Shown: positions 1-64,000 of the stretch, in pieces
Position numbering within the stretch: position 1 is the stretch's first letter
Layout: the number at the start of each line of letters is the position of its first letter
DNA from: Gammaproteobacteria bacterium
GTDB taxonomy: Bacteria; Pseudomonadota; Gammaproteobacteria; Arenicellales; JAJDZL01
Assembly (NCBI GenBank): GCA_022823625.1
Contig: JAJEHQ010000015.1
Coordinates: forward strand, 1-64,000
Length of the DNA stretch: 64,000 nucleotides
Reading direction: 5' to 3'
Translations under genes and position numbers: made by a program
Notes under the pieces: generated by a model
Database searches by the model: none
Told to the model about the DNA's origin: nothing
Seen by the model: only the letters and a program-made list of their open reading frames with translations

Positions 1-1
1 C

Positions 2-115
2 GGCAAGGAAATGATTCCACACGAAGCGGGTCGCACCCAGACACTCATTCAGCTGTTTGGCTTTACGGTGAGTCTTGGGGTAGAGGCGGTAGCGGATGTT
101 CCGATAACTCATTAA
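2..115 (+). CDS. C-terminal fragment of a probable ZIP-family metal transporter (cut by window edge)
   Basis: An open frame enters from the left edge and ends at a TAA, giving 37 residues ending in SLGVEAVADVPITH. The hydrophobic run after an EMIPHEAGR stretch resembles the last helix of ZIP-family divalent-metal transporters, which often end 'GF..M..LD..'. Only the tail is visible, so the assignment is tentative. The frame stops about 80 bases before the terminator of the next gene, which reads towards it. Confidence 0.35.
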   Translation, partial: GKEMIPHEAGRTQTLIQLFGFTVSLGVEAVADVPITH

Positions 116-189
116 GTCAATTATAACATATAGTTATCTAGAACAATTGTCGTTTTGTCAAGTTGGCTTTATAAGTCCCCATCCAATCA

Positions 190-229
190 TAAAAAAACCT
201 GGCGGTCCACTTTACAGCAGACCGCCAGG
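190..229 (-). terminator. Rho-independent terminator of the AGCS symporter gene
   Basis: A perfect 10-bp stem, CCTGGCGGTC/GACCGCCAGG, encloses a 12-nt loop. On the minus strand it is followed directly by seven T residues. It lies 23 bases past the stop codon of the symporter gene, as expected for its intrinsic terminator. Confidence 0.9.
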
Positions 230-251
230 TTCGGTTCAGAGGCAAAAGCTG

Positions 252-1655
252 TTATGCTTTCGGTGGTTTAGCCCGTGATAACGGTGTACCCTGCTCTTCA
301 AAGTAATCTCTGGTTACCTTGAATACCATAGGTGCTAACAACAATAAGCCAATCAGGTTTGGCACAGCCATCAGCCCATTCAACGTATCAGACAGGTTCC
401 ACACGAAATCGACTTTAACGTTGGCAAACGAAAGTGCCGCCAGTACCCAGAACGCACGATAAATCAGCACGCTTTTTTCTGAGAACAGATACTGCCAGCA
501 TCGTTCGCCATAGTAAGACCAACCCAATATGGTGGTGAATGCGAACACCACCAGCGCAACAGTAACGATGTACTGACCACCACCAATGCTGACATCGAAA
601 GCCTGAGAGGTTAGTACTGCTCCGGTGTAGCCGCCACCTTCTGGGGCAATCAGCGTCCACGCACCCGATGTTAAAATCACCAGTGCTGTCATGGTGCAGA
701 CCACGAGCGTATCAATGAATGTTCCGAGCATGGCGATGATGCCTTGTCTAACCGGATTATTGGTTCGTGCTGCGGCATGAGCGATCGCAGCTGATCCAAG
801 TCCGGATTCATTTGAGAACACACCTCGCGCCACGCCAAAACGGATGGCTGCCGCAACTGCTGCACCTGCAAATCCACCAGTCGCTGCTGCAGGATTAAAT
901 GCATAGTTGAAAATCATGGCAATCGCTTCTGGCACTTTGGCGATATTGATCAGAATGATAATGATCGATGCACCAACGTAAAGCACGATCATGGCAGGAA
1001 CCAATTTACCTGCAACATCACCGATTCGGCGAATACCGCCAAGAATGACGAAGCCAACCAGTGCTGCCACGATGATACCGGTAATCCAGGTCGCAACGCC
1101 GAAACTGGAATCGAGCGCCGCCGCCATAGAGTTCACCTGGACTGCATTACCAATTCCGAAAGCTGCAACCGCGCCAAAAATTGCAAACGCCAAGCCCAGA
1201 TATTTACCCAGTTCAGGGGCAAATTGTCCTACACCGTTCTTGAGATAGTACATTGGACCACCAACGTACTTGCCCTCTTTGTCAACCTCTCTGTACTTAA
1301 CAGCACAGACTGCCTCTGCATATTTGGTCGCCATACCAAAAAGGGCAATCAACCACATGTAGAATATTGCACCCGGACCACCCAGTGCAATTGCAGTTGC
1401 GACACCAGCAATGTTACCGGTACCAACCGTCGCTGAAAGCGCGGTCATCAGTGCGTTGAACGGCTTTACCTCACCTTCACCTTCGCCTTCATCGGTTTTG
1501 GCAAATAGTATTTTGAAGCCATATACCACTTTACGCCATGGCATAAATACCAGTCCCAGCGTCAACAGCAGACCGGTTACACCCAGCATGCCAAGCATTG
1601 GTGGTCCCCATGCAAAGGCATTGATTGAGTTAATTATCGAGTTCAGTTGATCCAT
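252..1655 (-). CDS. AGCS-family sodium:alanine/glycine symporter
   Basis: A 467-residue inner-membrane protein that should import alanine or glycine with Na+. About ten hydrophobic segments are visible. The AGCS signature occurs near residue 75 as SATVGTGNIAGVATAIALGG, with the family's PMYYL and GVARGVFSNESGLGSA motifs further on. Length is normal for the family (about 450-500). The ATG start has a strong GGAGGA ribosome site 6-7 bases upstream on the minus strand. The gene is monocistronic, with its own terminator. The substrate (Ala, Gly or both) cannot be told from sequence. No glycine-riboswitch core was seen in the upstream region. Confidence 0.9.
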   Translation of the reverse strand: MDQLNSIINSINAFAWGPPMLGMLGVTGLLLTLGLVFMPWRKVVYGFKILFAKTDEGEGEGEVKPFNALMTALSATVGTGNIAGVATAIALGGPGAIFYMWLIALFGMATKYAEAVCAVKYREVDKEGKYVGGPMYYLKNGVGQFAPELGKYLGLAFAIFGAVAAFGIGNAVQVNSMAAALDSSFGVATWITGIIVAALVGFVILGGIRRIGDVAGKLVPAMIVLYVGASIIIILINIAKVPEAIAMIFNYAFNPAAATGGFAGAAVAAAIRFGVARGVFSNESGLGSAAIAHAAARTNNPVRQGIIAMLGTFIDTLVVCTMTALVILTSGAWTLIAPEGGGYTGAVLTSQAFDVSIGGGQYIVTVALVVFAFTTILGWSYYGERCWQYLFSEKSVLIYRAFWVLAALSFANVKVDFVWNLSDTLNGLMAVPNLIGLLLLAPMVFKVTRDYFEEQGTPLSRAKPPKA

Positions 1656-2154
1656 TAGAATTCCTCCGCCTCATTGGAATTATTCTTGTTTATGAAGATT
1701 CTCGCATCAAAACTGATTTTGAAATACGCAATCCGTATTTCGATGCATGTTACCACAAATGAAAGCCAATATGATTCGAAGAGATATACCTGTTTTGTAT
1801 TAAATCGGTTCACTCTCGATATAGCATTGTGATCGCTATTTATTGGTTGTTATCTTATTGTTTTTAATCCAATTAGTGGACTTCAGCAAGTTTGGTGTCT
1901 ACTATTCGTTCTGTCTTGATCGTACCTTGCCAATTGAATATCTGTTAATTTGGCGGACAGTCAGTACGAATTCACACAAATTCAACGAATCATTGCCACA
2001 CCTAACCGCTTTTTTGTGGTGGTCTAAACTCACGCTGCGATACGGTAAAATTTAAATTTGCTGTGCACCAGAAATCTCAGGCTAATGAGGTTATTGCTCA
2101 TTACATTGGCTTCCTTCTTTCCTGAAGACACCTAGATTCAAAGAAAAAGCTTAA
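1656..2154. other. Intergenic region between the divergent symporter gene and thrC
   Basis: About 500 bases between divergent genes, so it must carry both promoters. It is AT-rich, and I see no convincing ORF, RNA gene, riboswitch core or strong hairpin. The 70-residue ORF on the track at 1843-2055 has no recognisable features and is treated as noise. Confidence 0.5.
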
Positions 2155-3540
2155 ATGAAATACATCAGTACGCGGTCTCAGAGCCCTGAACTTGATTTTG
2201 AACAGGCTGCAACCTGTGGACTTGCACCGGATGGCGGTCTCTATGTCCCAGTTGAGTGGCCAAAATTCGATCACAACGAACTTAAGTCATTGATCGATAA
2301 ATCCTATTGTGAAGTGGTGCTGGAGGTGATGCGAAAGTTCGCTGGTGACAGTGTACCACGGGATCAGCTCAATCAGATCGTCACGGATGCGTATACCGAT
2401 TTCAGTCATCCTGAAATTGCACCGATTCGAAAAATTCGATCTGGCATCTATATGGTGGAGCTCTTTCATGGTCCTACACTTTCCTTTAAAGATTACGCAC
2501 TTCAGTTTCTCGGCAGGGTTATGGATTGGAGTCTTCGAAAGCGCGGCGAGCACCTGACCGTTGTTGGTGCCACCTCTGGAGATACAGGCTCAGCAGCAAT
2601 CAGCGCAGTAGCGGGGCGCGACACAATTGACCTTTTTATGCTGCACCCGTTTCAGCGTGTTTCCGTGATGCAGCGCCGCCAGATGACTACCAATCAGGAC
2701 TCAAATATCTTCAACTACGCCGTTAATGGCACATTTGATGACTGTCAGGCGATTGTCAAAACCATCTTCGGTGATCGCGAGGTTCAACGGCACCACGCGC
2801 TTGGTGCGGTTAACTCGATAAATTGGGGGCGAATATCGGCGCAGGTTGCATACTACTTCTATGCAGCTCTCAAGATCGGCGCTTTAAACACCAAGGTCAG
2901 TTTTGCAGTTCCAACAGGGAACTTCGGAAATGTATTCGCTGCCTGGACAGCTTCCAAAATGGGATTGCCAATGGGCAAACTTCTGGTCTGTTCAAATGCT
3001 AATGACATACTAACGCGCTTTTTTGAAAGCGGAGAGATGACAAAGCTCGGCGTTAAGCAAACCGTTACACCAAGCATGGATATCGAAGTTTCCAGCAATT
3101 TCGAACGATATCTTTTTGAGCTGTATGATCGCGATGGTAACCGTGTCGACAGCCTAATGCAGAATTTAACACAAACTGGCTATTTCAAAATTGAAAAGGA
3201 CAAGCTGATGCAATCTCGCGAACATTTCAGCGCCTACCGGGTCAATGATGAACAGACTTGCGAGACCATCGCTCGACACTACTCAGAAACCGGTGAAATT
3301 ATCGATCCACATTCTGCTGTGGCGTTGAATGCGGTCAATCAGGCCGAGAGTGGTTTGGAACCACCGGTTGTGGTTGTCGCGACAGCTCATCCGGCTAAGT
3401 TTCCTGAAACAATTGAGCGAACGCTCAATATTGAAGTACCCATGCCTAAACAGCTACAGGAAATTATTGATCTTCCCGAACGCTATCGGCGAATTTCGAG
3501 CAATCCGGAAGACCTCAAAACCCTGATGCTTGCATCATGA
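2155..3540 (+). CDS. thrC: Threonine synthase
   Basis: Converts O-phospho-L-homoserine to L-threonine with PLP, the last step of threonine synthesis, in the cytoplasm. The 461-residue length fits the long proteobacterial form. The PLP lysine is K112 in HGPTLSFKDYALQF, and VVGATSGDTGSAA is the phosphate-binding loop. The N-terminal pattern MKYISTRS.....F..A...GLAPDGGLYVP is typical. It stands apart from hom, its usual partner. Its stop overlaps the M23 peptidase start by four bases (ATGA), so the two are probably co-translated. Confidence 0.96.
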   Translation: MKYISTRSQSPELDFEQAATCGLAPDGGLYVPVEWPKFDHNELKSLIDKSYCEVVLEVMRKFAGDSVPRDQLNQIVTDAYTDFSHPEIAPIRKIRSGIYMVELFHGPTLSFKDYALQFLGRVMDWSLRKRGEHLTVVGATSGDTGSAAISAVAGRDTIDLFMLHPFQRVSVMQRRQMTTNQDSNIFNYAVNGTFDDCQAIVKTIFGDREVQRHHALGAVNSINWGRISAQVAYYFYAALKIGALNTKVSFAVPTGNFGNVFAAWTASKMGLPMGKLLVCSNANDILTRFFESGEMTKLGVKQTVTPSMDIEVSSNFERYLFELYDRDGNRVDSLMQNLTQTGYFKIEKDKLMQSREHFSAYRVNDEQTCETIARHYSETGEIIDPHSAVALNAVNQAESGLEPPVVVVATAHPAKFPETIERTLNIEVPMPKQLQEIIDLPERYRRISSNPEDLKTLMLAS

Positions 3541-4391
3541 GGAAAAGCCTTGTACATGTAATTGCAGTCGGTCTGCTGTACCTATTTGTCAGCACGCCAC
3601 TATGGGCTGATTCGGGTTCAAGCATCAACCGTGGTGCACAACTTAAGGGTAACTTCACCCAGGGTGGATTGCTGTTTGGCAACACCGAACCCGGTTCGAC
3701 GGTATTGATCGACGAGCAAAATGTTCGGGTTTCAGATTCTGGAAATTTTTTGATTGGATTTGGACGCGACGCAAAGCTAAACTGGCAGTTGGTTATTGAA
3801 CATCCAGACGGGTCAGCCTATACCAGCACCATAGAAATAAGCCCCCGAAGTTATCAAATCCAGCGTATAGATGGAATTCCACCAAGCAAAGTAACACCGT
3901 CAGAAGAAGACTATGAACGTATCGCAAAGGATTCCGCATTAATCAGAAAGGCACGCAAAATTGATGACCCCAGGCTCGATTTTCTTGACGAATTTGTCTG
4001 GCCTGTTCACGGCATCATCACAGGAGTCTATGGTAGCCAGCGGATTCTGAATGGTGAACCGCGCAGACCTCATTACGGCATCGACATTCATGCACCAACC
4101 GGAACCCCCGTTCGCGCACCGGCAAGTGGTGTTGTAACTGTTGCACACCCGGACATGTTCTTTTCCGGCGCTACCATGATCATCGATCATGGACACGGTC
4201 TTTCATCAGCATTCCTTCACCTGGACGAAATCCGGGTTGAAGTTGGTGATTACGTCAAGAAAAATCAAGTGATTGGTACGGTTGGCTCATCTGGACGCAG
4301 CACCGGACCACACCTAGACTGGCGTATCAACCTATTCTCTGCCCGTTTGGATCCGCAGTTTCTCGTTGATGAAATGCCTGCTGTCGAATAA
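3537..4391 (+). CDS. Secreted M23-family (LytM-like) peptidase
   Basis: A 284-residue exported protein with a signal peptide ending near residue 24 (..STPLWA|DS). It has an N-terminal beta-rich domain with GNFTQGGLLFG and GFGRDAK, then a C-terminal M23 domain. Zinc motif HxxxD is H179-D183 (HYGID), and a further His is H228 (AFLHLDE). The usual HxH motif reads HLD (259-261), so the second His, a zinc ligand in LytM, is Asp here. It probably cuts peptidoglycan cross-bridges in the periplasm, or acts as a regulator if the Asp abolishes activity. It overlaps thrC by 4 nt. Confidence 0.85.
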   Translation: MRKSLVHVIAVGLLYLFVSTPLWADSGSSINRGAQLKGNFTQGGLLFGNTEPGSTVLIDEQNVRVSDSGNFLIGFGRDAKLNWQLVIEHPDGSAYTSTIEISPRSYQIQRIDGIPPSKVTPSEEDYERIAKDSALIRKARKIDDPRLDFLDEFVWPVHGIITGVYGSQRILNGEPRRPHYGIDIHAPTGTPVRAPASGVVTVAHPDMFFSGATMIIDHGHGLSSAFLHLDEIRVEVGDYVKKNQVIGTVGSSGRSTGPHLDWRINLFSARLDPQFLVDEMPAVE

Positions 4392-4415
4392 CTTGAGGAG
4401 TGAGGGAAAGCGATC

Positions 4416-4970
4416 TTGAGTCAGGCCGGTGTAGTTCGTTCACTTATGCCAGGGATTGTCGCGATGGCGGTAGTCATTACAGCCTCGAATATTCTGGTCG
4501 GCTATCCCATTAACAACTGGTTAACTTGGGGGCATTTCAGCTTTCCTATCACCTTCTTCATTATCGACCTGATCAATAGGAGGCTCGGTGCAGAACGAGC
4601 GCGGAAGGTCGCTTACGTTGGTTTTGCTGTAGCCGTTGTGCTGTCTTTCTGGCTGGCCACACCGCGTATCGCGGCAGCATCAGGTAGTGCATTTATCGTT
4701 GGTCAACTCACGAATATCGGCATCTTCGATCGACTGCGCCACAAAAACTGGTGGCACGCTCCGCTTATTTCATCCAGCATCGCCTCAACTGTTGACACAG
4801 TCATTTTCTACAGCATCGCGTTTGCTGGTACCGGCCTGCCCTGGGTAAGCTGGTCGATTGGTGACTATGCAGTAAAGCTGATTTCAGCCCTGTTTCTGAT
4901 TTTGCCTTATTTTGTTATCACTAAACGACTCTGGGCAAATGGTCCGGCAAATTCATCACCAGCCGTCTGA
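4416..4970 (+). CDS. VUT/YhhQ-family transporter (queuosine-precursor type)
   Basis: A 184-residue inner-membrane protein of the VUT (DUF165) family, whose YhhQ members import queuosine precursors such as preQ0. About six hydrophobic helices are visible, with the family patterns TFFIIDLINRRLGAERARKV and HAPLISSSIASTVDTVIFYSIAF. Translation appears to start at TTG: the first ATG is 10 codons in, while a purine-rich GAGGAGTGAGGG lies just upstream of the TTG. It is convergent with ispE, leaving 19 bases between the stops. Family is secure; substrate is inferred. Confidence 0.8.
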   Translation: MSQAGVVRSLMPGIVAMAVVITASNILVGYPINNWLTWGHFSFPITFFIIDLINRRLGAERARKVAYVGFAVAVVLSFWLATPRIAAASGSAFIVGQLTNIGIFDRLRHKNWWHAPLISSSIASTVDTVIFYSIAFAGTGLPWVSWSIGDYAVKLISALFLILPYFVITKRLWANGPANSSPAV

Positions 4971-4989
4971 AACAATTTAGTTGAAGCGT

Positions 4990-5796
4990 TCAACTCGACT
5001 GTCCTAAACACACGCGCCCTATCCAGGCTGCGGGCAGTTCTGATATTATCGATTCACCAAACTCGCGACTCTGAATCGGTATAAATGCGGCACTGCCGGA
5101 ACCCGTCATTCGAGTCAACCCCCATTTCTTCAGAAAATCAATCAACTTACGCACCTCAGGATAGAGAGTGCATGTGATTGCCTCAAGATCATTCACCACA
5201 TCACCCGTGATCAACGGTTCATTGGCAATTTTCTCGGTAAACGGAGTACCGTGGAACGCTTCAAAAATTCGTGCAGTGGATACTGAGAAGCCAGGGTAGA
5301 CAACAAGGTAGAGCTGTTCGTTGACCGAAACGCTGGACAGTATCTCGCCTTTGCCTTCAGCCCATGCGTTTTTTCCGAAAACAAATACAGGTACATCGGC
5401 TCCGATCTCTAAGCCAATTTCAGCTAATAGGCTGAGTTCGGCCCCTAATTCCCATAGTTCGTTCAGCGCAAGCAACGTCGTCGCGGCATCGGAACTACCG
5501 CCTCCAAGACCCGCACCGATCGGTATGTGCTTCTTGCAACGGATAATCACACCTTGAGAACCCGGGAAACAGGATCTTAGCTTGCGAGCGGCAAGGACAG
5601 TAATATCGTTCGCTTCCTCAACGCCTTCAATCGCCCTACCTTGGGCGATGCTTCCGTCACTGGTGAGTTCAAATTCGATTTCATCACACCAGTCAATCAG
5701 ATGATAAGCGGTCTGCAATTCATGATATCCATCATCAAATCGGCCCGTAACATGCAGAAACAAATTAATCTTGGCAGGTGCCAGTCGCTTCAACAT
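4990..5796 (-). CDS. ispE: 4-diphosphocytidyl-2-C-methyl-D-erythritol kinase
   Basis: Phosphorylates CDP-methylerythritol with ATP in the MEP isoprenoid pathway. The 268-residue protein has the N-terminal APAKINLFLHV motif, the GHMP-kinase glycine loop PIGAGLGGGSSDAA at 92-105, and the GADVPVFVF block. It is last in the leftward operon TPR lipoprotein-lolB-ispE, 19 bases after lolB. In many gammaproteobacteria prs follows ispE; here a convergent transporter gene follows instead. Confidence 0.96.
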   Translation of the reverse strand: MLKRLAPAKINLFLHVTGRFDDGYHELQTAYHLIDWCDEIEFELTSDGSIAQGRAIEGVEEANDITVLAARKLRSCFPGSQGVIIRCKKHIPIGAGLGGGSSDAATTLLALNELWELGAELSLLAEIGLEIGADVPVFVFGKNAWAEGKGEILSSVSVNEQLYLVVYPGFSVSTARIFEAFHGTPFTEKIANEPLITGDVVNDLEAITCTLYPEVRKLIDFLKKWGLTRMTGSGSAAFIPIQSREFGESIISELPAAWIGRVCLGQSS

Positions 5797-5815
5797 TCTG
5801 AAACTCTCAGTGTGA

Positions 5816-6451
5816 TCAGTTGAGTGACCAAGAACTGATCACCAGCCTGATTTCGTTCGGCACCTCCGCCTGAGGCCGTTGTTCCGCCATCTCCTGCTGC
5901 AGACCATCACTTGCAAAAAAACGATAACGAGTCGGAAGATCATAGCCGTCAAATGTGTCGTATTGTGAAAACACGACCTGCCATCCCTCCTGCTCAATTT
6001 CGACGACGTGTCCGAGTGTATCCCACTTCTTTTCAGCTGATGAATAGGGATAGGCTTTACCGAGAATCCAACTCTCCATCTCAGTCACTGGAAATCGCCA
6101 ACCGAGGTAAACATCGAGAACATGTTGAGCGTTCGCACCGACCGACGTCCAGCCATCCGAGTCAGTCAGCACAGCCTCGCGAGGATCGGTAAGAATCCGA
6201 ATATGACCGGAACCCAGACTGCCGTAGATGTCAATCTGGTGATTTGTACCGCTACGCGCCCACGCTATTCGACCAATGTGCCCACCTTTGTCTGTGCGTA
6301 CACTAAGACGCCCTCGAATATTCCAGCTGTCAAGTAAATCCAGAGTGCTTAGATGTGAGTCAAGAATCGCTGGATCGAATGAATAATTGACAGTCTGCGT
6401 TGAGCAACCCGTCATCACTAAAACAGCGACCAATGCCAGCCGCGCAATCAT
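5816..6451 (-). CDS. lolB: Outer-membrane lipoprotein receptor LolB
   Basis: Receives lipoproteins from LolA and inserts them into the outer membrane. The 211-residue precursor has a short signal peptide with lipobox VMTGC, so the mature protein starts at Cys16. The body has WNIRGRLSVRTD...G.I.W near residue 45 and the family pattern G(W/Y)... V.......LP.RYRF. at the end. It overlaps the upstream TPR gene by 4 nt (6448-6451) and lies just before ispE, the conserved lolB-ispE order. Confidence 0.92.
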   Translation of the reverse strand: MIARLALVAVLVMTGCSTQTVNYSFDPAILDSHLSTLDLLDSWNIRGRLSVRTDKGGHIGRIAWARSGTNHQIDIYGSLGSGHIRILTDPREAVLTDSDGWTSVGANAQHVLDVYLGWRFPVTEMESWILGKAYPYSSAEKKWDTLGHVVEIEQEGWQVVFSQYDTFDGYDLPTRYRFFASDGLQQEMAEQRPQAEVPNEIRLVISSWSLN

Positions 6452-8199
6452 TGGCTGGTCAATCGTTCAATTGTCTCGATAAGGATTTCATTGTCGGGCG
6501 ATTTCTTGAGCGCATCATCCCAAAGCTGTCTAGCTTTCTGGGTGCGTCCAATTGTCCAATACACCTCGCCCAAATGTGCTGCCATGACTGGATCGTCCCG
6601 GCGAGAGAGTGCGACACTCAAAAACTCAATTGCGTCCTCGAAGTTGCCCATTTTGAAATGCGCCCAGCCCATGCTGTCCAAAATAAAGGGGTCATTCGGT
6701 TTAATTTCCAATGCCTTCGTGATGTAATCCGTTCCCTCTTTCAACCGGTCCGTTTGATCAATCAGCGTATATCCCAATGCATTGAGTGCCAACGCATTGT
6801 CAGGTTGCTGCGCAAGAATGGCATTGACCGTCATTTCCACCTGATCAATCAGGTTCAATTCAGCGGCAGTATAGCTTTTTGCCAGCAGTAAAGTGGTATT
6901 GCCAGGAAATTCCTCCAGTCCGGCTTCAAGCACGGAAAACGCATCCTCAAACCGGCCGTCTTTTCGATACAAATCTTCAACGACCAAAATTATTCGAACC
7001 CGTTCCTGTTGACTTTCAGTCGGATGTTCTTCCAGCAATGCAACCGCCTCATCAATGCTGCGTGTCCCTGCGATGTATTTTGCGGTAAGTAAATTCCTGC
7101 TGAATCCAAGATTGCGATTTGTGATTCGACTGATCCACGCCCCCGCCTCTTGATAATCTTTCCTCTCAAGAGCCAGTTCTGCGAGATTAATGAGAACCCG
7201 TTGATTTTCGGGTTCTAGTTTGTGAAACGCCAGAAATTTGTCTCGCGATAATTCGGGAAAGTTCGCCTGTTCGTGCAAGGTTCCTTGCATATATAACGAT
7301 TCAGCATCCGTGAGCATCTCATACTGTTTGATCGCTTCGCGGTAAAGTCCCTCACCAGCCAGATGACGGGCGTAATGATGTCGAAGATTACGGGAGTCGG
7401 GATTGCGGGACAGAAATTTCTTTGCAAAATCCACTGCCTCAGATACAGCGCCACGTCGGATTTCAACGATGAACTTGGCCGATGCCATGTCATCGGACTT
7501 GGGTGACATCGCTAGCCCCTCGGTAACCAGCTGATCGATCAATTCTTCATCTTTTTCAGCAGATACTGCAAGTTCAATCGAGTACAGGCGACCGAATATG
7601 CTCTCAGAAAATTCAGAAATGATTCTGCCAAACAGATCAAACGCCATATTCGGGTCCACGCTGCTGCTTAGCGAACGGCTGACTCTCTGAAATTTGATCT
7701 GATCAGGATCAGTTGACAATTGCAAATATTTCTGAAATCCTTCGACTGCCTCGTCATATCGCTGTGTCGCAATCATCGATACGGCATTGGAAAACCATGC
7801 CTCTGCAGAATCCGGACTCAGCATGACCCACAGGTATGTGGTATTGGAGGCAACATCATACTGCTGATTGCCGATTGCACGGAGTGATGCGATTTCGGCA
7901 ATACGAGGATCGTTCGTTTCAAACGCCAGCTTCTCAAGAATATCAATCGAAGTCAAAACGTCATTTCGATAGTAGGCGAGCTCTGAGATCAGAAACTGGT
8001 GCAAAATCTCAGCGGAAAGATCGACCTGTGGAGCGAGACGCGAGTCTTCGGTTTCAGCAGTTCCTTGAGCATCTGTACCATCTGCCGTGGGCTGAGTTGC
8101 AGAACAGCCACTCAAAATAAGCGCACTCAGAATAAGTGTTGCCAGAGTAAGGTGCAAAACCGGTCTACACATAGTGTTCAAAGTTGGAAAAGTCATCAA
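6448..8199 (-). CDS. TPR-repeat lipoprotein
   Basis: A 583-residue protein with a signal peptide and lipobox LSGC near residue 32, so probably membrane-anchored in the periplasm. Most of the rest is helical repeats. Clear TPR units occur towards the C-terminus, around residues 440-580 (ALNALGYTLIDQT..., DPFILDSMGWAHFKMGNFED). It resembles the TPR protein next to lolB in pseudomonads. No enzymatic motif is visible; a scaffold role is inferred. It is first in the operon with lolB and ispE. Confidence 0.8.
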   Translation of the reverse strand: MMTFPTLNTMCRPVLHLTLATLILSALILSGCSATQPTADGTDAQGTAETEDSRLAPQVDLSAEILHQFLISELAYYRNDVLTSIDILEKLAFETNDPRIAEIASLRAIGNQQYDVASNTTYLWVMLSPDSAEAWFSNAVSMIATQRYDEAVEGFQKYLQLSTDPDQIKFQRVSRSLSSSVDPNMAFDLFGRIISEFSESIFGRLYSIELAVSAEKDEELIDQLVTEGLAMSPKSDDMASAKFIVEIRRGAVSEAVDFAKKFLSRNPDSRNLRHHYARHLAGEGLYREAIKQYEMLTDAESLYMQGTLHEQANFPELSRDKFLAFHKLEPENQRVLINLAELALERKDYQEAGAWISRITNRNLGFSRNLLTAKYIAGTRSIDEAVALLEEHPTESQQERVRIILVVEDLYRKDGRFEDAFSVLEAGLEEFPGNTTLLLAKSYTAAELNLIDQVEMTVNAILAQQPDNALALNALGYTLIDQTDRLKEGTDYITKALEIKPNDPFILDSMGWAHFKMGNFEDAIEFLSVALSRRDDPVMAAHLGEVYWTIGRTQKARQLWDDALKKSPDNEILIETIERLTSQ

Positions 8200-8488
8200 A
8201 AAGCAGCAGCGAGAGAAGTTGTCCTGGCACGGTAACCTGCACCAAGTTGCACCGAAGCAAGCCCGCTAGAGTGAATTGTCAAAAGTTGCAATACACGACA
8301 AGGAATCCCATTCAGTTTGTCTGACCAAACTGGTCTTTGCCCTTTGCCGTCCTTGCCGTCGATTCATTCAATTACATTATAATGATAGTGCTGTCGGTCT
8401 CATCAGTTTCAAAACACCCCACCAACGATTTGCCGCCCACTCAAGGCCACTGAAAAACATAGTCTGCGGCCTTGCGATCAATCTTCTA

Positions 8489-9577
8489 ATGAAAGACACG
8501 TTAAGAGAAAAACTTGAGGTTCTCAGTAAACGACATGAGACGCTCAATGAACAACTGTCAGACCCTGAAATTGTTCAGCGTCCTGACAGGTTGCGCGAGT
8601 TGTCGATTGAACAGTCTGAAATTTCAGAGGTTGTAGAATCGTATGGAAAATTCCGGGCTCTGGAAATGGAACTCGAAGAAGTGGAATCACTTCTGAACGA
8701 CCCAGATCCCCAAATTCAAACCGTCGCTGCTGAAGAAGTTGTCGAAATTCAAGAACAGCTTGAAGCGACACTCAACAAGATTCAGAGCCTTCTGCTTCCA
8801 CGCGACCCAAACGACAAACGTAACCTATTTCTTGAAATCCGCGCTGGTACAGGCGGTGATGAAGCTGCAATTTTTGCAGGTGACTTGTTTCGTATGTACC
8901 AGATTTATGTCAAGAATCAAGGCTGGACCAGCGAAACTGTCACCCAACATGAAGGTGAACATGGGGGATTCAAGGTGGTCATTATGCGGGTGGTCGGTAA
9001 AGGTGCCTATTCAAAGTTAAAGTTCGAGTCTGGCACACACCGTGTTCAACGGGTTCCCAAAACTGAAGCCAAGGGACGCATTCACACCTCTGCGTGCACG
9101 GTTGCGGTTTTGCCTGAAGCTGACAAAATCGATGACATCGCCATCGACCCACAGGATTTAAGGGTTGACACCTACCGCGCGTCTGGCGCTGGCGGTCAAC
9201 ACGTCAATCGTACGGACTCTGCTGTTCGTATCACTCACATGCCGACGGGAGTTGTGGTTGAGTGTCAAGATGAGCGCTCACAGCATCAGAACCGGGCAAG
9301 GGCAATGGCAATGCTGCGTGCGCGCCTGCTTCAGGCTGAAATTCAAAAACAGCAGGAACAGGAATCTGAAGAGCGTAGACGTCTGGTCGGTAGCGGCGAC
9401 CGCTCAGAGCGAATTCGTACCTACAACTTTCCGGAAAACCGGGTAACCGACCACCGAATCAAATTAACGATCAATCGACTCGATGGACTTATGGCCGGCG
9501 ACATTCAGCCTATCATTGATCAGTTGACAACTGAATATCAGGCCAGTCTGATGGCCGATGTGAATGCATTTCAGTGA
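8489..9577 (+). CDS. prfA: Peptide chain release factor 1
   Basis: Ends translation at UAA and UAG. The ORF-track frame opens at 8276 (433 aa), but RF1 is about 360 residues. The internal ATG at 8489 gives [12 protein letters not shown], which matches the family N-terminus, and 362 aa. The hydrolysis motif GGQ is at 235-237 ([10 protein letters not shown]), and the codon-recognition PxT tripeptide reads PKT ([14 protein letters not shown]). The stop overlaps the prmC start (GTGA). hemA, which usually precedes prfA in gammaproteobacteria, is absent. Confidence 0.95.
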
Positions 9578-10431
9578 GATACCTGTCTAAGGCAAAGACG
9601 ATCGGCCATGCTCGGCAGGCGGCCAGGGCGTTGCTCAGCGAAGAAACAGACACCGCGGCACTGGAAGCGGACCTGCTACTGTCCGCCGCACTTTCAGTCA
9701 ATCGCAATTTGCTGGAAGTGCTTGACACAACAGAACTTGGACCATGCCAGGCTGCAAATTTTGAACACCTACTGCAACGCAGACTGGCGGGCGAACCGAT
9801 TGCGTACATTACGCAGTCCAAAGCATTCTGGACCATTGACTTTCAGGTTAGCCCCGCAACCTTGGTCCCTCGGCCAGAGACTGAACTCGTTGTTGAGCGT
9901 GCATTATTTCACTGCCAGTCCATAGAGAATCCTGAATTGGCTGACCTCGGCACGGGGTCGGGATGCATTGCACTTGCGATTGCATCCGAAGTTTCTGCGG
10001 CACATTTGGTCGCAACTGACATCTCAGCCGATGCACTTGAAATAGCGAAACAGAATTGCAAAGCATTAGAACTCGACAACGTCAGTTTTTCTTGCGGCAG
10101 TTGGACAGAGGCACTACCGAACCACAGATTCGACATTATTGTTTCCAATCCACCATACATTGCCAGTGATGATCAATGCCTTGCAGACAAATTTATGCGC
10201 TTCGAACCACCTGTGGCACTAATTGGCGGAACTGATGGTCTGGAATCGATTCGGAGAATTGTGACCGGTATTCGGAAACATCTCAAACCAAGGGGCTGGT
10301 TGATTATCGAACATGGCTGCGACCAGGGCAATGCAGTACGCCATCTTTTTGAATCGAATGGCCTTAAGGCCTGCAGCACATTCAAAGACCTGGCTGCTCT
10401 GGACCGTGTCACTGAGGGACGTAACGACTAG
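9574..10431 (+). CDS. prmC: Release-factor glutamine N5-methyltransferase
   Basis: Methylates the Gln of the GGQ motif in RF1/RF2 using S-adenosylmethionine. The 285-residue protein has the SAM-binding loop [16 protein letters not shown] (about 127-142) and the substrate-binding NPPY motif ([12 protein letters not shown]). The start is GTG, overlapping the prfA stop by 4 nt, so the enzyme is made along with its substrate. It is convergent with xthA, 22 bases apart. Confidence 0.95.
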
Positions 10432-10453
10432 CTGCCCTTAGGCGTTTGCAGAT

Positions 10454-11221
10454 TTACAGATTGAATTCTGCCCATACGGGCGTATGATCGGAAGGCCGTT
10501 CCCACTTACGCGGCTCTTTGTCGATGACACAGCGGCTACAACTGTCACGCAGCGCTTCACTGATCAAAATCAGGTCGATTCGTAGCCCCAAATCTCGGCG
10601 AAAACCGGCTGCCCGATAGTCCCACCAGGAGAAACTCCGCTCCGGCTGTTCAAACAGACGAAACGCATCGATCAGTCCCATTGCGACCAGATCTCTGTAC
10701 TGCTGTCGCTCCGGCTCACTGCAGAGTATCTTTCCTTCCCAGGCTTCCGGGTCGTGAACATCAATGTCCTCTGGTGCAATATTGAAATCTCCAACAATGA
10801 CCACCTTGCTGTGCTGCTCGATTTCGTGTTGGACGAATTTTTTGAGATGCGCAAACCACTCCAACTTGTATTGATACTTTTCAGAACCGACTGACTGGCC
10901 GTTCGGCACGTAGAGATTGATGACTCGAACCCCATTCACTGATGCAGCAATAACACGACGCTGTTGATCATCATATTCTGGAATTCCGCGGACAATATCT
11001 TTCATCTCTCCTTTGGTGAGAATTGCCACTCCGTTATAGGTTTTCTGGCCGAAAAAACTCACGTTGTATCCCGCTTCAATGATCGGATCGATCGGAAACG
11101 CATCATCCATCGTCTTGGTTTCCTGAAGACAGATGACGTCTGGGTCGGTTTGCCGAGACCAGCTCTTCAGGTGCTCAAGACGTACTTTTAGGGAATTGAC
11201 GTTCCAAGTGCAAATTTTCAC
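10454..11221 (-). CDS. xthA: Exodeoxyribonuclease III
   Basis: AP endonuclease and 3'-5' exonuclease of base-excision repair. The 255-residue protein has the ordered motifs of the family: WNVNSL with Asn7, LQETK with the metal-binding Glu34, GDFNIAP, GLRIDLIL and the C-terminal SDHTPVWAEF with catalytic Asp-His. Length is typical. It is a single gene, convergent with prmC. Confidence 0.95.
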   Translation of the reverse strand: MKICTWNVNSLKVRLEHLKSWSRQTDPDVICLQETKTMDDAFPIDPIIEAGYNVSFFGQKTYNGVAILTKGEMKDIVRGIPEYDDQQRRVIAASVNGVRVINLYVPNGQSVGSEKYQYKLEWFAHLKKFVQHEIEQHSKVVIVGDFNIAPEDIDVHDPEAWEGKILCSEPERQQYRDLVAMGLIDAFRLFEQPERSFSWWDYRAAGFRRDLGLRIDLILISEALRDSCSRCVIDKEPRKWERPSDHTPVWAEFNL

Positions 11222-11476
11222 AGGTCTTATCTTTGTTTAAGCCAGTAGAAGAAGAATTGTGTCGTTTTATTTTATGCTGTTAAGCCCAGCTAACGCGATG
11301 TGTGTGCCAATCGGTACCATTTCATACTGAAGCCACTGACTTCATTGACTCGAAATCGAAATTTCTGCGGTCGATTTCAATGTCAATTGATAAAATCTAT
11401 TTTTTCGAGTCTGCCAGTAAATCTAATGATCCGTTTCATTGATGGAAAATGCAGACCTTTCGTGGTCGCCACAAGT
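11222..11476. other. Gap between xthA and tRNA-Met
   Basis: About 255 bases upstream of xthA (minus strand) and upstream of the tRNA (plus strand), so both promoters should lie here. No ORF with recognisable features and no clear hairpin. I could not identify a convincing -35/-10 pair. Confidence 0.4.
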
Positions 11477-11553
11477 GGCTATGTAGCTCAGTCGGTTAGA
11501 GCGCGGCACTCATAATGCCGAAGTCGGTGGTTCGAGTCCACCCATAGCCACCA
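11477..11553 (+). tRNA. tRNA-Met (CAT), elongator type
   Basis: A 77-nt cloverleaf with acceptor stem GGCTATG/CATAGCC, discriminator A and encoded CCA. It has D-arm AGCTCAGTCGGTTAGAGC, anticodon stem CGGCA/TGCCG around loop CTCATAA (anticodon CAT at 11511-11513), and T-arm GTGGTTCGAGTCCAC. It closely resembles the E. coli elongator tRNA-Met and lacks initiator features such as an unpaired first acceptor base. The Ile2 (lysidine) alternative fits less well. Confidence 0.95.
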
Positions 11554-11628
11554 GTCCGTTCCTTACTCCATAATCCGGCTACGATAAACCGATCTGTATA
11601 TCATGTTTTATGGTAAGTTAAACCTCTT

Positions 11629-12861
11629 CTAGCGATCTTGTGCCATGTGCTCGCGCCAGTCTTCTCGATCAATCAGGACGGCAACACCCATGCCAATTAC
11701 CAGTCCCCAAAATGGCGCACCGATATTCCATATCGAAATATCAGACACCGTAACCAGCAATGTAATCAGTGCACTCATCTGAAACTTGCTTGAAAATGCA
11801 ACGACAAAAGCTCGCAGCAAAACAGGTAATAGAGCCAGACCGGCCAATACGGCTATAAACTCTGGCGGCAACTTAAGAATTAACCAGGTTGCGGCAAACG
11901 CCATAATGCCGAACAGAATATTCATCACCCCAAACATCACGCCAGCTGTGTATTGACGGTTCTGTTTACCGCTGCTTACCAGCACTGCGTTGGATGGTCC
12001 TGTGACACACATCGAAACCGCACCGAACAACGCACACAACCCAGAACCCAAGCCACAGGCCAGGGTCATATTGTTGACTGGCGGTTTGTGACCGCCACTA
12101 ATCAGTACCGCAATGCCTTGAGCATTCTGTGCAACCAGCACTGTCACCACCAACGGCACAACCAACTCGAATAGCGACTGTTGACTGAACTGTGGCATCT
12201 GTAAAGCAGGTAATGCAACCCACTGAACCATCTCCTGATCGGTTGTGAAATTGCCCGTCATTAGAACGACGACTATACCGGCAACCAGAGTCATTACCAC
12301 TGGTGGCACGCGAGCGCTCAAGCCTGGAACCAGTATTGTTCCAACATATGCCAGGACCATCACGGTAGAAAGCCATAGTTCACTTTCAAATGCCAATACC
12401 AAGTCGAGACCAAACTGCAGAAATATGCCGGCCACCATGGCCAGCACAACCGGCATCGGTACATAGCGCATGGCTTTTCCGACCCCTCCAGACACGCCGA
12501 TCACAATCAACAGCAACGCGGTTGCCCAATAAGCACCAATAATCTCAGCAAAACTCGAGTGATCAAATGCTGATGCGAGCAGCACGGTTCCGGGAATAGT
12601 CCAGGCAAAGCTGATTGGCTGCCGATAGGCAAGTGAAAATCCGATTGTGATCAGGCCGCTGAAAACGCAGCCGGCAAAGAGCCAAGAACCGATTTCGGCT
12701 TGCGTCAGACCTCCACCCAGGCCCACCGAAATAATGATGGCGGTGGGTCCTGTCGAAGAAAAAAGAAATGCGACAGTGGCGGTGCCCAGATAGGTGCCAC
12801 CGATGTCGCGACGCAGGTCTCTAATGCCTGCAACAGGTCGGCTAATTTTTTCAAATGTCAT
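11629..12861 (-). CDS. benE: BenE-family benzoate:H+ symporter
   Basis: A 410-residue inner-membrane protein with 11-12 hydrophobic helices. The family signature near residue 75 reads RQPISFAWTIPGTVLLASA, and VPMPVVLAMVAGIFLQFGL is also typical of BenE. Members take up benzoate or related aromatic acids with protons. No benzoate catabolic genes are nearby, so the substrate is uncertain. It is a lone gene, divergent from the aminotransferase across a 285-bp gap. Confidence 0.85.
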   Translation of the reverse strand: MTFEKISRPVAGIRDLRRDIGGTYLGTATVAFLFSSTGPTAIIISVGLGGGLTQAEIGSWLFAGCVFSGLITIGFSLAYRQPISFAWTIPGTVLLASAFDHSSFAEIIGAYWATALLLIVIGVSGGVGKAMRYVPMPVVLAMVAGIFLQFGLDLVLAFESELWLSTVMVLAYVGTILVPGLSARVPPVVMTLVAGIVVVLMTGNFTTDQEMVQWVALPALQMPQFSQQSLFELVVPLVVTVLVAQNAQGIAVLISGGHKPPVNNMTLACGLGSGLCALFGAVSMCVTGPSNAVLVSSGKQNRQYTAGVMFGVMNILFGIMAFAATWLILKLPPEFIAVLAGLALLPVLLRAFVVAFSSKFQMSALITLLVTVSDISIWNIGAPFWGLVIGMGVAVLIDREDWREHMAQDR

Positions 12862-13146
12862 AGAAGGCGTATTTAATTACACAGGACAATTCAGTGTAGG
12901 GAAATTATGTACTTCAGTGGACAAAGATCAACCAGGTAATTCATCAGAGGTCAGTCAGCCTGATGATATTGGCTGAAAATGAACACAATCTTTTGTACGA
13001 CCTGCTGCCAGATCTGATTCGCAACAAAGTCCATTAAAAGAATGACATTTCATTTTTTAATCGCCACCATGCTAGTCAACGAAAGTACATAATTCCTTTT
13101 TTATATTTAAGTTAGAGTCAAATTTTTTGATGGATGGAACCGAAAT

Positions 13147-14319
13147 ATGAAGTTTGCCAGCCTCGCTGAACGCGTTGACGGACCTGGCTCAGATGCCTGG
13201 GAAATTCACTACGCAGCAGCAAAACGCCAATTGAATGGCGAAAACGTGATTATTCTCTCAATCGGACAGGAAATGCTTGAATCCACACCAGCGGCTGTGC
13301 TTGAAGCCGCGGTTGACAGCCTGAACAATGGACGGCATCACTATAGCGAAATCGGTGGTGAACTGCACCTGCGTGAATCAGTAGCGACGCGCTATACAAA
13401 ACTTTGGGGCAAAACTGTCTCAGCATCCAATGTTTCCATCATGTCAGGCGCTCAGAATGCTTTATTTGCGACATCACTGTGCCTCCTGGAAAAAGGTGAT
13501 GAAGCGATTCTGATCGAACCCTATTACGCAACTTATCCAGCCACACTTTCAGTTGGCGGAGCTGCAATATCAGCAGTACCAACACGTCCGGAAAACGACT
13601 TTTTACCATCAATTGATGATATTTCTAGCCGAATTACGAATAAAACCCGTGCAGTTCTAATTAATTCGCCACAAAACCCATCAGGCATGGTTTATCCAGA
13701 AAGGCTCATTATCGATCTCGTCAATCTATGTAAGGACAGGGGCATCTGGCTGATTTCCGATGAAGTTTACGCTTTTTTCCCCGAACCCGGCACCTTTCGT
13801 TCACCCGCGTCTCTGCCTGGCGCATTCGAACATTGCGTAACCATCTCCAGCGTCTCAAAATCTCACCGCATGACCGGCTGGCGCGTGGGCTGGGTTATCG
13901 CCAGTGAACCACTGATAAAAAAACTGTTTAATCTGTCGCTCTGCATGAGTTATGGTCTGCCCCCATTTACTCAGGACGCCGCAAGTACAGCGCTCGCGAG
14001 CTCTGAGGATATTGAAGGGACAATACGAAATGAAATCAACCGCAAACGCAACTGGGTCATATCCAAACTAAGTGAAATATCAGGGGTGGTCATACGCGGA
14101 TCAGAAGTCGGTATGTTTGTTACATTCGACATTAGAGACCTGGGAATTGATGGCAACGATTTTGCCTGGCGGCTACTCAATGAATACGATGTCGCGCTAT
14201 TACCTTGTACGGCATTTGGACCAAGTGGGGAAGGCATACTTAGAATGAATATTGGTGAGTCGGACCGAAACCTTCAGTTAGCGTGCGAACGGATTCACCG
14301 TCTGATTACGAAACTCTAG
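13147..14319 (+). CDS. Class I/II PLP aminotransferase, AruH-like
   Basis: A 390-residue fold-type I aminotransferase. The PLP lysine is in SSVSKSHRMTGWRVGWV, with NSPQNPSG and ISDEVYA upstream. The N-terminal pattern (AERVDG...AWEIHYAA) and the SKSHRMTGWR block look much like P. aeruginosa AruH, an arginine:pyruvate transaminase. The usual G.PDF.TP segment reads GQEMLESTP, a departure that may affect substrate choice. It lies 83 bases before two acyl-CoA dehydrogenase genes and may share their transcript. Substrate is not proven. Confidence 0.75.
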   Translation: MKFASLAERVDGPGSDAWEIHYAAAKRQLNGENVIILSIGQEMLESTPAAVLEAAVDSLNNGRHHYSEIGGELHLRESVATRYTKLWGKTVSASNVSIMSGAQNALFATSLCLLEKGDEAILIEPYYATYPATLSVGGAAISAVPTRPENDFLPSIDDISSRITNKTRAVLINSPQNPSGMVYPERLIIDLVNLCKDRGIWLISDEVYAFFPEPGTFRSPASLPGAFEHCVTISSVSKSHRMTGWRVGWVIASEPLIKKLFNLSLCMSYGLPPFTQDAASTALASSEDIEGTIRNEINRKRNWVISKLSEISGVVIRGSEVGMFVTFDIRDLGIDGNDFAWRLLNEYDVALLPCTAFGPSGEGILRMNIGESDRNLQLACERIHRLITKL

Positions 14320-14402
14320 GGTGCATAAACCAACCCCATCGCTGATATAAAATTGAATGAACCCAACAGAGTTTTCCGAGTACAAAAGTTCAGAATGTTT
14401 GT

Positions 14403-15605
14403 ATGTTAAACACCCCTCAGTTCAGCCCGGAACTTGAAGCATTTCGACTGACGGTTCGGCAGTTCATTCATGAAAACCTGCCCGATGATATTCGGCAAAT
14501 GGTTGCCTGCGAACGTATGGATCTTCCGCGAGAGGCTCAAGTACGCTGGCATCGAATTTTGCACAGCCAGGGCGGTTGGTGCTGTCCTTCGTGGCCAGAG
14601 CATTACGGTGGTCCAGGTTGGAGCGATGAGCAGCAATATATATTTGAACAGGAACTGTCTTTGAACGATGCACCGCGTTTGATGATCTATGGTGTCGGCA
14701 TGCTAGGGCCAACGCTCTTCAAGTATGGCACCGAGGAACAGAAACAACGCGTTTTACCGGACATTCTTGAAGGGAAAATTTTTTGGTGTCAGGGTTTTTC
14801 AGAACCTGATTCCGGATCAGATCTCGCCTCATTGCAGTGCCGAATGACAGAAGATGGCGACGAGTATGTCATCAATGGCTCAAAAATTTGGACCAGTGAT
14901 GCGCATCTCGCTGATTGGATTTTCGGACTATTTCGCTCTGGCGGCGGTGAACGCAAACAACAGGGCATTTCTTTCCTGATGATTGATCTTTCTTCACCCG
15001 GGGTAACGATTCGACCGCTCAAAATATTTGAAGATACCCACGAGGTAAACCAAGTGTTCTTCGATCAGGTGCGAGTTCCCAAAGAAAACGTTGTTGGCGT
15101 GCCTGGACAAGGTTGGGAAATTGGCAAGTATCTATTGAGCCTGGAACGCTTCGGTACTGCAGAGGTCTCTCGAACCAAAGCCAGCATGAAGCGACTTACA
15201 CAGTTGGCGTTCGCACCTGCTGCAGGCGGTATGCGGTTGATCGATAACGTAGATTTTGCCGAGCGCTACTGCAGAATTGAACGTTCCCTGCATGCACTGG
15301 AAATGACGGAAAGGCGCTTGCTGCTTGGCGATCAGCGGGCAGAATCGGTGGATACCGGTGCTTCACTGCTAAAGATTCGCGGCACTGAAATTCAGTCGGA
15401 TGTCTTTCGCCTGACTGCAGAAGCCAGTGCCCACTTCGCAGCAGTTGACATCGCTCGGGACTACACCGAACTTCAAGCTGACAACCCCTACCAGGTTGGA
15501 GATGCCACCAGGAATTACTTCAACTATCGAAAAACTCCCATTTATTCGGGTTCAAACGAAATTCAGCGCAACATAATTGCCAAAGCGGAACTTGGGCTGT
15601 CGTAA
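14403..15605 (+). CDS. Acyl-CoA dehydrogenase, PimC-like large subunit
   Basis: A 400-residue flavoprotein that should oxidise an acyl-CoA to the enoyl-CoA. The FAD/substrate block is WCQGFSEPDSGSDLASL (about 133-149), and the C-terminus has TPIYSGSNEIQRNIIAKAELG. Where medium-chain enzymes have the catalytic Glu (YEGT), this has Ser (YSGS), as in paired enzymes of the PimC type, so the base must be elsewhere or in the partner. The stop overlaps the next gene's start by 1 nt. The two probably form a heteromer. Confidence 0.82.
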   Translation: MLNTPQFSPELEAFRLTVRQFIHENLPDDIRQMVACERMDLPREAQVRWHRILHSQGGWCCPSWPEHYGGPGWSDEQQYIFEQELSLNDAPRLMIYGVGMLGPTLFKYGTEEQKQRVLPDILEGKIFWCQGFSEPDSGSDLASLQCRMTEDGDEYVINGSKIWTSDAHLADWIFGLFRSGGGERKQQGISFLMIDLSSPGVTIRPLKIFEDTHEVNQVFFDQVRVPKENVVGVPGQGWEIGKYLLSLERFGTAEVSRTKASMKRLTQLAFAPAAGGMRLIDNVDFAERYCRIERSLHALEMTERRLLLGDQRAESVDTGASLLKIRGTEIQSDVFRLTAEASAHFAAVDIARDYTELQADNPYQVGDATRNYFNYRKTPIYSGSNEIQRNIIAKAELGLS

Positions 15606-16753
15606 TGACAGACACATCCCTCTACGAACAGCAATCGCTAATTGAGGACTCCGCCAGACGGTTTCTCGACCATCACTACAGCTTCGAAGCACGCCGAAAA
15701 ATCATCCACGAAGAACCAGGGTACTCAACCCGACAGTGGGAAGAGATGGCTGAGCTCGGTTGGATGCTGTTGCCGATGTCGGCAGACTTTGGCGGATTGG
15801 GCGGAGACATGGCTTTGGTTTCAGCACTCGCGAAAGAATTTGGTCGATCGTTATTCGTCAACCCATTTCTTGGAAGCGCGGTTGTCTCGACGAAGATCAT
15901 TGAGGAATCTGAATTTGAACCACTACGCTCTGAGATTCTCGATGGGATCGGTGCAGGTGGAGCCATCGTATCTCCGGCGCTTTATGAAGCTCAAGTCCGC
16001 TATGATCTTGATAACATTGCGACAACAGCGAGTGAAAAAGATGGTCGAATCGTTATGAATGGTACAAAAACCGCAGCTCTATACGGCAACGTTGCGTCGG
16101 ATCTATTGGTTTTGGCGCGTCATGAAGCTGAACATAAAAATGCTAGTTTTTCTCTCTGTTTGGTGTCAGTCGAGCAGTTGGGCATCGCAATGACTCATCA
16201 TCGCACACACGACGGCGGGAGAATGTCCGATGTGCAATTCAGAGACGTTGAAGTTAACAGAAATCAGATTCTGCTTCACGGTCAGGAAACATTGCCAATA
16301 GTCAAACGTGCCATACGATATGCGAACGCATCCATATGTGCTGAACTGGTGGGTGCAATGGAAGCGACTTTTGAAATGACCCTGGAATATCTAAAAACGC
16401 GTCAGCAATTCGGAAAATATCTCAGTTCCTTTCAGGCACTTCAGCACCGCATGGTCGATATGTTCATGCGCTGTCAATTAGCTGAATCAATGCGCCGTGA
16501 AGCGGCTCGTGCGATCGAGTCCGCAAACGAAACTGAACAGGATATGATTATCTCAGCGGCCAAGTGCGAAATTGCGCGCGCGGCACTGCTCAATGCTGAA
16601 GAAGCGGTGCAGTTGCATGGCGCAATGGGAATGATGGATGAAATGCCCGTTGGACACTACCTTAAACGAGTTTTCACACTTGGTCTCTTGTTTGGTGATG
16701 CCGACTATCATCAGAATTGCTATCGAAACATGAGAATTCAGGCATCGCACTAA
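15605..16753 (+). CDS. Acyl-CoA dehydrogenase, PimD-like small subunit
   Basis: A 382-residue second acyl-CoA dehydrogenase, starting on the last base of the previous gene (TAATG). C-terminal LLNAEEAVQLHGAMGMMDE and YLKRVFTLGLLFGD match the small-subunit family, while the FAD-binding block is weaker than in the partner. Together they resemble PimC/PimD of pimeloyl-CoA (dicarboxylate) degradation. No thiolase or CoA ligase lies alongside, so the pathway is open. Confidence 0.8.
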   Translation: MTDTSLYEQQSLIEDSARRFLDHHYSFEARRKIIHEEPGYSTRQWEEMAELGWMLLPMSADFGGLGGDMALVSALAKEFGRSLFVNPFLGSAVVSTKIIEESEFEPLRSEILDGIGAGGAIVSPALYEAQVRYDLDNIATTASEKDGRIVMNGTKTAALYGNVASDLLVLARHEAEHKNASFSLCLVSVEQLGIAMTHHRTHDGGRMSDVQFRDVEVNRNQILLHGQETLPIVKRAIRYANASICAELVGAMEATFEMTLEYLKTRQQFGKYLSSFQALQHRMVDMFMRCQLAESMRREAARAIESANETEQDMIISAAKCEIARAALLNAEEAVQLHGAMGMMDEMPVGHYLKRVFTLGLLFGDADYHQNCYRNMRIQASH

Positions 16754-16806
16754 AATTCACAGGACAATTAGAAGCGAACGAACTAAACCATTAGAGAACT
16801 ACAGCA

Positions 16807-17184
16807 ATGGCCGATGACTACGATATTCACGTGAGTGTTGAAACGCACTATCTTGATCACCGTTCAAGTCCAAACGAAGATCGCTTTGTATTTGCCTATA
16901 CCATCACCATTACCAACTATGGTAAGGTTGGCGCCCAACTCCTTCGACGTCACTGGATCGTTAAGGACAGTGATGAACGGGTACAGGAGGTGCGCGGTGA
17001 TGGCGTCGTTGGTGAACAGCCGCACCTCATGCCTGGAGAGTCTTACCAGTACACCAGCGGTACGGTGCTTGAGACACCGGTCGGTACGATGGAAGGAAGC
17101 TACCAGATGATTGCCGATGACGGCGCACAGTTTGATGCCACAATCCCACTATTTGTATTGTCTGCGAAGCAAACGCTACACTAG
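16807..17184 (+). CDS. apaG: ApaG (DUF525) protein
   Basis: A 125-residue small beta-sandwich protein of the ApaG/DUF525 family, found in many gammaproteobacteria. Motifs seen: YTITITNYG, LLRRHWIV, EVRGDGVVGEQPHLMPGE and the Y.SG..L.TP.G.M.G.Y pattern. Biochemical role is poorly defined; apaG usually sits with rsmA and apaH, but here it stands alone, convergent with gyrB, 23 bases between stops. Confidence 0.93.
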   Translation: MADDYDIHVSVETHYLDHRSSPNEDRFVFAYTITITNYGKVGAQLLRRHWIVKDSDERVQEVRGDGVVGEQPHLMPGESYQYTSGTVLETPVGTMEGSYQMIADDGAQFDATIPLFVLSAKQTLH

Positions 17185-17207
17185 CAGCAGGAACTTGAGT
17201 CTCGAAT

Positions 17208-19658
17208 CTAGATATCGATATTTTTTGCCGAGAGGGCCCTGGTTTCAATAAACTCACGCCGAGGCGGCACTTTGTCACCCATTAAAATTTCAAAAGTCTT
17301 ATCGGTGCCATCTATGTCTTCGATTTTGACCTTTCGCAGCAAGCGCTCACTCATGTCCATGGTGGTATCGCGCAGCTGATCTGCGTTCATTTCACCAAGG
17401 CCCTTATAGCGCTGAATGGTCATTCCCTTACGGGCGTCCTGCATCAGCCAATCGACTGCCTCGGTCAGATCAACATGTTTAGCGGATTTTGTACCGCGCT
17501 GAGCAATAACTGCCGACACATCGTGTTTGTGCATTTCATTAGCTAGGGCAGTCATTAACTTATAGCTCGATGAGTTCACAATCAGCCTGTCTATTAATGA
17601 CTCTTTACTGCTTCCCATGTGTTCTCTAACAAACTTGATGTGGTAGCCAGCTTCAGACCCTTCTCCTTCTGCAGGAATGACCTCGACAGAATAATCACCG
17701 ATTTCGTCTTCCAATGCTTCTGAGATCTTTTCCGCGAATGATTCAAGATAAGCCAGATCACCGAATTTTTCCGGGTCAAGTGGCTGTAGCTTGCTCAGGA
17801 CAGAAAGCACCCGGGGGTCAATGTTGCGATTTGATAGTTTTTCGGTTGCCAACCGAGCATCAATTCGAGTCTGACAAAGTTTTTCAAGCGCCTCTTTCTC
17901 AAGCACGATCGCAGCACTGTCTGAACCATTCATCAGTTCGACTCTTGCATCCAATAGTGCATTCTCCAAAACATATTCATCCAGTTCACCATCATCGCTC
18001 AGGTACTTTTCCGATTTTTTGTACTTCGCTTTGTATAGTGGCGGCTGCGCAATATACAGGTGCCCGTCTTCAATCAGGCGACGCATTTTGTTGAAGAAAA
18101 AAGTCAACAGCAAGGTGCGAATATGAGAGCCGTCGATATCCGCATCAGTCATGATGATGATGCGGTGATAGCGCAGATTTTCGATCTCAAATTCATTGTC
18201 AACACCGGTTCCCAGTGCAGCAATCAGTGTTTGAATCTCTTCAGACGCCACAATCTTGTCAATCGAAGCTTTCTGCACATTAAGAATTTTGCCTTTAAGG
18301 GGCAGAATCGCTTGATATTTTCGATCTCGAGCCTGCTTGGCCGAACCACCAGCGGATTCGCCCTCAACCAGGAATAGTTCACTGAGTGCCGGATCCTGCT
18401 CCTGACAATCTGCCAGTTTGCCAGGTAGGGTGGTTGACTCAAAGCCATTTTTTCGTGCGGCCTTTCGCGCCTGTTGGGCGCGCTCGCGAACTGCGGCTGC
18501 GTGAACGACTTTGTCACAAATCATGCGAGCAATTCTGGGGTTTTCTACCAGAAATTCAGTCAGCCCTTGGGAAACCACTTGCCGCACTGCGCCTTCGACA
18601 GATGAAGATACCAGTTTGTCCTTTGTTTGAGAGGAGAATTTGGGTTCGTTCACCCTAACCGATAGAATCGAAGTCAAACCCTCGCGAATATCGTCTCCAT
18701 TCACAGAAATTTTCTTGCCGATACCCAAGTCGTCCATATACGCGGTGATTGTTGTGGTTAAACCCTTGCGAAAACCTGTCGTATGGGTGCCACCATCGCG
18801 TTGATAGATGTTATTCGTATAGCTTCGGGAGTTATCCTGGTAATAGTTATTGCACCACTGCAGAGCTGCGTTAACAACCACACCGTCACGTTCACCAGAC
18901 AGCGAAATCACGTCCTGGTTGATCGGGTCGCGCGAGTGATTCAGGTCGGCTACATACTGTACGATGCCACCATCGTTCTTCATCACCTCTCGACGCCCGT
19001 CACGCTCATCGTAGAGTTCAATATGAATGCCAGAATTCAGATAGGCCAACTCCCGCAACCGCTGATGAATGATTTCAAAATGAAATTCAGTGTCACTGAA
19101 ATACTCATCTGACGGTTTGAATAGGATCGTGGTTCCAGTCTTGTCTGATTGACCCGTTACCTGAATTGGTTCGACGGGTTCACCATCGGCGAACTCCTGA
19201 TAGTGAACTTTGCCTTCCCGGTGGATCGTCATGTGCAGCTTTTCCGAAAGTGCATTCACCACAGAAACGCCAACACCATGCAGGCCTCCTGCAGCACTGT
19301 ACGACTCGTCGTCAAATTTTCCACCGGCATGCAGAACCGTCATCACAACGGTCGCACCGGGCATATCTTCGCCATTTGGCCCACCTTCTTTGACGATATC
19401 TGTCGGAATGCCTCGACCGTTATCTTCAACGGAAACCGCCCCGTCAGCATGAATAATGACAATAATCCGATCGCAAAATCTCTGCAGAACCTCATCAATC
19501 GAGTTGTCAACGACTTCGGTCACCATATGATGCAAACCGGTTCCATCATCGGTGTCACCAATGTACATACCAGGACGTTTACGGACTGGGTCCAGGCCGC
19601 GTAAAACCTTTATGTTTTCGGCTCCGTAAGAACTTCCGTTGGTCTTGTTTTCTGTCAT
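17208..19658 (-). CDS. gyrB: DNA gyrase subunit B
   Basis: ATPase subunit of the type II topoisomerase that introduces negative supercoils. 816 residues from the ATG at 19658; the track's TTG at 19667 adds three residues and has no better ribosome site. Order seen: GHKL ATPase (VVDNSIDE; VEDNGRGIPTDI; GLHGVGVSVVNALS), TOPRIM domain (ELFLVEGESAGGSAKQARDR; DADIDGSHIRTLLLTFF), and the C-terminal QRYKGLGEMNADQL block. dnaN follows upstream with only about 95 bases between and no recF. Confidence 0.97.
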   Translation of the reverse strand: MTENKTNGSSYGAENIKVLRGLDPVRKRPGMYIGDTDDGTGLHHMVTEVVDNSIDEVLQRFCDRIIVIIHADGAVSVEDNGRGIPTDIVKEGGPNGEDMPGATVVMTVLHAGGKFDDESYSAAGGLHGVGVSVVNALSEKLHMTIHREGKVHYQEFADGEPVEPIQVTGQSDKTGTTILFKPSDEYFSDTEFHFEIIHQRLRELAYLNSGIHIELYDERDGRREVMKNDGGIVQYVADLNHSRDPINQDVISLSGERDGVVVNAALQWCNNYYQDNSRSYTNNIYQRDGGTHTTGFRKGLTTTITAYMDDLGIGKKISVNGDDIREGLTSILSVRVNEPKFSSQTKDKLVSSSVEGAVRQVVSQGLTEFLVENPRIARMICDKVVHAAAVRERAQQARKAARKNGFESTTLPGKLADCQEQDPALSELFLVEGESAGGSAKQARDRKYQAILPLKGKILNVQKASIDKIVASEEIQTLIAALGTGVDNEFEIENLRYHRIIIMTDADIDGSHIRTLLLTFFFNKMRRLIEDGHLYIAQPPLYKAKYKKSEKYLSDDGELDEYVLENALLDARVELMNGSDSAAIVLEKEALEKLCQTRIDARLATEKLSNRNIDPRVLSVLSKLQPLDPEKFGDLAYLESFAEKISEALEDEIGDYSVEVIPAEGEGSEAGYHIKFVREHMGSSKESLIDRLIVNSSSYKLMTALANEMHKHDVSAVIAQRGTKSAKHVDLTEAVDWLMQDARKGMTIQRYKGLGEMNADQLRDTTMDMSERLLRKVKIEDIDGTDKTFEILMGDKVPPRREFIETRALSAKNIDI

Positions 19659-19756
19659 CTTATCCAATGAATGCTATGTTGGGTGCGTTGGATTGACTGG
19701 CGAACGCATCTAGTGCGAACGAAAGTTGCTGGATTATTTTGTTGCTGTTGCGAGCA

Positions 19757-20953
19757 CTAACTGTCTTTCAGCAGCATAACCAGAAAACTGGTTGATTCAT
19801 CTTCAGGAAATTTGACATGGCAAGCGGACTGAGTATCCCGCAAATACACATCGACGTTCTCGCAATCGGGCATTGCGTCGAGCGCATCTAACAGGTATCG
19901 GTAGTTGATCTGGAACACGTGTTTTTCCACGTTCTCTTCAACACTCATTGTGTGTTCAACTTTCTTCTGAACAATGTCGGCTCGAATATCCAGTCGACCG
20001 CTGCTCACATCTACTTTAGCCGCAATTCGCCCTTTACTTGGATCCCGTTGCGACATGCCGAGAATACCGACCGTCCTCAAGCCATTGGCAAGTTCTTCAC
20101 GGTTTGCACGAAATGCCAGTTCCAGATCTCCCGGTACCGCCGCACGCCAATCCGGAAATGCGCCTTCCAGCAGCTTTGAAGTAAACGAGTAGTAAGGTGT
20201 TGATACCTGAATGTGAGTGTTCTTGATTTTTACCGTGACTCTTGAAGTCAAGGTTCCAAGAACTTTACTGAGTTCAAGCGCAGTTTTCCGCGGTAGCACA
20301 GCACGATGTCGAAAAAAGGCATCACCAATTTCTTTATCCAGGTTCGTTTCGCTGATTGCCAGGCGATGACTGTCAGTTGTGACCGCACGTACTGAAGTAT
20401 TCGAAACCTCCAACAAGGTGGAATTCAAATACATACGTGGTTCATTGAGACCCATTGCATGCTCCGTCCGCTTGAGAATGCTGCGCAACGCAAACCGATC
20501 TATATCAAACTGCAGTGCCCACTCATCTTCACCAACACTGAGGTATGGAAAATCGTCCGGATCCAGTAATGTTTCGGTAAATGCATTCTTAAAATCCTCT
20601 GATGCATCCCCATTAGCTTCGGACGGAGTACCCGCTACAGACGTATCAATATTCTCGACCACTAAATCCCTGTTGCTTCGAAAAAAGCTCAGTCGACTGC
20701 CATTTCGCTGACGTCGACAATACTCCAGCAACAACTGCGCAGAGCAGACAAACTTGCCTTCCGCAGCAACATCGACATCGACAATTCTCTCGCTGGCTTC
20801 CATATCAATGTTGGAACCCCACAGGCGAATACCCTCACTATTTGATTCAATCAAAACCTGCGACAGGATCGGAATTGTTGGACCGGAATCTATGACCGAT
20901 GAAACTCGGGTCAAAGGATCAATAATCGCATTTTTTTCAATCAGGAATTGCAT
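19757..20953 (-). CDS. dnaN: DNA polymerase III beta sliding clamp
   Basis: Clamp that holds polymerase III on DNA. The frame opens at TTG 20962, but the ATG at 20953 gives MQFLIEKNAIIDPL, the normal N-terminus, and 398 aa. Typical clamps are about 366 aa. The excess lies mainly around residues 105-130, where an acidic stretch (SEANGDASEDFKNAF) precedes the conserved DFPYLSV block. The C-terminus ends ESTSFLVMLLKDS, a variant of the family's ..Y.VMPMRL, so the usual terminal motif is altered. Lies between dnaA and gyrB on the same strand. Confidence 0.95.
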   Translation of the reverse strand: MQFLIEKNAIIDPLTRVSSVIDSGPTIPILSQVLIESNSEGIRLWGSNIDMEASERIVDVDVAAEGKFVCSAQLLLEYCRRQRNGSRLSFFRSNRDLVVENIDTSVAGTPSEANGDASEDFKNAFTETLLDPDDFPYLSVGEDEWALQFDIDRFALRSILKRTEHAMGLNEPRMYLNSTLLEVSNTSVRAVTTDSHRLAISETNLDKEIGDAFFRHRAVLPRKTALELSKVLGTLTSRVTVKIKNTHIQVSTPYYSFTSKLLEGAFPDWRAAVPGDLELAFRANREELANGLRTVGILGMSQRDPSKGRIAAKVDVSSGRLDIRADIVQKKVEHTMSVEENVEKHVFQINYRYLLDALDAMPDCENVDVYLRDTQSACHVKFPEDESTSFLVMLLKDS

Positions 20954-21368
20954 GGTAACCAATAAATTTGTTTATAAAAATTTTCTTTTTTTGTTAGGCT
21001 TGCAAATTGTGTCAAAAACCTCAATACTCAACTGTTATCAATGAGATAGAGAGCAGAAATCTGTGAAGAAAATGGTGAAGAAACTGTGGAAGAATGTGGA
21101 TGGATTTCAACTCGAACAAAATCCGCATCTAGTTATTCACATTAGTTAGCAAATTATACACTTATTCCTTGTCAATTGATAAATTTCCGTTGCATTTCAA
21201 GTACAAAAAAGGATGAAAGATCTTCGGAACGGATGCTTGGCCATTCCATTGAAACAGTGAGTCAGGAAAGCCACTACGGGCTCATGCGAAACTAACGCAA
21301 GCGAGATTGTTGGCAGACGTCAAGATATTTTGACAGGAAGTTCGTTCTGGAATGGTAGGACTGATCGA
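20954..21368. other. Candidate chromosomal origin (dnaN-dnaA intergenic) with DnaA-box cluster
   Basis: A 415-bp non-coding gap. It holds one exact TTWTNCACA box (TTATTCACA, 21133-21141, plus strand) and a one-mismatch box (TTATACACT, 21154-21162). Four degenerate minus-strand boxes start at 21062, 21074, 21085 and 21095 (TGTGAAGAA, GGTGAAGAA, TGTGGAAGA, TGTGGATGG), 10-12 bp apart. An AT-rich tract at 20957-21000 could be the unwinding element. The dnaA-rpmH gap is the alternative origin but has fewer boxes. Confidence 0.5.
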
Positions 21369-22751
21369 TTACCGTCTGAATTGGTCCTGCAGGTTTTCGT
21401 ATTCCTCTCTGAATCGCCTGTCCTCTTTCATTCGCGCTTCGACTCTCTTTTGTGCATGAATAATCGTTCCATGATGCCTGCCCCCGAATGCTTTGCCGAT
21501 CTCAGGCAGGCTGTTACTGGTGAACTCCCGCGCCAGGCTCATAGCAACGTGGCGCACTGAAACCAGATCGCCTCGTCTATTGCTGGAGAGCATGTCCGAA
21601 TGCCTGATGCCATAAAAGTGAGACACAGTCTGTTGTATGAACTCTACAGTGATCGGTCGCGCATCATATTCCAGAAAATCCGCCAGCTGTTCCCTGACAA
21701 ATCCAACCGTAATATCTTTTCCTGTGAGTCGGTGAGTGGCTGCCAGCTTATTGAGAGCGCCTTCAAGTTCCCTGACACTGGCTGTGATGTTGTCGGCTAA
21801 ATATCTTAATACCTCAGGTGCCAGCGTAATCGAGCGCAATCTAGCCTTGGTTTCCAAAATCGCAATCCGGGTTTCCAATTCTGGCTGCCTGATTCGTACG
21901 GTCAAACCCTGGCTCAGTCTTGAAGTAATGCGTTCTTCAACATGGACTAGCTCCCTTGCAAACTTATCGCTGGTTAAAATCACCTGTTTTCCACCCTCGA
22001 GCAGCAAATTGAATGTTTGCAGAAATTCGCTCTGGGAAGATTCACCGCCGGAAAACAGATGTATGTCATCAATTAGCAACGCATCCAGTTCCCGGTAGGC
22101 TGCCTTCATTCGTTCAGCAGCGTTATTGTTGCGTTGCATGATGGCCTGAATGGTGTGCTGCACGAAATTTTGGGCGTTAACGTAGCCAACTTTCGCATTC
22201 GGAAAATTCGACGCTAGTGCGTGCCCTGCCGCCTGCATCAAATGCGTCTTGCCAATTCCAACGGTACCGTAAATGAACAACGGGTTGTATTCCCTTTGAC
22301 CAGGGTCTCTGCTCGCCGCCTCTGCAGCAGATCTTGCGAGCTGGTTTGATTCGCCAACAATATGTTGTTCAAAAGTGAAGTCGGGGTTTAACTGGCTGAA
22401 TCCGTAAGGCAGTTTTTTCGGGCCTTTCGATTTGCTGGTGGCATTACTTGGTCTGGACCGTTTACGATGCGAGGAATCGTTTCCCGATTCCAATTCGATC
22501 TTCACTGCAACACGGTCGCCCTGGTAAGCACAGGCTAATTCAGTAATTCTGTTCAGCCACTTGGATTCAACGCCAGATTTGACATAAGCATTTGGCGCTC
22601 TAAGCACCAGTACACCATTTTCTGAATCGGCGCTCAATGTGCGCAGCCAAGCGTGGCGATCTTTTTCACTAACCTCCTGCTCCAGCTGTTCTAAGATGCT
22701 CTCCCAAAGATTCAAGGGTACCATCGGAATGTGGCTCAAATGCTCCTTCAA
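21369..22751 (-). CDS. dnaA: Chromosomal replication initiator DnaA
   Basis: Initiator ATPase that opens the origin. 460 residues with domain I at the N-terminus, a basic linker (about 92-113), and an AAA+ domain with Walker A GTVGIGKT (162-169), Walker B LLIDDIHLF and the arginine-finger region ITSRLSQGLTV. Domain IV has the helix-turn-helix RHVAMSLAREFT..SLPEIG. The DNA-recognition signature is unusual: GRHHGTIIHA (about 424-433) replaces the near-universal GRDHTTVLHA, changing two residues that contact bases in E. coli (D433, T435). The frame is intact and long, so it is probably functional. Confidence 0.95.
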   Translation of the reverse strand: MKEHLSHIPMVPLNLWESILEQLEQEVSEKDRHAWLRTLSADSENGVLVLRAPNAYVKSGVESKWLNRITELACAYQGDRVAVKIELESGNDSSHRKRSRPSNATSKSKGPKKLPYGFSQLNPDFTFEQHIVGESNQLARSAAEAASRDPGQREYNPLFIYGTVGIGKTHLMQAAGHALASNFPNAKVGYVNAQNFVQHTIQAIMQRNNNAAERMKAAYRELDALLIDDIHLFSGGESSQSEFLQTFNLLLEGGKQVILTSDKFARELVHVEERITSRLSQGLTVRIRQPELETRIAILETKARLRSITLAPEVLRYLADNITASVRELEGALNKLAATHRLTGKDITVGFVREQLADFLEYDARPITVEFIQQTVSHFYGIRHSDMLSSNRRGDLVSVRHVAMSLAREFTSNSLPEIGKAFGGRHHGTIIHAQKRVEARMKEDRRFREEYENLQDQFRR

Positions 22752-23038
22752 GTAATATTCGACAACCCTTATAAGAGTAACGAAGTGAGGCTCAAATTTG
22801 TTTTTCGTTTCAATTCCACATCTTGCAGGACATGACCAACCGCAGATGTTGTAACGAATTGTGAACTGCTATCTTACAACAATAATACACTCGCTGTTTT
22901 GGTAATTTTCACTCAGTTTACAAAATTTTCGTTTGCTATAATTTTCCATTCGATTTTGCGGATGACTGAAGCAGATGTTACGACCTCAGCTGGTAGTCGT
23001 CAAGCCTCTTTTGTGTATATTGAAGCCAGTTAGTTACT
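22752..23038. other. dnaA-rpmH divergent intergenic region
   Basis: 287 bp at the point where gene direction switches from leftward (gyrB, dnaN, dnaA) to rightward (rpmH to parB). In Pseudomonas the origin lies in this gap. Only weak DnaA-box matches are visible, the best being ATATACACA on the minus strand at 23012-23020 (one mismatch). The middle is very AT-rich. It contains the rpmH promoter. Confidence 0.5.
22917..22942 (+). promoter_or_regulatory. Extended -10 promoter of the rpmH operon
   Basis: TGCTATAAT at 22934-22942 is a full extended -10 element (TGnTATAAT). A -35-like TTTACA lies at 22917-22922 with a short 14-bp spacer, consistent with an extended -10 promoter that depends less on its -35. 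A start near 22949 would leave about 90 nt of leader before rpmH. Confidence 0.5.
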
Positions 23039-23173
23039 ATGAAACGCACCTTTCAGCCAAGCAACTTAAAACGAAAGCGTAAGCACGGGTTTAGAGCACG
23101 GATGCGTACACGTGGCGGACGCGCAGTGATCAATTCACGCCGAGCCAAGGGTCGTTCACGTCTAAGTGCATGA
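23039..23173 (+). CDS. rpmH: 50S ribosomal protein L34
   Basis: A 44-residue, highly basic ribosomal protein, too short for the ORF track. It begins [20 protein letters not shown] and ends ..[11 protein letters not shown], the full L34 signature, with the normal length. First gene of the rightward rpmH-rnpA-yidD-yidC-mnmE block. Its last eight bases overlap the GTG start of rnpA. Confidence 0.97.
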
Positions 23174-23534
23174 AATTCAAGAGCAAAAGTTAGAATTTCA
23201 ATTCCCAAAACGTTGCAGATTGACGGGTTCTGCACAATTTAGGGCAGTCTTCAGTCAGCATAAAAAAGTCTCAAATCGCCATTTCCGCATACTGGTTCGA
23301 TATAAGCACGATCAGTCTGATTCGAGGATAGGAATCATCGTCTCCCGCCGGGTGTCGCGAAAAGCTGTTAACCGCAATCGTATCAAACGCCAACTACGCG
23401 AAGCGTTCAGACTGAATCGGCATAGACTGAAGAACATGGACTTTATTGTTATCGCTCATCGCTTATGCGAAACTGCGACTAATGATGAGTTGTCTGAAAG
23501 TGTTGTCAAGCTGTTAAGAAAACTGGAATCATGA
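23166..23534 (+). CDS. rnpA: Ribonuclease P protein component
   Basis: Protein subunit of RNase P, which matures tRNA 5' ends. 122 residues with [17 protein letters not shown] at the N-terminus, [24 protein letters not shown] (RNR motif) and FIVIAHRL. The only usable start upstream of the conserved region is GTG at 23166, inside the end of rpmH, giving an 8-nt overlap. yidD follows with a 4-nt overlap. Confidence 0.95.
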
Positions 23535-23758
23535 AACGACTGTTCCTTTACGCAGTGAAGTTTTATCGTTATGCGATCAGTCCTCTGATGCCGCCAAGTT
23601 GCCGTTTTTATCCAACCTGTTCAAGCTACGCGTTGCAAGCAATCGAAAAACACGGTGCCCTTAAGGGCAGTTGGTACGCACTACGCCGGATTGGACGCTG
23701 TCATCCGTGGAATGCGGGTGGTTATGATCCGGTTCCAGGAACGACTGAACAGAAATGA
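23531..23758 (+). CDS. yidD: Membrane protein insertion efficiency factor YidD
   Basis: A 75-residue protein of the YidD family, thought to assist YidC-dependent insertion at the inner membrane. Signature seen: [40 protein letters not shown] and GGYDPVP, with the three conserved cysteines. It overlaps rnpA and yidC by four bases each, so translation of the block is tightly coupled. Confidence 0.96.
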
Positions 23759-25452
23759 TGGATTTTCGCCGAGCGCTTCTGGCAATTTCGCTAGGTTTGA
23801 TACTGCTGCTGATCTGGCAGGCATGGGTTGATTTTCAAAGTTCACCGCAAATTGATACGTTACCGACTGAATCGGTAGTCGATGCAGAATTGCCGCAGAC
23901 TCCGGAGCCCAGACCACAAGCGGAAACATCAACCATGCCTCAGGCGCCAGATTCATCCGCCACTCCACTTCCTCAAACTGTTCTACCGACTGCATCAAAT
24001 GAATCAGGCTCAATCGTATCCGTTGAGACTGATCTGCTTAAGGTCAAAATTGATACACTCGGCGCACAGTTAAAAGATACTCGTTTAATTCAATACCCGG
24101 TTGAAGTTGAGATGCCGGATGTACCGTTCAGACTTCTTAAAGATCAGCCACCTGAAGTCCTCATTGCGCAATCCGGGTTAGTTGGAAATGATTTTGAATT
24201 TCCAAATCACAAGACTCAATATCAAGCAGAATCACCGTCGTATAAGTTGGATGAGGGGGAAGACTTCATCGAAATCCCACTACACTGGGAATCGCCTGAT
24301 GGAGTCGAGTACATCAAGCTGTTTACCTTTCACCGTGACAGTTACTTAATTGATATTGAATATCAAATATCAAACAAGAGCGGTCGCGAATGGCAAGGAT
24401 ATGACTATGGGCAGTATGTAACCACCGAACATCAACCTGATGGCGAAGGCTTCCTTTTCCTTAGAGCGCTGCCGAGTTATCAAGGTGCCGCCATCTATAC
24501 CCCGGAAGACAAGTACGATAAGATTGATTTCAAAGAAATTCGAAATGATCGACCTGAATTTCTAACCCAGTCGGGGTGGGTTGCCATGTTGCAGCACTAT
24601 TTCGTGACCGCATGGCTGCCTGAAGAAAACGCCCCCTATCGGTTTTATACGGGGCCGCTGGACGGGCACGGTGCAAATATGCGCTATCAGGTCGGGTACA
24701 TATCGCAGAGCCCATTGACGGTCGCCAATGACTCAGTCGGGTCGATTAACACCCGACTTTATGTGGGCCCCAAGGAACAAGACCGGATCAAGGACCCGGC
24801 TGAGGGTCTTATTCTGACCGTCGATTACGGCTGGCTGACGCCTGTTTCATCGCCGCTTTTCTGGATTCTGGATAAAATCAACGACTTTATTCAGAACTGG
24901 GGATTTTCCATCATCGCTCTGACTTTACTGGTCAAAATTGTCTTTTATCCGTTGTCGGCTGCCAGCTACAAATCGATGGCGAGAATGAAAAAACTACAGC
25001 CGCGCCTTAAGACACTTAAAGAGAGGTACGGTGATGACAAGCAGAAGATGAACCAGGAGATGATGCAGATCTACAAGAAAGAGAAGATCAATCCTCTGGG
25101 AGGCTGTTTGCCGATCCTGATCCAAATACCAGTGTTCATTGCGCTCTACTGGGTTTTGCTGGAAAGTGTGGAACTTCGACAGGCACCGTTTATTTTTTGG
25201 TTGATGGATCTTTCCCGCTCAGATCCCTTTTATGTGTTACCAGTTCTGATGGGTGCTTCCATGTTTGCCCAGCAGTTCCTGAATCCAACTCCACTGGACG
25301 CAATGCAGAAAAACATCATGATGGCACTGCCTATCGTATTTACAGTATTTTTCCTGTGGTTTCCTTCCGGACTTGTGCTTTACTGGCTGGTCAATAACAT
25401 CCTTTCAATTGCACAGCAGTGGTATATCACCCGCAAACTGATCGCGGAATAG
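23755..25452 (+). CDS. yidC: Membrane protein insertase YidC
   Basis: Inserts proteins into the inner membrane with or without SecYEG. 565 residues: an N-terminal helix ([20 protein letters not shown]), a Pro/Gln-rich linker, the periplasmic beta domain of Gram-negative YidC (to about residue 360), and five C-terminal helices with [16 protein letters not shown] and [21 protein letters not shown] second ATG follows the first immediately. The 3' end overlaps the mnmE frame by 34 nt. Confidence 0.96.
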
Positions 25453-26801
25453 ATGGTGGTGATACCGATACGATTGCCGCCATATCAACACCCGCTGGCG
25501 TGGGTGGCATTGGAATTGTCCGTCTTTCCGGACCCGATTCAGCAGCAATCGCAGCCCGTCTGAGCAGCTCGGTACCGGCACCGAGAAATGCCGGCTATCG
25601 TATTTTTTGCGATGCCGAGGGTGGCGAAATAGACCGGGGAATACTGCTCTATTTTCCAGCACCTAACTCCTACACTGGCGAGGACGTTGTAGAATTTCAG
25701 TGTCATGGCGGCCCGGTGGTGCTTGGTATGATATTGGCAAGGGTGCTCGAATTAGGCGCTCGCACTGCTGAACCTGGGGAATTTACCCGTCGCGCATTTT
25801 TGAACTCGAAAATGGATCTCGCCCAGGCTGAGGCGGTTGTCGATTTGATCAACAGCTCGACAGAAACAGCAGCACGCTGTGCACTGCGTTCGCTAAAGGG
25901 AGACTTTTCCGACAAAGTATCTCGAATCATGGATCAGTTGCAGAATCTGCGAATCTATGTTGAATCAGCCATCGACTTTCCGGACGAAGAGATAGATTTC
26001 CTGGATGATCAACAACTGATCACATCAGTAGTTGGGATTAGAAGTGAAATCGCTGCACTGTTAGATGCTGCAGAGCGAGGAAAAGTGATGCGCGAGGGGA
26101 TAGAAGTTGTCATCGCGGGGCTACCCAATGCTGGAAAGTCAAGCCTGCTAAATCAACTCGCCGGCCTTGAGCGCTCAATCGTGACACCCTACGCTGGAAC
26201 CACCCGGGATACTGTGGATCTTGTCATTGACATTGAGGGTCTGGCGGTTGGCATTACGGATACTGCCGGTCTTCGCGTTAGTGACAATCCCGTCGAACAA
26301 GAAGGAATATCACGCGCTTGGCAAAGCATCAGTGATGCAGACCTCGTACTGTATCTGATAGACATTACGCAAGACATCAGTGACACAGATCGTGAATACC
26401 TGGGCAAAATAGAAGAATCTAAATTGTTGATTGTGTGGAATAAAATAGATCTTGATGATTCTTTTGTTCCATCTCCAACCGGATGTCAGGCAGATGAGGT
26501 CACAATATCCGCCAAAAATGTACTCGGTATTGATGCGATTCGTAGCCACATTCGGGTATTTGCTGGCATTACAGCAAGCGATGAAGGTATGTTTCTTGCA
26601 CGAAGACGACACCTTGAGGCGATTGAGAATGCGCAGAGGTATGTTGTCAGTGCGCATGCTGCACTCAGCGAAAATCAGTCTGGAGAACTGGCGGCGCAGG
26701 ATTTGCGAGATGCAATGGATGAGCTTGGCAAAATTGTTGGCACTAGATCAGCCGATGAGCTACTAGGTGAAATATTTGCCACCTTTTGTATCGGGAAATA
26801 G
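25419..26801 (+). CDS. mnmE: tRNA modification GTPase MnmE
   Basis: With MnmG it makes 5-carboxymethylaminomethyluridine at the wobble position of certain tRNAs. 460 residues: N-terminal formyl-THF-binding domain (TIAAISTPAGVGGIGIVRLSG), helical domain, G domain (GLPNAGKSSLLNQ; DTAGLR; NKID), and the C-terminal FCIGK with the catalytic Cys. The only standard start in frame near the N-terminus is GTG at 25419, inside yidC and without an obvious ribosome site; an ATA at 25449 just before DGGDTDTIA is the other possibility. Confidence 0.94.
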   Translation: MVYHPQTDRGIDGGDTDTIAAISTPAGVGGIGIVRLSGPDSAAIAARLSSSVPAPRNAGYRIFCDAEGGEIDRGILLYFPAPNSYTGEDVVEFQCHGGPVVLGMILARVLELGARTAEPGEFTRRAFLNSKMDLAQAEAVVDLINSSTETAARCALRSLKGDFSDKVSRIMDQLQNLRIYVESAIDFPDEEIDFLDDQQLITSVVGIRSEIAALLDAAERGKVMREGIEVVIAGLPNAGKSSLLNQLAGLERSIVTPYAGTTRDTVDLVIDIEGLAVGITDTAGLRVSDNPVEQEGISRAWQSISDADLVLYLIDITQDISDTDREYLGKIEESKLLIVWNKIDLDDSFVPSPTGCQADEVTISAKNVLGIDAIRSHIRVFAGITASDEGMFLARRRHLEAIENAQRYVVSAHAALSENQSGELAAQDLRDAMDELGKIVGTRSADELLGEIFATFCIGK

Positions 26802-26831
26802 AGCGAATTCATCGAATTGGGAGTAAACTAT

Positions 26832-27800
26832 TTGAATACCCCTTCAAGGAACAAGCCTACCATCTGTGCAAATATGCGAAAAAACCAATCAGAGCGAATT
26901 TTGATCCAGATTGCTGTTGTTCTGGCTCTTCTTATCGTCGTCGCTTTATGGCAATTCGATTATCTGTCGGATTTATATATTGAAAATCAACTCACCAGAG
27001 TTGGGTGGGTGATCAATAGCGCAATTCTGGCTTTGTTTTTGGTTGGGATGGGGCGGATGATTCATCTTTTTGTTCACTACCGGAAAGAAGAAATCGCAAT
27101 GAATGCTTTTTCAAGCGCCATCGCTTCCGGAAAAGAAGAAGATATAGGGGATGTCCTGCCGGAAGATTCCATCATTGGACAACGTTATTGGACCATCGCT
27201 GGATTTTTCAGGGCACGAACCGAAATCAATCACAATGCGCTGGCTTCAACGTTGCTCGCCCGAGAGACGAGCAAGACAAGTTTTGTCAAATTTATCAATA
27301 ACATTCTGATATTGGCGGGTGTCTTTGGTACGATCGTATCGCTTACCGTGGCACTGCTTGGCGCATCGACGGCAATGTCGGCAACAGAAAGTTTGCGCGG
27401 CATTGATATTGTGATTCACGGTATGTCGACCGCACTCTCAACTACGATGACTGCGATTGTGTCGTATTTTCTGTTCGGGTATTTTTACCTGAAGTTACTC
27501 GATACCCAATCTTACATCCTGGGTTGGGTAGAGCATGAGACCGCAACCCAGATGATCCCACGCTATCAGGTTGCAACCCGTTCGCCAGAGCAGGCATTGA
27601 GTGAGATGTTAGCCAGCACAGTTGAGACGATCGACAAATTCAATTCCTTCATTAATCAAATTCAGTCCCTTGGTGTCGCGCAAAAGGAGATGCTGGATAA
27701 TTTTGAAAAGCTCAACGAACAGAACATGCATTTGCTAAGTGACATTCGGAGCATTCTGCGAGCTGGTTTCCGTTTGCGGGACGATTCCAATTCTGACTAG
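26832..27800 (+). CDS. MotA/TolQ/ExbB-like four-helix membrane protein
   Basis: About 322 residues. Hydrophobic segments lie near residues 22-41, 53-77, 158-185 and 200-230. The last two carry AGVFGTIVSLTVALLG and GMSTALSTTMTAIVSYFLFG, the TM3-TM4 pore pattern of TolQ/ExbB/MotA stator units. The track opens at TTG 26817. I prefer TTG 26832, which has GGGAG eight bases upstream; ATG 26874 is possible. A short coiled tail follows TM4. The next gene encodes its likely ExbD/MotB-type partner. It is not tolQ or exbB by context (no tolR, tolA or tonB). Function unknown; an ion-driven channel is inferred. Confidence 0.75.
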   Translation: MNTPSRNKPTICANMRKNQSERILIQIAVVLALLIVVALWQFDYLSDLYIENQLTRVGWVINSAILALFLVGMGRMIHLFVHYRKEEIAMNAFSSAIASGKEEDIGDVLPEDSIIGQRYWTIAGFFRARTEINHNALASTLLARETSKTSFVKFINNILILAGVFGTIVSLTVALLGASTAMSATESLRGIDIVIHGMSTALSTTMTAIVSYFLFGYFYLKLLDTQSYILGWVEHETATQMIPRYQVATRSPEQALSEMLASTVETIDKFNSFINQIQSLGVAQKEMLDNFEKLNEQNMHLLSDIRSILRAGFRLRDDSNSD

Positions 27801-27819
27801 GAGCTAAGGTCCAACCGTT

Positions 27820-30720
27820 ATGACGGGGAACTCTGGCGGCTTCGTTGACCTGCGCGTTCACCGCGCCACTGAAAGCAGTCATTCTGACGACAGTATCTGG
27901 CCATCATTCACTGACATCATGATGGTCATTGTGATGATATTTCTTATGGCGTCGGTTATTTTCATGCTGCGTAATATCCAGTTAGGCCAAGATATGGAAC
28001 TCGCTTCCGAGGCGCGCAGCCAAGCGATGATTGAAACTGAGTCTTTGCGAGAAAGAGCCGCTTATCTTGCTGAAATTGTTGAACAAACTAAAGAGCAGCT
28101 CAGCCTGACAGAGTTTCAAAAGTCAGAACTTGAGAAATTGTCAAGAGAACGCGGCGTCCGAATATCTGAACTGGAAATTGAAACTGCTGAACTCTATCAA
28201 GTTCAACAGCAGCTTGACGCTGAGGTCAGCAGCTTAACCAAGAGCCTTCAGGAGATTCGAGGCCAGCGAGATCAGCTGACAGAGCGAGTCAGTTCGATGA
28301 ACCTTACCATAACTGAACTGAATTCGCTAATACAAACACGAACGACAGAACTGGAAGCACTGCAAGCAGGTCTTCTTGATAAGCAGAACCAGTTGGCGGC
28401 TCTGGAAGAGCATTTGAGTCAGCGAAGCAGTGAATTGGAAGATTTGCGTCTCACTCTGGCCGATTTGCAGGCACTTGAGGCAGAACAGCGCGATCAGATT
28501 GCAATACTTGAAAAAGTCAGAGCCGAAAGCGAAGTCAAAATTCAAGACTTGATTGCTGAATCAGGGTTGAAGGACGAACAGATTGCTGCGTTATCCGAGG
28601 CTACTCAGCAGCAGAGTGCCGAGCTGGCAGAGCGGTTGACTGAGTTAGAAGAACTGGAACAGGCATATAGCGAGAGTCTGGCGGCGGTGGAGGAGCTTCG
28701 CACAGGTCTGGTCAGTCGAGAAGATGAAATCGAGAGTTTGAAACTTGCCAGTGCACAGCTGCAGGGCGTTGTAGAGCAATTGGAAGCCGTTAGACTGGAA
28801 CAAGGGTTGACTATTGAACGCCAACAGGAGTCACAAGCACAGTTGCGCGAAACATTGACACAGCGAGGTGCTGAAATTTCCGATTTCGAACGTCAGCTGA
28901 CTGCTAAATCGGACCAGGTAGCTCAGTTAACTGAAGCACAAGTCGGATTGCTGAGGGAAATTGAAGCCTTGCAGTTGAGCCAGGCGGAAAGTGGACGCAT
29001 CATTGAATCCCAGCAGCAGGAGCTTGCGTCTTTGCAGGCTCTACAAGCTGAACAGATTACAGAACTGACTCAAGCAGAAGCGCAATTCCTTGAGCAAGAG
29101 CGCGAATTGGTACGAACCAAGTCCGAATTGGACCGAGCGTTGCGAGATTTGCAGCAAGTGAGATTATCAAGCGCGACATTGAGCGAAACTCAACAGGCTG
29201 ACATCGCGAGACTTGCTGAGTCTGAAACACAAAGTGCGCTGGTTATCGAACGTCAGCAGCAGGAGCTTGCATCGCTACAGGCACTGTATGCTGAACGCTT
29301 GGTGGAACTCGATCAAATAGAGGAGAGTTTTCTCGACCGAGAGCGCGAACTGGCGCGAACAAAATCGCAATTGGACGAGGTGTTGAGTCAATTGCAGCAA
29401 GTGAAAATTACCAGTGCGGCATTGAGTGAAACTCAGCAAGCTGACATAGCGAGACTGACTGAGTCTGAGACACAAAGTGCGCTGGTTATCGAACGTCAGC
29501 AGCAGGAGCTTGCATCACTAGAGGCGCTATACGCTGAAAGGCTTTTAGAGTTGAATCGAGTTGAAGCCGAGTTTATAGAGAGAGACCGGGACCTGGTTCG
29601 AACTCAGTCGGAGCTTAAAACAGCATTAGAGGAATTGCAGAAGGTTCAACTAGCCAGTGCAGCATTGAGTGAAAGCCAGATGGCCGACATCGAGCGTCTG
29701 GCTGAATCTGAGGCACAAAGTGCACAGACCATTGAAAGCCAGAAACAGGAACTTGTCGCGCTACAGGCACTTTACACCGAACGTTTGGCTGAGCTTGGTC
29801 GCATGGAGTCGGAGTTCATCGAAAACGAGCGTAGTCTGGCGAGATTACAGGAACAGATGGTGTCCGCAGTTGAAATGATCAGTTCCTTAAGACTGGATCT
29901 ACAGGAGCGAAACGACAAGATCAATTCTCTTAATGCACAAGTTGCTTCACTAAGTGACGAAGTCAGTGCGCTAAGCACCTCCAGCGATGAGTCAAAAAGT
30001 CAAATAGATCAATTACTAACAGAAAAATTACAGGACCAGAACCGAATCACCCAACAGCTGCAGCAACTGGCGGAACTTGAGCGGACGATACAGCAGATAA
30101 CGATCGAAAATGAAGAGTTACTGCGAGAGCTTGACTACAGTCGCAGGTTGCAGGCGGACCGGCAGCAGCAGTTTGAAACTCTGCAATCTGTTATGGCGCA
30201 ATTGAGTGCCGATTTAAAGTCTCGGGAAGAAAAGATTGAAAGTCTACAGACAGAGAAAGAAGAGTTGTTTCAGACGGGTGTGAAAAGCGACCACGAAATT
30301 GCCGAATTGCGCGAGGCCTATCAGCAGCGGTTGACAGAATTAGCCAATTTGCAAACCGCACTGACATCAAGAAGTGGTGAAGTTGAACAACTTCAAAGTG
30401 AAATCGTCGAACTTCAGGAGGAGCGTCAAATTCTATTGCGACCTGCGCGAAGCCCGGTTAACCGTTACGTTGTCGATGTGATATTCAATAAATCACTTGA
30501 AGGTGAAAACGTCTTTCACTATCGGTTGCCAGGTGAGGCTGCCGCAGTTCGAGTGTCTCGCGCGGAGCTTGAAGCAGTATTGGCCGACCTCAAAGGCGAG
30601 CGGTCAGAAGGCCTTTACACCAGAATAATTTTTCCTGATGAAGACAGATTGACTTTTTCTGAAGCCTGGGCTTTTACTCAACATATTCAGTCGAACTACG
30701 ACTACTACTCCAATCAATGA
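27820..30720 (+). CDS. Giant coiled-coil protein with ExbD/MotB-like helix and TolR-like C-terminus
   Basis: 966 residues. Near residue 28 is SIWPSFTDIMMVIVMIFLM, a single helix with a membrane-edge Asp like ExbD (PFIDVML..) and MotB. Residues of about 60-876 are continuous Glu/Gln/Leu-rich coiled coil, including 81-residue tandem repeats from residue 397. The last 90 residues are globular; RVSRAELEAVLADLKGE...YTRIIFPDEDRLTFSEAW reads like the periplasmic domain of ExbD/TolR (VS..EL...L......V.IRAD...Y..V). It lies 19 bases after the MotA-like gene, surely its partner. I do not recognise a named family. Confidence 0.72.
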   Translation: MTGNSGGFVDLRVHRATESSHSDDSIWPSFTDIMMVIVMIFLMASVIFMLRNIQLGQDMELASEARSQAMIETESLRERAAYLAEIVEQTKEQLSLTEFQKSELEKLSRERGVRISELEIETAELYQVQQQLDAEVSSLTKSLQEIRGQRDQLTERVSSMNLTITELNSLIQTRTTELEALQAGLLDKQNQLAALEEHLSQRSSELEDLRLTLADLQALEAEQRDQIAILEKVRAESEVKIQDLIAESGLKDEQIAALSEATQQQSAELAERLTELEELEQAYSESLAAVEELRTGLVSREDEIESLKLASAQLQGVVEQLEAVRLEQGLTIERQQESQAQLRETLTQRGAEISDFERQLTAKSDQVAQLTEAQVGLLREIEALQLSQAESGRIIESQQQELASLQALQAEQITELTQAEAQFLEQERELVRTKSELDRALRDLQQVRLSSATLSETQQADIARLAESETQSALVIERQQQELASLQALYAERLVELDQIEESFLDRERELARTKSQLDEVLSQLQQVKITSAALSETQQADIARLTESETQSALVIERQQQELASLEALYAERLLELNRVEAEFIERDRDLVRTQSELKTALEELQKVQLASAALSESQMADIERLAESEAQSAQTIESQKQELVALQALYTERLAELGRMESEFIENERSLARLQEQMVSAVEMISSLRLDLQERNDKINSLNAQVASLSDEVSALSTSSDESKSQIDQLLTEKLQDQNRITQQLQQLAELERTIQQITIENEELLRELDYSRRLQADRQQQFETLQSVMAQLSADLKSREEKIESLQTEKEELFQTGVKSDHEIAELREAYQQRLTELANLQTALTSRSGEVEQLQSEIVELQEERQILLRPARSPVNRYVVDVIFNKSLEGENVFHYRLPGEAAAVRVSRAELEAVLADLKGERSEGLYTRIIFPDEDRLTFSEAWAFTQHIQSNYDYYSNQ
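29008..29860 (+). repeat. 243-bp tandem repeats encoding 81-residue coiled-coil units
   Basis: Units begin at 29008, 29251, 29494 and 29737 (codons 397, 478, 559, 640), each opening with (R/S)Q(Q/K)QEL.(A/S)LQAL..ER. The second and third are nearly identical at their junctions: GTTATCGAACGTCAGCAGCA occurs in both, 243 bases apart. The fourth is partial. This is in-frame internal duplication that lengthens the coil. Confidence 0.85.
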
Positions 30721-31113
30721 CATACTAAAGCATTGTCTTCAGTGTGAACCAGCCATCAGTGAGATAGTGTTAAGTAATTGATAATAAATGCTATTCATGC
30801 CATTAGTTTGAAATTGGAGGATTTCGGTTGAAAATTTGTATGGCAGACAAAAAGTGTAAGCCTGACTATATTGGGCGATCCCAATCAAAATTGAAGCATT
30901 CAGATATGTGAATTTGGTGGATAATGCACAATCCGTATCGCGAATTCGATCGCAAAACTTGCAGAATAGTCGCTTAATGTCCTAAATTCAAGCATTTACG
31001 CATCACTCAACAGACCCCGATGACATGACTAGATTCACGTTCAGCAATATTCAAGGCGCCTGTCCTGCGAGTTTGGGGTGTGATGCGTTTTTATCCGAGG
31101 TGGGAGTAGCGCA
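30721..31113. other. Gap between the coiled-coil gene and mnmG
   Basis: 393 bases. It holds a possible 27-codon ORF with a strong ribosome site (see 30828-30911), a small hairpin ATTGGG-CGAT-CCCAAT at 30870-30885, and one DnaA-box-like GGTGGATAA at 30916-30924 (one mismatch). In E. coli the origin lies beside mnmG, but here a single weak box does not make an origin. The mnmG promoter should be here. Confidence 0.4.
30828..30911 (+). CDS. Possible 27-residue small ORF
   Basis: TTG start with GGAGG seven bases upstream, an optimal spacing, reading MKICMADKKCKPDYIGRSQS and ending DM. It is basic with two cysteines (one CxxxxxC pair). No family recognised. The good ribosome site is the only support; the short length makes chance likely. 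Confidence 0.2.
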   Translation: MKICMADKKCKPDYIGRSQSKLKHSDM

Positions 31114-33009
31114 ATGCCGTCGATGATGAATTACGACGTTGTTGTTGTGGGTGGTGGTCATGCCGGTGCTGAAGCCGCAATGGCCGCGGCTCGGACTGGT
31201 AGTCGTACGCTGCTATTGACCCAAAACATTGAAACCATTGGACAAATGTCCTGCAATCCAGCCATTGGCGGAATCGGCAAGGGACACATCGTTCGTGAAA
31301 TTGATGCCCTGGGCGGCCTCATGGCGCATGCGACCGACCGTAGCGGGATTCAGTTTCGTCGGTTAAATGTTCGAAAAGGCCCAGCTGTGCGCGCTATGAG
31401 AGCCCAGACAGACCGGTCGCTTTATCGATCCGCTGTTCGAAAGATGTTGGAAGAGCAGGACAATCTGACGTTTTTTCAGCAGGAAGTGGATGATCTGGTG
31501 GTCGATGGTGATCGCGTGACGGGTGTGGTTACCCGATTTGGTGTTCGAATCAGTGCTAGAAGTGTGGTACTTGCAACAGGTACTTTTCTAGATGGTGTTT
31601 TGCATGTCGGACTTAAACAGCGAACAGGTGGCCGTGCCGGCGATGCGCCGTCGAATCGGCTGGCTGCCAGGTTGCGAGACATGATGTTCCACGTGGAACG
31701 TCTCAAAACCGGTACGCCTCCTCGTATCGATGGTCGAACCATTGATTATTCAAAACTGATTGAGCAGCCCGGTGATCAACCAACGCTGGTATTTTCGTTT
31801 ATTGGTTCTGTCGATGAGCATCCGCGTCAGATATCCTGCCATATCGCACGCACCAACGAGAGGACGCACGATATCATTCGCAAACATTTGCATGAATCGG
31901 CGATGTATGGTGGTGTTATTGAATCTATAGGACCGCGCTACTGTCCGTCGGTTGAGGACAAGGTGGTTCGATTTGCGGACCGCACCTCTCATCAGATTTT
32001 TGTTGAGCCCGAAGGTCTTGATTCATATGAAATTTATCCAAACGGAATTTCGACCAGCCTGCCATTCGAAGCACAGTGTGACTTTGTCAAATCCATAGAA
32101 GGCTTTGAAAGTGCAGTGATTACTCGTCCCGGCTATGCGATTGAGTACGACTTTTTGGATCCGCGGGATCTGCACCCAAGCCTCGAAACAAAAGTTCTTG
32201 GCGGGCTTTTTTTCGCAGGCCAGATCAACGGTACAACAGGCTATGAAGAAGCCGCGTGCCAGGGCTTAATTGCTGGACTTAATGCCTCCCGACAGGCTCA
32301 GAATCTGGAAACATGGTGGCCTAGACGGGATCAGGCCTATATTGGTGTGCTTATTGACGATCTAGTGACGAAAGGCGCCGATGAACCCTATCGTATGTTT
32401 ACCTCGCGGGCAGAGAATCGACTGCTGCTGCGTGAAGACAATGCGGACCTTCGTTTGACCGAAATAGGACGTGAACTTGGATTGGTTGATAACCGACGCT
32501 GGGAAATATTCGACACCAAGCGTAATTTGCTTGAAACTGAACGTTCCCGCCTTGACGCTGTCAAAGTGACGCCAACGGCTGAAACACAGGCGGTCAGCGA
32601 AAAAGTCATGGGCCGTGCGTTGACGAGTGAAACAACGCTGTATGCTCTTCTAAGAGACCCCGAAGTGAACTACGATGCACTTATGCAGCTTCCAGGTGCC
32701 GGAAAGCCGGTTACTGACCGTTCAGTAAAGGAACAGCTTGAAATAGAAGCGCGCTATGAAGGCTACATTGAGCGCCAAAAAACGGCGCTTCGTAAAACAA
32801 TGAAGCTGGAAAGCGTCGATCTACCGTCAGCTATTGACTATTTCAAAGTTCATGGACTGTCGAATGAGGTACGGCAGAAGTTGGACCGGCATCGTCCGCA
32901 GAATTTAGGTCTTGCATCCAGAATACCCGGAGTTACACCAGCAGCGGTATCGGCTCTGGCCGTACACCTGAAAAAAGAGGCCTTGCAAAAATCCGAGCCG
33001 GTGACTTAG
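31114..33009 (+). CDS. mnmG: tRNA uridine 5-carboxymethylaminomethyl modification enzyme MnmG
   Basis: FAD enzyme that acts with MnmE on wobble uridines. 631 residues with FAD-binding [15 protein letters not shown] at about 12-26, the [21 protein letters not shown] block, [13 protein letters not shown], and the C-terminal GYIERQ and [12 protein letters not shown] helical region. The ATG at 31114 has GGGAG at good spacing. A parS-like palindrome lies inside the reading frame (codons for MFHVER). rsmG follows. Confidence 0.97.
31685..31700 (+). promoter_or_regulatory. parS-like ParB-binding site inside mnmG
   Basis: TGTTCCACGTGGAACG: a 14-bp perfect palindrome, GTTCCACGTGGAAC, matching the parS form TGTTCCACGTGGAACA of pseudomonads at 15 of 16 positions. 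It lies 2.1 kb from parAB, in the usual origin-proximal zone. No other site of this quality was seen in the window. Confidence 0.85.
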
Positions 33010-33115
33010 CGGCAATCTTTGGAATATGGTCCGTTCAGCGGAACTTGGTGAAACCTCAGAACAACTGGCCCAACAAGATAGGGAAGAGGCCTGTGGAAAC
33101 GATGCACGTGTCATT

Positions 33116-33739
33116 ATGGCAAACCGATTGCGGCAAGCATCGTCGCTGATGTCATTGGATTTGACTGAAAAGCAAATTGAGTGCGCCATTGCGTATTCCG
33201 AACTTCTGCTCAAGTGGAATCTACACATGAATCTCACAGCGATTCGAACATTGGAAGGTGTTGTAATTAAACACTTTTTAGATAGTCTGGCGATCGTTGA
33301 ACACATTCGGGGCCAACGTGTTATTGATATTGGTAGCGGTGCGGGATTTCCGGGCATTGCGGTGGCTCTGGTGAGGCCGAATTTTCAGGTTATGTTGCTG
33401 GATGCAAAAAGCAAAAAGGTGCAGTTTCTGCGTCATGCCATCGCTAAATTTGGATTTGATAATGTTGAGGTTGTTCACCAGCGCATTCAGAATTATTCCT
33501 CCAGAGGTGGTTTTGACACTGCTCTGGTCAGGAGTCTTGGTTCACTTTCTGCAATTGCGGAATTTGCGTTGCCAGTATTGTCCAAAAGTGGTCGGGTGAT
33601 CGCGATGAAGGGGAAAAGGCCTGAGGCGGAGCTCGCCGCGCTCAAAATACCCTGTCGAGCGACAGTTAAAAAAGTCCATGTACCCTACCTTGATAGCGAT
33701 CGGCACTGCGTCATATTGGAACACCCGATTCAGTCGTGA
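33116..33739 (+). CDS. rsmG: 16S rRNA (guanine527-N7)-methyltransferase
   Basis: Methylates G527 of 16S rRNA with SAM. The track opens at 33026 (237 aa), but the ATG at 33116 gives MANRLRQASSLMSLDLTE and 207 aa, the E. coli length and alignment. SAM loop VIDIGSGAGFPGIAVAL, then LLDAKSKKVQFLRH and the VRSLGSL block. It belongs to the classic mnmG-rsmG-parA-parB order. Neither start has a strong ribosome site. Confidence 0.93.
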   Translation: MANRLRQASSLMSLDLTEKQIECAIAYSELLLKWNLHMNLTAIRTLEGVVIKHFLDSLAIVEHIRGQRVIDIGSGAGFPGIAVALVRPNFQVMLLDAKSKKVQFLRHAIAKFGFDNVEVVHQRIQNYSSRGGFDTALVRSLGSLSAIAEFALPVLSKSGRVIAMKGKRPEAELAALKIPCRATVKKVHVPYLDSDRHCVILEHPIQS

Positions 33740-33749
33740 GGATTGAATC

Positions 33750-34517
33750 GTGAACAGTGTTATTGCAGTTGCGAGTCAGAAAGGCGGTGTCGGCAAAACG
33801 ACAACAGCGATCAATCTCGCAGCCATGCTCGCCAGGGCCAAGCGCAAGGTATTGGCTATTGATCTGGATCCGCAGGCCAATTTGACCACGGGTATTGGAA
33901 TTGATCCGATAGACGGCCAACGCGGCGTGTATGGAGCCTTGCTGGGTCTGGATTCTATAGAAGATGCCATCGTTTCCAATGAAGAGGGCTTTGATATTGT
34001 TCCAGCGAATAGGGACCTTGCTGGCGCTCAAGTCGAGTTGATTACCGTATCGCGACGCGAGTTCCAACTCAGGGATTCGCTAAGCAGTGTGCGCAAGGAA
34101 TATAATTGGATTCTGTTGGATTGCCCGCCATCCCTGAATATTGTGGTTATCAACGCAATGGTTGCTGCTGACAGTGTGATTATTCCTACACAGTGTGAAT
34201 TTTTTGCATTGCAAGGGCTTGTTGAACTGCTTTCTACAATCAAAACGGTGCAGCGCAATTTCAATCCGGACCTCAAACTGAATGGCATTCTCAGAACAAT
34301 GTATGACACTCGAAATAAATTGAGCCGTGAAGTGTCTGATCAGTTGAAGGCACATTTTGATGCTCAACTGTACCGAACGATAATTCCGAGAAATGTGCGG
34401 CTTGCTGAGGCATCCAGTCACGGAAAATCTGTCCTTGAGTACGACAAAAACTGTATAGGAACAACGGCTTATATGGCATTCGCAGGTGAGTTACTGAATC
34501 AGGAGTCAGACATATGA
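33750..34517 (+). CDS. parA: Chromosome partitioning ATPase ParA (Soj)
   Basis: Deviant Walker-A ATPase that moves ParB-parS complexes over the nucleoid. 255 residues with SQKGGVGKTTTAINLAA at the N-terminus, the LDCPPS Walker B block, and IDLDPQANLTTG. The start is GTG, with GAGG about nine bases upstream. Short form without an N-terminal DNA-binding domain, as in chromosomal ParA. Overlaps parB by 4 nt. Confidence 0.95.
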   Translation: MNSVIAVASQKGGVGKTTTAINLAAMLARAKRKVLAIDLDPQANLTTGIGIDPIDGQRGVYGALLGLDSIEDAIVSNEEGFDIVPANRDLAGAQVELITVSRREFQLRDSLSSVRKEYNWILLDCPPSLNIVVINAMVAADSVIIPTQCEFFALQGLVELLSTIKTVQRNFNPDLKLNGILRTMYDTRNKLSREVSDQLKAHFDAQLYRTIIPRNVRLAEASSHGKSVLEYDKNCIGTTAYMAFAGELLNQESDI

Positions 34518-35377
34518 CAAGCCGCGACAAACTGGGCCGTGGTCTGGACGCATTGCTTGGTTCAGTCGAACACAGTCACGCTTCTTCTGAGCCCGGTCCC
34601 GGTGGTATCGAGATGATTGCGATCGAAAAACTTCGGCCTGGACCTTTTCAGCCTCGTACGCAGTTTAGCGAATCCTCAATCCGGGAGCTCGCTGATTCGA
34701 TCGTTGCGCATGGTATTATTCAGCCCATAGTCGTTCGCGCATCGGGTGGCGATCAATACGACATTATCACTGGTGAGCGGCGCTGGCGTGCAGCACAGAT
34801 GGCGGCGCAACATGAAGTACCGGTTATCGTGCGATCAATTGCAGATCAGGATGCGATGGCTTTGGCACTGATCGAAAATATTCAACGAGAAGATCTCAAT
34901 GTCACTGAAGTCGCCCGACTTCTGAAACGCCTCATTGACGAATTTGGAATGACACACGCTGAAATTGCCGCTAGTGTCGGCTTGTCGCGAGCTTCGGTGA
35001 CGAATCTAATCCGCTTGCTAAGTCTTGCACAACCAGTATTTAATATGCTTGCTCAGAGCCAGATTGAAGCAGGACACGCGAAGGTGCTGTTAGCACTGAG
35101 CGATCAGGATCAAATCGATGCAGCTGAGATTGTGGTATCCAAGATGCTGTCGGTACGAAATACCGAAAACCTGGTCAAGAACTGGCACAAACGAAAATCG
35201 ACAGGGGGTATGCGGCAACCAAGCAAGGTCGATGCCGATATATTGAATCTTGAACGCAAATTATCTGAACGTCTGGCAGCAAAAGTTACCATTCATGATC
35301 AAAAGGGCAAAGGGCACATTAAAATCAATTACCAGAACTTGGACGAACTGGATGGCGTCCTGGAACGTATTGGCTGA
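34514..35377 (+). CDS. parB: Chromosome partitioning protein ParB (Spo0J)
   Basis: CTP-dependent DNA clamp that loads at parS and spreads. 287 residues: N-terminal LGRGLDALLG, the CTP-binding block with PFQPRTQF and GERRWRA, ENIQREDLNVTEVA, the helix-turn-helix GMTHAEIAASVGLSRASVTNLIRLL, and a C-terminal dimer domain. Overlaps parA (ATGA). A parS-like site for it lies in mnmG. Confidence 0.96.
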   Translation: MTSRDKLGRGLDALLGSVEHSHASSEPGPGGIEMIAIEKLRPGPFQPRTQFSESSIRELADSIVAHGIIQPIVVRASGGDQYDIITGERRWRAAQMAAQHEVPVIVRSIADQDAMALALIENIQREDLNVTEVARLLKRLIDEFGMTHAEIAASVGLSRASVTNLIRLLSLAQPVFNMLAQSQIEAGHAKVLLALSDQDQIDAAEIVVSKMLSVRNTENLVKNWHKRKSTGGMRQPSKVDADILNLERKLSERLAAKVTIHDQKGKGHIKINYQNLDELDGVLERIG

Positions 35378-35425
35378 TGGGTTTGTCAAACACTGCTGAA
35401 TTGCTGAACTATAAGGGTCACTGTA

Positions 35426-36583
35426 ATGACTGAATCATCTCAACTGAAAACAAAACGTTATCAAATACTTACGACGGTAATCGCTAGTACGTTACTGATT
35501 GTCGGCTGTGCGGAGTTTGGAGGCAGGCAGGTTTCTCTGCTGCCGGGTGCAAAGCTTTCAGACCCTTTGGAAGTTCCTCCTGGACTATCGCCGTTGCCGG
35601 AACCGGAGCAGTTTGTTGTACCTGGTGACTTAGAATCTGACCCATCGTCACCACCAAATCTGGGTCCGGAACAATTAAGGGCCTATCAGCTTTGGCTTGA
35701 GTTTGAAGAATACAAGAAATACCAGGATCAGATTGAAGGCGTTGGACTATCTGAAATAGAGTTTCAAACCGCCAGACTTAGTGGTGAAGGCATCTTCAAG
35801 GTTTCGGTGCTCGAAGACAGAGAGGCCGAGACGCTTCGATTATTGGTCCATGAGAATGCGGATGTAGTCTGGAACATATTACCATCTATATTGGCTGATA
35901 TGTCTGTTTTTGTCCTTGAAATTCATAACACTGACCGAATCATCTTGGTGGCCAATACCGGTGTCAAGCAAAGCAGGAAGTTTATGGACCGTTTGCTTCT
36001 CAGAGAATTTTCCGGTAGTGTCGATAAAGTTCAGGTCCGTTCCGCTGGACCCAACCTAACAGAGATCACCGGCCTTTCTGATTTAGATGTAGAGGTTAAT
36101 CCAACAGCAGGTCTGGAGTTTTTCCAGCGTTTGCGATTTTATATACTGGCACACTTTGAGGCCGAGGAGCAGACTTATGCCGATTCTGGGTCAGTTTCTA
36201 TTGACAAGCGGCTGATTCAGGGAGCCGATGGTCAGCAGAGTATCTTGCTTGGAGAGAGTTTTGAGACTGTCTGGGTAAAAGTAGGGCGGACATTACAAGG
36301 TGCTGGTGCAGGTATTGAGGACATTAATCGGAGCGAAGGCATTTACTACGTCAGCTTTGCTCAAAGTACAAAAGGAAAGAAGAAGAAAAAATTCAGGTGG
36401 CGGTTTTGGAGGCCTGCGGACGTTGTGGTACCAGACCAGTACGAGTACGAAGTGTTAGTCAAGAGGCAAGGTGAAATGACCGAAGTTTCAGTTGTGGGTA
36501 CAGATTCTGAGCTGGAACCTGAGAAGCGTCAGGAAGCCGCTCAGGGCATTCTGCTGATCATATACGAGCGCTTGTCTGTTTGA
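35426..36583 (+). CDS. bamC: BamC-like outer-membrane assembly lipoprotein
   Basis: A 385-residue lipoprotein with a signal peptide ending at lipobox LIVGC (near residue 28). DPLEVPPGLSPLP near residue 46 and the C-terminal WVKVGRTLQGAGAGIEDINRSEGIYYVSF block match BamC (NlpB), a BAM-complex subunit. It is not beside dapA, the E. coli neighbour, but 48 bases after parB. It contains the segment RAYQLWLEFEEYKKYQD, which recurs in a small lipoprotein nearby. Confidence 0.75.
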   Translation: MTESSQLKTKRYQILTTVIASTLLIVGCAEFGGRQVSLLPGAKLSDPLEVPPGLSPLPEPEQFVVPGDLESDPSSPPNLGPEQLRAYQLWLEFEEYKKYQDQIEGVGLSEIEFQTARLSGEGIFKVSVLEDREAETLRLLVHENADVVWNILPSILADMSVFVLEIHNTDRIILVANTGVKQSRKFMDRLLLREFSGSVDKVQVRSAGPNLTEITGLSDLDVEVNPTAGLEFFQRLRFYILAHFEAEEQTYADSGSVSIDKRLIQGADGQQSILLGESFETVWVKVGRTLQGAGAGIEDINRSEGIYYVSFAQSTKGKKKKKFRWRFWRPADVVVPDQYEYEVLVKRQGEMTEVSVVGTDSELEPEKRQEAAQGILLIIYERLSV

Positions 36584-36938
36584 GCGGAGACTGTGAGAAA
36601 GAGGATGCCGGCTGTATCACAAGGACGGACTCACAAGAAGAAGTACTTGCAGGGCAGTTGAATAGTGATGCAATGAAAGGAGAAGAAACAGATCAGTTAG
36701 AAGCCGACTGTTAATTCTGGTCGTCGATCATCTCAGCTGAAGAAAATGGAACTGATGGAAGGCGTGTTTTTTGACACTATTCGCAAGCATCTAGCTGAAG
36801 CTATTTTGTGAAATGTAAATTTCAGAGAAACAAAATAATTTCATATACTTAAAAAGTTACAATTCAGCATCTTTCAGACCGAATTGTAATTTTTGTAGAT
36901 CATTCCCCTCGATAAGAAGAAAGCAATCCTAGCGCAAG
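36584..36938. other. Gap between bamC and the convergent small lipoprotein gene
   Basis: 355 bases, AT-rich towards the right. It contains a hairpin terminator at about 36851-36895. No credible ORF: the longest plus-strand frames are under 20 codons. Confidence 0.4.
36851..36895 (-). terminator. Bidirectional hairpin terminator
   Basis: TTACAATTC (36857-36865) pairs with GAATTGTAA (36881-36889), with AAAAA on the left and TTTTT on the right. The 9-bp stem is AT-rich. It lies about 45 bases past the stop of the minus-strand lipoprotein gene and 270 past bamC, so it can serve both. Confidence 0.55.
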
Positions 36939-37271
36939 TTACTCGGTTTCCGTTTGACCGGAATTGATGCCGTCTCTACCCTGCGACTTCAAAAATTCCT
37001 TGTAGCGCTGGTATTCTTTCCACTCTTTCCAGAGTAGGTAGTCCTGATATTCAGGGTCATCAGCACCGGGCCTGGCGCGCGTGCCTCCCGCACCAAAAAG
37101 TCGAATTGGTGTTCCAGTACCCTTATAAGCCCTAGGTGAATCTGGAATAGGCGGGCCTGCAGCAGTGTCCTCACTTTGTCGGCCGCAACCTGATAGCAAA
37201 AGCAGGGAACCAATTAATGCAGCGACCAACAATTTGACGGGCAATCGAATACGATCGAAAAAGAAATACAT
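36939..37271 (-). CDS. Small lipoprotein of unknown function
   Basis: A 110-residue precursor with a long hydrophobic signal (about 12-28) and lipobox LLSGC. The mature part is low-complexity and Gly/Pro/Arg-rich, then an aromatic-charged helix YQDYLLWKEWKEYQRYKEFL. That helix resembles a segment of the BamC-like protein encoded 350 bases away in convergent orientation. No named family recognised. Confidence 0.6.
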   Translation of the reverse strand: MYFFFDRIRLPVKLLVAALIGSLLLLSGCGRQSEDTAAGPPIPDSPRAYKGTGTPIRLFGAGGTRARPGADDPEYQDYLLWKEWKEYQRYKEFLKSQGRDGINSGQTETE

Positions 37272-37383
37272 TTTGATTATTGGCTGGTTTGAGCGAGCAA
37301 ATTCGCAAGGTAGCTGAAAGTCGTGCCTATTATATGACTCAATCCTTAAAATTCATTCTCCGTAACCTGATTTTGACCTTGAA

Positions 37384-38019
37384 TTATTTAGAAACCTGAT
37401 GAATCAGTAGTTCCACATAGGGAATAATTCGTTCCACAATGAAGGCAACGCCAGCCTTGTTTGGGTGAATGCCATCACCCTGGTTCAAACTCGGGTCGGT
37501 CGCGACACCATCTAGAAAAAACGGGTAAAAAATCAGGTCGTATTTTTCTGCCAATTCTGGAAAAATCGAATCAAATTCAAGGTAATAGTCAGGCCCCAGG
37601 TTTCTAGGCGCCATTGCGCCTGACATGACAATCGGCAACCCCCGTTGCTTGATATTCGCAATCAGCCCATCCAAGTTGTTACGCACCTGCTCGACGGCAA
37701 TTCCACGAAAGGCATCATTATGTCCCAGATGCAAGATGACACCGGAGTAGTCGTCTGTCAGCACCCAGTCAATTCGGGCAAGGCCACCGCTCGTAGTATC
37801 GCCAGATACGCCAGCGTTGAAGATTTGTACATCAATTGACTTCGCTATCAGTGCATTCTCTAGCTGTGTAACAAATCCGTCCTCTACAGGCAGACCGTAG
37901 CCTGCAATCAGGCTGTCACCTATTGCGACCAGACGAATGGTGCTACCGTAGCTGGTATTGCATAAAAGGAGCACCAAAAGCAATCCAACAATAAATTTGT
38001 ATGAATTAGGCAGGATCAA
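37384..38019 (-). CDS. tesA: TesA-like SGNH esterase/lysophospholipase
   Basis: A 211-residue periplasmic SGNH hydrolase. A signal peptide ends near SYG|ST. Block I is VAIGDSLIAGYG with the nucleophile Ser, Gly in block II (GVSGDTTSGG), block III LGHNDAFRG with Asn, and block V DGIHPN with Asp-His. E. coli TesA hydrolyses thioesters and lysophospholipids. The neighbourhood supports the name: tesA lies divergent from ybbA-ybbP, as in E. coli, though separated here by 750 bp. Confidence 0.88.
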   Translation of the reverse strand: MILPNSYKFIVGLLLVLLLCNTSYGSTIRLVAIGDSLIAGYGLPVEDGFVTQLENALIAKSIDVQIFNAGVSGDTTSGGLARIDWVLTDDYSGVILHLGHNDAFRGIAVEQVRNNLDGLIANIKQRGLPIVMSGAMAPRNLGPDYYLEFDSIFPELAEKYDLIFYPFFLDGVATDPSLNQGDGIHPNKAGVAFIVERIIPYVELLIHQVSK

Positions 38020-38769
38020 AGTTAAATTCTATTCTTCAGTTTGTACAGGATGAGATGTGTTCTCGAAAGTGGATCTCAAACACACCAATTGCAGGTTCTT
38101 GAATTGAAAGAGGAACTTAGTGAATCTCATATTTTGTTATTTTATTATTCGGATTTCTTTTGTGCACAAGACATTGGAGTCTGACCTCCTAATTGCTGCT
38201 CAAACTTGATATTCGCTTGTTTTAATTAAGGAAAAGACAACAAGAGTTCACTGTAGAGCGAAGAAAAGTGACCAAGAAACAGGTGCGATCCTAGTCCGAT
38301 GCCAGCACCACAAATACAATCAGTACGATGATGCCCAAAGGCAGTGCTGTGATGGTTGCTACGATCGGCTCAGGTGCACCGGTATTTGACAGAATCTCCG
38401 AAATTGGCACAATACGTTCAAGTCGAAGAACATGCTGGTATTGATGAGAATTGCAAAGAATACCCAGCAGCCCATGGTGCCGCCAACCACATAATTACCA
38501 CCTCATCTAGTAGACAGATGCAAATAAAGAAATGTCCGGTATCGTTGTAATGAAGAGCGCTGCAACGGTCCGTGGCAGTGTCAATTTGAAGCAGTGAGTG
38601 TTCACTTTTCCGGACTCATTAAAGTTATTTCCTTAATAGCAGATAAAACTCTTGTTTATTTGAATCCAATCCGCATATTGATTGAATACTCAGTTTCCAG
38701 TCAGAGGGCCTGCTTGAAAAACAAATATCGATCAGCTTGGGCTGTTCTTCGCCAGAAAGGTCAAACATA
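38020..38769. other. 750-bp tesA-ybbA gap with decayed gene remains
   Basis: Unusually long for this divergent pair. The centre carries a broken BCCT transporter segment (see 38291-38490). The rest is AT-rich with no credible ORF. Both tesA and ybbA promoters should lie here. Confidence 0.5.
38291..38490 (-). pseudogene. Remnant of a BCCT-family betaine/choline/carnitine transporter
   Basis: On the minus strand, VVGGTMGCWVFFAILINTSM then FFDLN reads in one frame. After a frameshift it continues as IVPISEILSNTGAPEPIVAT, ITALPLGIIVLIVFVVLAS and a stop. These match consecutive parts of the BCCT transporter C-terminal half, which would go on to the FLATT.DS.SY motif. Only about 66 codons remain out of about 500, with at least one frameshift and a premature stop. 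Further upstream (to about 38560) similarity fades. Confidence 0.55.
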
Positions 38770-39474
38770 ATGCAAAATTCTGCTGAAAGCATCGTATCTC
38801 TGAATAAGGTTTGGCTCGTGCTTGAAAGCCAGGCAGGGCCTGTGGAAATCCTGCGCGGTGTTGATTTGGATGTCAAGGCTGGTGAAAGTGTCTGTATTTC
38901 CGGGCCATCCGGAGCTGGCAAGACAAGCCTGATGATGATAATAGGAGGTTTGGAGAGAGCCACCCGGGGTGATGCCGTAGTGGCAGGTCACGATCTCGGT
39001 CGTCTGAACGAAGATACTCTGGCGAAGTATCGGCGCGACCGCATTGGAATCGTATTTCAGTCGTTTCACCTGATCCCTACTATGACTGCACTCGAGAATG
39101 CGGCACTGCCACTTGAGCTTGCCGGTGAGTCAGATGCGGTAGACCAGGCACAACAGGCTTTGGCCTATGTTGGCCTTGAAAAACGGTGGCATCACTATCC
39201 GAGTCAGCTTTCGGGTGGCGAACAGCAGCGGGTCGCAATTGTACGGGCGCTGATCTCACAACCCGATCTGATACTGGCCGATGAACCGACCGGCAACCTG
39301 GATGCCACCAACAGTGTAAAACTGATGAACCTGTTGTTCGATCTTTGTGGCGAAAGTGGGGCGACATTGCTACTGATCACGCACCAAATTGATCTGGCAA
39401 GCCGCTGCGATAGACAGGTGAATATGTCAGATGGCAGAATAATTGTTCCTGCGGATGTACCGATTTTGACATGA
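38770..39474 (+). CDS. ybbA: YbbA/LolD-like ABC transporter ATPase
   Basis: A 234-residue ATPase of the MacB/LolD type. Walker A GPSGAGKTSL, Q-loop FQSFHLIP, signature LSGGEQQRVAIVRAL, Walker B LILADEPTGNLD and the switch His in LLITHQ. The track opens at TTG 38737; the ATG at 38770 has AAGG nine bases upstream and gives MQNSAESIVSLNKV. Four-base overlap with the permease gene. Works with YbbP as an inner-membrane mechanotransmission-type ABC unit; substrate unknown. Confidence 0.9.
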   Translation: MQNSAESIVSLNKVWLVLESQAGPVEILRGVDLDVKAGESVCISGPSGAGKTSLMMIIGGLERATRGDAVVAGHDLGRLNEDTLAKYRRDRIGIVFQSFHLIPTMTALENAALPLELAGESDAVDQAQQALAYVGLEKRWHHYPSQLSGGEQQRVAIVRALISQPDLILADEPTGNLDATNSVKLMNLLFDLCGESGATLLLITHQIDLASRCDRQVNMSDGRIIVPADVPILT

Positions 39475-41996
39475 ACGCGACAGCTATAAGGATTGCGCTG
39501 CGCGATCTTCGGCGCGGTTATCGGGGGTTTTGGATATTTTTCAGTTGCCTGGCGCTAGGGGTTGCCGCCATCACTACAGTCGCTGTGTTATCTGCCAGTC
39601 TGACCAGTGGGATTGAGCGCGATGGCAAATTTATATTGGGCGGCGATATCGCGGTTCAGCAGCAGTTTCGCAGCCTCAGTGAAGAACAGTTTGAGGCATT
39701 AGCCAGTGAATCTCTTGAAATTGCTGAATTCATTGAATTAAGTACCCTGCTGAGGGCCAAGGATGCAAATAACAGTATCCTCGTATCCTTGAAGGCCGTC
39801 AATGATGCCTACCCACTTTATGGCGAGGTAAGGATTAAGGGCGAACAGCAATTTGTACAGTCAATTGCCTTTCAGGATGGTGCGTGGGGTGCTGTAGTTG
39901 ATCCTTTTCTGGTCGAATCGGAGCGCGTAAGTATCGGTGACTTGGTAGATTTTGGCACCAATAGATTTCGCATTACTGGGGTTATTGAAGATGAACCCGA
40001 TCGTGTGGCAAGTTCTGGTCGATTTGCATTCTGGCCGCGGGTCATTGTGCACCGAGACTCAATTGAAAATTCTGGACTATTGGGCTTCGGCAGTCGCAGC
40101 AACTTCGAATATCGATCAGTTCTGAAAGAGGGTGTTGATACGGTAGCACTGCGATCGAAGTTTGAAACTCAGTGGACGAACCTGGGATTTCGCGACTATC
40201 GTAATGCTTCCCCTGACCTATCTGAGATTGTTCAGCGAATTGGCGTTCTGCTTTCACTTGCCGGACTGACAACTTTACTGGTTGGTGGTGTAGGTGTCAG
40301 CAATGCGATCAGAGCCTATATGGAAACCCGACTTGTAACGATTGCGATTCTCAAGTGTATCGGCGGGTCCAACCGATTTGTATTTCGCACTTTTCTGTTT
40401 CAGATAGTGCTACTATCTGCAATCGGAGTTCTTATTGGCATCGTATCTGGTACGGGAATTGCAATATTTGCTTCGACCGCGGTTGAGCGTCTGCTTTCGG
40501 TGCCGCTTGACATTACACTAGACCCGGTACTTATGGGCATAGTCATTGCGTATGGCATGTTGACCGCGATGCTATTTACTCTGTGGCCACTAGCCTGTGC
40601 GCTCAATACCTCACCCGCTACTCTGTTTAGAAATGCGATTTCTGTAGAGCGGCAGCGCGCGTCGTGGATTTTTGTAGCCATTACCATCGGAATTGCCGGA
40701 CTGTTGGCAGTGATTGTGATTGCAACGGCTTACCAAAGGTCATTTGCCATTTGGTTCGTAATCGGAGTCAGCGTTGCGTGGATTGTTTTTCGCTTGATCA
40801 GTCTGCTTGTGATGAGACTGGCCAGGCTCGCGGGCGGGCGATTTTCACCAATTGTTCAGTTGGCCCTTGCCAACCTGCATCGCCCTGGCGCGGCAACAGC
40901 GGATACCGTTCTGGCAATTGGGCTGGGTCTGTCAGTGCTGATTGCTACTGCTATGGTTTCTGCAAACCTCAACCGACAGATCTCCAACATGATTCCAGAG
41001 GCAGCGCCGGAGTTCTTTTTCATTGGCATTCAGTCAGATCAGTTTGATGAGTTTCACCAGATAGTTGAAGAGATTGGTGGTGTAACGGAAGTTGAAGTTA
41101 TGCCGTATATACCAGGCCGCATAACCCGAATCAAAGGACTTGACCCTCTTGATGCGCTAGTCAATGAGGACGGACGATGGATTGTTGATGATGGTGGTGA
41201 AAGGTCTTTTTCCTACACAGCTGAACCGCTCAAAGATGTGAAAATGATTGCGGGAGACTGGTGGCCACCAGACTATGCGGGAGAGCCGTTATTGTCAATT
41301 CATGAGGAAGTCGCTGACAATTTTGACGTAGGCATTGGCGATGAGATATCGATCAACATACTGGGACGGGAGATCACGGGTAAGGTTCGCAATATCCGCG
41401 ACCTTGAGTGGCGTTCGATGCGATTGAATTTTGCAATAACTCTGTCGCCTGAACCTTTACGCTCAATTCCGCACTCGAGTGTTGCAACGGCGCATGTTGC
41501 TGACGAGTCAGAATTTATTCTGCAGGATCGGATCGCCAGTGCGATGCCTAGCGTAACGGTCATTCGGGTTAAGGAAGCGCTCAACCGGGTTGCAGAACTG
41601 GCTGGTCGGGCACAAAACGCTGCGCGTTCAATCAGTGCAGTTACTATTGCTGCAGGCATACTGGTATTGGCAGGTATCGTGATTTCAGAAAACCGGCGGC
41701 GTGCTTATGAAAGTGTACTGCTAAAAACGATTGGCGCCACTCGACGATACATCTTGGCCACATTTTCACTTGAGTATTTGCTGCAAGGCGCGGTATCCGC
41801 TTTGGCAGCGACATTTCTGGGATCGCTGACATCGTGGGCTGTTGTGTCTGGACTGATGGGGTGGGATTGGACATTCCTTCCGTTTTCGGCGGTCAATACT
41901 GCCATTTTGGGGCTCGCTATTTCTTTGATATTAGGCATGCTCGGAATTTGGCAGGCTTTGAGACACAGACCTCTGTATTACTTGCGAAACGAGTAA
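39471..41996 (+). CDS. ybbP: YbbP-like FtsX-family ABC permease
   Basis: An 841-residue inner-membrane protein with about ten helices: one near the N-terminus, an FtsX domain at about 260-400, a central pair, and a second FtsX domain at the C-terminus (ILVLAGIVISENRRRAYESVLLKTIGATR). Two large periplasmic regions lie between them. The paired-FtsX layout and the ybbA neighbour, with tesA divergent, support YbbP. Start overlaps ybbA (ATGA). Confidence 0.88.
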   Translation: MNATAIRIALRDLRRGYRGFWIFFSCLALGVAAITTVAVLSASLTSGIERDGKFILGGDIAVQQQFRSLSEEQFEALASESLEIAEFIELSTLLRAKDANNSILVSLKAVNDAYPLYGEVRIKGEQQFVQSIAFQDGAWGAVVDPFLVESERVSIGDLVDFGTNRFRITGVIEDEPDRVASSGRFAFWPRVIVHRDSIENSGLLGFGSRSNFEYRSVLKEGVDTVALRSKFETQWTNLGFRDYRNASPDLSEIVQRIGVLLSLAGLTTLLVGGVGVSNAIRAYMETRLVTIAILKCIGGSNRFVFRTFLFQIVLLSAIGVLIGIVSGTGIAIFASTAVERLLSVPLDITLDPVLMGIVIAYGMLTAMLFTLWPLACALNTSPATLFRNAISVERQRASWIFVAITIGIAGLLAVIVIATAYQRSFAIWFVIGVSVAWIVFRLISLLVMRLARLAGGRFSPIVQLALANLHRPGAATADTVLAIGLGLSVLIATAMVSANLNRQISNMIPEAAPEFFFIGIQSDQFDEFHQIVEEIGGVTEVEVMPYIPGRITRIKGLDPLDALVNEDGRWIVDDGGERSFSYTAEPLKDVKMIAGDWWPPDYAGEPLLSIHEEVADNFDVGIGDEISINILGREITGKVRNIRDLEWRSMRLNFAITLSPEPLRSIPHSSVATAHVADESEFILQDRIASAMPSVTVIRVKEALNRVAELAGRAQNAARSISAVTIAAGILVLAGIVISENRRRAYESVLLKTIGATRRYILATFSLEYLLQGAVSALAATFLGSLTSWAVVSGLMGWDWTFLPFSAVNTAILGLAISLILGMLGIWQALRHRPLYYLRNE

Positions 41997-42013
41997 TCAA
42001 ATTGATAAAAATT

Positions 42014-42042
42014 GAAAATTCGGATTTATACTCCGAATTTTC
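42014..42042 (+). terminator. Terminator after ybbAP
   Basis: An 11-bp perfect stem, GAAAATTCGGA/TCCGAATTTTC, with a 7-nt loop, followed by CAACTTTTT. It lies 18 bases past the ybbP stop. Confidence 0.75.
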
Positions 42043-42238
42043 CAACTTTTTGAGAAAGGTAGGGCGATTCCACACTAGCCAACACGCCGTATAGACAGAA
42101 GCGGCATCAATACATTGCTGGTTTTATAATTAACATGAAGAACATGCAACTGAGTTGAAGATTGTGAATTTCAATGGGAGTGTCAGATAACTCCTACAAT
42201 TCAATACTCTCTACATCCGTTAGGTAAACATCTGAAAC

Positions 42239-42697
42239 TTGAAAAGATCTTTCGTTGAATTTTGGGTTGGCGTTTTCGTCGTCGGTGGTATTTGTGCCAT
42301 CGCGCTGCTAGCCTTTCAAGCGGATGGTACCGGTGTCTTTTCAGCGGATAGAAATTACAAGGTTTACGCAAAGTTCAACAACATTGGCGGCCTTCGAGTC
42401 AAAGCCCCCGTCACCATTGCCGGCGTGACCGTCGGCCGGGTATCAGGCATTTCAGTCGATATGGATGAATTCAGTGCGCAGGTTGAATTTGCCATTTCGG
42501 AGCAGTTTGACAGCATCCCGATTGACTCCAGTGCGAGAATTGTAACGGCAGGCTTGCTTGGCGCTCAATACATCAGTCTCGAGCAGGGTGCTGAAGACAT
42601 TTTTCTCCAAAGTGGTGATGTGATTGAATTTACACAGTCGTCCTTGAGATTTGAGGACCTGATCGGCGAGTTTTTGGTCAATCAAGGTGCCGAATAA
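42239..42697 (+). CDS. mlaD: MlaD, phospholipid-transport MCE protein
   Basis: A 152-residue single-pass protein with one MCE domain. The N-terminal helix (FVEFWVGVFVVGGICAIALLAF) is followed by Y.V.A.FNNIGGLRVKAPVTIAGVTVG and GAQYISLEQG, the MlaD signature. It forms the hexameric ring of the Mla lipid transporter. The start is TTG with no strong ribosome site. mlaF and mlaE, normally directly upstream, and mlaC are missing; mlaB follows 9 bases on. Confidence 0.92.
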   Translation: MKRSFVEFWVGVFVVGGICAIALLAFQADGTGVFSADRNYKVYAKFNNIGGLRVKAPVTIAGVTVGRVSGISVDMDEFSAQVEFAISEQFDSIPIDSSARIVTAGLLGAQYISLEQGAEDIFLQSGDVIEFTQSSLRFEDLIGEFLVNQGAE

Positions 42698-42706
42698 CAG
42701 CTCTCA

Positions 42707-43015
42707 ATGACTTCTGCAAATTTAGTACAACACAACGATGGACTGGTTGAGGTACACGGTTCTCTGCAACACGATACGGTCAGTTCACTCTACGACCGAA
42801 TCAATTTCAACCAATTGTCAGATCAGAATATTCTGATTGATTTAAGTGCTGTTGAGAGTGTAGATAGTGCTGGACTGGCGCTTTGTCTTTTCTGGATCAG
42901 TCAGGCGCAGAACCAAATTGTTTCTATTGCATTTAGAGGAGTGCCCGAACAGATGCGACGATTGGCGAGCATGAATCGGGTGGAAGACCTGTTCCTTGGA
43001 CACAACTCAAAATAA
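42707..43015 (+). CDS. mlaB: MlaB, STAS-domain subunit of the Mla transporter
   Basis: A 102-residue STAS-domain protein with ILIDLSAVESVDSAGLALCLFW, the core STAS motif. MlaB binds the ATPase MlaF and controls the complex. It follows mlaD directly, where mlaC would usually come between. Position before ibaG and murA matches the conserved mla-ibaG-murA order. Confidence 0.85.
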   Translation: MTSANLVQHNDGLVEVHGSLQHDTVSSLYDRINFNQLSDQNILIDLSAVESVDSAGLALCLFWISQAQNQIVSIAFRGVPEQMRRLASMNRVEDLFLGHNSK

Positions 43016-43147
43016 CCGATCATTGGAATTGAAAAGCGCAACGTCTGCTGTGTTTTCTGCGGGTTTGATTGAAATATGCAATCTGCGCCTTATATTTGGT
43101 ATGATAAAATTTAGACAGTCGAAGCTTTAACTTCTGAAATTGATCAA

Positions 43148-43384
43148 ATGCCAACCCCTGACGACGTCAAATGCTGGATTGAAGCAGGTCTTGATGGCTC
43201 ATCAGCCGAAGTGGTGGGGGATGGACGTCATTTCGAAGCGGTAGTCATTTGCCCTGAATTCGCCGGAAAAATTATGCTTGAGCAGCACCGGATGGTTTAC
43301 TCCGGGTTAGGCGAAAAAATGGAATTTATTCACGCACTGTCGCTTAGAACCTATACTCCGGAACAATGGGCGAACGGCGCATGA
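43148..43384 (+). CDS. ibaG: BolA-family protein IbaG
   Basis: A 78-residue BolA-like protein with [24 protein letters not shown], including the invariant His that helps bind a [2Fe-2S] cluster with a monothiol glutaredoxin. grxD follows 49 bases later, its natural partner. The upstream 130 bases could carry a promoter for the ibaG-murA block. Confidence 0.92.
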
Positions 43385-43433
43385 CTACGTTGATTGCTTG
43401 TTAACCTTAACAACTGTCGGAGACAAAATCAAT

Positions 43434-43739
43434 ATGACAATTGAAGAACGCATTAAGAACACAGTGGACAACAATCGGGTGGTCCTTTTCATGAAAGGGA
43501 CTCCGCAGTTTCCACAGTGTGGCTTTTCGAGCCGAGCCGTTCAGATTCTCGAAGCATGTGGTACCGAATTTGAAGCGGTGAATGTGCTGAGTGATATGGA
43601 GGTTCGGGAAGGAATCAAAAAATATTCGAATTGGCCGACGATCCCGCAAGTATATATTGACGGTGAATTCGTTGGCGGCAGTGATATTCTGCTTTCCATG
43701 TACCAAAACGGCGATCTACAAAACATGCTGAACCAGTAA
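43434..43739 (+). CDS. grxD: Monothiol glutaredoxin, Grx4 type
   Basis: A 101-residue CGFS glutaredoxin ([11 protein letters not shown]) that carries [2Fe-2S] clusters. [14 protein letters not shown] and GG(S)DI are the glutathione-binding motifs. The track opens at TTG 43398; the ATG at 43434 has GGAGAC upstream and gives [11 protein letters not shown], the normal N-terminus. Adjacent ibaG (BolA) supports an iron-sulfur carrier role. Confidence 0.94.
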
Positions 43740-43778
43740 CGTTGACAAGCGAATCAGTAGAATTGCTTGTCATTGTAG

Positions 43779-45098
<1,320 letters not shown>

Positions 45099-45280
45099 GC
45101 GTCAAAGAAGAGCTTAGAACGTCGGCTATTTTTCCTAGTATCTGCTGGGCCTCTAGTTCTCTCACTCTTTCAAGAGTTGGACCGCAAAGCGGGTAGTCAT
45201 TTTTCAAGCCAATATAATTTTTAACGTTTTCCCACATCAGGAAATTAACTGTTCCACTAGCTTCTGTCAGTCAATTTGCA

Positions 45281-45949
45281 ATGGAGTTTCAAAATGATCG
45301 AATAGCCATCGCGGTTTCGAAGGGGCGAATTACACAAGCTGTCCAACCGCTTCTGGAAGCCGCTGGAGTAGGCCCGCTGTCAGATATGTACAAATCGCGA
45401 AGTCTTGTGTTTGAAACACGCACTCCAAATGTTGAACTCATTGTTGTTCGAAGCACTGATGTACCGACTTATGTTCGACAGGGAGGAGCTGACCTTGGTA
45501 TTGTAGGCAAGGATGTTCTGCTTGAATTGGATGGTGAAGGTTACTACGAACTGGTGGATCTCGGTGTGTCACGTTGTGAATTGGTTCTGGCTGAAAAACA
45601 GAACATTGACGAGCGGTTGCAGAATGCAGAGCGAAAGGCCAGAATTGCTACCAAATATGCGAACACAACGCGCCGACACTTTGCGGAGAAAGGTGTCTAT
45701 GTGGAAGTGATCAAGCTGTATGGCTCAGTTGAACTTGCCCCTTTGTGTGACATGGCTGACCGAATTGTTGACCTGTCTCAGAGCGGAGAAACACTGCGTA
45801 GCAATGGCCTTAAGAAAGTTGAAACGATTGCATCCATCAGTGCCCGTCTCATCGCAAACAAGGCGTCAATGCGACTCAAGGAAAAGGCACTGAAGTCGAT
45901 CGCCCGCAATCTTGAAAGTGCTGCAAGGGAGCAAGCCAGTGGAGCTTGA
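45281..45949 (+). CDS. hisG: ATP phosphoribosyltransferase, short form
   Basis: First enzyme of histidine synthesis: ATP + PRPP to phosphoribosyl-ATP. 222 residues, the short HisG-S type that lacks the C-terminal regulatory domain and needs HisZ. AIAVSKGRI at the N-terminus, GGADLGIVGKDVLLE, and the PRPP loop ATKYANTTRRHF. hisZ is not in the window. First gene of the complete his operon. Confidence 0.95.
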   Translation: MEFQNDRIAIAVSKGRITQAVQPLLEAAGVGPLSDMYKSRSLVFETRTPNVELIVVRSTDVPTYVRQGGADLGIVGKDVLLELDGEGYYELVDLGVSRCELVLAEKQNIDERLQNAERKARIATKYANTTRRHFAEKGVYVEVIKLYGSVELAPLCDMADRIVDLSQSGETLRSNGLKKVETIASISARLIANKASMRLKEKALKSIARNLESAAREQASGA

Positions 45950-47270
45950 GATCAGGCAGTTTTCAACATCCGATGCGGATTTTGAGCTAAAAATGCAGGA
46001 ACTACTGGAGCGCGGGTCGGAGTTTGATCCGAATATTGATGCAGTGGTAGCCGGAATCATCAAGAATGTACGGGAGCGGGGTGACCAAGCTTTACTTGAG
46101 TATACGCATAAATTCGACAGAAACAGCGCTGAGACGGTAGCTGATCTCGAAGTAAGCGCTGATGAACTGGAACAAGCTTGCAGGAGAATATCACCTGTCA
46201 CTTTCAAAGCGCTAAGTGAAGCAAGTTGGAGAATTGCGGACTATCACGAGATTCAGGCAGAGGATGATTGCTCATGGCAATTCAAAGATGAGAATGGTTC
46301 AGAATTCGGCCAATATACGAGCGCGATTGATCGGGTTGGTATTTATATTCCTGGTGGATTGGCGGCATATCCTTCGTCTGTCTTGATGACGGCCATTCCA
46401 GCAACAATTGCTGGAGTGGAGGAGGTTGTGATGGTGGTGCCTGCACCTGATGGGAAAGTTAACGATGCGGTGCTGGCAGCTGCCTATCTTACAGAAGTTG
46501 ACCGGGTGATCAAGATCGGTGGCGCACAGGCGGTTGCAGCACTTGCTTATGGTACTGAGACAGTGCCTAAAGTTGACAAAATTGTTGGACCCGGTAATGC
46601 CTGGGTATCTGCGGCCAAACGCCAGGTTTTTGGTCAGGTTGGCATTGATATGATCGCAGGACCTTCGGAAGTTGTAGTGGCTTGTGACACCAGCACAAAA
46701 GCCGATTGGGCTGCGATGGACATGTTTGCTCAAGCCGAGCACGATGAATCTGCACAGTCAGTGTTGCTATCAGCCAGCCGAAAAAAGATAGACGAAGTAC
46801 GGTCAGTGATGGAGACAATGCTCCCAAAAATGACGCGAAAGCATATCATTGCCCGCTCGCTTGCCCAAAATGGAGCCATGATTCATGTTCGCAGTCGAAA
46901 AGAGCTTGCAAAAGTGATCAATCGAATTGCGCCAGAGCATCTCGGTTTGATGATCTCAAGACCTATGGAGGTGTTTGCAGAAGTTTCGCACGCAGGAGCT
47001 GTATTTATTGGGCCACACAGTACCGAAGTATTCGGTGACTACTGCGCCGGTCCGAACCATGTTCTACCCACTTCGGGTGCGGCAAGATTCAGCTCACCAC
47101 TCGGTGTTCATGACTTTTGGAAACGTACCTCCTTCGTTCATTGCACTCCAAAAACCGCGGGTGAATTGGCTGTTATCGCCAACCACCTGGCAACGGAAGA
47201 AGGGTTGTCGGCACACGCAGAAGCGGCGAAGTGTCGGATACCCAAAAAAAGAGCCCACAAGAGAAAGTGA
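45939..47270 (+). CDS. hisD: Histidinol dehydrogenase
   Basis: Last two steps of histidine synthesis, histidinol to histidine, with NAD and Zn. The GTG at 45939 has AGGGAG seven bases upstream, an ideal site, and gives 443 aa; the track's TTG at 45912 has none. Motifs: IPGGLAAYPSSVLM, IVGPGNAWVSAAK, GPSEVVV, AEHDESAQSVLLS and NHVLPT(S)GAAR. Overlaps hisG by 11 nt and hisC by 40. Confidence 0.95.
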   Translation: MELEIRQFSTSDADFELKMQELLERGSEFDPNIDAVVAGIIKNVRERGDQALLEYTHKFDRNSAETVADLEVSADELEQACRRISPVTFKALSEASWRIADYHEIQAEDDCSWQFKDENGSEFGQYTSAIDRVGIYIPGGLAAYPSSVLMTAIPATIAGVEEVVMVVPAPDGKVNDAVLAAAYLTEVDRVIKIGGAQAVAALAYGTETVPKVDKIVGPGNAWVSAAKRQVFGQVGIDMIAGPSEVVVACDTSTKADWAAMDMFAQAEHDESAQSVLLSASRKKIDEVRSVMETMLPKMTRKHIIARSLAQNGAMIHVRSRKELAKVINRIAPEHLGLMISRPMEVFAEVSHAGAVFIGPHSTEVFGDYCAGPNHVLPTSGAARFSSPLGVHDFWKRTSFVHCTPKTAGELAVIANHLATEEGLSAHAEAAKCRIPKKRAHKRK

Positions 47271-48334
47271 CAGATTTAGTCCATCAGCAGATTCGAGAAC
47301 TGCGCGCCTACCAGACTGTACCATTTACCGGTTCGGTGAAATTGGACGCGATGGAATCCCCCTATGGCATTCCCGAGTCGCTAAATTCAAAACTTCAGAA
47401 GTTACTCGGCAGCATTGATGTCAATCGTTATCCGGACCCAGAAGCGGCGGGACTCAAACAAAAATTACGAGATGTCTTTCAGATTTCGGACAGCTACCTG
47501 ATAACACTAGGCAACGGTTCAGATGAACTATTGCAAATAATTCAACTTCTTGTTGGTGGATATGGGCGGACCATCCTTGCACCGCAACCCTCATTTTCCA
47601 TGTATGAGATTATCGCCCGCTATACGCGGGCACAATATATTGGCGTCGACCTGGATGTCGGATTCGAGTTGTCTGAAAGCAAGTGGCTGGAAGCAGTGGA
47701 GAAACAACAGCCGGCTTGCGTATTTTTTGCCTACCCGAATAATCCAACCGGAAATTTCTTCGACCCGGCACTGATCGAAAAGACAGCCGAGATGATTGAT
47801 GGCGTAGTCATTTCGGATGAAGCTTATTTTGCTTACTCAGGTCGAAGTTTGCTGTCAGCCATGGCTAGGCATGAAAACCTGGCTGTCGTACGAACGCTAT
47901 CAAAAAGTGGGTTGGCTGGACTTCGGCTTGGCTATATGATCAGCCACCCTGTTTGGTCTGTTGAGTTTGAGAAACTCCGAATGCCTTACAACGTTGGAGT
48001 CCTCAATCAGGCTTGTGCAACATTTGCACTGGACCATTGGGATGAGATTTGTAGCGGCATTGACAGCGTTCTTTCTGAACGAGAAAGGCTCAGTGTAGCA
48101 CTCTCGTCATTTAAAGATCTCCAGGTTTATCCATCCGAAACAAACTTTATTACAGTCCAGGTGACAGGCACTACCGCAATGCAAGTATTCGATGGTCTGA
48201 AGGATCGGGGCGTTCTGATCAGGAAGCTTGCAGGAATGCATCCCATGCTGGAGAATCACCTTAGAATTTCGGTCGGCGCACCTCAGGAAAATGATGCATT
48301 GCTGTCAGCACTGTCTGAGGTCCTGTCCGGGTAA
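47231..48334 (+). CDS. hisC: Histidinol-phosphate aminotransferase
   Basis: PLP enzyme making histidinol phosphate from imidazole-acetol phosphate. 367 residues with YPNNPTGNFF, ISDEAYFAYS and the PLP-lysine block TLSKSGLAGLRLGYMIS. Starts at GTG within the last 40 bases of hisD. Complete and of normal length. hisB follows after 111 bases. Confidence 0.95.
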   Translation: MSDTQKKSPQEKVTDLVHQQIRELRAYQTVPFTGSVKLDAMESPYGIPESLNSKLQKLLGSIDVNRYPDPEAAGLKQKLRDVFQISDSYLITLGNGSDELLQIIQLLVGGYGRTILAPQPSFSMYEIIARYTRAQYIGVDLDVGFELSESKWLEAVEKQQPACVFFAYPNNPTGNFFDPALIEKTAEMIDGVVISDEAYFAYSGRSLLSAMARHENLAVVRTLSKSGLAGLRLGYMISHPVWSVEFEKLRMPYNVGVLNQACATFALDHWDEICSGIDSVLSERERLSVALSSFKDLQVYPSETNFITVQVTGTTAMQVFDGLKDRGVLIRKLAGMHPMLENHLRISVGAPQENDALLSALSEVLSG

Positions 48335-48445
48335 ACAAATATTGATTTGACTGAACGTAAGAATTTGCAGAAATATGCCAATCAACACCAATCTTGCATT
48401 GCAAGAGAAGTTAACTGAAATAGATGGTTAGAGGCCACTACAGCG

Positions 48446-49045
48446 ATGACTGACTCACAAAGAACGGCTAGCATACAAAGAACCACCCGAGAAACCGATA
48501 TCCGTGTCGACTTAAATCTCGACGGCAGCGGAATCTCTAAACTAGATACGGGGTTGCCTTTTTTCGAGCACATGCTTGATCAGGTAGCACGACACGGAAT
48601 GGTTGATTTGGACATTTCGGCTAAAGGTGACCTGCACATTGATGCGCATCATACCGTCGAAGATGTGGGGATCACTCTTGGCCAGGCAATAGCTAAGGCA
48701 ATCGGAGACAAGTCCGGAATTGTTCGCTATGGATATGCCTATGTTCCACTAGACGAAGCGCTTTCACGAACGGTTATCGACTTTTCCGGGCGGCCAACGC
48801 TGGAATACGATGTCACTTATCCTAGGGAACGTGTCGGTACTTTTGACGTTGATTTGTTTCGCGAATTTTTTCAGGCGCTTTGCAATCATGCCGGCATCAC
48901 TTTGCACATTAGCAATTTGAGCGGCCGAAATGCACACCATATCGCCGAAACAATTTTCAAATCCTTTGGTCGCGCCTTACGAATGGCAGCACAGTACGAC
49001 CCTCGATCACCGGGTGTAATTCCTTCAACCAAAGGAAGCCTGTAG
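48446..49045 (+). CDS. hisB: Imidazoleglycerol-phosphate dehydratase
   Basis: Mn-dependent dehydratase. 199 residues, monofunctional, without the phosphatase domain fused in enterics. [27 protein letters not shown] and the second [18 protein letters not shown] and [17 protein letters not shown] blocks are all present. A separate histidinol-phosphatase must exist elsewhere. A 220-bp gap follows before hisH. Confidence 0.96.
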
Positions 49046-49128
49046 ATCGAATTGCTACGCAGTCTCTGAATATTCTAAATCACCTCTTCATACAAATTGG
49101 CTTACGATAGTTCAAACAGGTTGGTAGT

Positions 49129-49148
49129 TGCAAAATTGAAATTTTGCA
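49129..49148. promoter_or_regulatory. Palindrome in the hisB-hisH gap
   Basis: TGCAAAATTGAAATTTTGCA: two 9-base arms around GA, an almost perfect inverted repeat in an otherwise unremarkable 220-bp gap that breaks the his operon. It has no T-run, so it could be an operator or an RNA hairpin rather than a classic terminator. Confidence 0.35.
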
Positions 49149-49265
49149 TGTGATGGTACTCGGTTCCGGTGTGAGCATTTAATAATCACCTCAGTTCGTA
49201 GTCGCTCAAATTTCACGCCCGATTCGGCTTAACTCAGTACAGAGAAATTTAAACTAAGTCTTGTC

Positions 49266-49907
49266 ATGTCTAAAGTTCTGGTTGCAGATTTTGGCACCGG
49301 TAACCTTCATTCTGTGATGACTGCCATTCAGGTAGTGAGCAGTGGATCAGAAGTTGAGGCATCTCGGTCTGCTAGAAAAATACGAATGGCCGACCGATTG
49401 ATCCTGCCGGGTCAGGGGGCGATTGGAACTTGGATGTCAGAACTTCAGGATGACAATGTTCGCCAAGCAGTGAATGAGGCTGTAAGAACCAAACCGGTAC
49501 TAGGGATTTGTCTGGGGCTCCAGGCGCTTTATGAACACAGTGAGGAAGACGGAGGTGTAGAGGGGCTGAAAGTGCTTGCAGGACGGGTTGAACGATTTAG
49601 TGACGGTCTGAACGATTGCGGACATCGCATCAAGATTCCACACATGGGATGGAGTAAGGTTCATCAGACTTGCCAGCACCCGCTGTGGTCAGGTATTCCA
49701 CAAGACACACGGTTTTATTTTGTACACTCCTACTTTGCCCGTTCTGACAGGGATTCCGAAGTTGCGGCTGTTGCTGACTACGGACTGGAGTTCACTTGCG
49801 CAGCAGCGCGTGAAAATCTCTTCGCTGTACAATTTCACCCAGAAAAAAGTCGCCGACAGGGACTCAGACTGTTGACTAATTTTCTTAATTGGAATGGCGA
49901 AGTCTAG
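49266..49907 (+). CDS. hisH: Imidazole glycerol phosphate synthase, glutamine amidotransferase subunit
   Basis: Supplies ammonia to HisF. 213 residues, class I glutamine amidotransferase with the nucleophile Cys in VLGICLGLQALYEHSEE and the His-Glu pair in FAVQFHPEKS. GTGNLHSV and LPGQGA are also typical. The HisH oxyanion-region sequence is normal. hisA follows after 30 bases. Confidence 0.95.
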   Translation: MSKVLVADFGTGNLHSVMTAIQVVSSGSEVEASRSARKIRMADRLILPGQGAIGTWMSELQDDNVRQAVNEAVRTKPVLGICLGLQALYEHSEEDGGVEGLKVLAGRVERFSDGLNDCGHRIKIPHMGWSKVHQTCQHPLWSGIPQDTRFYFVHSYFARSDRDSEVAAVADYGLEFTCAAARENLFAVQFHPEKSRRQGLRLLTNFLNWNGEV

Positions 49908-49937
49908 CACTTCATTTCTTTTACGATCACCATACTC

Positions 49938-50696
49938 ATGCTACTAATTCCTGCAATTGACATTAAGGACGGAAGCTGTGTCCGCCTGATTCAAGGAAAT
50001 TTAGCTGATGCTACGGTCTACTCCAACGATCCGGTCAGTCAGGCAACACGATGGGTTGAGGCAGGTGCTACAAGAATTCATGTTGTGGACCTTAATGGTG
50101 CTGTGGAGGGTGAGCCGATCAATGCAGCAATTGTTGGCCGAATCGCGAAGCACCATCCAGAGGTAGAAATTCAGGTGGGTGGTGGCATTCGTAACCTTGA
50201 GACGGTTCAACGCTACCTGGATGAGGGTGTGAATTTCGTCATCATCGGTACTCGGGCAGTCAAAGAACCAGAATTTGTTGCTGAAATTACAAATTGCTTT
50301 CCAGGGACTGTGATCGCGGGTATTGATGTGCGTGGGCAGACGGTGGCGACCGAGGGATGGGTTGCGTCCCGACACACTGATGTTGTGCAACTAGCGAACA
50401 CATTGGCATCAGCCGGTGCAGTAGCCATTGTTTACACCGATATTGAGCGTGATGGAATGTTGAGCGGTGTCAACGTTTCTGCAACTGCTGAATTGGCGAA
50501 AAGCGTAAAGATACCGGTGATTGCGTCTGGTGGTATACGCGATCTTACGGACATTCAAAAATTGCTCGAAGTGAGCGAGGCGGGAATATTTGGTGCAATC
50601 GCAGGCAAATCGCTGTACGAAGGGACACTTAACTTTGCTTCCGCAACGCATTTGATTGATGACTTCCTGCGAAAAGACTCTACAAAACTGAATTAA
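49938..50696 (+). CDS. hisA: Phosphoribosylformimino-AICAR ribotide isomerase
   Basis: (beta-alpha)8 isomerase of histidine synthesis. 252 residues. N-terminal [20 protein letters not shown] with the catalytic Asp, [21 protein letters not shown] with the second Asp, and IASGGIRDL. One base separates its stop from the hisF start, so the two homologous barrels are made together. Confidence 0.97.
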
Positions 50697-50697
50697 C

Positions 50698-51486
50698 ATG
50701 CCGCTTGCCAAACGAATCATTCCATGTCTGGATGTTGATGAAGGCCGGGTTGTCAAGGGTGTCAAGTTTGTAAATATTCGAGACGCAGGAGATCCTGTTG
50801 AAGTCGCACGAATGTATGATCGTCAAGGTGCGGATGAACTCGCATTTTTGGATATTACCGCGAGTTCCAGCAATCGGGAGACGATTTTGCACATCGTCGA
50901 AGCTGTTGCGAACCAAGTTTTTATTCCTTTGACTGTTGGTGGTGGAGTGCGTACTGTCGACAATATTCGTAGTCTTCTAAACGTTGGAGCAGACAAAATT
51001 TCGATCAACACTTCTGCAGTAGAACGTCCCGAGTTTATTGAAGAGGCTGCGGGCCGATTTGGTTCACAATGTATCGTAGTCGCAGTTGATGCCCGCCGGG
51101 TGCCTGATACGAATCCACCCGCCTGGGAGGTTTACACCCATGGTGGGCGCAAACCGAGAGGACTTGATGCGGTTGAGTGGGCCAAGCGTATGTGTGATGT
51201 GGGTGCAGGTGAAATTTTGTTAACCAGCATGGATCGAGACGGCACTAAAATTGGATTCGACCTGGAATTAACCAGAGCAGTATCGTCCGCAGTTCCGGTC
51301 CCTGTTATTGCCTCCGGCGGGGTCGGTGAATTATCGCATCTGGCTGATGGAATTGAGTTTGGCTGGGCCGATGCCGTACTTGCTGCGAGTATCTTTCACT
51401 TCGGTGAGTATACAATCGCGCAAGCGAAAGAACACATGAAGGGGCGCGGAATCGAGGTTTGCGAGATAATTGACGAGTTTGAATAA
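50698..51486 (+). CDS. hisF: Imidazole glycerol phosphate synthase cyclase subunit
   Basis: Forms imidazole glycerol phosphate and AICAR using HisH-derived ammonia. 262 residues. [20 protein letters not shown] with the catalytic Asp11, [48 protein letters not shown] and VIASGGVGE. Length normal. Overlaps or abuts hisI depending on the start chosen there. Confidence 0.97.
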
Positions 51487-51487
51487 A

Positions 51488-51877
51488 GTGAAGTCCAACT
51501 TGATTGAGGATCTGAAATGGCCTGAGAACGGGCTTTTACCCGCGGTAGCTCAAGACTCTGAAACGGGTCAGGTATTGATGGTTGCATGGATGAATGCAAC
51601 CGCCTTGCAGACGACGGTAGAGGAAGGACGTGCGGTGTATTGGTCGAGGTCACGCCAAAAACTGTGGCGAAAAGGCGAGGAGTCCGGTCATGTACAAATG
51701 GTAAGCGCTGTTCTAATTGACTGCGACTCCGATACAATCGTACTTCAGGTTGAACAGAAAGGTGGAATTGCTTGTCACACAGGGCGACGATCGTGTTTCT
51801 ATCGGAAACTGGTCAATAATGAGTGGGAAGAGGTAGAACCTGTATTGAAATCGCCGGAAGAAATTTATAAATCCTGA
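51488..51877 (+). CDS. hisI: Phosphoribosyl-AMP cyclohydrolase
   Basis: Zn/Mg enzyme of histidine synthesis. GTG at 51488, just after the hisF stop, gives [20 protein letters not shown], the usual N-terminus (129 aa). The track start TTG 51470 lies within his[15 protein letters not shown], the DCDSD metal site and [10 protein letters not shown] with zinc cysteines are present. It is separate from hisE rather than fused as in enterics. Confidence 0.93.
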
Positions 51878-51890
51878 AAGTTGTCGGACT

Positions 51891-52211
51891 ATGCAATTGC
51901 AATCAGATATTCTTTCCGCGCTTGATGAGGTGATTGAGAATCGCAAGCAGGCTAACGTTGATGAATCCTATGTTGCGCTCTTGCATTCGAAAGGATTGCC
52001 CGCAATTACTAGCAAAGTTACTGAAGAAGCACAGGAAACTGTAGAGGCAGCCTGTTCTAAGGATGTGAATCAAGTAATATATGAGACTGCAGATTTGTGG
52101 TTCCACAGTCTGGTGTTATTGTCATACTTCAATTGCAATCACAGCGACGTACTCAATGAACTGAGCCGACGGTTTGGCATTTCTGGTATAGAAGAGAAAA
52201 AATCGCGCTAG
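51891..52211 (+). CDS. hisE: Phosphoribosyl-ATP pyrophosphatase
   Basis: Hydrolyses phosphoribosyl-ATP, second step of histidine synthesis. 106 residues, all-alpha MazG-like fold. YVALLHSKGLPAITSKVTEE, AQETVEA and ETADLWFHSLVLL carry the acidic metal-binding residues. Last of the his genes; tatA begins 70 bases later. Confidence 0.93.
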   Translation: MQLQSDILSALDEVIENRKQANVDESYVALLHSKGLPAITSKVTEEAQETVEAACSKDVNQVIYETADLWFHSLVLLSYFNCNHSDVLNELSRRFGISGIEEKKSR

Positions 52212-52281
52212 CAGTTTTGCAATTGACTTTAATCATTTGATGAATTTGTTATTTCAAATTTAGTAATTACGAGGAGGTAGG

Positions 52282-52527
52282 ATGTTTGGTCCTGGTGGAA
52301 TTAGCATATGGCAACTGCTGATCATTTTAGTGATCGTGGTGTTGCTGTTTGGCACAAAGAAGCTGCGCGGAATGGGAGGTGATCTCGGTTCCGCAATTAA
52401 AGGTTTCAAAAAATCGGTAAAGGATGAGTCTGCAGAAGATGAAGGCGACGCTTCCGAAGCGCTTGCGGATGGGAGCCAGGAAGCGCTGAAAGAAGGCGAA
52501 GTCGAAGCCAAAAAAGAAAACGCTTGA
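52282..52527 (+). CDS. tatA: Twin-arginine translocase subunit TatA
   Basis: Forms the pore for folded proteins with TatBC. 81 residues: one N-terminal helix ([24 protein letters not shown]), an amphipathic helix with [13 protein letters not shown], then an acidic tail. The ATG has GAGGAGGTAGG just upstream, one of the strongest ribosome sites in the window. Confidence 0.96.
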
Positions 52528-52561
52528 TTTCTGAATTGGCTCGGACCGGAGTGTCATTCGG

Positions 52562-53095
52562 ATGTTTGATATTGGTTTTTGGGAAATTGCAATAATCGCC
52601 CTGATCGGCTTGCTCATTCTAGGGCCAGAGCGATTGCCGCGCGCGGCTCGCTCAATTGGTCTTTGGGTGGGTAAAGCTCGGCGCATGCTGGCCGAGGTCA
52701 AACGAGATATCGACCGCGAGCTTGACGCTTCGGACTTGAAAAAGATTAAGGATGAGGTGAAGCTTACGGTTGAGGAATCGAAAGAGGTGTTTGAAGAAGC
52801 TTCAATCAAGAAGGACATTGAAGAGGCGAAGTCCGCATTGGAGGAGACAACTGAGACGCTGAACGAAAAAATAACTGATGAGCCTGAGACAACAGCCAAA
52901 TCATCTGAACCTGAAAAGGTGGCAGAATCGCCCAAACAGGCTGACAAAAATGAAAAAACTGAGTCCGCAATAAAGGCCACCAAAGCCTCCAAAGCCAGTT
53001 CAGCTACCGAAAAACCTAAACCGAAAAAGCCCAAGAAACTGAAGCCAGTTGTGACTGAAAAATCGACTGCTGAGCAAACAAATACGGTCGTATAG
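52562..53095 (+). CDS. tatB: Twin-arginine translocase subunit TatB
   Basis: Receptor subunit of the Tat translocase. 177 residues: MFDIGFWEIAIIALIGLLIL with the conserved Glu, GPERLPRAARSIGLWVGKARR, then an acidic/lysine-rich tail with low-complexity K/P repeats (KPKPKKPKKLKP). One base separates it from tatC. Confidence 0.96.
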   Translation: MFDIGFWEIAIIALIGLLILGPERLPRAARSIGLWVGKARRMLAEVKRDIDRELDASDLKKIKDEVKLTVEESKEVFEEASIKKDIEEAKSALEETTETLNEKITDEPETTAKSSEPEKVAESPKQADKNEKTESAIKATKASKASSATEKPKPKKPKKLKPVVTEKSTAEQTNTVV

Positions 53096-53096
53096 A

Positions 53097-53885
53097 ATGT
53101 CAAAAAACGCAAGCGACCCAAACGCAACTGGAACTACGTTTATCTCGCACCTGGTTGAGCTGCGACAGCGTATGATGCGTTCTGTCATTGCGGTGCTGGG
53201 CATTTTCATAATTTGTGCACCGTTTGCCAACACACTCTATGAGCAGCTTGCAGCACCACTAATGGCGGCGTTGCCGGAAGGCAACAGCATGATATCCACC
53301 GAGCCGCATGGGCCGTTTTTCGTACCGTTTAAGTTTGCTTTCGCATTTGCTTTCGGTGTGGCTATTCCTTATTTGCTGTATCAGATGTGGGCATTTATTG
53401 CACCAGGTCTCTACAAGCACGAACAGAAAACAGTATTACCGCTGCTGGTCTCAAGCAGTGTCTTGTTTTACCTAGGTGTGGCTTTTGCTTACTTTGTCGT
53501 TTTTCCTGTCATATTTGCTTTTTTTACGGGAACAGCGCCAGAGGGCGTTGAGGTCATGACCGACATTAACTCGTATTTGAGTTTTGTACTGAAACTGTTT
53601 TTCGCGTTCGGTATCGCATTCGAGGTACCAATCGCAACGGTTTTGTTGGTTAAGGCAGGTGCAACAACGCCAGAAAGCCTGAGCAAAAAACGTCCTTACA
53701 TCATTGTCGGTGCTTTTGTAGTTGGCATGTTTCTTACGCCCCCGGATGTATTTTCCCAGACGATGCTGGCAATTCCGGTGTGGTTGCTGTTTGAGATTGG
53801 TCTTTACTTTTCGAAAATAACCTACAAGAAGAAAATCAAAAAACAAGAGGAAGACGATGAACCTGAATTTGATCCAACAGGTTAG
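53097..53885 (+). CDS. tatC: Twin-arginine translocase subunit TatC
   Basis: Core receptor of the Tat system, six transmembrane helices. 262 residues with FISHLVELRQRMMRSVIAV at the N-terminus, the P....F.....A...A PYLLYQMWAFIAPGLYKHE block, and FGIAFEVP. C-terminal tail is charged. Ends the murA-his-tat block. Confidence 0.97.
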   Translation: MSKNASDPNATGTTFISHLVELRQRMMRSVIAVLGIFIICAPFANTLYEQLAAPLMAALPEGNSMISTEPHGPFFVPFKFAFAFAFGVAIPYLLYQMWAFIAPGLYKHEQKTVLPLLVSSSVLFYLGVAFAYFVVFPVIFAFFTGTAPEGVEVMTDINSYLSFVLKLFFAFGIAFEVPIATVLLVKAGATTPESLSKKRPYIIVGAFVVGMFLTPPDVFSQTMLAIPVWLLFEIGLYFSKITYKKKIKKQEEDDEPEFDPTG

Positions 53886-54466
53886 TTGATTACCTCTGCA
53901 TAGTTAAATTATTCCATATTATTCAATTGCCTGAGAACGATACAGTACATTAAGCCTGTATCAGTTTGATATCCACTTTTCTGTACCTAGTACACACGTT
54001 CCTACACCACTTTAGAGCAGCACTAAGACTAGAGACGAGTGGTCTTCATTGCACCTGTCAATTCGACATTCATCCACCACACGCATGTCTTTGCTGTAGG
54101 TTAGCGCGAGGCAAGGCTCTATAGACATAGGTGAAATAGCGTTGGAAAAACACAGTGGCTATAATCTGGCGATCCAAAATTCGACGGATCCGTATCTACT
54201 CTAACTGCGATTGCTCTCGCGATATCAGTTGGCTCAAGGATTCATTCGCCCTATGCAAATTGAAATAATCGTTGCTGTCCAATCGGACAGCACGCTAGAC
54301 GCGGGTTATACTGCTATGCGCACTTTACTAAGTAATCAACAGTTTGATTGCGAAAGAATCCCAATGTGACTAGGCATAGCCAATCCAATGGCTTGCTGGT
54401 TACATCATCCGTAGCCCAGAAGTAAGGACTGTCAACACCGCAGTTGCCAGCTGAAAATCGATTTCT
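53886..54466. other. 581-bp gap between tatC and the MFS gene
   Basis: Low coding potential. It has a small hairpin, GCTGTCC-AATC-GGACAGC, at 54275-54292 without a T-run, and a possible LacI-regulator remnant (54221-54400). No complete ORF of note, no RNA gene recognised. Confidence 0.45.
54221..54400 (+). pseudogene. Possible remnant of a LacI-family regulator
   Basis: One frame reads ISWLKEFIRPMQIEIIVAVQ then SDSTLDAGYTAMRTLLSNQQFD and later a stop followed by LGIANPMA. This order resembles the effector domain of LacI regulators (...G(D/F)ST..AGY.AM..LL......D....ND..ALG). The frame is short and interrupted. Match is by eye and weak. Confidence 0.25.
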
Positions 54467-55687
54467 ATGCTTCGTTCATCACAGAAAAAACTTCGTAACG
54501 GGGAGTTTGTTCCACTCATTGCAATCTTGATGTCGTTAGTTGCACTGAGCGTCGATGCAATGTTGCCTGCGCTTCCAGAAATCGGCCGGGATTTAGGGGC
54601 ACAGCATCGAAATGAAGCTCAGTTTGTAATCACGGCGTTGTTTGTCGGCCTAAGTTTCGGGCAGTTGCTGTTTGGTCCACTATCAGACCGCATTGGCAGA
54701 AAGCCAGCAATCATTATCGGTCTCTTGATCTTCATGGTTGGTTGCGTAGTCAGTATTTTTGCATCGTCATTTGAGACAATGATCATAGGTCGCATTCTTC
54801 AGGGTGTCGGCGCAGCGAGTCCACGGATCGTAACCATGGCGCTGGTCCGCGACCAGTTCAGCGGGCAGCAGATGGCGCGGATCATGTCCTTCGCTATGGC
54901 AATTTTCATACTGGTTCCAGCCATAGCACCACTACTTGGACAAACGATTCTTTTACTGGGTGACTGGCGATTGATTTTTGCGACATTTCTTACACTCGCC
55001 GTGATTGTTTTTATTTGGTTCTTCTTCCGTCAGCCAGAAACCCTTGCTGTTGAGAATCGGCTTTCAGTCGCACCGCGAGCGATCATTCGTTCCGTCGCTG
55101 TCGTGCTGCGCACCCGACAGGCACTTGGGTATGCCCTTGCAACCGGACTTATTTTCGCACCATTTGTTGCGTATCTGAGTACCGCACAGCAGATTTTCCA
55201 GGAGGTGTATGATACTGGTAAGCTCTTTCCCGCTTACTTCGGCTCACTTGCCCTTGCAATCGGATTTGGTGCACTAGTTAATGACCGACTGCTTCGAGCT
55301 TGGGGAATGCATCAAATCTCGAAATTCTCGACGCTCTCTGTATCCGTAGTTTCCTTTGCCGCGTTTGCTGGCTTCGTAACCTTCGACAGTTTACCGCCTC
55401 TTTGGCTCTATACTGCTTATTTAGGCGTGCTGTTCTTTCTGATGGGTACAATTTTTGGCAATCTCAACGCACTCACAATGGAACCACTCGGTTATGTAGC
55501 TGGAATCGGTGCAGCACTGACGTCAGCAATGGCAACTCTGGTATCTGTGGTACTTGGTGGCATCGTAGGACAATTCTTTGACGGAACGGTCAATTTTCTG
55601 GCTTGCGCTTTTTCGCTATTTGGCATCGCTACACTCACTGCGATGTGGTGGGGTACACGTTCCGACTCCAAGCATCGAGAAAAGTGA
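54467..55687 (+). CDS. Bcr/CflA-type MFS transporter
   Basis: A 406-residue major-facilitator antiporter with 12 hydrophobic helices. The A-loop motif between TM2 and TM3 is GPLSDRIGRKPAIIIG; LVALSVDAMLPALPEIGRDL at TM1 and RILQGVGAASPRIVTMALVRD (motif C-like area) fit the Bcr/CflA drug-efflux group. Substrate unknown. Convergent with the proline-racemase-family gene, 51 bases between stops. Confidence 0.82.
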   Translation: MLRSSQKKLRNGEFVPLIAILMSLVALSVDAMLPALPEIGRDLGAQHRNEAQFVITALFVGLSFGQLLFGPLSDRIGRKPAIIIGLLIFMVGCVVSIFASSFETMIIGRILQGVGAASPRIVTMALVRDQFSGQQMARIMSFAMAIFILVPAIAPLLGQTILLLGDWRLIFATFLTLAVIVFIWFFFRQPETLAVENRLSVAPRAIIRSVAVVLRTRQALGYALATGLIFAPFVAYLSTAQQIFQEVYDTGKLFPAYFGSLALAIGFGALVNDRLLRAWGMHQISKFSTLSVSVVSFAAFAGFVTFDSLPPLWLYTAYLGVLFFLMGTIFGNLNALTMEPLGYVAGIGAALTSAMATLVSVVLGGIVGQFFDGTVNFLACAFSLFGIATLTAMWWGTRSDSKHREK

Positions 55688-55738
55688 TCTGTGCCATGAC
55701 TTTTCAACATACCAAGCACCCCTTTTTCGTAGCAAGTT

Positions 55739-56773
55739 CTAGTTCAACAAATCTAGGCCATCTCCCCAGCAATCCGAAAGGCAGTAACCTAGAGGATAGG
55801 GATCAGATGGGTCAACCCCAATCTGACGAATACCATGAATCCATCCCCGTCCCTTTATGCCAGGGACAACCGCCGGTCTTCCGTAAACCTCGGTTGTTCT
55901 CTTTAACTCAACTTCAAAACGGCTGTCAATAATGGAAAGTGCACGAAAGGTATCGCCAGGCTGAACTTCCCCGCGCGCATGCATATACGCCATTCGCGCT
56001 GAATTACCGGTCCCGCAAGGCGATCGATCGACTCTTCCGGGCGGTAGAATGGTTGCACTTTTCAAGGTGCCGTCGCTCATCGTTGACATGAACATCACGT
56101 AAGAAAGTCCATTCAGTTCAGGATGTTCAGGATGGACAATCTGAAGTTGCTGATTGGCACACCTCTGTACGCTGCTACCGGCTTCAACCAGTGCTCTTGC
56201 TGAATTGGGTTCAATGGTCAGGCCAAACTCTGACGGATCAACCAGTGCATAAAAAATCCCACCGAAAGCGATGCTAAGTTGAATTTGGCCATTTCCTGGT
56301 ACATTGACCACGGTATCTAGCGCATCGACATAACAAGGTGGCATTTCCATCTTCACGTTGATACACGTGCCATTTGAACACTCTGCAGTTGTGGTCACAA
56401 GACCGGCGGGTGTGTCGAGCACAACAGTGGTTTCAGGCTCGCGCATCTCTAAAATTCCAGTTTCGAGCAGGACAGTTACGGTACAGATTGCGTTGGATCC
56501 GGACATCGCATGTGCCTTGTCACCCTGCAATACAATCATGCCCGCGTGTGCATCAGACTTTGTCGGGGGCAGACACAGAACTGTGCTCATCTGCGCGCAA
56601 CCGCGCGGTTCAAATACCAGAAATCTTCGAAGCGCATCGCCGTCACCGTTCATGTAGCCGAGCTTGTCAACCATTGTTTCACCCGGTACATCCAATATGC
56701 CTCCCGTTACGACCCGACCGACTTCTCCTTCGGCGTGTGCTTCGACCATGGTTACGGATTTAGACCAGCGCAT
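55739..56773 (-). CDS. Proline racemase superfamily, probable trans-3-hydroxy-L-proline dehydratase
   Basis: A 344-residue cytoplasmic protein of the proline racemase/hydroxyproline epimerase superfamily. The second catalytic Cys is kept (DRSPCGTGNSARMA), but the first motif, normally M(C)GHG, reads MSGSNAIC, so Cys is Ser. Family members with Ser or Thr there and Cys at the second site are trans-3-hydroxy-L-proline dehydratases. Divergent from an SDR that resembles DHRS6, with 164 bp between. The dehydratase call is inference from these residues. Confidence 0.78.
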   Translation of the reverse strand: MRWSKSVTMVEAHAEGEVGRVVTGGILDVPGETMVDKLGYMNGDGDALRRFLVFEPRGCAQMSTVLCLPPTKSDAHAGMIVLQGDKAHAMSGSNAICTVTVLLETGILEMREPETTVVLDTPAGLVTTTAECSNGTCINVKMEMPPCYVDALDTVVNVPGNGQIQLSIAFGGIFYALVDPSEFGLTIEPNSARALVEAGSSVQRCANQQLQIVHPEHPELNGLSYVMFMSTMSDGTLKSATILPPGRVDRSPCGTGNSARMAYMHARGEVQPGDTFRALSIIDSRFEVELKRTTEVYGRPAVVPGIKGRGWIHGIRQIGVDPSDPYPLGYCLSDCWGDGLDLLN

Positions 56774-56937
56774 CGTAATTTTGGATTCAATGTAATGTAA
56801 TAAAGTGTTTCTACTGATGACAGCTGTAGACGACTAGAGTGCGCCTATTTTATTCAATGGAGAATTTCGTCAACTTTGACACATCATTGATAATATCGTA
56901 CTAAGTTTACGGAAGACCTGACATCGGAGCAAATTTA

Positions 56938-57678
56938 ATGGGAAGATTGGCGAACAAAACCGTATTTATGACAGCTGCGGGAATGGGTATCGGCCGTGCG
57001 AGTGCAATCGCGATGGCAAACGAAGGCGCGCGCGTGTATGCAGCAGATATTCATCGACCTTCACTGGATAGTCTGGCAGAAGAAAGCAGCAAAATAAGTA
57101 CCATTGAACTGGATGTTACCGACTCTAAGGCAATTTCAGAACTACCTAAGATCGTTCCGGTTCCTGATGTCTTGTTCAATTGCGCCGGTTACGTCCACGA
57201 CGGAACGATTATGGATGCCGATGACGAAGTATGGGACCTGTCTATCGCGATCAACGTGCGAAGTCATGCCCGAGTGATCGAGACATTTTTACCTCAGATG
57301 ATTGAAAATGGCGGCGGCTCGATCATCAATATGGCTAGTGTAGCGTCCGCAATTACAGGAGCAGCAAACCGTGCTGTCTACAGTGCGACCAAAGGCGCTG
57401 TGATGGGACTGACTAAGGCAATAGCACGAGATCATGTCAAACAGGGCATTCGATGCAATGCAGTTTGTCCAGGCACCGTGTTAACTCCATCGCTGAAAGG
57501 ACGCTTACGAGCCAGAGGAGACTATGACAAAGCTTACGAAGAGGTGTTGAAACGCCAGCCTACCGGTAAGATGGCCCATCCGGAAGATATTGCCCCAATC
57601 ATTGTTTACCTTGCGTCGGATGAGTCAAAGGTGGCAACCGGGCAATTTTTCGTTGTGGACGGCGGCTGGACCATTTGA
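56938..57678 (+). CDS. SDR oxidoreductase, DHRS6/BDH2-like
   Basis: A 246-residue short-chain dehydrogenase. NAD-binding TAAGMGIGRASAIAMA, acidic ADIH for NAD preference, NCAGYVHDG, catalytic Ser-Tyr-Lys with YSATKGAVMGLTKAIA, and CPGTVLTPSL. Whole-length resemblance to human DHRS6/BDH2 (MGRL..K....TAA..GIG; QGIRCN.VCPGTV.TPSL) is strong. DHRS6 has been described as a 3-hydroxybutyrate dehydrogenase and as a 4-oxo-L-proline reductase. Next to a hydroxyproline-family enzyme, an oxoproline or hydroxyproline substrate is plausible. Confidence 0.8.
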   Translation: MGRLANKTVFMTAAGMGIGRASAIAMANEGARVYAADIHRPSLDSLAEESSKISTIELDVTDSKAISELPKIVPVPDVLFNCAGYVHDGTIMDADDEVWDLSIAINVRSHARVIETFLPQMIENGGGSIINMASVASAITGAANRAVYSATKGAVMGLTKAIARDHVKQGIRCNAVCPGTVLTPSLKGRLRARGDYDKAYEEVLKRQPTGKMAHPEDIAPIIVYLASDESKVATGQFFVVDGGWTI

Positions 57679-57687
57679 TTTTGTACC

Positions 57688-58575
57688 ATGGAAAATATTG
57701 CATTCTTTGGCCTTGGAGCAATGGGCGAGGGGGTTGCCGCGAACCTGCTCCGAGCAGGTTATACAGTCAACATTACTGTACATCGAAGTCGCGAGGCGGC
57801 TGATCGACTAATCGCACTTGGCGCAACGCTTCACCAATCGAAATCTGAAGCAGCCAAGGCCGGTGATATTGTCATCTTTTGCCTTCCAAATTCCAATGTC
57901 GTCGAAGCGACGATAAATGAAATCTGGAACGAGTTGGAAGAACGCTGCCTAGTTGTTGATACAGGAACATCATCGGTACGTCAATCATTTCAGTTGGCTG
58001 AAAGACTTTGTTCGAGAGGAATTCAGTTTGTTGAAGCACCGCTAGCTGGTGGTAAAGTCCAGGCTGCCGCTGGCGAACTGGGAGCATTTGTCGGTTGCAG
58101 CAACCAGACATTTGAGCGAGTCGAACCGCTGCTGAAGAAATTTTGCAAATCAGTACAGTATTTTGGTCCAGTCGGATCCGGTAGCAGTGCAAAATTGATC
58201 AGCAACTACCTCGTCCTCGGTATGGTTCGTCTCATAATTGAGACCTTCCATGCTGCAGATTCGCTGGAAGTTGATTGGGCCAAATTCTACGAAATCATCC
58301 GCCAGGGATCTTCAAACTCTATGGCGCTACAGCGAATAGTCGGCAGCATCCTGGAAGACGATGACTACGGTGGCTATGTATTTACAGTGAGAAACGCGCT
58401 CAAGGACTCTCGCTATATTGCCGAACTTGGTGAATCAATTTCTCAGGCTGTTCTGAGCGACACTGCGTTGAAACTCTTTGCCGAGGCCAACGAACTTGGA
58501 TTTGGAGACTTGCAGGTATCAGAACTTCTGCAGCGCGAGGTTCGTCTGCAACTGAGCGAACTGAGCAGCGAATAA
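57688..58575 (+). CDS. 3-hydroxyisobutyrate dehydrogenase-family NAD(P) enzyme
   Basis: A 295-residue beta-hydroxyacid dehydrogenase. N-terminal Rossmann FFGLGAMGEGVAANLLRAGY, VVDTGTSS, FVEAPLAGGKVQAAAGELGA, and the catalytic-Lys block GSGSSAKLISNYLV. C-terminal helical domain complete. Family members oxidise 3-hydroxyisobutyrate, tartronate semialdehyde and similar. Nine bases after the SDR gene, so co-transcribed. Substrate not evident. Confidence 0.82.
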   Translation: MENIAFFGLGAMGEGVAANLLRAGYTVNITVHRSREAADRLIALGATLHQSKSEAAKAGDIVIFCLPNSNVVEATINEIWNELEERCLVVDTGTSSVRQSFQLAERLCSRGIQFVEAPLAGGKVQAAAGELGAFVGCSNQTFERVEPLLKKFCKSVQYFGPVGSGSSAKLISNYLVLGMVRLIIETFHAADSLEVDWAKFYEIIRQGSSNSMALQRIVGSILEDDDYGGYVFTVRNALKDSRYIAELGESISQAVLSDTALKLFAEANELGFGDLQVSELLQREVRLQLSELSSE

Positions 58576-58607
58576 GATTCGCCCTGTTAAATTCAGACAA
58601 TGACTGC

Positions 58608-60149
58608 TTAGTGTAGCCGTTCGCGTTTAGGTAACGTAGTCTGCCTGGGTGGCTCGCAGCCGGTGTCGCAACATTGACCCGGTTGTGGCGTTATGCCCGG
58701 AGAATCTTTATGCAATCCCCTTTCGATCAATCGTTCGACCAGATCAGTCTTATCGCCGATTGGATAATTTCGAAATATTTCTTTCTTCAGTGCCTCGGGG
58801 GAGCCACCGCCGTGTACACTGATGACTGAGTACCAGGCACCTGAATGAGAGGCGGTTAAGTCCTCTATTAATCGGGCAACGGCTGCGCGCCGGTGAGGCG
58901 GCATGTCCGCGCTGGCTGACATCAGTGTATCTAGCTTGTCCATGGTGTCCGGATTGTGGTCCTCTTCGGGATGCGGAAGCGCAACAATCAGTCCGCCCGA
59001 GACTGAATTGGCAATCCGGTGCATGTCATAGATGGAGTGTGCCAATAGCAGTTTGCCAAGATTCGAATACACTGCGTCCGGTTCGTAATTTCCGGCATCG
59101 GTGGTTTTGCCATACACCGAAGCAGAAACGCCACATGCATAAAAGCTCTCAACTGTCTTGATCAGCTCTACCATCGCCTCACGTAAGTGGGGCTCAGCCT
59201 CCATATCAAGCCCGTTGGTTTCGATCATCATTGCGGATGCACCGATCAGCAAATCTCCAAAGCCGGCACGTGCTCCAATACATGTGTGCCGGTGGTGGTT
59301 CGCATAAGTTTTAGTGAGGTGCTCCGAGTGTTCCCACTCACCACACATATAAACTCGATCGTAGGGAACAAAGACATTCTCAAAAACGCAGACTCCCGTC
59401 GATTGACCGAAACGACTGGAAAATTGAGCGGCAGCATCTCCGGGTCTTCCCGCTGGGCGCGCAATGATGGTCAAACCCTGCGCATCAATGGGCACTTGGC
59501 AGGCTACTGCAAAGTCCTTATCTTCCCGTTGCATGTTGCGGCCCGGCAGTACGAACAGTTCGTGCACATAGGGTGCCGCAGTAACGATCGCCTTGACTCC
59601 TGATATTTCTATGCCGTCAGGCCGGCGTGCAACAATTCGCACGTGACTGTCAGGTTTAGGCTGTTCGTTTGGTCTGAGAGAACGGTCTCCCTTGGCATCC
59701 GTCATGGCGATTCCGACGGTGAGATCATTGTCCTGAATTCGGTGCATTTGTTCGATGAGCCGCGAACTGTATTCCGTATTGTGTGTGGAGTCAATTTGAT
59801 AGGTTGACTGATACAGTGCATTAAGGCCGTCCATGGTCAGGTAGCGCATTGCACACCCGGTCAACTGGCAAAGTGCGCGGACATATTCCAGCTTTGACAG
59901 CAGGTCCTCCGTATCTCGATTGATGTGGACAAAGCGGTTCACCGTGCGGCCCGATGTGTGCTGTTCAGCCAGTGCATACTCGCGGTGTTCTGTAAGTCTG
60001 GCAAAGTCATAGGTCATGCCGATGGCATTGACACCTGGAGCCAGTTGAGGATGATCAGCGACAGACTCGACACGGTCACCGCGCACGTAGACTGTCGGGT
60101 TGTATTCTCGAAGTGATTCGCAGTAGTCTTGAGATGTCATCAAATTCAT
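58608..60149 (-). CDS. HpaB-family (4-hydroxyphenylacetate 3-hydroxylase-like) protein
   Basis: A 513-residue FAD-linked enzyme of the HpaB superfamily, which includes flavin-dependent phenol hydroxylases and 4-hydroxybutyryl-CoA dehydratase. Seen: MTSQDYCESLREYNPTVYVRG, the N-terminal cap, and NHHRHTCIGARAGFGDLL centrally. The iron-sulfur ligand pattern of the dehydratase is not evident, so a monooxygenase is more likely. It ends in an unusual Cys-rich tail (PGQCCDTGCEPPR). The ATG at 60149 has AAGGAAGG seven bases upstream and overlaps ccoS by 4 nt, coupling it to oxidase maturation genes. Confidence 0.78.
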   Translation of the reverse strand: MNLMTSQDYCESLREYNPTVYVRGDRVESVADHPQLAPGVNAIGMTYDFARLTEHREYALAEQHTSGRTVNRFVHINRDTEDLLSKLEYVRALCQLTGCAMRYLTMDGLNALYQSTYQIDSTHNTEYSSRLIEQMHRIQDNDLTVGIAMTDAKGDRSLRPNEQPKPDSHVRIVARRPDGIEISGVKAIVTAAPYVHELFVLPGRNMQREDKDFAVACQVPIDAQGLTIIARPAGRPGDAAAQFSSRFGQSTGVCVFENVFVPYDRVYMCGEWEHSEHLTKTYANHHRHTCIGARAGFGDLLIGASAMMIETNGLDMEAEPHLREAMVELIKTVESFYACGVSASVYGKTTDAGNYEPDAVYSNLGKLLLAHSIYDMHRIANSVSGGLIVALPHPEEDHNPDTMDKLDTLMSASADMPPHRRAAVARLIEDLTASHSGAWYSVISVHGGGSPEALKKEIFRNYPIGDKTDLVERLIERGLHKDSPGITPQPGQCCDTGCEPPRQTTLPKRERLH

Positions 60150-60322
60150 GAATCGACCTTCCTTGAAACGGCTGACTCGACCTGATCGTCATCCATCAGA
60201 ACCCGCATCGGTTCGCGGTCTAGATCTTCGTATTGACCGCTCTTGACTGACCAGAGAAAGAATGCGGCGATTACAATCGACACGATGATCGTTAGTGGAA
60301 GCAGCAGGTACAGGATTTCCAT
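60146..60322 (-). CDS. ccoS: cbb3 oxidase maturation protein CcoS
   Basis: 58 residues, missed by the ORF track. One N-terminal helix (MEILYLLLPLTIIVSIVIAA), then FFLWSVKSGQYEDLDREP, the CcoS signature, and a short acidic tail. Needed for cofactor insertion into cbb3 cytochrome oxidase. Seven bases after ccoI; its stop overlaps the HpaB-family start. Confidence 0.92.
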   Translation of the reverse strand: MEILYLLLPLTIIVSIVIAAFFLWSVKSGQYEDLDREPMRVLMDDDQVESAVSRKVDS

Positions 60323-60329
60323 TGCTTAA

Positions 60330-62768
60330 TCAAGTGTTACCGTGTTCATACGCAGTAATCCTGAGTGAATTGCCAACAACCAGGATCGAACTGACTGACA
60401 TTCCGATCGCCGCGGCAAGTGGCGGAACAAATCCCGCAGCCGCCAGTGATATACCAATTAAATTGTACGCGATTGCCCAAACCGTGTTGTTGCGCATCAC
60501 TTTGACAGTAAATTCAGCGAGGTTTCGTGCGGTCACCAACAAATCCAGTCGGTCGTCAAGCAATAGCACATCAGCATTCGCTTTTGCAATATGTTGCGCG
60601 CGCGCCGGCGCGATCGAAACATTGGCAATTGCCAGAGTCGGCGTATCATTGATTCCATCACCGACCATCGCGACAGACTCTCCAAGTTTCTGATGACTGC
60701 GTATGATGCCCAGTTTACCCTTCGGCGAACAGCCCCAGTGAACCTCAGCAATGTTTAACTCTTCAGCAACTCGTTCCGCCTCGGACTGTCGGTCTCCAGT
60801 TACCAGTGCAAGTCTGGCTGGAAAGTCTTTTATTCGACCGATCAGACGAAATGCATCATCCCTTAAGGGGTTGTCAAAATGAAATTTGGCCACGACACCG
60901 GTGTCATCGCTCAAATAGGCGATCAAGCCAACCTGATCCATTGGTTCTGAAATTTTGTCAATGGCGCCTGGAAGCTTTGAATCGATGTACGATCGCGAAC
61001 CCAGGTAATATCGTTTTTCATTGACGTATCCAGCAATGCCACCACCATGCTCAACTTCCACCTCAGTTACTTCTGATTCATCACTCTCGAGGCTGTCAGT
61101 CAAAGCGCGGCAGATCGGGTGGTCAGAAAAAGAAGAAAGCGACGCGGCTAAATCGTGTGCTTCAGACTGACTCAATTGACCAAAAATTTCGGTCCTTGTC
61201 AGGTGTGCCTGGCTTTGGGTCAGCGTTCCGGTTTTGTCAAACAAAAAGGTATTGACTTTGGCGAGGGCTTGCACCGCATCAGGGTGAGCGATCAGAATAT
61301 TGCGCTTTGCAGCTGAATTGACCGCTGCGGTCAGGGCTGTTGGTACAGCAAGCGCCAGAGCACAGGGACACGCTACGACCAGTACTGCAATCGGATAAGA
61401 GAGCCAGTTGGTGTTGCCGGACCAGTACCAAAACACACCAATGCATAATGCGATCATCACCACGGTTACTGAAAAATATCCGGCAATTTGATCCGTCAGT
61501 CGTGTGTTGGAAGGTTTTTCTGACATTGAATCTTCCAGTAGCTTGACGATTGAGGCAAGTGCCGATTCTGCGCTAGGCCGAGTCACTCGAACCACAACAG
61601 CATTGCTGACGTTAATTGATCCGCCAAAAACTGAATCTCCGATGGTTCGATGTACAACGTTTGACTCACCTGTCAGAAGTGCTTCATCAACATCTGTTGA
61701 ACCCGATACGATTTCGCCATCGGCAGGAATTGCCTCTCCAGGTTTGATCAATACAAAGTCGTCAACCGCGAGACGCAGTGCTGGAACCACAACAGTGGAA
61801 TGGACCTGGCCCGGGTCGACGAGACGATTGGCATGGTTTGGCGTAGAGGCGCTCAAACTGGTGATTCGGTCTGTCATACGACGATAAGCGCCCTTCTCCA
61901 GAAATCTGGCAATTAACTGGATGAATACAAACATCGCAATGCTGTCGTAGTAAATTTCTCCAGACCCAGTGAGTGTCGCTGTAAGACTCGCGAAGAACGC
62001 GATGATGAGTCCCAATGCGATGGGAACGTCCATCGTTGCTGTTCGCTGTTTCAGGTCGCGCCAGGCACCAGCGAATATCGGTGTAGCAGAATAAAACAGC
62101 ACGGGCAGCACAAACAACAGACTGAGGCGGCGAAACAGTTCCTCATATTCAAATTGAATGGACGTCCACGCACTTGAGTAGAGTGCAACCGCGATGACCA
62201 TAATCTGCATTCCAAAAACGCCGGCAACACCCATGCGTTTGAGAAGATCTTGGTGCTGAGCATTAACAATTTCCGAAATAGCGGTGCTGCTGTATGGCAC
62301 AAGTCCATAGCCAAGGCTCTGAGTGCGGCTGACTATTTCTGAAAGGGAAATCTCACTTGAGCGCCACGAAACCTTTAGTTTTTGAGTTCGATAATTGAGT
62401 TTTACATCGACTACACCAGGCTGAGAGACCAGGTGGCTTTCAATAAGCCAAACACAGGTTGGGCAATGAATGTTGTGAACGATAAAAGCCGTTGTACTTT
62501 GTTCACCGTCAGAATCGACATATTGCTGATGAATGGCTTCATCATCAAGAATTTCAGAAAAAGTCTGTGGCAGAGTTTCATTCGATTCATCGACTGGGGG
62601 CGGCAGAGCCGTACGCTTTTTGTAATAAGCTTCAAGCCCACTCTCGTGAACAATTGCGGCAACCGTTGCGCAGCCTTCACAACACATCGGGTGACTGACG
62701 CCGTCTATTTCACGAACAACCTTGCGGCCTGATCGAATGACGCTGCCGCAGTGATAACAGTCAGTCAT
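60330..62768 (-). CDS. ccoI: Copper-transporting P-type ATPase CcoI
   Basis: Moves copper across the inner membrane for cbb3 oxidase assembly. 812 residues: N-terminal Cys-rich region (CYHCG; MCCEGCATV), an HMA domain with HCPTCVWLIE at about 100, eight helices with the CPC motif (VVACPCALALAVPTAL), phosphorylation motif DKTGTLT, and GDGINDTPTLA. Followed by ccoS; no ccoG or ccoH nearby. Divergent from the Yip1-family gene and ccoN. Confidence 0.92.
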   Translation of the reverse strand: MTDCYHCGSVIRSGRKVVREIDGVSHPMCCEGCATVAAIVHESGLEAYYKKRTALPPPVDESNETLPQTFSEILDDEAIHQQYVDSDGEQSTTAFIVHNIHCPTCVWLIESHLVSQPGVVDVKLNYRTQKLKVSWRSSEISLSEIVSRTQSLGYGLVPYSSTAISEIVNAQHQDLLKRMGVAGVFGMQIMVIAVALYSSAWTSIQFEYEELFRRLSLLFVLPVLFYSATPIFAGAWRDLKQRTATMDVPIALGLIIAFFASLTATLTGSGEIYYDSIAMFVFIQLIARFLEKGAYRRMTDRITSLSASTPNHANRLVDPGQVHSTVVVPALRLAVDDFVLIKPGEAIPADGEIVSGSTDVDEALLTGESNVVHRTIGDSVFGGSINVSNAVVVRVTRPSAESALASIVKLLEDSMSEKPSNTRLTDQIAGYFSVTVVMIALCIGVFWYWSGNTNWLSYPIAVLVVACPCALALAVPTALTAAVNSAAKRNILIAHPDAVQALAKVNTFLFDKTGTLTQSQAHLTRTEIFGQLSQSEAHDLAASLSSFSDHPICRALTDSLESDESEVTEVEVEHGGGIAGYVNEKRYYLGSRSYIDSKLPGAIDKISEPMDQVGLIAYLSDDTGVVAKFHFDNPLRDDAFRLIGRIKDFPARLALVTGDRQSEAERVAEELNIAEVHWGCSPKGKLGIIRSHQKLGESVAMVGDGINDTPTLAIANVSIAPARAQHIAKANADVLLLDDRLDLLVTARNLAEFTVKVMRNNTVWAIAYNLIGISLAAAGFVPPLAAAIGMSVSSILVVGNSLRITAYEHGNT

Positions 62769-62915
62769 ATTATTTCAAGAGGTTTAATGCACATTCGAAA
62801 GCGTGGCGCACGAGAGCTTAATTCAATTATGTTGCACTGCAATATAGTTCATTGCGACAAATGAAAGCTTGTATCATATGAGCAGAAGTTCATATTACGA
62901 AATTGCTATAGCCCA

Positions 62916-63524
62916 ATGTCGGTGAGTCGAAGTATAGGACTGCTGATTAACCCACAAAAAACGTGGCACAAAATCAAAGAAGATGGCCGGGGAACAGTCG
63001 CTGTTCTGCTTGGACACACGGCAATTCTTGGACTTATCCCACCTGTCTGCGCTTATTTTGGAACGACTCGAGTCGGCTGGACGATCGGTTATGCCGACCC
63101 TGTCCGGTTGACAGAAAGTAGCGCTTTACCCATCTCTGTCATTTACTATCTGGTCATTCTTTTCAGCATTTATGTGCTCGGAAGAATGATTCACTGGATG
63201 AATATCACTTACGGGACCAATTGTTCAGTCAGTCGATGCGTGAACTTGGCGGCATACCCGGCGACACCACTGTTGCTTGTAGGGGTGGTTCAGTTATACC
63301 CCGCGTTGTGGTTGAATTATCTGATTGGTTTGCCAGCACTGGCATATTCAATATACCTGCTGTATTCCGGTACGGAAATTATGATGGAATTGCCCCGCGA
63401 GCGCGCCTTTCTGATGGCTAGTGCGATTCTTGCGGTTTGTCTGGTGGCATTGGTCGGTGTACTGGCCGCCACAGTAACGCTTTGGGGACTTGGAATCGGT
63501 CCTGGATTTATGATTTATTGGTAA
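62916..63524 (+). CDS. Yip1-family multipass membrane protein
   Basis: A 202-residue inner-membrane protein with five or six hydrophobic helices, resembling the Yip1-domain family of bacterial membrane proteins (LINPQKTWHKIKEDGRG at the start is typical: 'P...W..I..E'). Function unknown. It is six bases before ccoN and so in one operon with the cbb3 oxidase, which suggests a role linked to that complex. Confidence 0.65.
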   Translation: MSVSRSIGLLINPQKTWHKIKEDGRGTVAVLLGHTAILGLIPPVCAYFGTTRVGWTIGYADPVRLTESSALPISVIYYLVILFSIYVLGRMIHWMNITYGTNCSVSRCVNLAAYPATPLLLVGVVQLYPALWLNYLIGLPALAYSIYLLYSGTEIMMELPRERAFLMASAILAVCLVALVGVLAATVTLWGLGIGPGFMIYW

Positions 63525-63530
63525 CACTTG

Positions 63531-64000
63531 ATGGCCGCTGATCAATCAAACTATAACTACAAAGTTGTTCGACAGTTTGCAATTATGACTGTCGTCTGGG
63601 GCATCGTTGGCATGCTGGTCGGAGTGGTTATCGCTGCGCAACTGGTTTGGCCGGCACTCAATTTAGATATTCCCTGGCTGACCTACGGTCGATTGCGACC
63701 GCTGCACACAAACGCGGTGATTTTTGCTTTTGGTGGCTGTGCGCTGTTTGCCACTTCCTACTATGTTGTTCAACGCACCTGCCACGTTCGCCTGGTCAGC
63801 GATGGCTTGGCGGCTTTTACCTTCTGGGGCTGGCAGGCAGTTATAGTGCTGGCGGCAATCACACTTCCGCTTGGCATTACCACCACCAAAGAGTACGCTG
63901 AACTGGAATGGCCAATCGATATTCTGATCACAGTTGTTTGGGTGGTGTATGCAATCGTATTTTTCGGCACGATCATGCGCCGCAAAATTCAACACATTTA
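63531..64000 (+). CDS. ccoN: cbb3-type cytochrome c oxidase subunit I CcoN (cut by window edge)
   Basis: The first 156 residues of CcoN, continuing off the right edge. [20 protein letters not shown], then [36 protein letters not shown] with the low-spin haem His in HTNA, and the [20 protein letters not shown] block are characteristic. It is the catalytic subunit of the high-affinity oxidase. ccoI-ccoS lie on the other strand. Confidence 0.94.

Follow-up and report, generated by a model that had tools for sequence, protein, structure and literature searches.

The DnaA initiator encoded in the draft genome analysed here, from an uncultured gammaproteobacterial lineage (the source genome; 3.18 Mb, 44 contigs, 97.45% complete) carries His and Gly where E. 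coli DnaA has Asp433 and Thr435, and is probably the ordinary and sole DnaA of a fast-evolving lineage, in which two base contacts have been lost, yet a standard origin and the core DnaA box TTATNCACA are retained. This natural variation in a universal protein is real and maintained, while for the most part the sequences do not bear out a rewritten DnaA box. Asp433 and Thr435 are regarded as reading the box almost universally, an assumption that underlies box searches across bacteria. The loss of both contacts with the box kept suggests that these contacts are either less essential than their conservation implies or replaceable, and the six genomes sampled in the genus form a natural mutational series at positions 433/435 (N/T, R/T, N/A and H/G) on a near-constant target.

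The dnaA gene is located in the window, that is, the whole 64-kb stretch of DNA analysed (Table 1), and its frame, judged by comparison with E. coli DnaA, probably starts at the ATG at 22722-22724 rather than at the TTG at 22751. The DnaA_N, Bac_DnaA and Bac_DnaA_C domains occur in this order in the encoded protein, all above the Pfam cut-off, and DnaA matches were retrieved from the PDB with this protein. Walker A lysine 178, arginine finger 285 and sensor II arginine 334 are present in the alignment to E. coli MG1655 DnaA (NC_000913.3), which also provides the residue numbering. The AlphaFold2 model of the whole protein is weak (pTM 0.38) and usable for domain IV only, where pLDDT values are mostly 80-90 and the helix-turn-helix is intact; DnaA structures rank first in a Foldseek search with this model.

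Table 1. Features of the dnaA region of the source genome, with positions numbered along the 64-kb window
Feature	Position	Strand	Basis
gyrB	17208..19667	minus	Pfam
dnaN, beta clamp	19757..20962	minus	Pfam
dnaA-dnaN intergenic region, predicted origin	20963..21368	.	GC-skew minimum; DnaA-box cluster conserved in genus
Putative unwinding-like element	20975..21016	minus	inferred by comparison with the BUS layout of PMC8287927
Weaker box TTCTTCACA	21062-21070	minus	
Weaker box TTCTTCACC	21074-21082	minus	
Weaker box TCTTCCACA	21085-21093	minus	
Weaker box CCATCCACA	21095-21103	minus	
Exact DnaA box TTATTCACA	21133..21141	+	conserved in G005 and G002
Near-exact box TTATACACT	21154..21162	+	overlaps TATAAT-like sequence on opposite strand
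dnaA	21369..22751	minus	Pfam, PDB DnaA matches, single Bac_DnaA_C match, alignment to E. coli
Recognition helix, N-terminal part (R-H-H-G-T-I, positions 432-437)	21462..21479	minus	translation and alignment
Codon 427, Lys in source genome	21492..21494	minus	alignment; coordinates counted from codon 433
Codon for Arg399, minor-groove reader, retained	21576..21578	minus	alignment; coordinates counted from codon 433

The minus-strand frame translates as GGRHHGTIIHA, the encoded motif being FGGRHHGTIIHA within the recognition-helix region FGGRHHGTIIHAQKR. Codons 433 (CAT, 21474-21476), 434 (CAT, 21471-21473), 435 (GGA, 21468-21470), 436 (ACG, 21465-21467) and 437 (ATT, 21462-21464) bear out the HHGTI residues and codons of a preliminary description of this DNA, although the last codon lies just beyond the range 21465-21479 to which the motif had been assigned. 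In E. coli DnaA, residues 434-451 form the helix that recognises TNCACA from the major groove, and TTA is read by Arg399 from the minor groove; the T435M and R399A mutants are defective in box binding (PMC5742627). Base-specific roles are listed for R399, P423, D433, H434, T435 and H439 (PMC7561715), and box position 7 is assigned to D433 and L438 (PMC8235120); these residue-base contacts are cited second-hand rather than from the crystal-structure paper. The earlier claim that base-contacting positions are changed is upheld. The Asp433 and Thr435 of canonical box reading are replaced by His and Gly, while Arg399, Pro423, His434, Thr436 and His439 are kept. A loss of affinity would be expected from Gly435, because in E. 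coli specific binding is abolished by T435M. Compared with E. coli DnaA and its R-type TTATNCACA boxes, the domain order, the helix-turn-helix, R399, P423, H434, H439 and the core box are thus shared, whereas D433H, T435G, D427K and a largely replaced basic loop at R399 distinguish the protein, and the location of the boxes in the dnaA-dnaN gap and the lack of C at position 5 of the exact boxes distinguish the target.

Alignment of relatives, the check proposed initially, shows the change to be clade-wide. Asp433 is absent from all six species sampled in the genus (the source genome and G001-G005), the sole genus representing its family. Position 433 is occupied by H, H, N, N, N and R, in the 433/435 pairs H/G (source genome and G005), N/A (G002), N/T (G001 and G004) and R/T (G003, with a one-residue deletion ahead of the pair). 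The loss of Thr435 is confined to the sub-lineage comprising the source genome, G005 and G002, and Gly435 was seen only in the first two among the DnaAs read. Asp433 is found in 41/41 DnaA sequences read from 40 genomes belonging to the order's other families, in which residue 435 is Thr or Ser, and is combined with Ser435 in all 21 Bacteroidota loci from the collection scan. Among 28 of the lowest-scoring genomes in a class sample of 370 gammaproteobacterial genomes, position 433 was readable in 21 DnaAs, 18 of which have Asp, the exceptions being Glu (G157), Asn (G148) and His (G359); for the high-scoring genomes of the class, the rarity of residues other than Asp is deduced from the score. 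The loss of Asp433 is characteristic of the genus and sporadic elsewhere. The canonical motif had been termed almost universal, which is fair for Asp433 among the DnaAs read and less so for Thr435, where Ser is common.

That the variant stems from an error in sequencing or assembly, or that this dnaA is a decayed copy and a functional one lies elsewhere, is extremely improbable, even with the draft status, 44 contigs and 97.45% completeness of the genome in its favour. The separately assembled relative G005, with a DnaA 96% identical to that of the source genome, has the same five motif codons, amid synonymous changes directly beside the motif (GGC/GGT and CAT/CAC) and 87 synonymous and 17 non-synonymous codon differences across the gene (dN 0.017, dS 0.365, dN/dS about 0.05, similar to dnaN and gyrB). 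The dnaA gene is under purifying selection, and the identity of these residues amid synonymous divergence indicates that the variant is maintained. The frame is furthermore open over its full length, only one Bac_DnaA_C match was found in a profile search of the 97.45% complete genome, so that the second, canonical dnaA raised as an objection was not found there, and every other genus member likewise has a residue other than Asp at 433, two of these being single-contig assemblies. The relatives rule this explanation out.

Further features set the DnaA proteins of the genus apart. R399 and H434 are kept in all six members and P423 and H439 in five each, while the basic loop around Arg399 (KRRSR in E. 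coli, SNRRG in the source genome) is thinned in all six relative to E. coli and three other controls. Position 427 is basic (Lys or Arg) in 6/6 members and acidic (Asp or Glu) in E. coli and these controls. The six proteins also share a three-residue insertion in the AAA+ domain (QRN after IQAIM), Gln at the box VII tryptophan position (SRLSQGL) and DDIH in place of DDIQ after Walker B, and the filler residues of the P-loop are altered (GTVGIGKT, GDVGNGKT and GRVGNGKT). Hda is encoded in all six genomes, with matches at about the cut-off or above. Judged by distances from E. coli, the DnaA, DnaN and GyrB proteins of the genus are all fast and on long branches; a DnaA-specific acceleration was ruled out as DnaN and GyrB are equally fast, indicating that the lineage is fast overall, with no special pressure on DnaA.

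These long branches are consistent with relaxed constraint only, whereby Asp433 and Thr435 drifted uncompensated and specificity stayed as it was, the remaining contacts sufficing. The free variation among H, N and R at 433 within the genus and the sporadic Glu, Asn and His in other Gammaproteobacteria point the same way. Drift of this kind is nevertheless improbable, given that 6/6 members have a basic residue in place of Asp427, that Asp433 never returns in the genus and that the source genome and G005 have kept the same residues at dS 0.37, which argues against free drift at short range. Under the preferred reading of an ordinary DnaA with two contacts lost and its target kept, specificity would depend on the remaining contacts R399 (TTA in the minor groove), P423, H434 and H439, P423 and H439 not being kept in every genus member, and Asn, His or Arg at 433 may still be able to face A7. 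The acid-to-base change at codon 427 is a candidate compensating change: basic residues at 427 and 433 would supply backbone affinity, making up for the reduced charge of the basic loop, and the same gains could also offset the contact lost at 435. As the pattern at 427 is drawn from one clade only, it may be a coincidence of shared ancestry.

The target DNA is largely conventional. The cumulative GC skew of the window has its minimum in the 22-24 kb bin and rises thereafter, which places the origin at dnaA, beside dnaN, and the gap between the two genes is AT-rich. Weak boxes do exist here, as the preliminary description held in noting degenerate boxes nearby, but so does an exact TTATTCACA, the sole exact TTATNCACA in the window. 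About 2.1 exact matches are expected there by chance, so it is its place and conservation that matter, not its presence. This box lies within an unbroken conserved block in the source genome, G005 and G002, the last with a DnaA only about 70% identical. At least one exact TTATNCACA occurs in each of the six dnaA-dnaN gaps of the genus, giving eight against 0.15 expected from dinucleotide shuffles (about 50x). No box substitutions at position 7 or 8 were found in the six gaps, and position 7 is A in all eight exact boxes, so that the base attributed to Asp433 is unchanged. Counts in the six gaps also covered every single substitution of TTATNCACA and every double substitution involving positions 4 and 6-9. 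The single-substitution boxes that stand out are mainly TTATNCACT (four sites) and TTCTNCACA (two, in the source genome and G005), both with the core intact, and no double substitution is present twice; on these counts a new box motif was rejected. Box conservation can have other causes, for instance a dnaN promoter at the same place, and this weighs against the preferred reading. On the opposite strand, the near-exact box TTATACACT is overlapped by a conserved GTGTATAAT, likely a -10 element and possibly part of a dnaN promoter, and by this overlap DnaA may repress dnaN from within the origin.

Position 5 of the box departs from the norm of the order, which likewise counts against the preferred reading. 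The eight exact boxes of the genus have T (4), A (2) or G (2) at this position, so that C occurs in 0/8, against 74/91 boxes in the order controls (Fisher p 6e-6), although by shared ancestry the eight represent only about five independent sites. The main box of the source genome has T5. The altered box recognition proposed at the outset therefore finds its contact positions changed clade-wide and a limited fit in the missing C5 and in an inexact box beside the unwinding-like element described below (source genome, G005, G002 and G004), while altered boxes are mostly not seen and an exact TTATNCACA is present in 6/6 gaps. In its mild form, a co-evolution of DnaA and box in which the changed helix 5 shifts the preferred box, chiefly by exchanging C5 for T, A or G, this explanation is possible but rather unlikely. 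A precedent is found in the Epsilonproteobacteria, where a fixed T5 accompanies changed helix-5 residues (PMC5043019). However, the weaker boxes of the source genome carry C5, mixed bases at position 5 also occur in L039, whose DnaA retains Asp433 and is the closest one in the tree, and position 5 is reported to be unimportant for the DnaA of both E. coli and Mycobacterium tuberculosis (PMC5043019). A genome-wide effect was dropped as uninformative, as TTATCCACA is not depleted in the source genome (23 sites against 15 for its reversed control; TTATTCACA, 25 against 16). The unrelated G157, G148 and G359, which also lack Asp433, have too few boxes to link position 5 with residue 433. The deviation is a weak sign of altered preference, a lead rather than a result, and neither it nor the inexact box beside the unwinding-like element is tied specifically to Asp433 or Thr435. 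Any change in specificity would be subtle and confined at most to position 5.

A broader, tentative reading, about which similar doubt is warranted, combines the loss of 433 (in one sub-lineage also of 435), the basic 427 and the thinned loop into a rewired interface, with a preference away from C5 and the CACA core kept, which would constitute a natural specificity variant distinct from the epsilonproteobacterial one. Epsilonproteobacterial DnaA, with the core TTCAC (PMC5043019), shares helix-5 variation at 435 and, with the main box of the source genome, T5. In contrast, Asp433 is kept there, Ser/Lys are common at 438/439 against Ile/His here, and the other genus members have A or G at position 5, so that T5 is not common to all boxes of the genus.

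A box-spacer-trio element adjoins dnaN in the source genome (20970-21020) and in the same place in G001 and G003. It comprises in the source genome a weak box TTTGACACA (21008-21016), the spacer ATTTGCAAGCC and then TAACAAAAAAAGAAAATTTTTA, and is clearest in G003 (TTATGCACA-AGCC-TAATAATAGTAGTAC; in full TTATGCACAAGCCTAATAATAGTAGTAC). The box, the short spacer, the trio-like TAA/TAG repeats and the AT-rich DNA adjoining dnaN resemble the basal unwinding system, BUS (PMC8287927, PMC10721633), which suggests a BUS-type unwinding element. Agreement with the BUS layout (a box, a spacer of <=16 bp and at least three trios) is good in G003 and weak in the source genome; the boxes of the element are weak in the latter and in G005.

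The usual gene order in this region is dnaA-dnaN-recF-gyrB. Frames resembling rpmH, rnpA and yidC, named by eye, lie on the other side of dnaA, and recF is missing between gyrB and dnaN (19668-19756). Neither the six genus members nor 11 other genomes of the order gave a RecF match above the cut-off, and recF may be absent order-wide. The DnaN proteins of the genus have an insertion of about 30-35 residues, their aligned part spanning 395-406 aa against 365-370 aa in E. coli and the order controls, and are very divergent, with that of the source genome sharing 37-40% identity with those of three genus members.

Follow-up and report, generated by a model that had tools for sequence, protein, structure and literature searches.

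4-Hydroxybutyryl-CoA dehydratase/vinylacetyl-CoA isomerase (AbfD) holds a [4Fe-4S] cluster whose ligands we take to be C99, C103, H292 and C299, and its catalytic site is presumably made up of E257, Y296, K300 and E455. These ligand numbers and roles are reportedly those of Martins et al. 2004 and Zhang et al. 2015. In this study, the AbfD residue identities were read from the alignment with structure 1u8v. AbfD falls in one superfamily with HpaB, the oxygenase component of 4-hydroxyphenylacetate 3-monooxygenase; the superfamily itself is already known. A system of unrelated fold, mercuric reductase (MerA), has an active-site CxxxxC pair that is served by cysteines at the C-terminus of the opposing monomer (PMC4500099).

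We analysed a stretch of 64,000 nucleotides, referred to here as the window, which contains a gene for a putative flavoprotein directly after ccoS (Table 1). The product of the 513-aa open reading frame matched Pfam HpaB_N (1e-80) and the HpaB C-terminal domain (1.7e-48), and the ccoS product matched Pfam FixS/CcoS (5e-18). The preliminary description of this DNA had reported a Cys-rich CCDTGC tail on this flavin-type reading frame, and the protein does end in ...QPGQCCDTGCEPPRQTTLPKRERLH. The ATGA overlap and the ribosome site that it had described at ccoS were both found as well. The same overlap was seen in a congeneric genome (G043) whose protein is 97% identical to that of the window, so the ATGA is not an assembly error. 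In a third congener (G044), the ccoS-flavoprotein pair is separated by a 12-nt gap and has no strong ribosome site.

Table 1. Coordinates of the features at the flavoprotein locus in the window.
Feature	Position	Strand	Remark
Putative HpaB-superfamily/AbfD-fold flavoprotein of the CCxxGC-tail clade	58608..60149	-	513 aa, ATG start
ccoS, cbb3 oxidase assembly	60146..60322	-	58 aa; the flavoprotein gene is its neighbour in one sub-lineage of the genus alone
ccoI-type cation-translocating P-type ATPase	60330..62768	-	cation P-type ATPase with N-terminal metal-binding domain
ATGA overlap, ccoS stop/flavoprotein start	60146..60149	-	ATG 60149-60147, TGA 60148-60146
AAGGAAGG ribosome-binding-site-like sequence	60157..60164	-	7 nt before the flavoprotein ATG, inside the end of ccoS
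Codons of tail motif QPGQCCDTGC, residues 489-498	58656..58685	-	found in 33/33 full-length homologues
Codons of C94-QLTG-C99 (CxxxxC)	59853..59870	-	C99 = AbfD cluster ligand C99; C94 clade-specific
Codons of H286-RHT-C290	59280..59294	-	H286 = AbfD ligand H292; C290 replaces AbfD Y296
3-hydroxyisobutyrate-dehydrogenase-family gene	57688..58575	+	convergent; beside the flavoprotein gene in 5/6 genomes of the genus

From this junction the gene had been assigned to the ccoI-ccoS maturation operon, an assignment that the comparison of genomes contradicts. The flavoprotein gene was present in all six genomes of the genus, with 80-97% identity to the window protein, and it adjoined ccoS in three of them (the window's genome, G043 and G044; the overlap is missing in G044). 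Outside the genus, 29 loci were compared and ccoI was never beside the gene; some of these contigs are short, and the adjoining genes are visible in most. In G045, G046 and G047, the gene comes after a methyltransferase-coaE-mnmA group, in which coaE and mnmA were named by eye from the sequences. G046 and G047 are single-contig chromosomes, and ccoI-ccoS lies ~170 kb and ~1.1 Mb, respectively, from the flavoprotein gene. The ccoS-HpaB adjacency, whose recurrence elsewhere had been put forward as a check, is thus nearly unique to one lineage; the conserved linkage across genomes that marks the cbb3 maturation operon (ccoGHIS) was absent, and an operon-function link with ccoI-ccoS was ruled out by synteny. 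These results indicate that the flavoprotein gene is not a cbb3 maturation factor, and that it changes context between genomes and largely stands on its own. Its position after ccoS appears, from the sequences compared, to have arisen recently by rearrangement in a single sub-lineage of the genus, where the gene may borrow the transcription and translation of ccoI-ccoS. As this case shows, an ATGA overlap and a strong ribosome site can occur together by accident within one lineage.

At other loci, different neighbours recurred. Neighbour clustering placed a divergent TetR regulator beside the flavoprotein gene at 14 loci, with a partial match in L057. An isochorismatase-type hydrolase with conserved D, K and C positions in the alignment was found near the gene at 10 loci, and it had no match at E<=1e-10 in any of the six genomes of the window's genus. 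A cluster of the flavoprotein, the divergent TetR regulator and the isochorismatase-type cysteine hydrolase was observed in L074, L131, L132, L133, L029, L056, L076, L077, L078 and L024; in L024, the hydrolase gene is directly upstream of the flavoprotein gene in the same direction. In the f12 genomes (L025-L028), the flavoprotein gene shares 4 bp with a downstream gene of 381 aa. This second gene had no Pfam or NCBIfam match, and a gene for a group II PLP decarboxylase comes after it; the three are possibly a small biosynthetic operon. In the window itself, a gene of the proline racemase/trans-3-hydroxyproline dehydratase family and an SDR gene (55739-57678) adjoin the 3-hydroxyisobutyrate-dehydrogenase-family gene, and an enolase-superfamily gene joins these three families in L018. 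This cluster looks like a hydroxyproline-type catabolic one.

The family of the 513-aa protein was examined by sequence, profile and predicted fold. The nearest solved structures by sequence were AbfD (1u8v, 311 bits) and N. maritimus 4HBD (6vjr, 288 bits), with HpaB at 110 bits or less, and a family profile search also put 4-hydroxybutyryl-CoA dehydratases nearest. An AF2 model built from eight close homologues alone reached a pLDDT of 36 and was discarded; with two remote homologues from IMG/VR contigs included, the core became usable and the mean pLDDT was 76.5. The best fold match of this model was 1u8v (E 1.4e-37, TM 0.84), followed by 4HBD and then by HpaB-type enzymes (TM 0.76-0.79). 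Pfam PF11794 and PF03241 both scored over their cut-offs, which together with the fold places the protein in the HpaB/AbfD superfamily. The NCBIfam HpaB equivalogs scored far under theirs (126 bits against 480, and 86 against 885), and no NCBIfam equivalog fits the protein. No flavin reductase gene (HpaC) lies beside the flavoprotein gene, the only Flavin_Reduct match of the genome being on another contig, and none is among the recurring neighbours. The 'flavin-type hydroxylase' of the preliminary description does not agree with these scores, and we rejected identity as an HpaB monooxygenase on their account and for the lack of reductase linkage.

In a maximum-likelihood tree, the tailed proteins, for which Pseudomonadota genomes and plasmid records were sampled, formed one clade (support 100/99). 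This clade lay outside the AbfD clade as its sister, both with 100% bootstrap, and Rhodococcus proteins and HpaB-type enzymes fell outside the two. The root and the long HpaB branches of the tree are uncertain, and the tailed and AbfD clades are well separated. Sequence, predicted fold and tree alike point to a sister of 4-hydroxybutyryl-CoA dehydratase and not to an HpaB. Since the protein lacks the residues that define AbfD or HpaB, we assign it to neither family. By domain match, proteins of this family receive the name '4-hydroxyphenylacetate 3-hydroxylase' despite missing these residues, and a search of the open-licence literature brought up no account of an HpaB/AbfD protein with a CCxxGC tail. 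The window's genome, which is related to Arenicellales metagenome-assembled genomes, also encodes a second HpaB-superfamily protein (G000:C31:96671-98083; L002, L062), which is 25% identical, has no Cys tail and groups with a Bacillus HpaB-type protein. A complete AbfD-type protein with all four cluster ligand residues was observed on a contig classed as viral (L098, IMGVR_UViG_3300009566_000006); the gene is either host DNA at a contig end or a carried metabolic gene.

We then compared the active-site residues of the tailed clade with those of AbfD. Two cluster ligands, C99 and H292, are kept, whereas C103 is replaced by Y and C299 by A in 28/28 tailed proteins; all four ligands are present in 11/11 AbfD-type proteins. 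The catalytic residues E257, Y296, K300 and E455, which are E, Y, K and E in 11/11 AbfD-type proteins, are T/V, C, R and I in the tailed clade. The window protein has eleven cysteines, of which C94, C99, C217, C290, C493, C494 and C498 are invariant in the clade (28/28). Across a set of 35 sequences, C94, C99, C217, C290, H286, Y103, A293 and R294 were invariant (35/35), and C339 was present in 34. In the AF2 model, H286 and C290 stand one turn apart (i/i+4) in a predicted helix (272-311). C94 lies close to the end of another helix (80-97), and the loop after it contains C99. In 28/28 tailed proteins, the tail is accompanied by the gained cysteines C94 and C290 and by the absence of C103 and C299; this combination was seen in 0/11 AbfD-type and 0/7 other superfamily proteins. 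A single ancestral event could lie behind these changes, so their correlation is not independent evidence of coupling.

The Cys tail, looked for in homologues as the preliminary description had proposed, proved universal among full-length ones. The motif QPG[QRK]CCxxGC was present in 33/33 full-length relatives (an EPG variant in two) and in none of the 11 AbfD-type or 7 other superfamily proteins, and C493, C494 and C498 were invariant in the 33 sequences that reach the C-terminus. The two tailless members of the 35-sequence set are a contig-end fragment and a reading frame whose match stops at residue 348. In the latter (L135, G879:C187), the open frame runs on beyond the end of the family match, and this is probably a frameshift in that assembly. 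The mean majority fraction was 0.93 in the tail motif, compared with 0.46 and 0.36 in its flanks and 0.76 in the core. When 399 genomes were scanned with a DNA pattern for the tail, nine had a hit: eight of these were the flavoprotein gene, and the ninth (G496) arose by chance in a non-gene frame. A control with the pattern reversed gave no hit among the matches listed for the 399 genomes. Because the tail is conserved in 33/33 sequences, it is functionally constrained. Metal binding by the tail is possible; equally strong conservation would be expected of a structural tail or of one that binds Zn at the surface.

On the basis of the observed homology and conservation, the loss of AbfD ligands and catalytic residues and the shifting neighbourhood of the gene, we consider it fairly probable that this is a stand-alone FAD enzyme of a clade sister to AbfD, with a cysteine-rich centre served by the tail and a post-ccoS position that arose by recent rearrangement. 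FAD would be bound by the 513-aa protein, as its predicted fold suggests, in an AbfD-type pocket. The kept ligands C99 and H286, with the clade-specific C94 and C290, may form a cysteine-rich redox or metal centre beside the FAD, which would take the place of the AbfD C99/C103/H292/C299 cluster. The flexible tail cysteines of the same or a neighbouring subunit would fold over this centre as ligands or as a thiol/metal shuttle. Residues 460-513 of the model are all below pLDDT 50 (~30 at the C-terminus) and the tail is unplaced, so that we infer its reach to the flavin site.

The nature of this centre can be read in two ways, and under either the tail would be expected to reach the flavin site. 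It is possible, though we put it forward only tentatively, that an iron-sulfur or other metal cluster has been relocated here and performs radical chemistry of the AbfD flavin/cluster type, with a substrate other than that of AbfD. In this arrangement, held equally tentatively, C99 and H286 would be kept and C94 and C290 (or tail cysteines) would replace C103 and C299. The invariance of the two AbfD ligands in 35/35 sequences, the sister relationship to the AbfD clade and the closeness of the new invariant cysteines to the kept ligands (one helical turn or five residues) argue for a relocated cluster. However, the AbfD active-site positions are also altered (K300R, Y296C, E257T, E455I), so the chemistry must differ. 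Somewhat more doubtful is a thiol/disulfide or metal-ion relay that would resemble mercuric reductase by convergence. C94-x4-C99 beside the flavin would then exchange, with the same doubt, with a CCxxGC tail that picks up a soft metal ion, a disulfide or a persulfide. The invariant C94-x4-C99, the invariant CC pair near a flexible C-terminus and the MerA precedent (PMC4500099) are consistent with such a relay, but the fold is unlike that of disulfide oxidoreductases and there is no pyridine-nucleotide domain, so an external reductant would be needed. In addition, no metal-resistance or thioredoxin genes were recognised adjoining the flavoprotein gene.

Two further readings stay closer to the preliminary description. 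An HpaB-type flavin-dependent aromatic (or N-) monooxygenase whose tail binds zinc in a structural role would fit the Pfam HpaB domains, the predicted HpaB fold (TM 0.76-0.79) and the one Flavin_Reduct gene in the genome. We regard it as rather improbable, and less likely than the cluster or the relay, since the protein is far under the equivalog cut-offs and closer to AbfD by 200 bits, and the reductase gene is unlinked and has no counterpart among the recurring neighbours. It is very improbable that the gene acts with ccoI-ccoS in maturation of the copper/haem cbb3 oxidase, with the Cys tail binding copper. Two genomes have the overlap and a strong ribosome site, and three have the adjacency, which would suggest this, but gene and tail persist in the three congeners and at the 29/29 outside loci that lack the adjacency, and two f12 genomes with the gene have no ccoI match at E<=1e-60. 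Beyond the preferred reading of a stand-alone FAD enzyme, we would call it unlikely that the clade is a new AbfD-fold enzyme class whose re-sited catalytic cluster (C94/C99/H286/C290) is gated or completed by the mobile CCxxGC tail for flavin-cluster or flavin-thiol chemistry, in hosts that also carry an oxygen-respiring oxidase.

Compared with known systems, the tailed protein shares its fold and Pfam domains with HpaB and TftD/HadA-type enzymes, but its match to them is ~200 bits weaker than to AbfD and under the equivalog cut-offs, no flavin reductase is linked, and the HpaB and TftD/HadA-type proteins examined have no Cys tail. The Rhodococcus plasmid proteins L092 and L093, annotated HpaB N-terminal/4-hydroxybutyryl-CoA dehydratase, form the next branch outside the two clades and, unlike the tailed clade, have zero cluster cysteines and no tail. 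MerA has a CxxxxC pair and flexible C-terminal cysteines as the tailed protein does, a likeness of arrangement and not of descent. AbfD (1u8v; 6vjr) is the best match in sequence, profile and fold and has the ligands C99 and H292 in common with the tailed clade, which differs from it by the loss of C103 and C299, the replacement of K300, Y296, E257 and E455, and the addition of invariant C94, C217 and C290 and the C-terminal CCxxGC tail. With an invariant set of seven cysteines and two of four cluster ligands exchanged, this clade is a testable case of the rebuilding of a radical flavin/[4Fe-4S] site.
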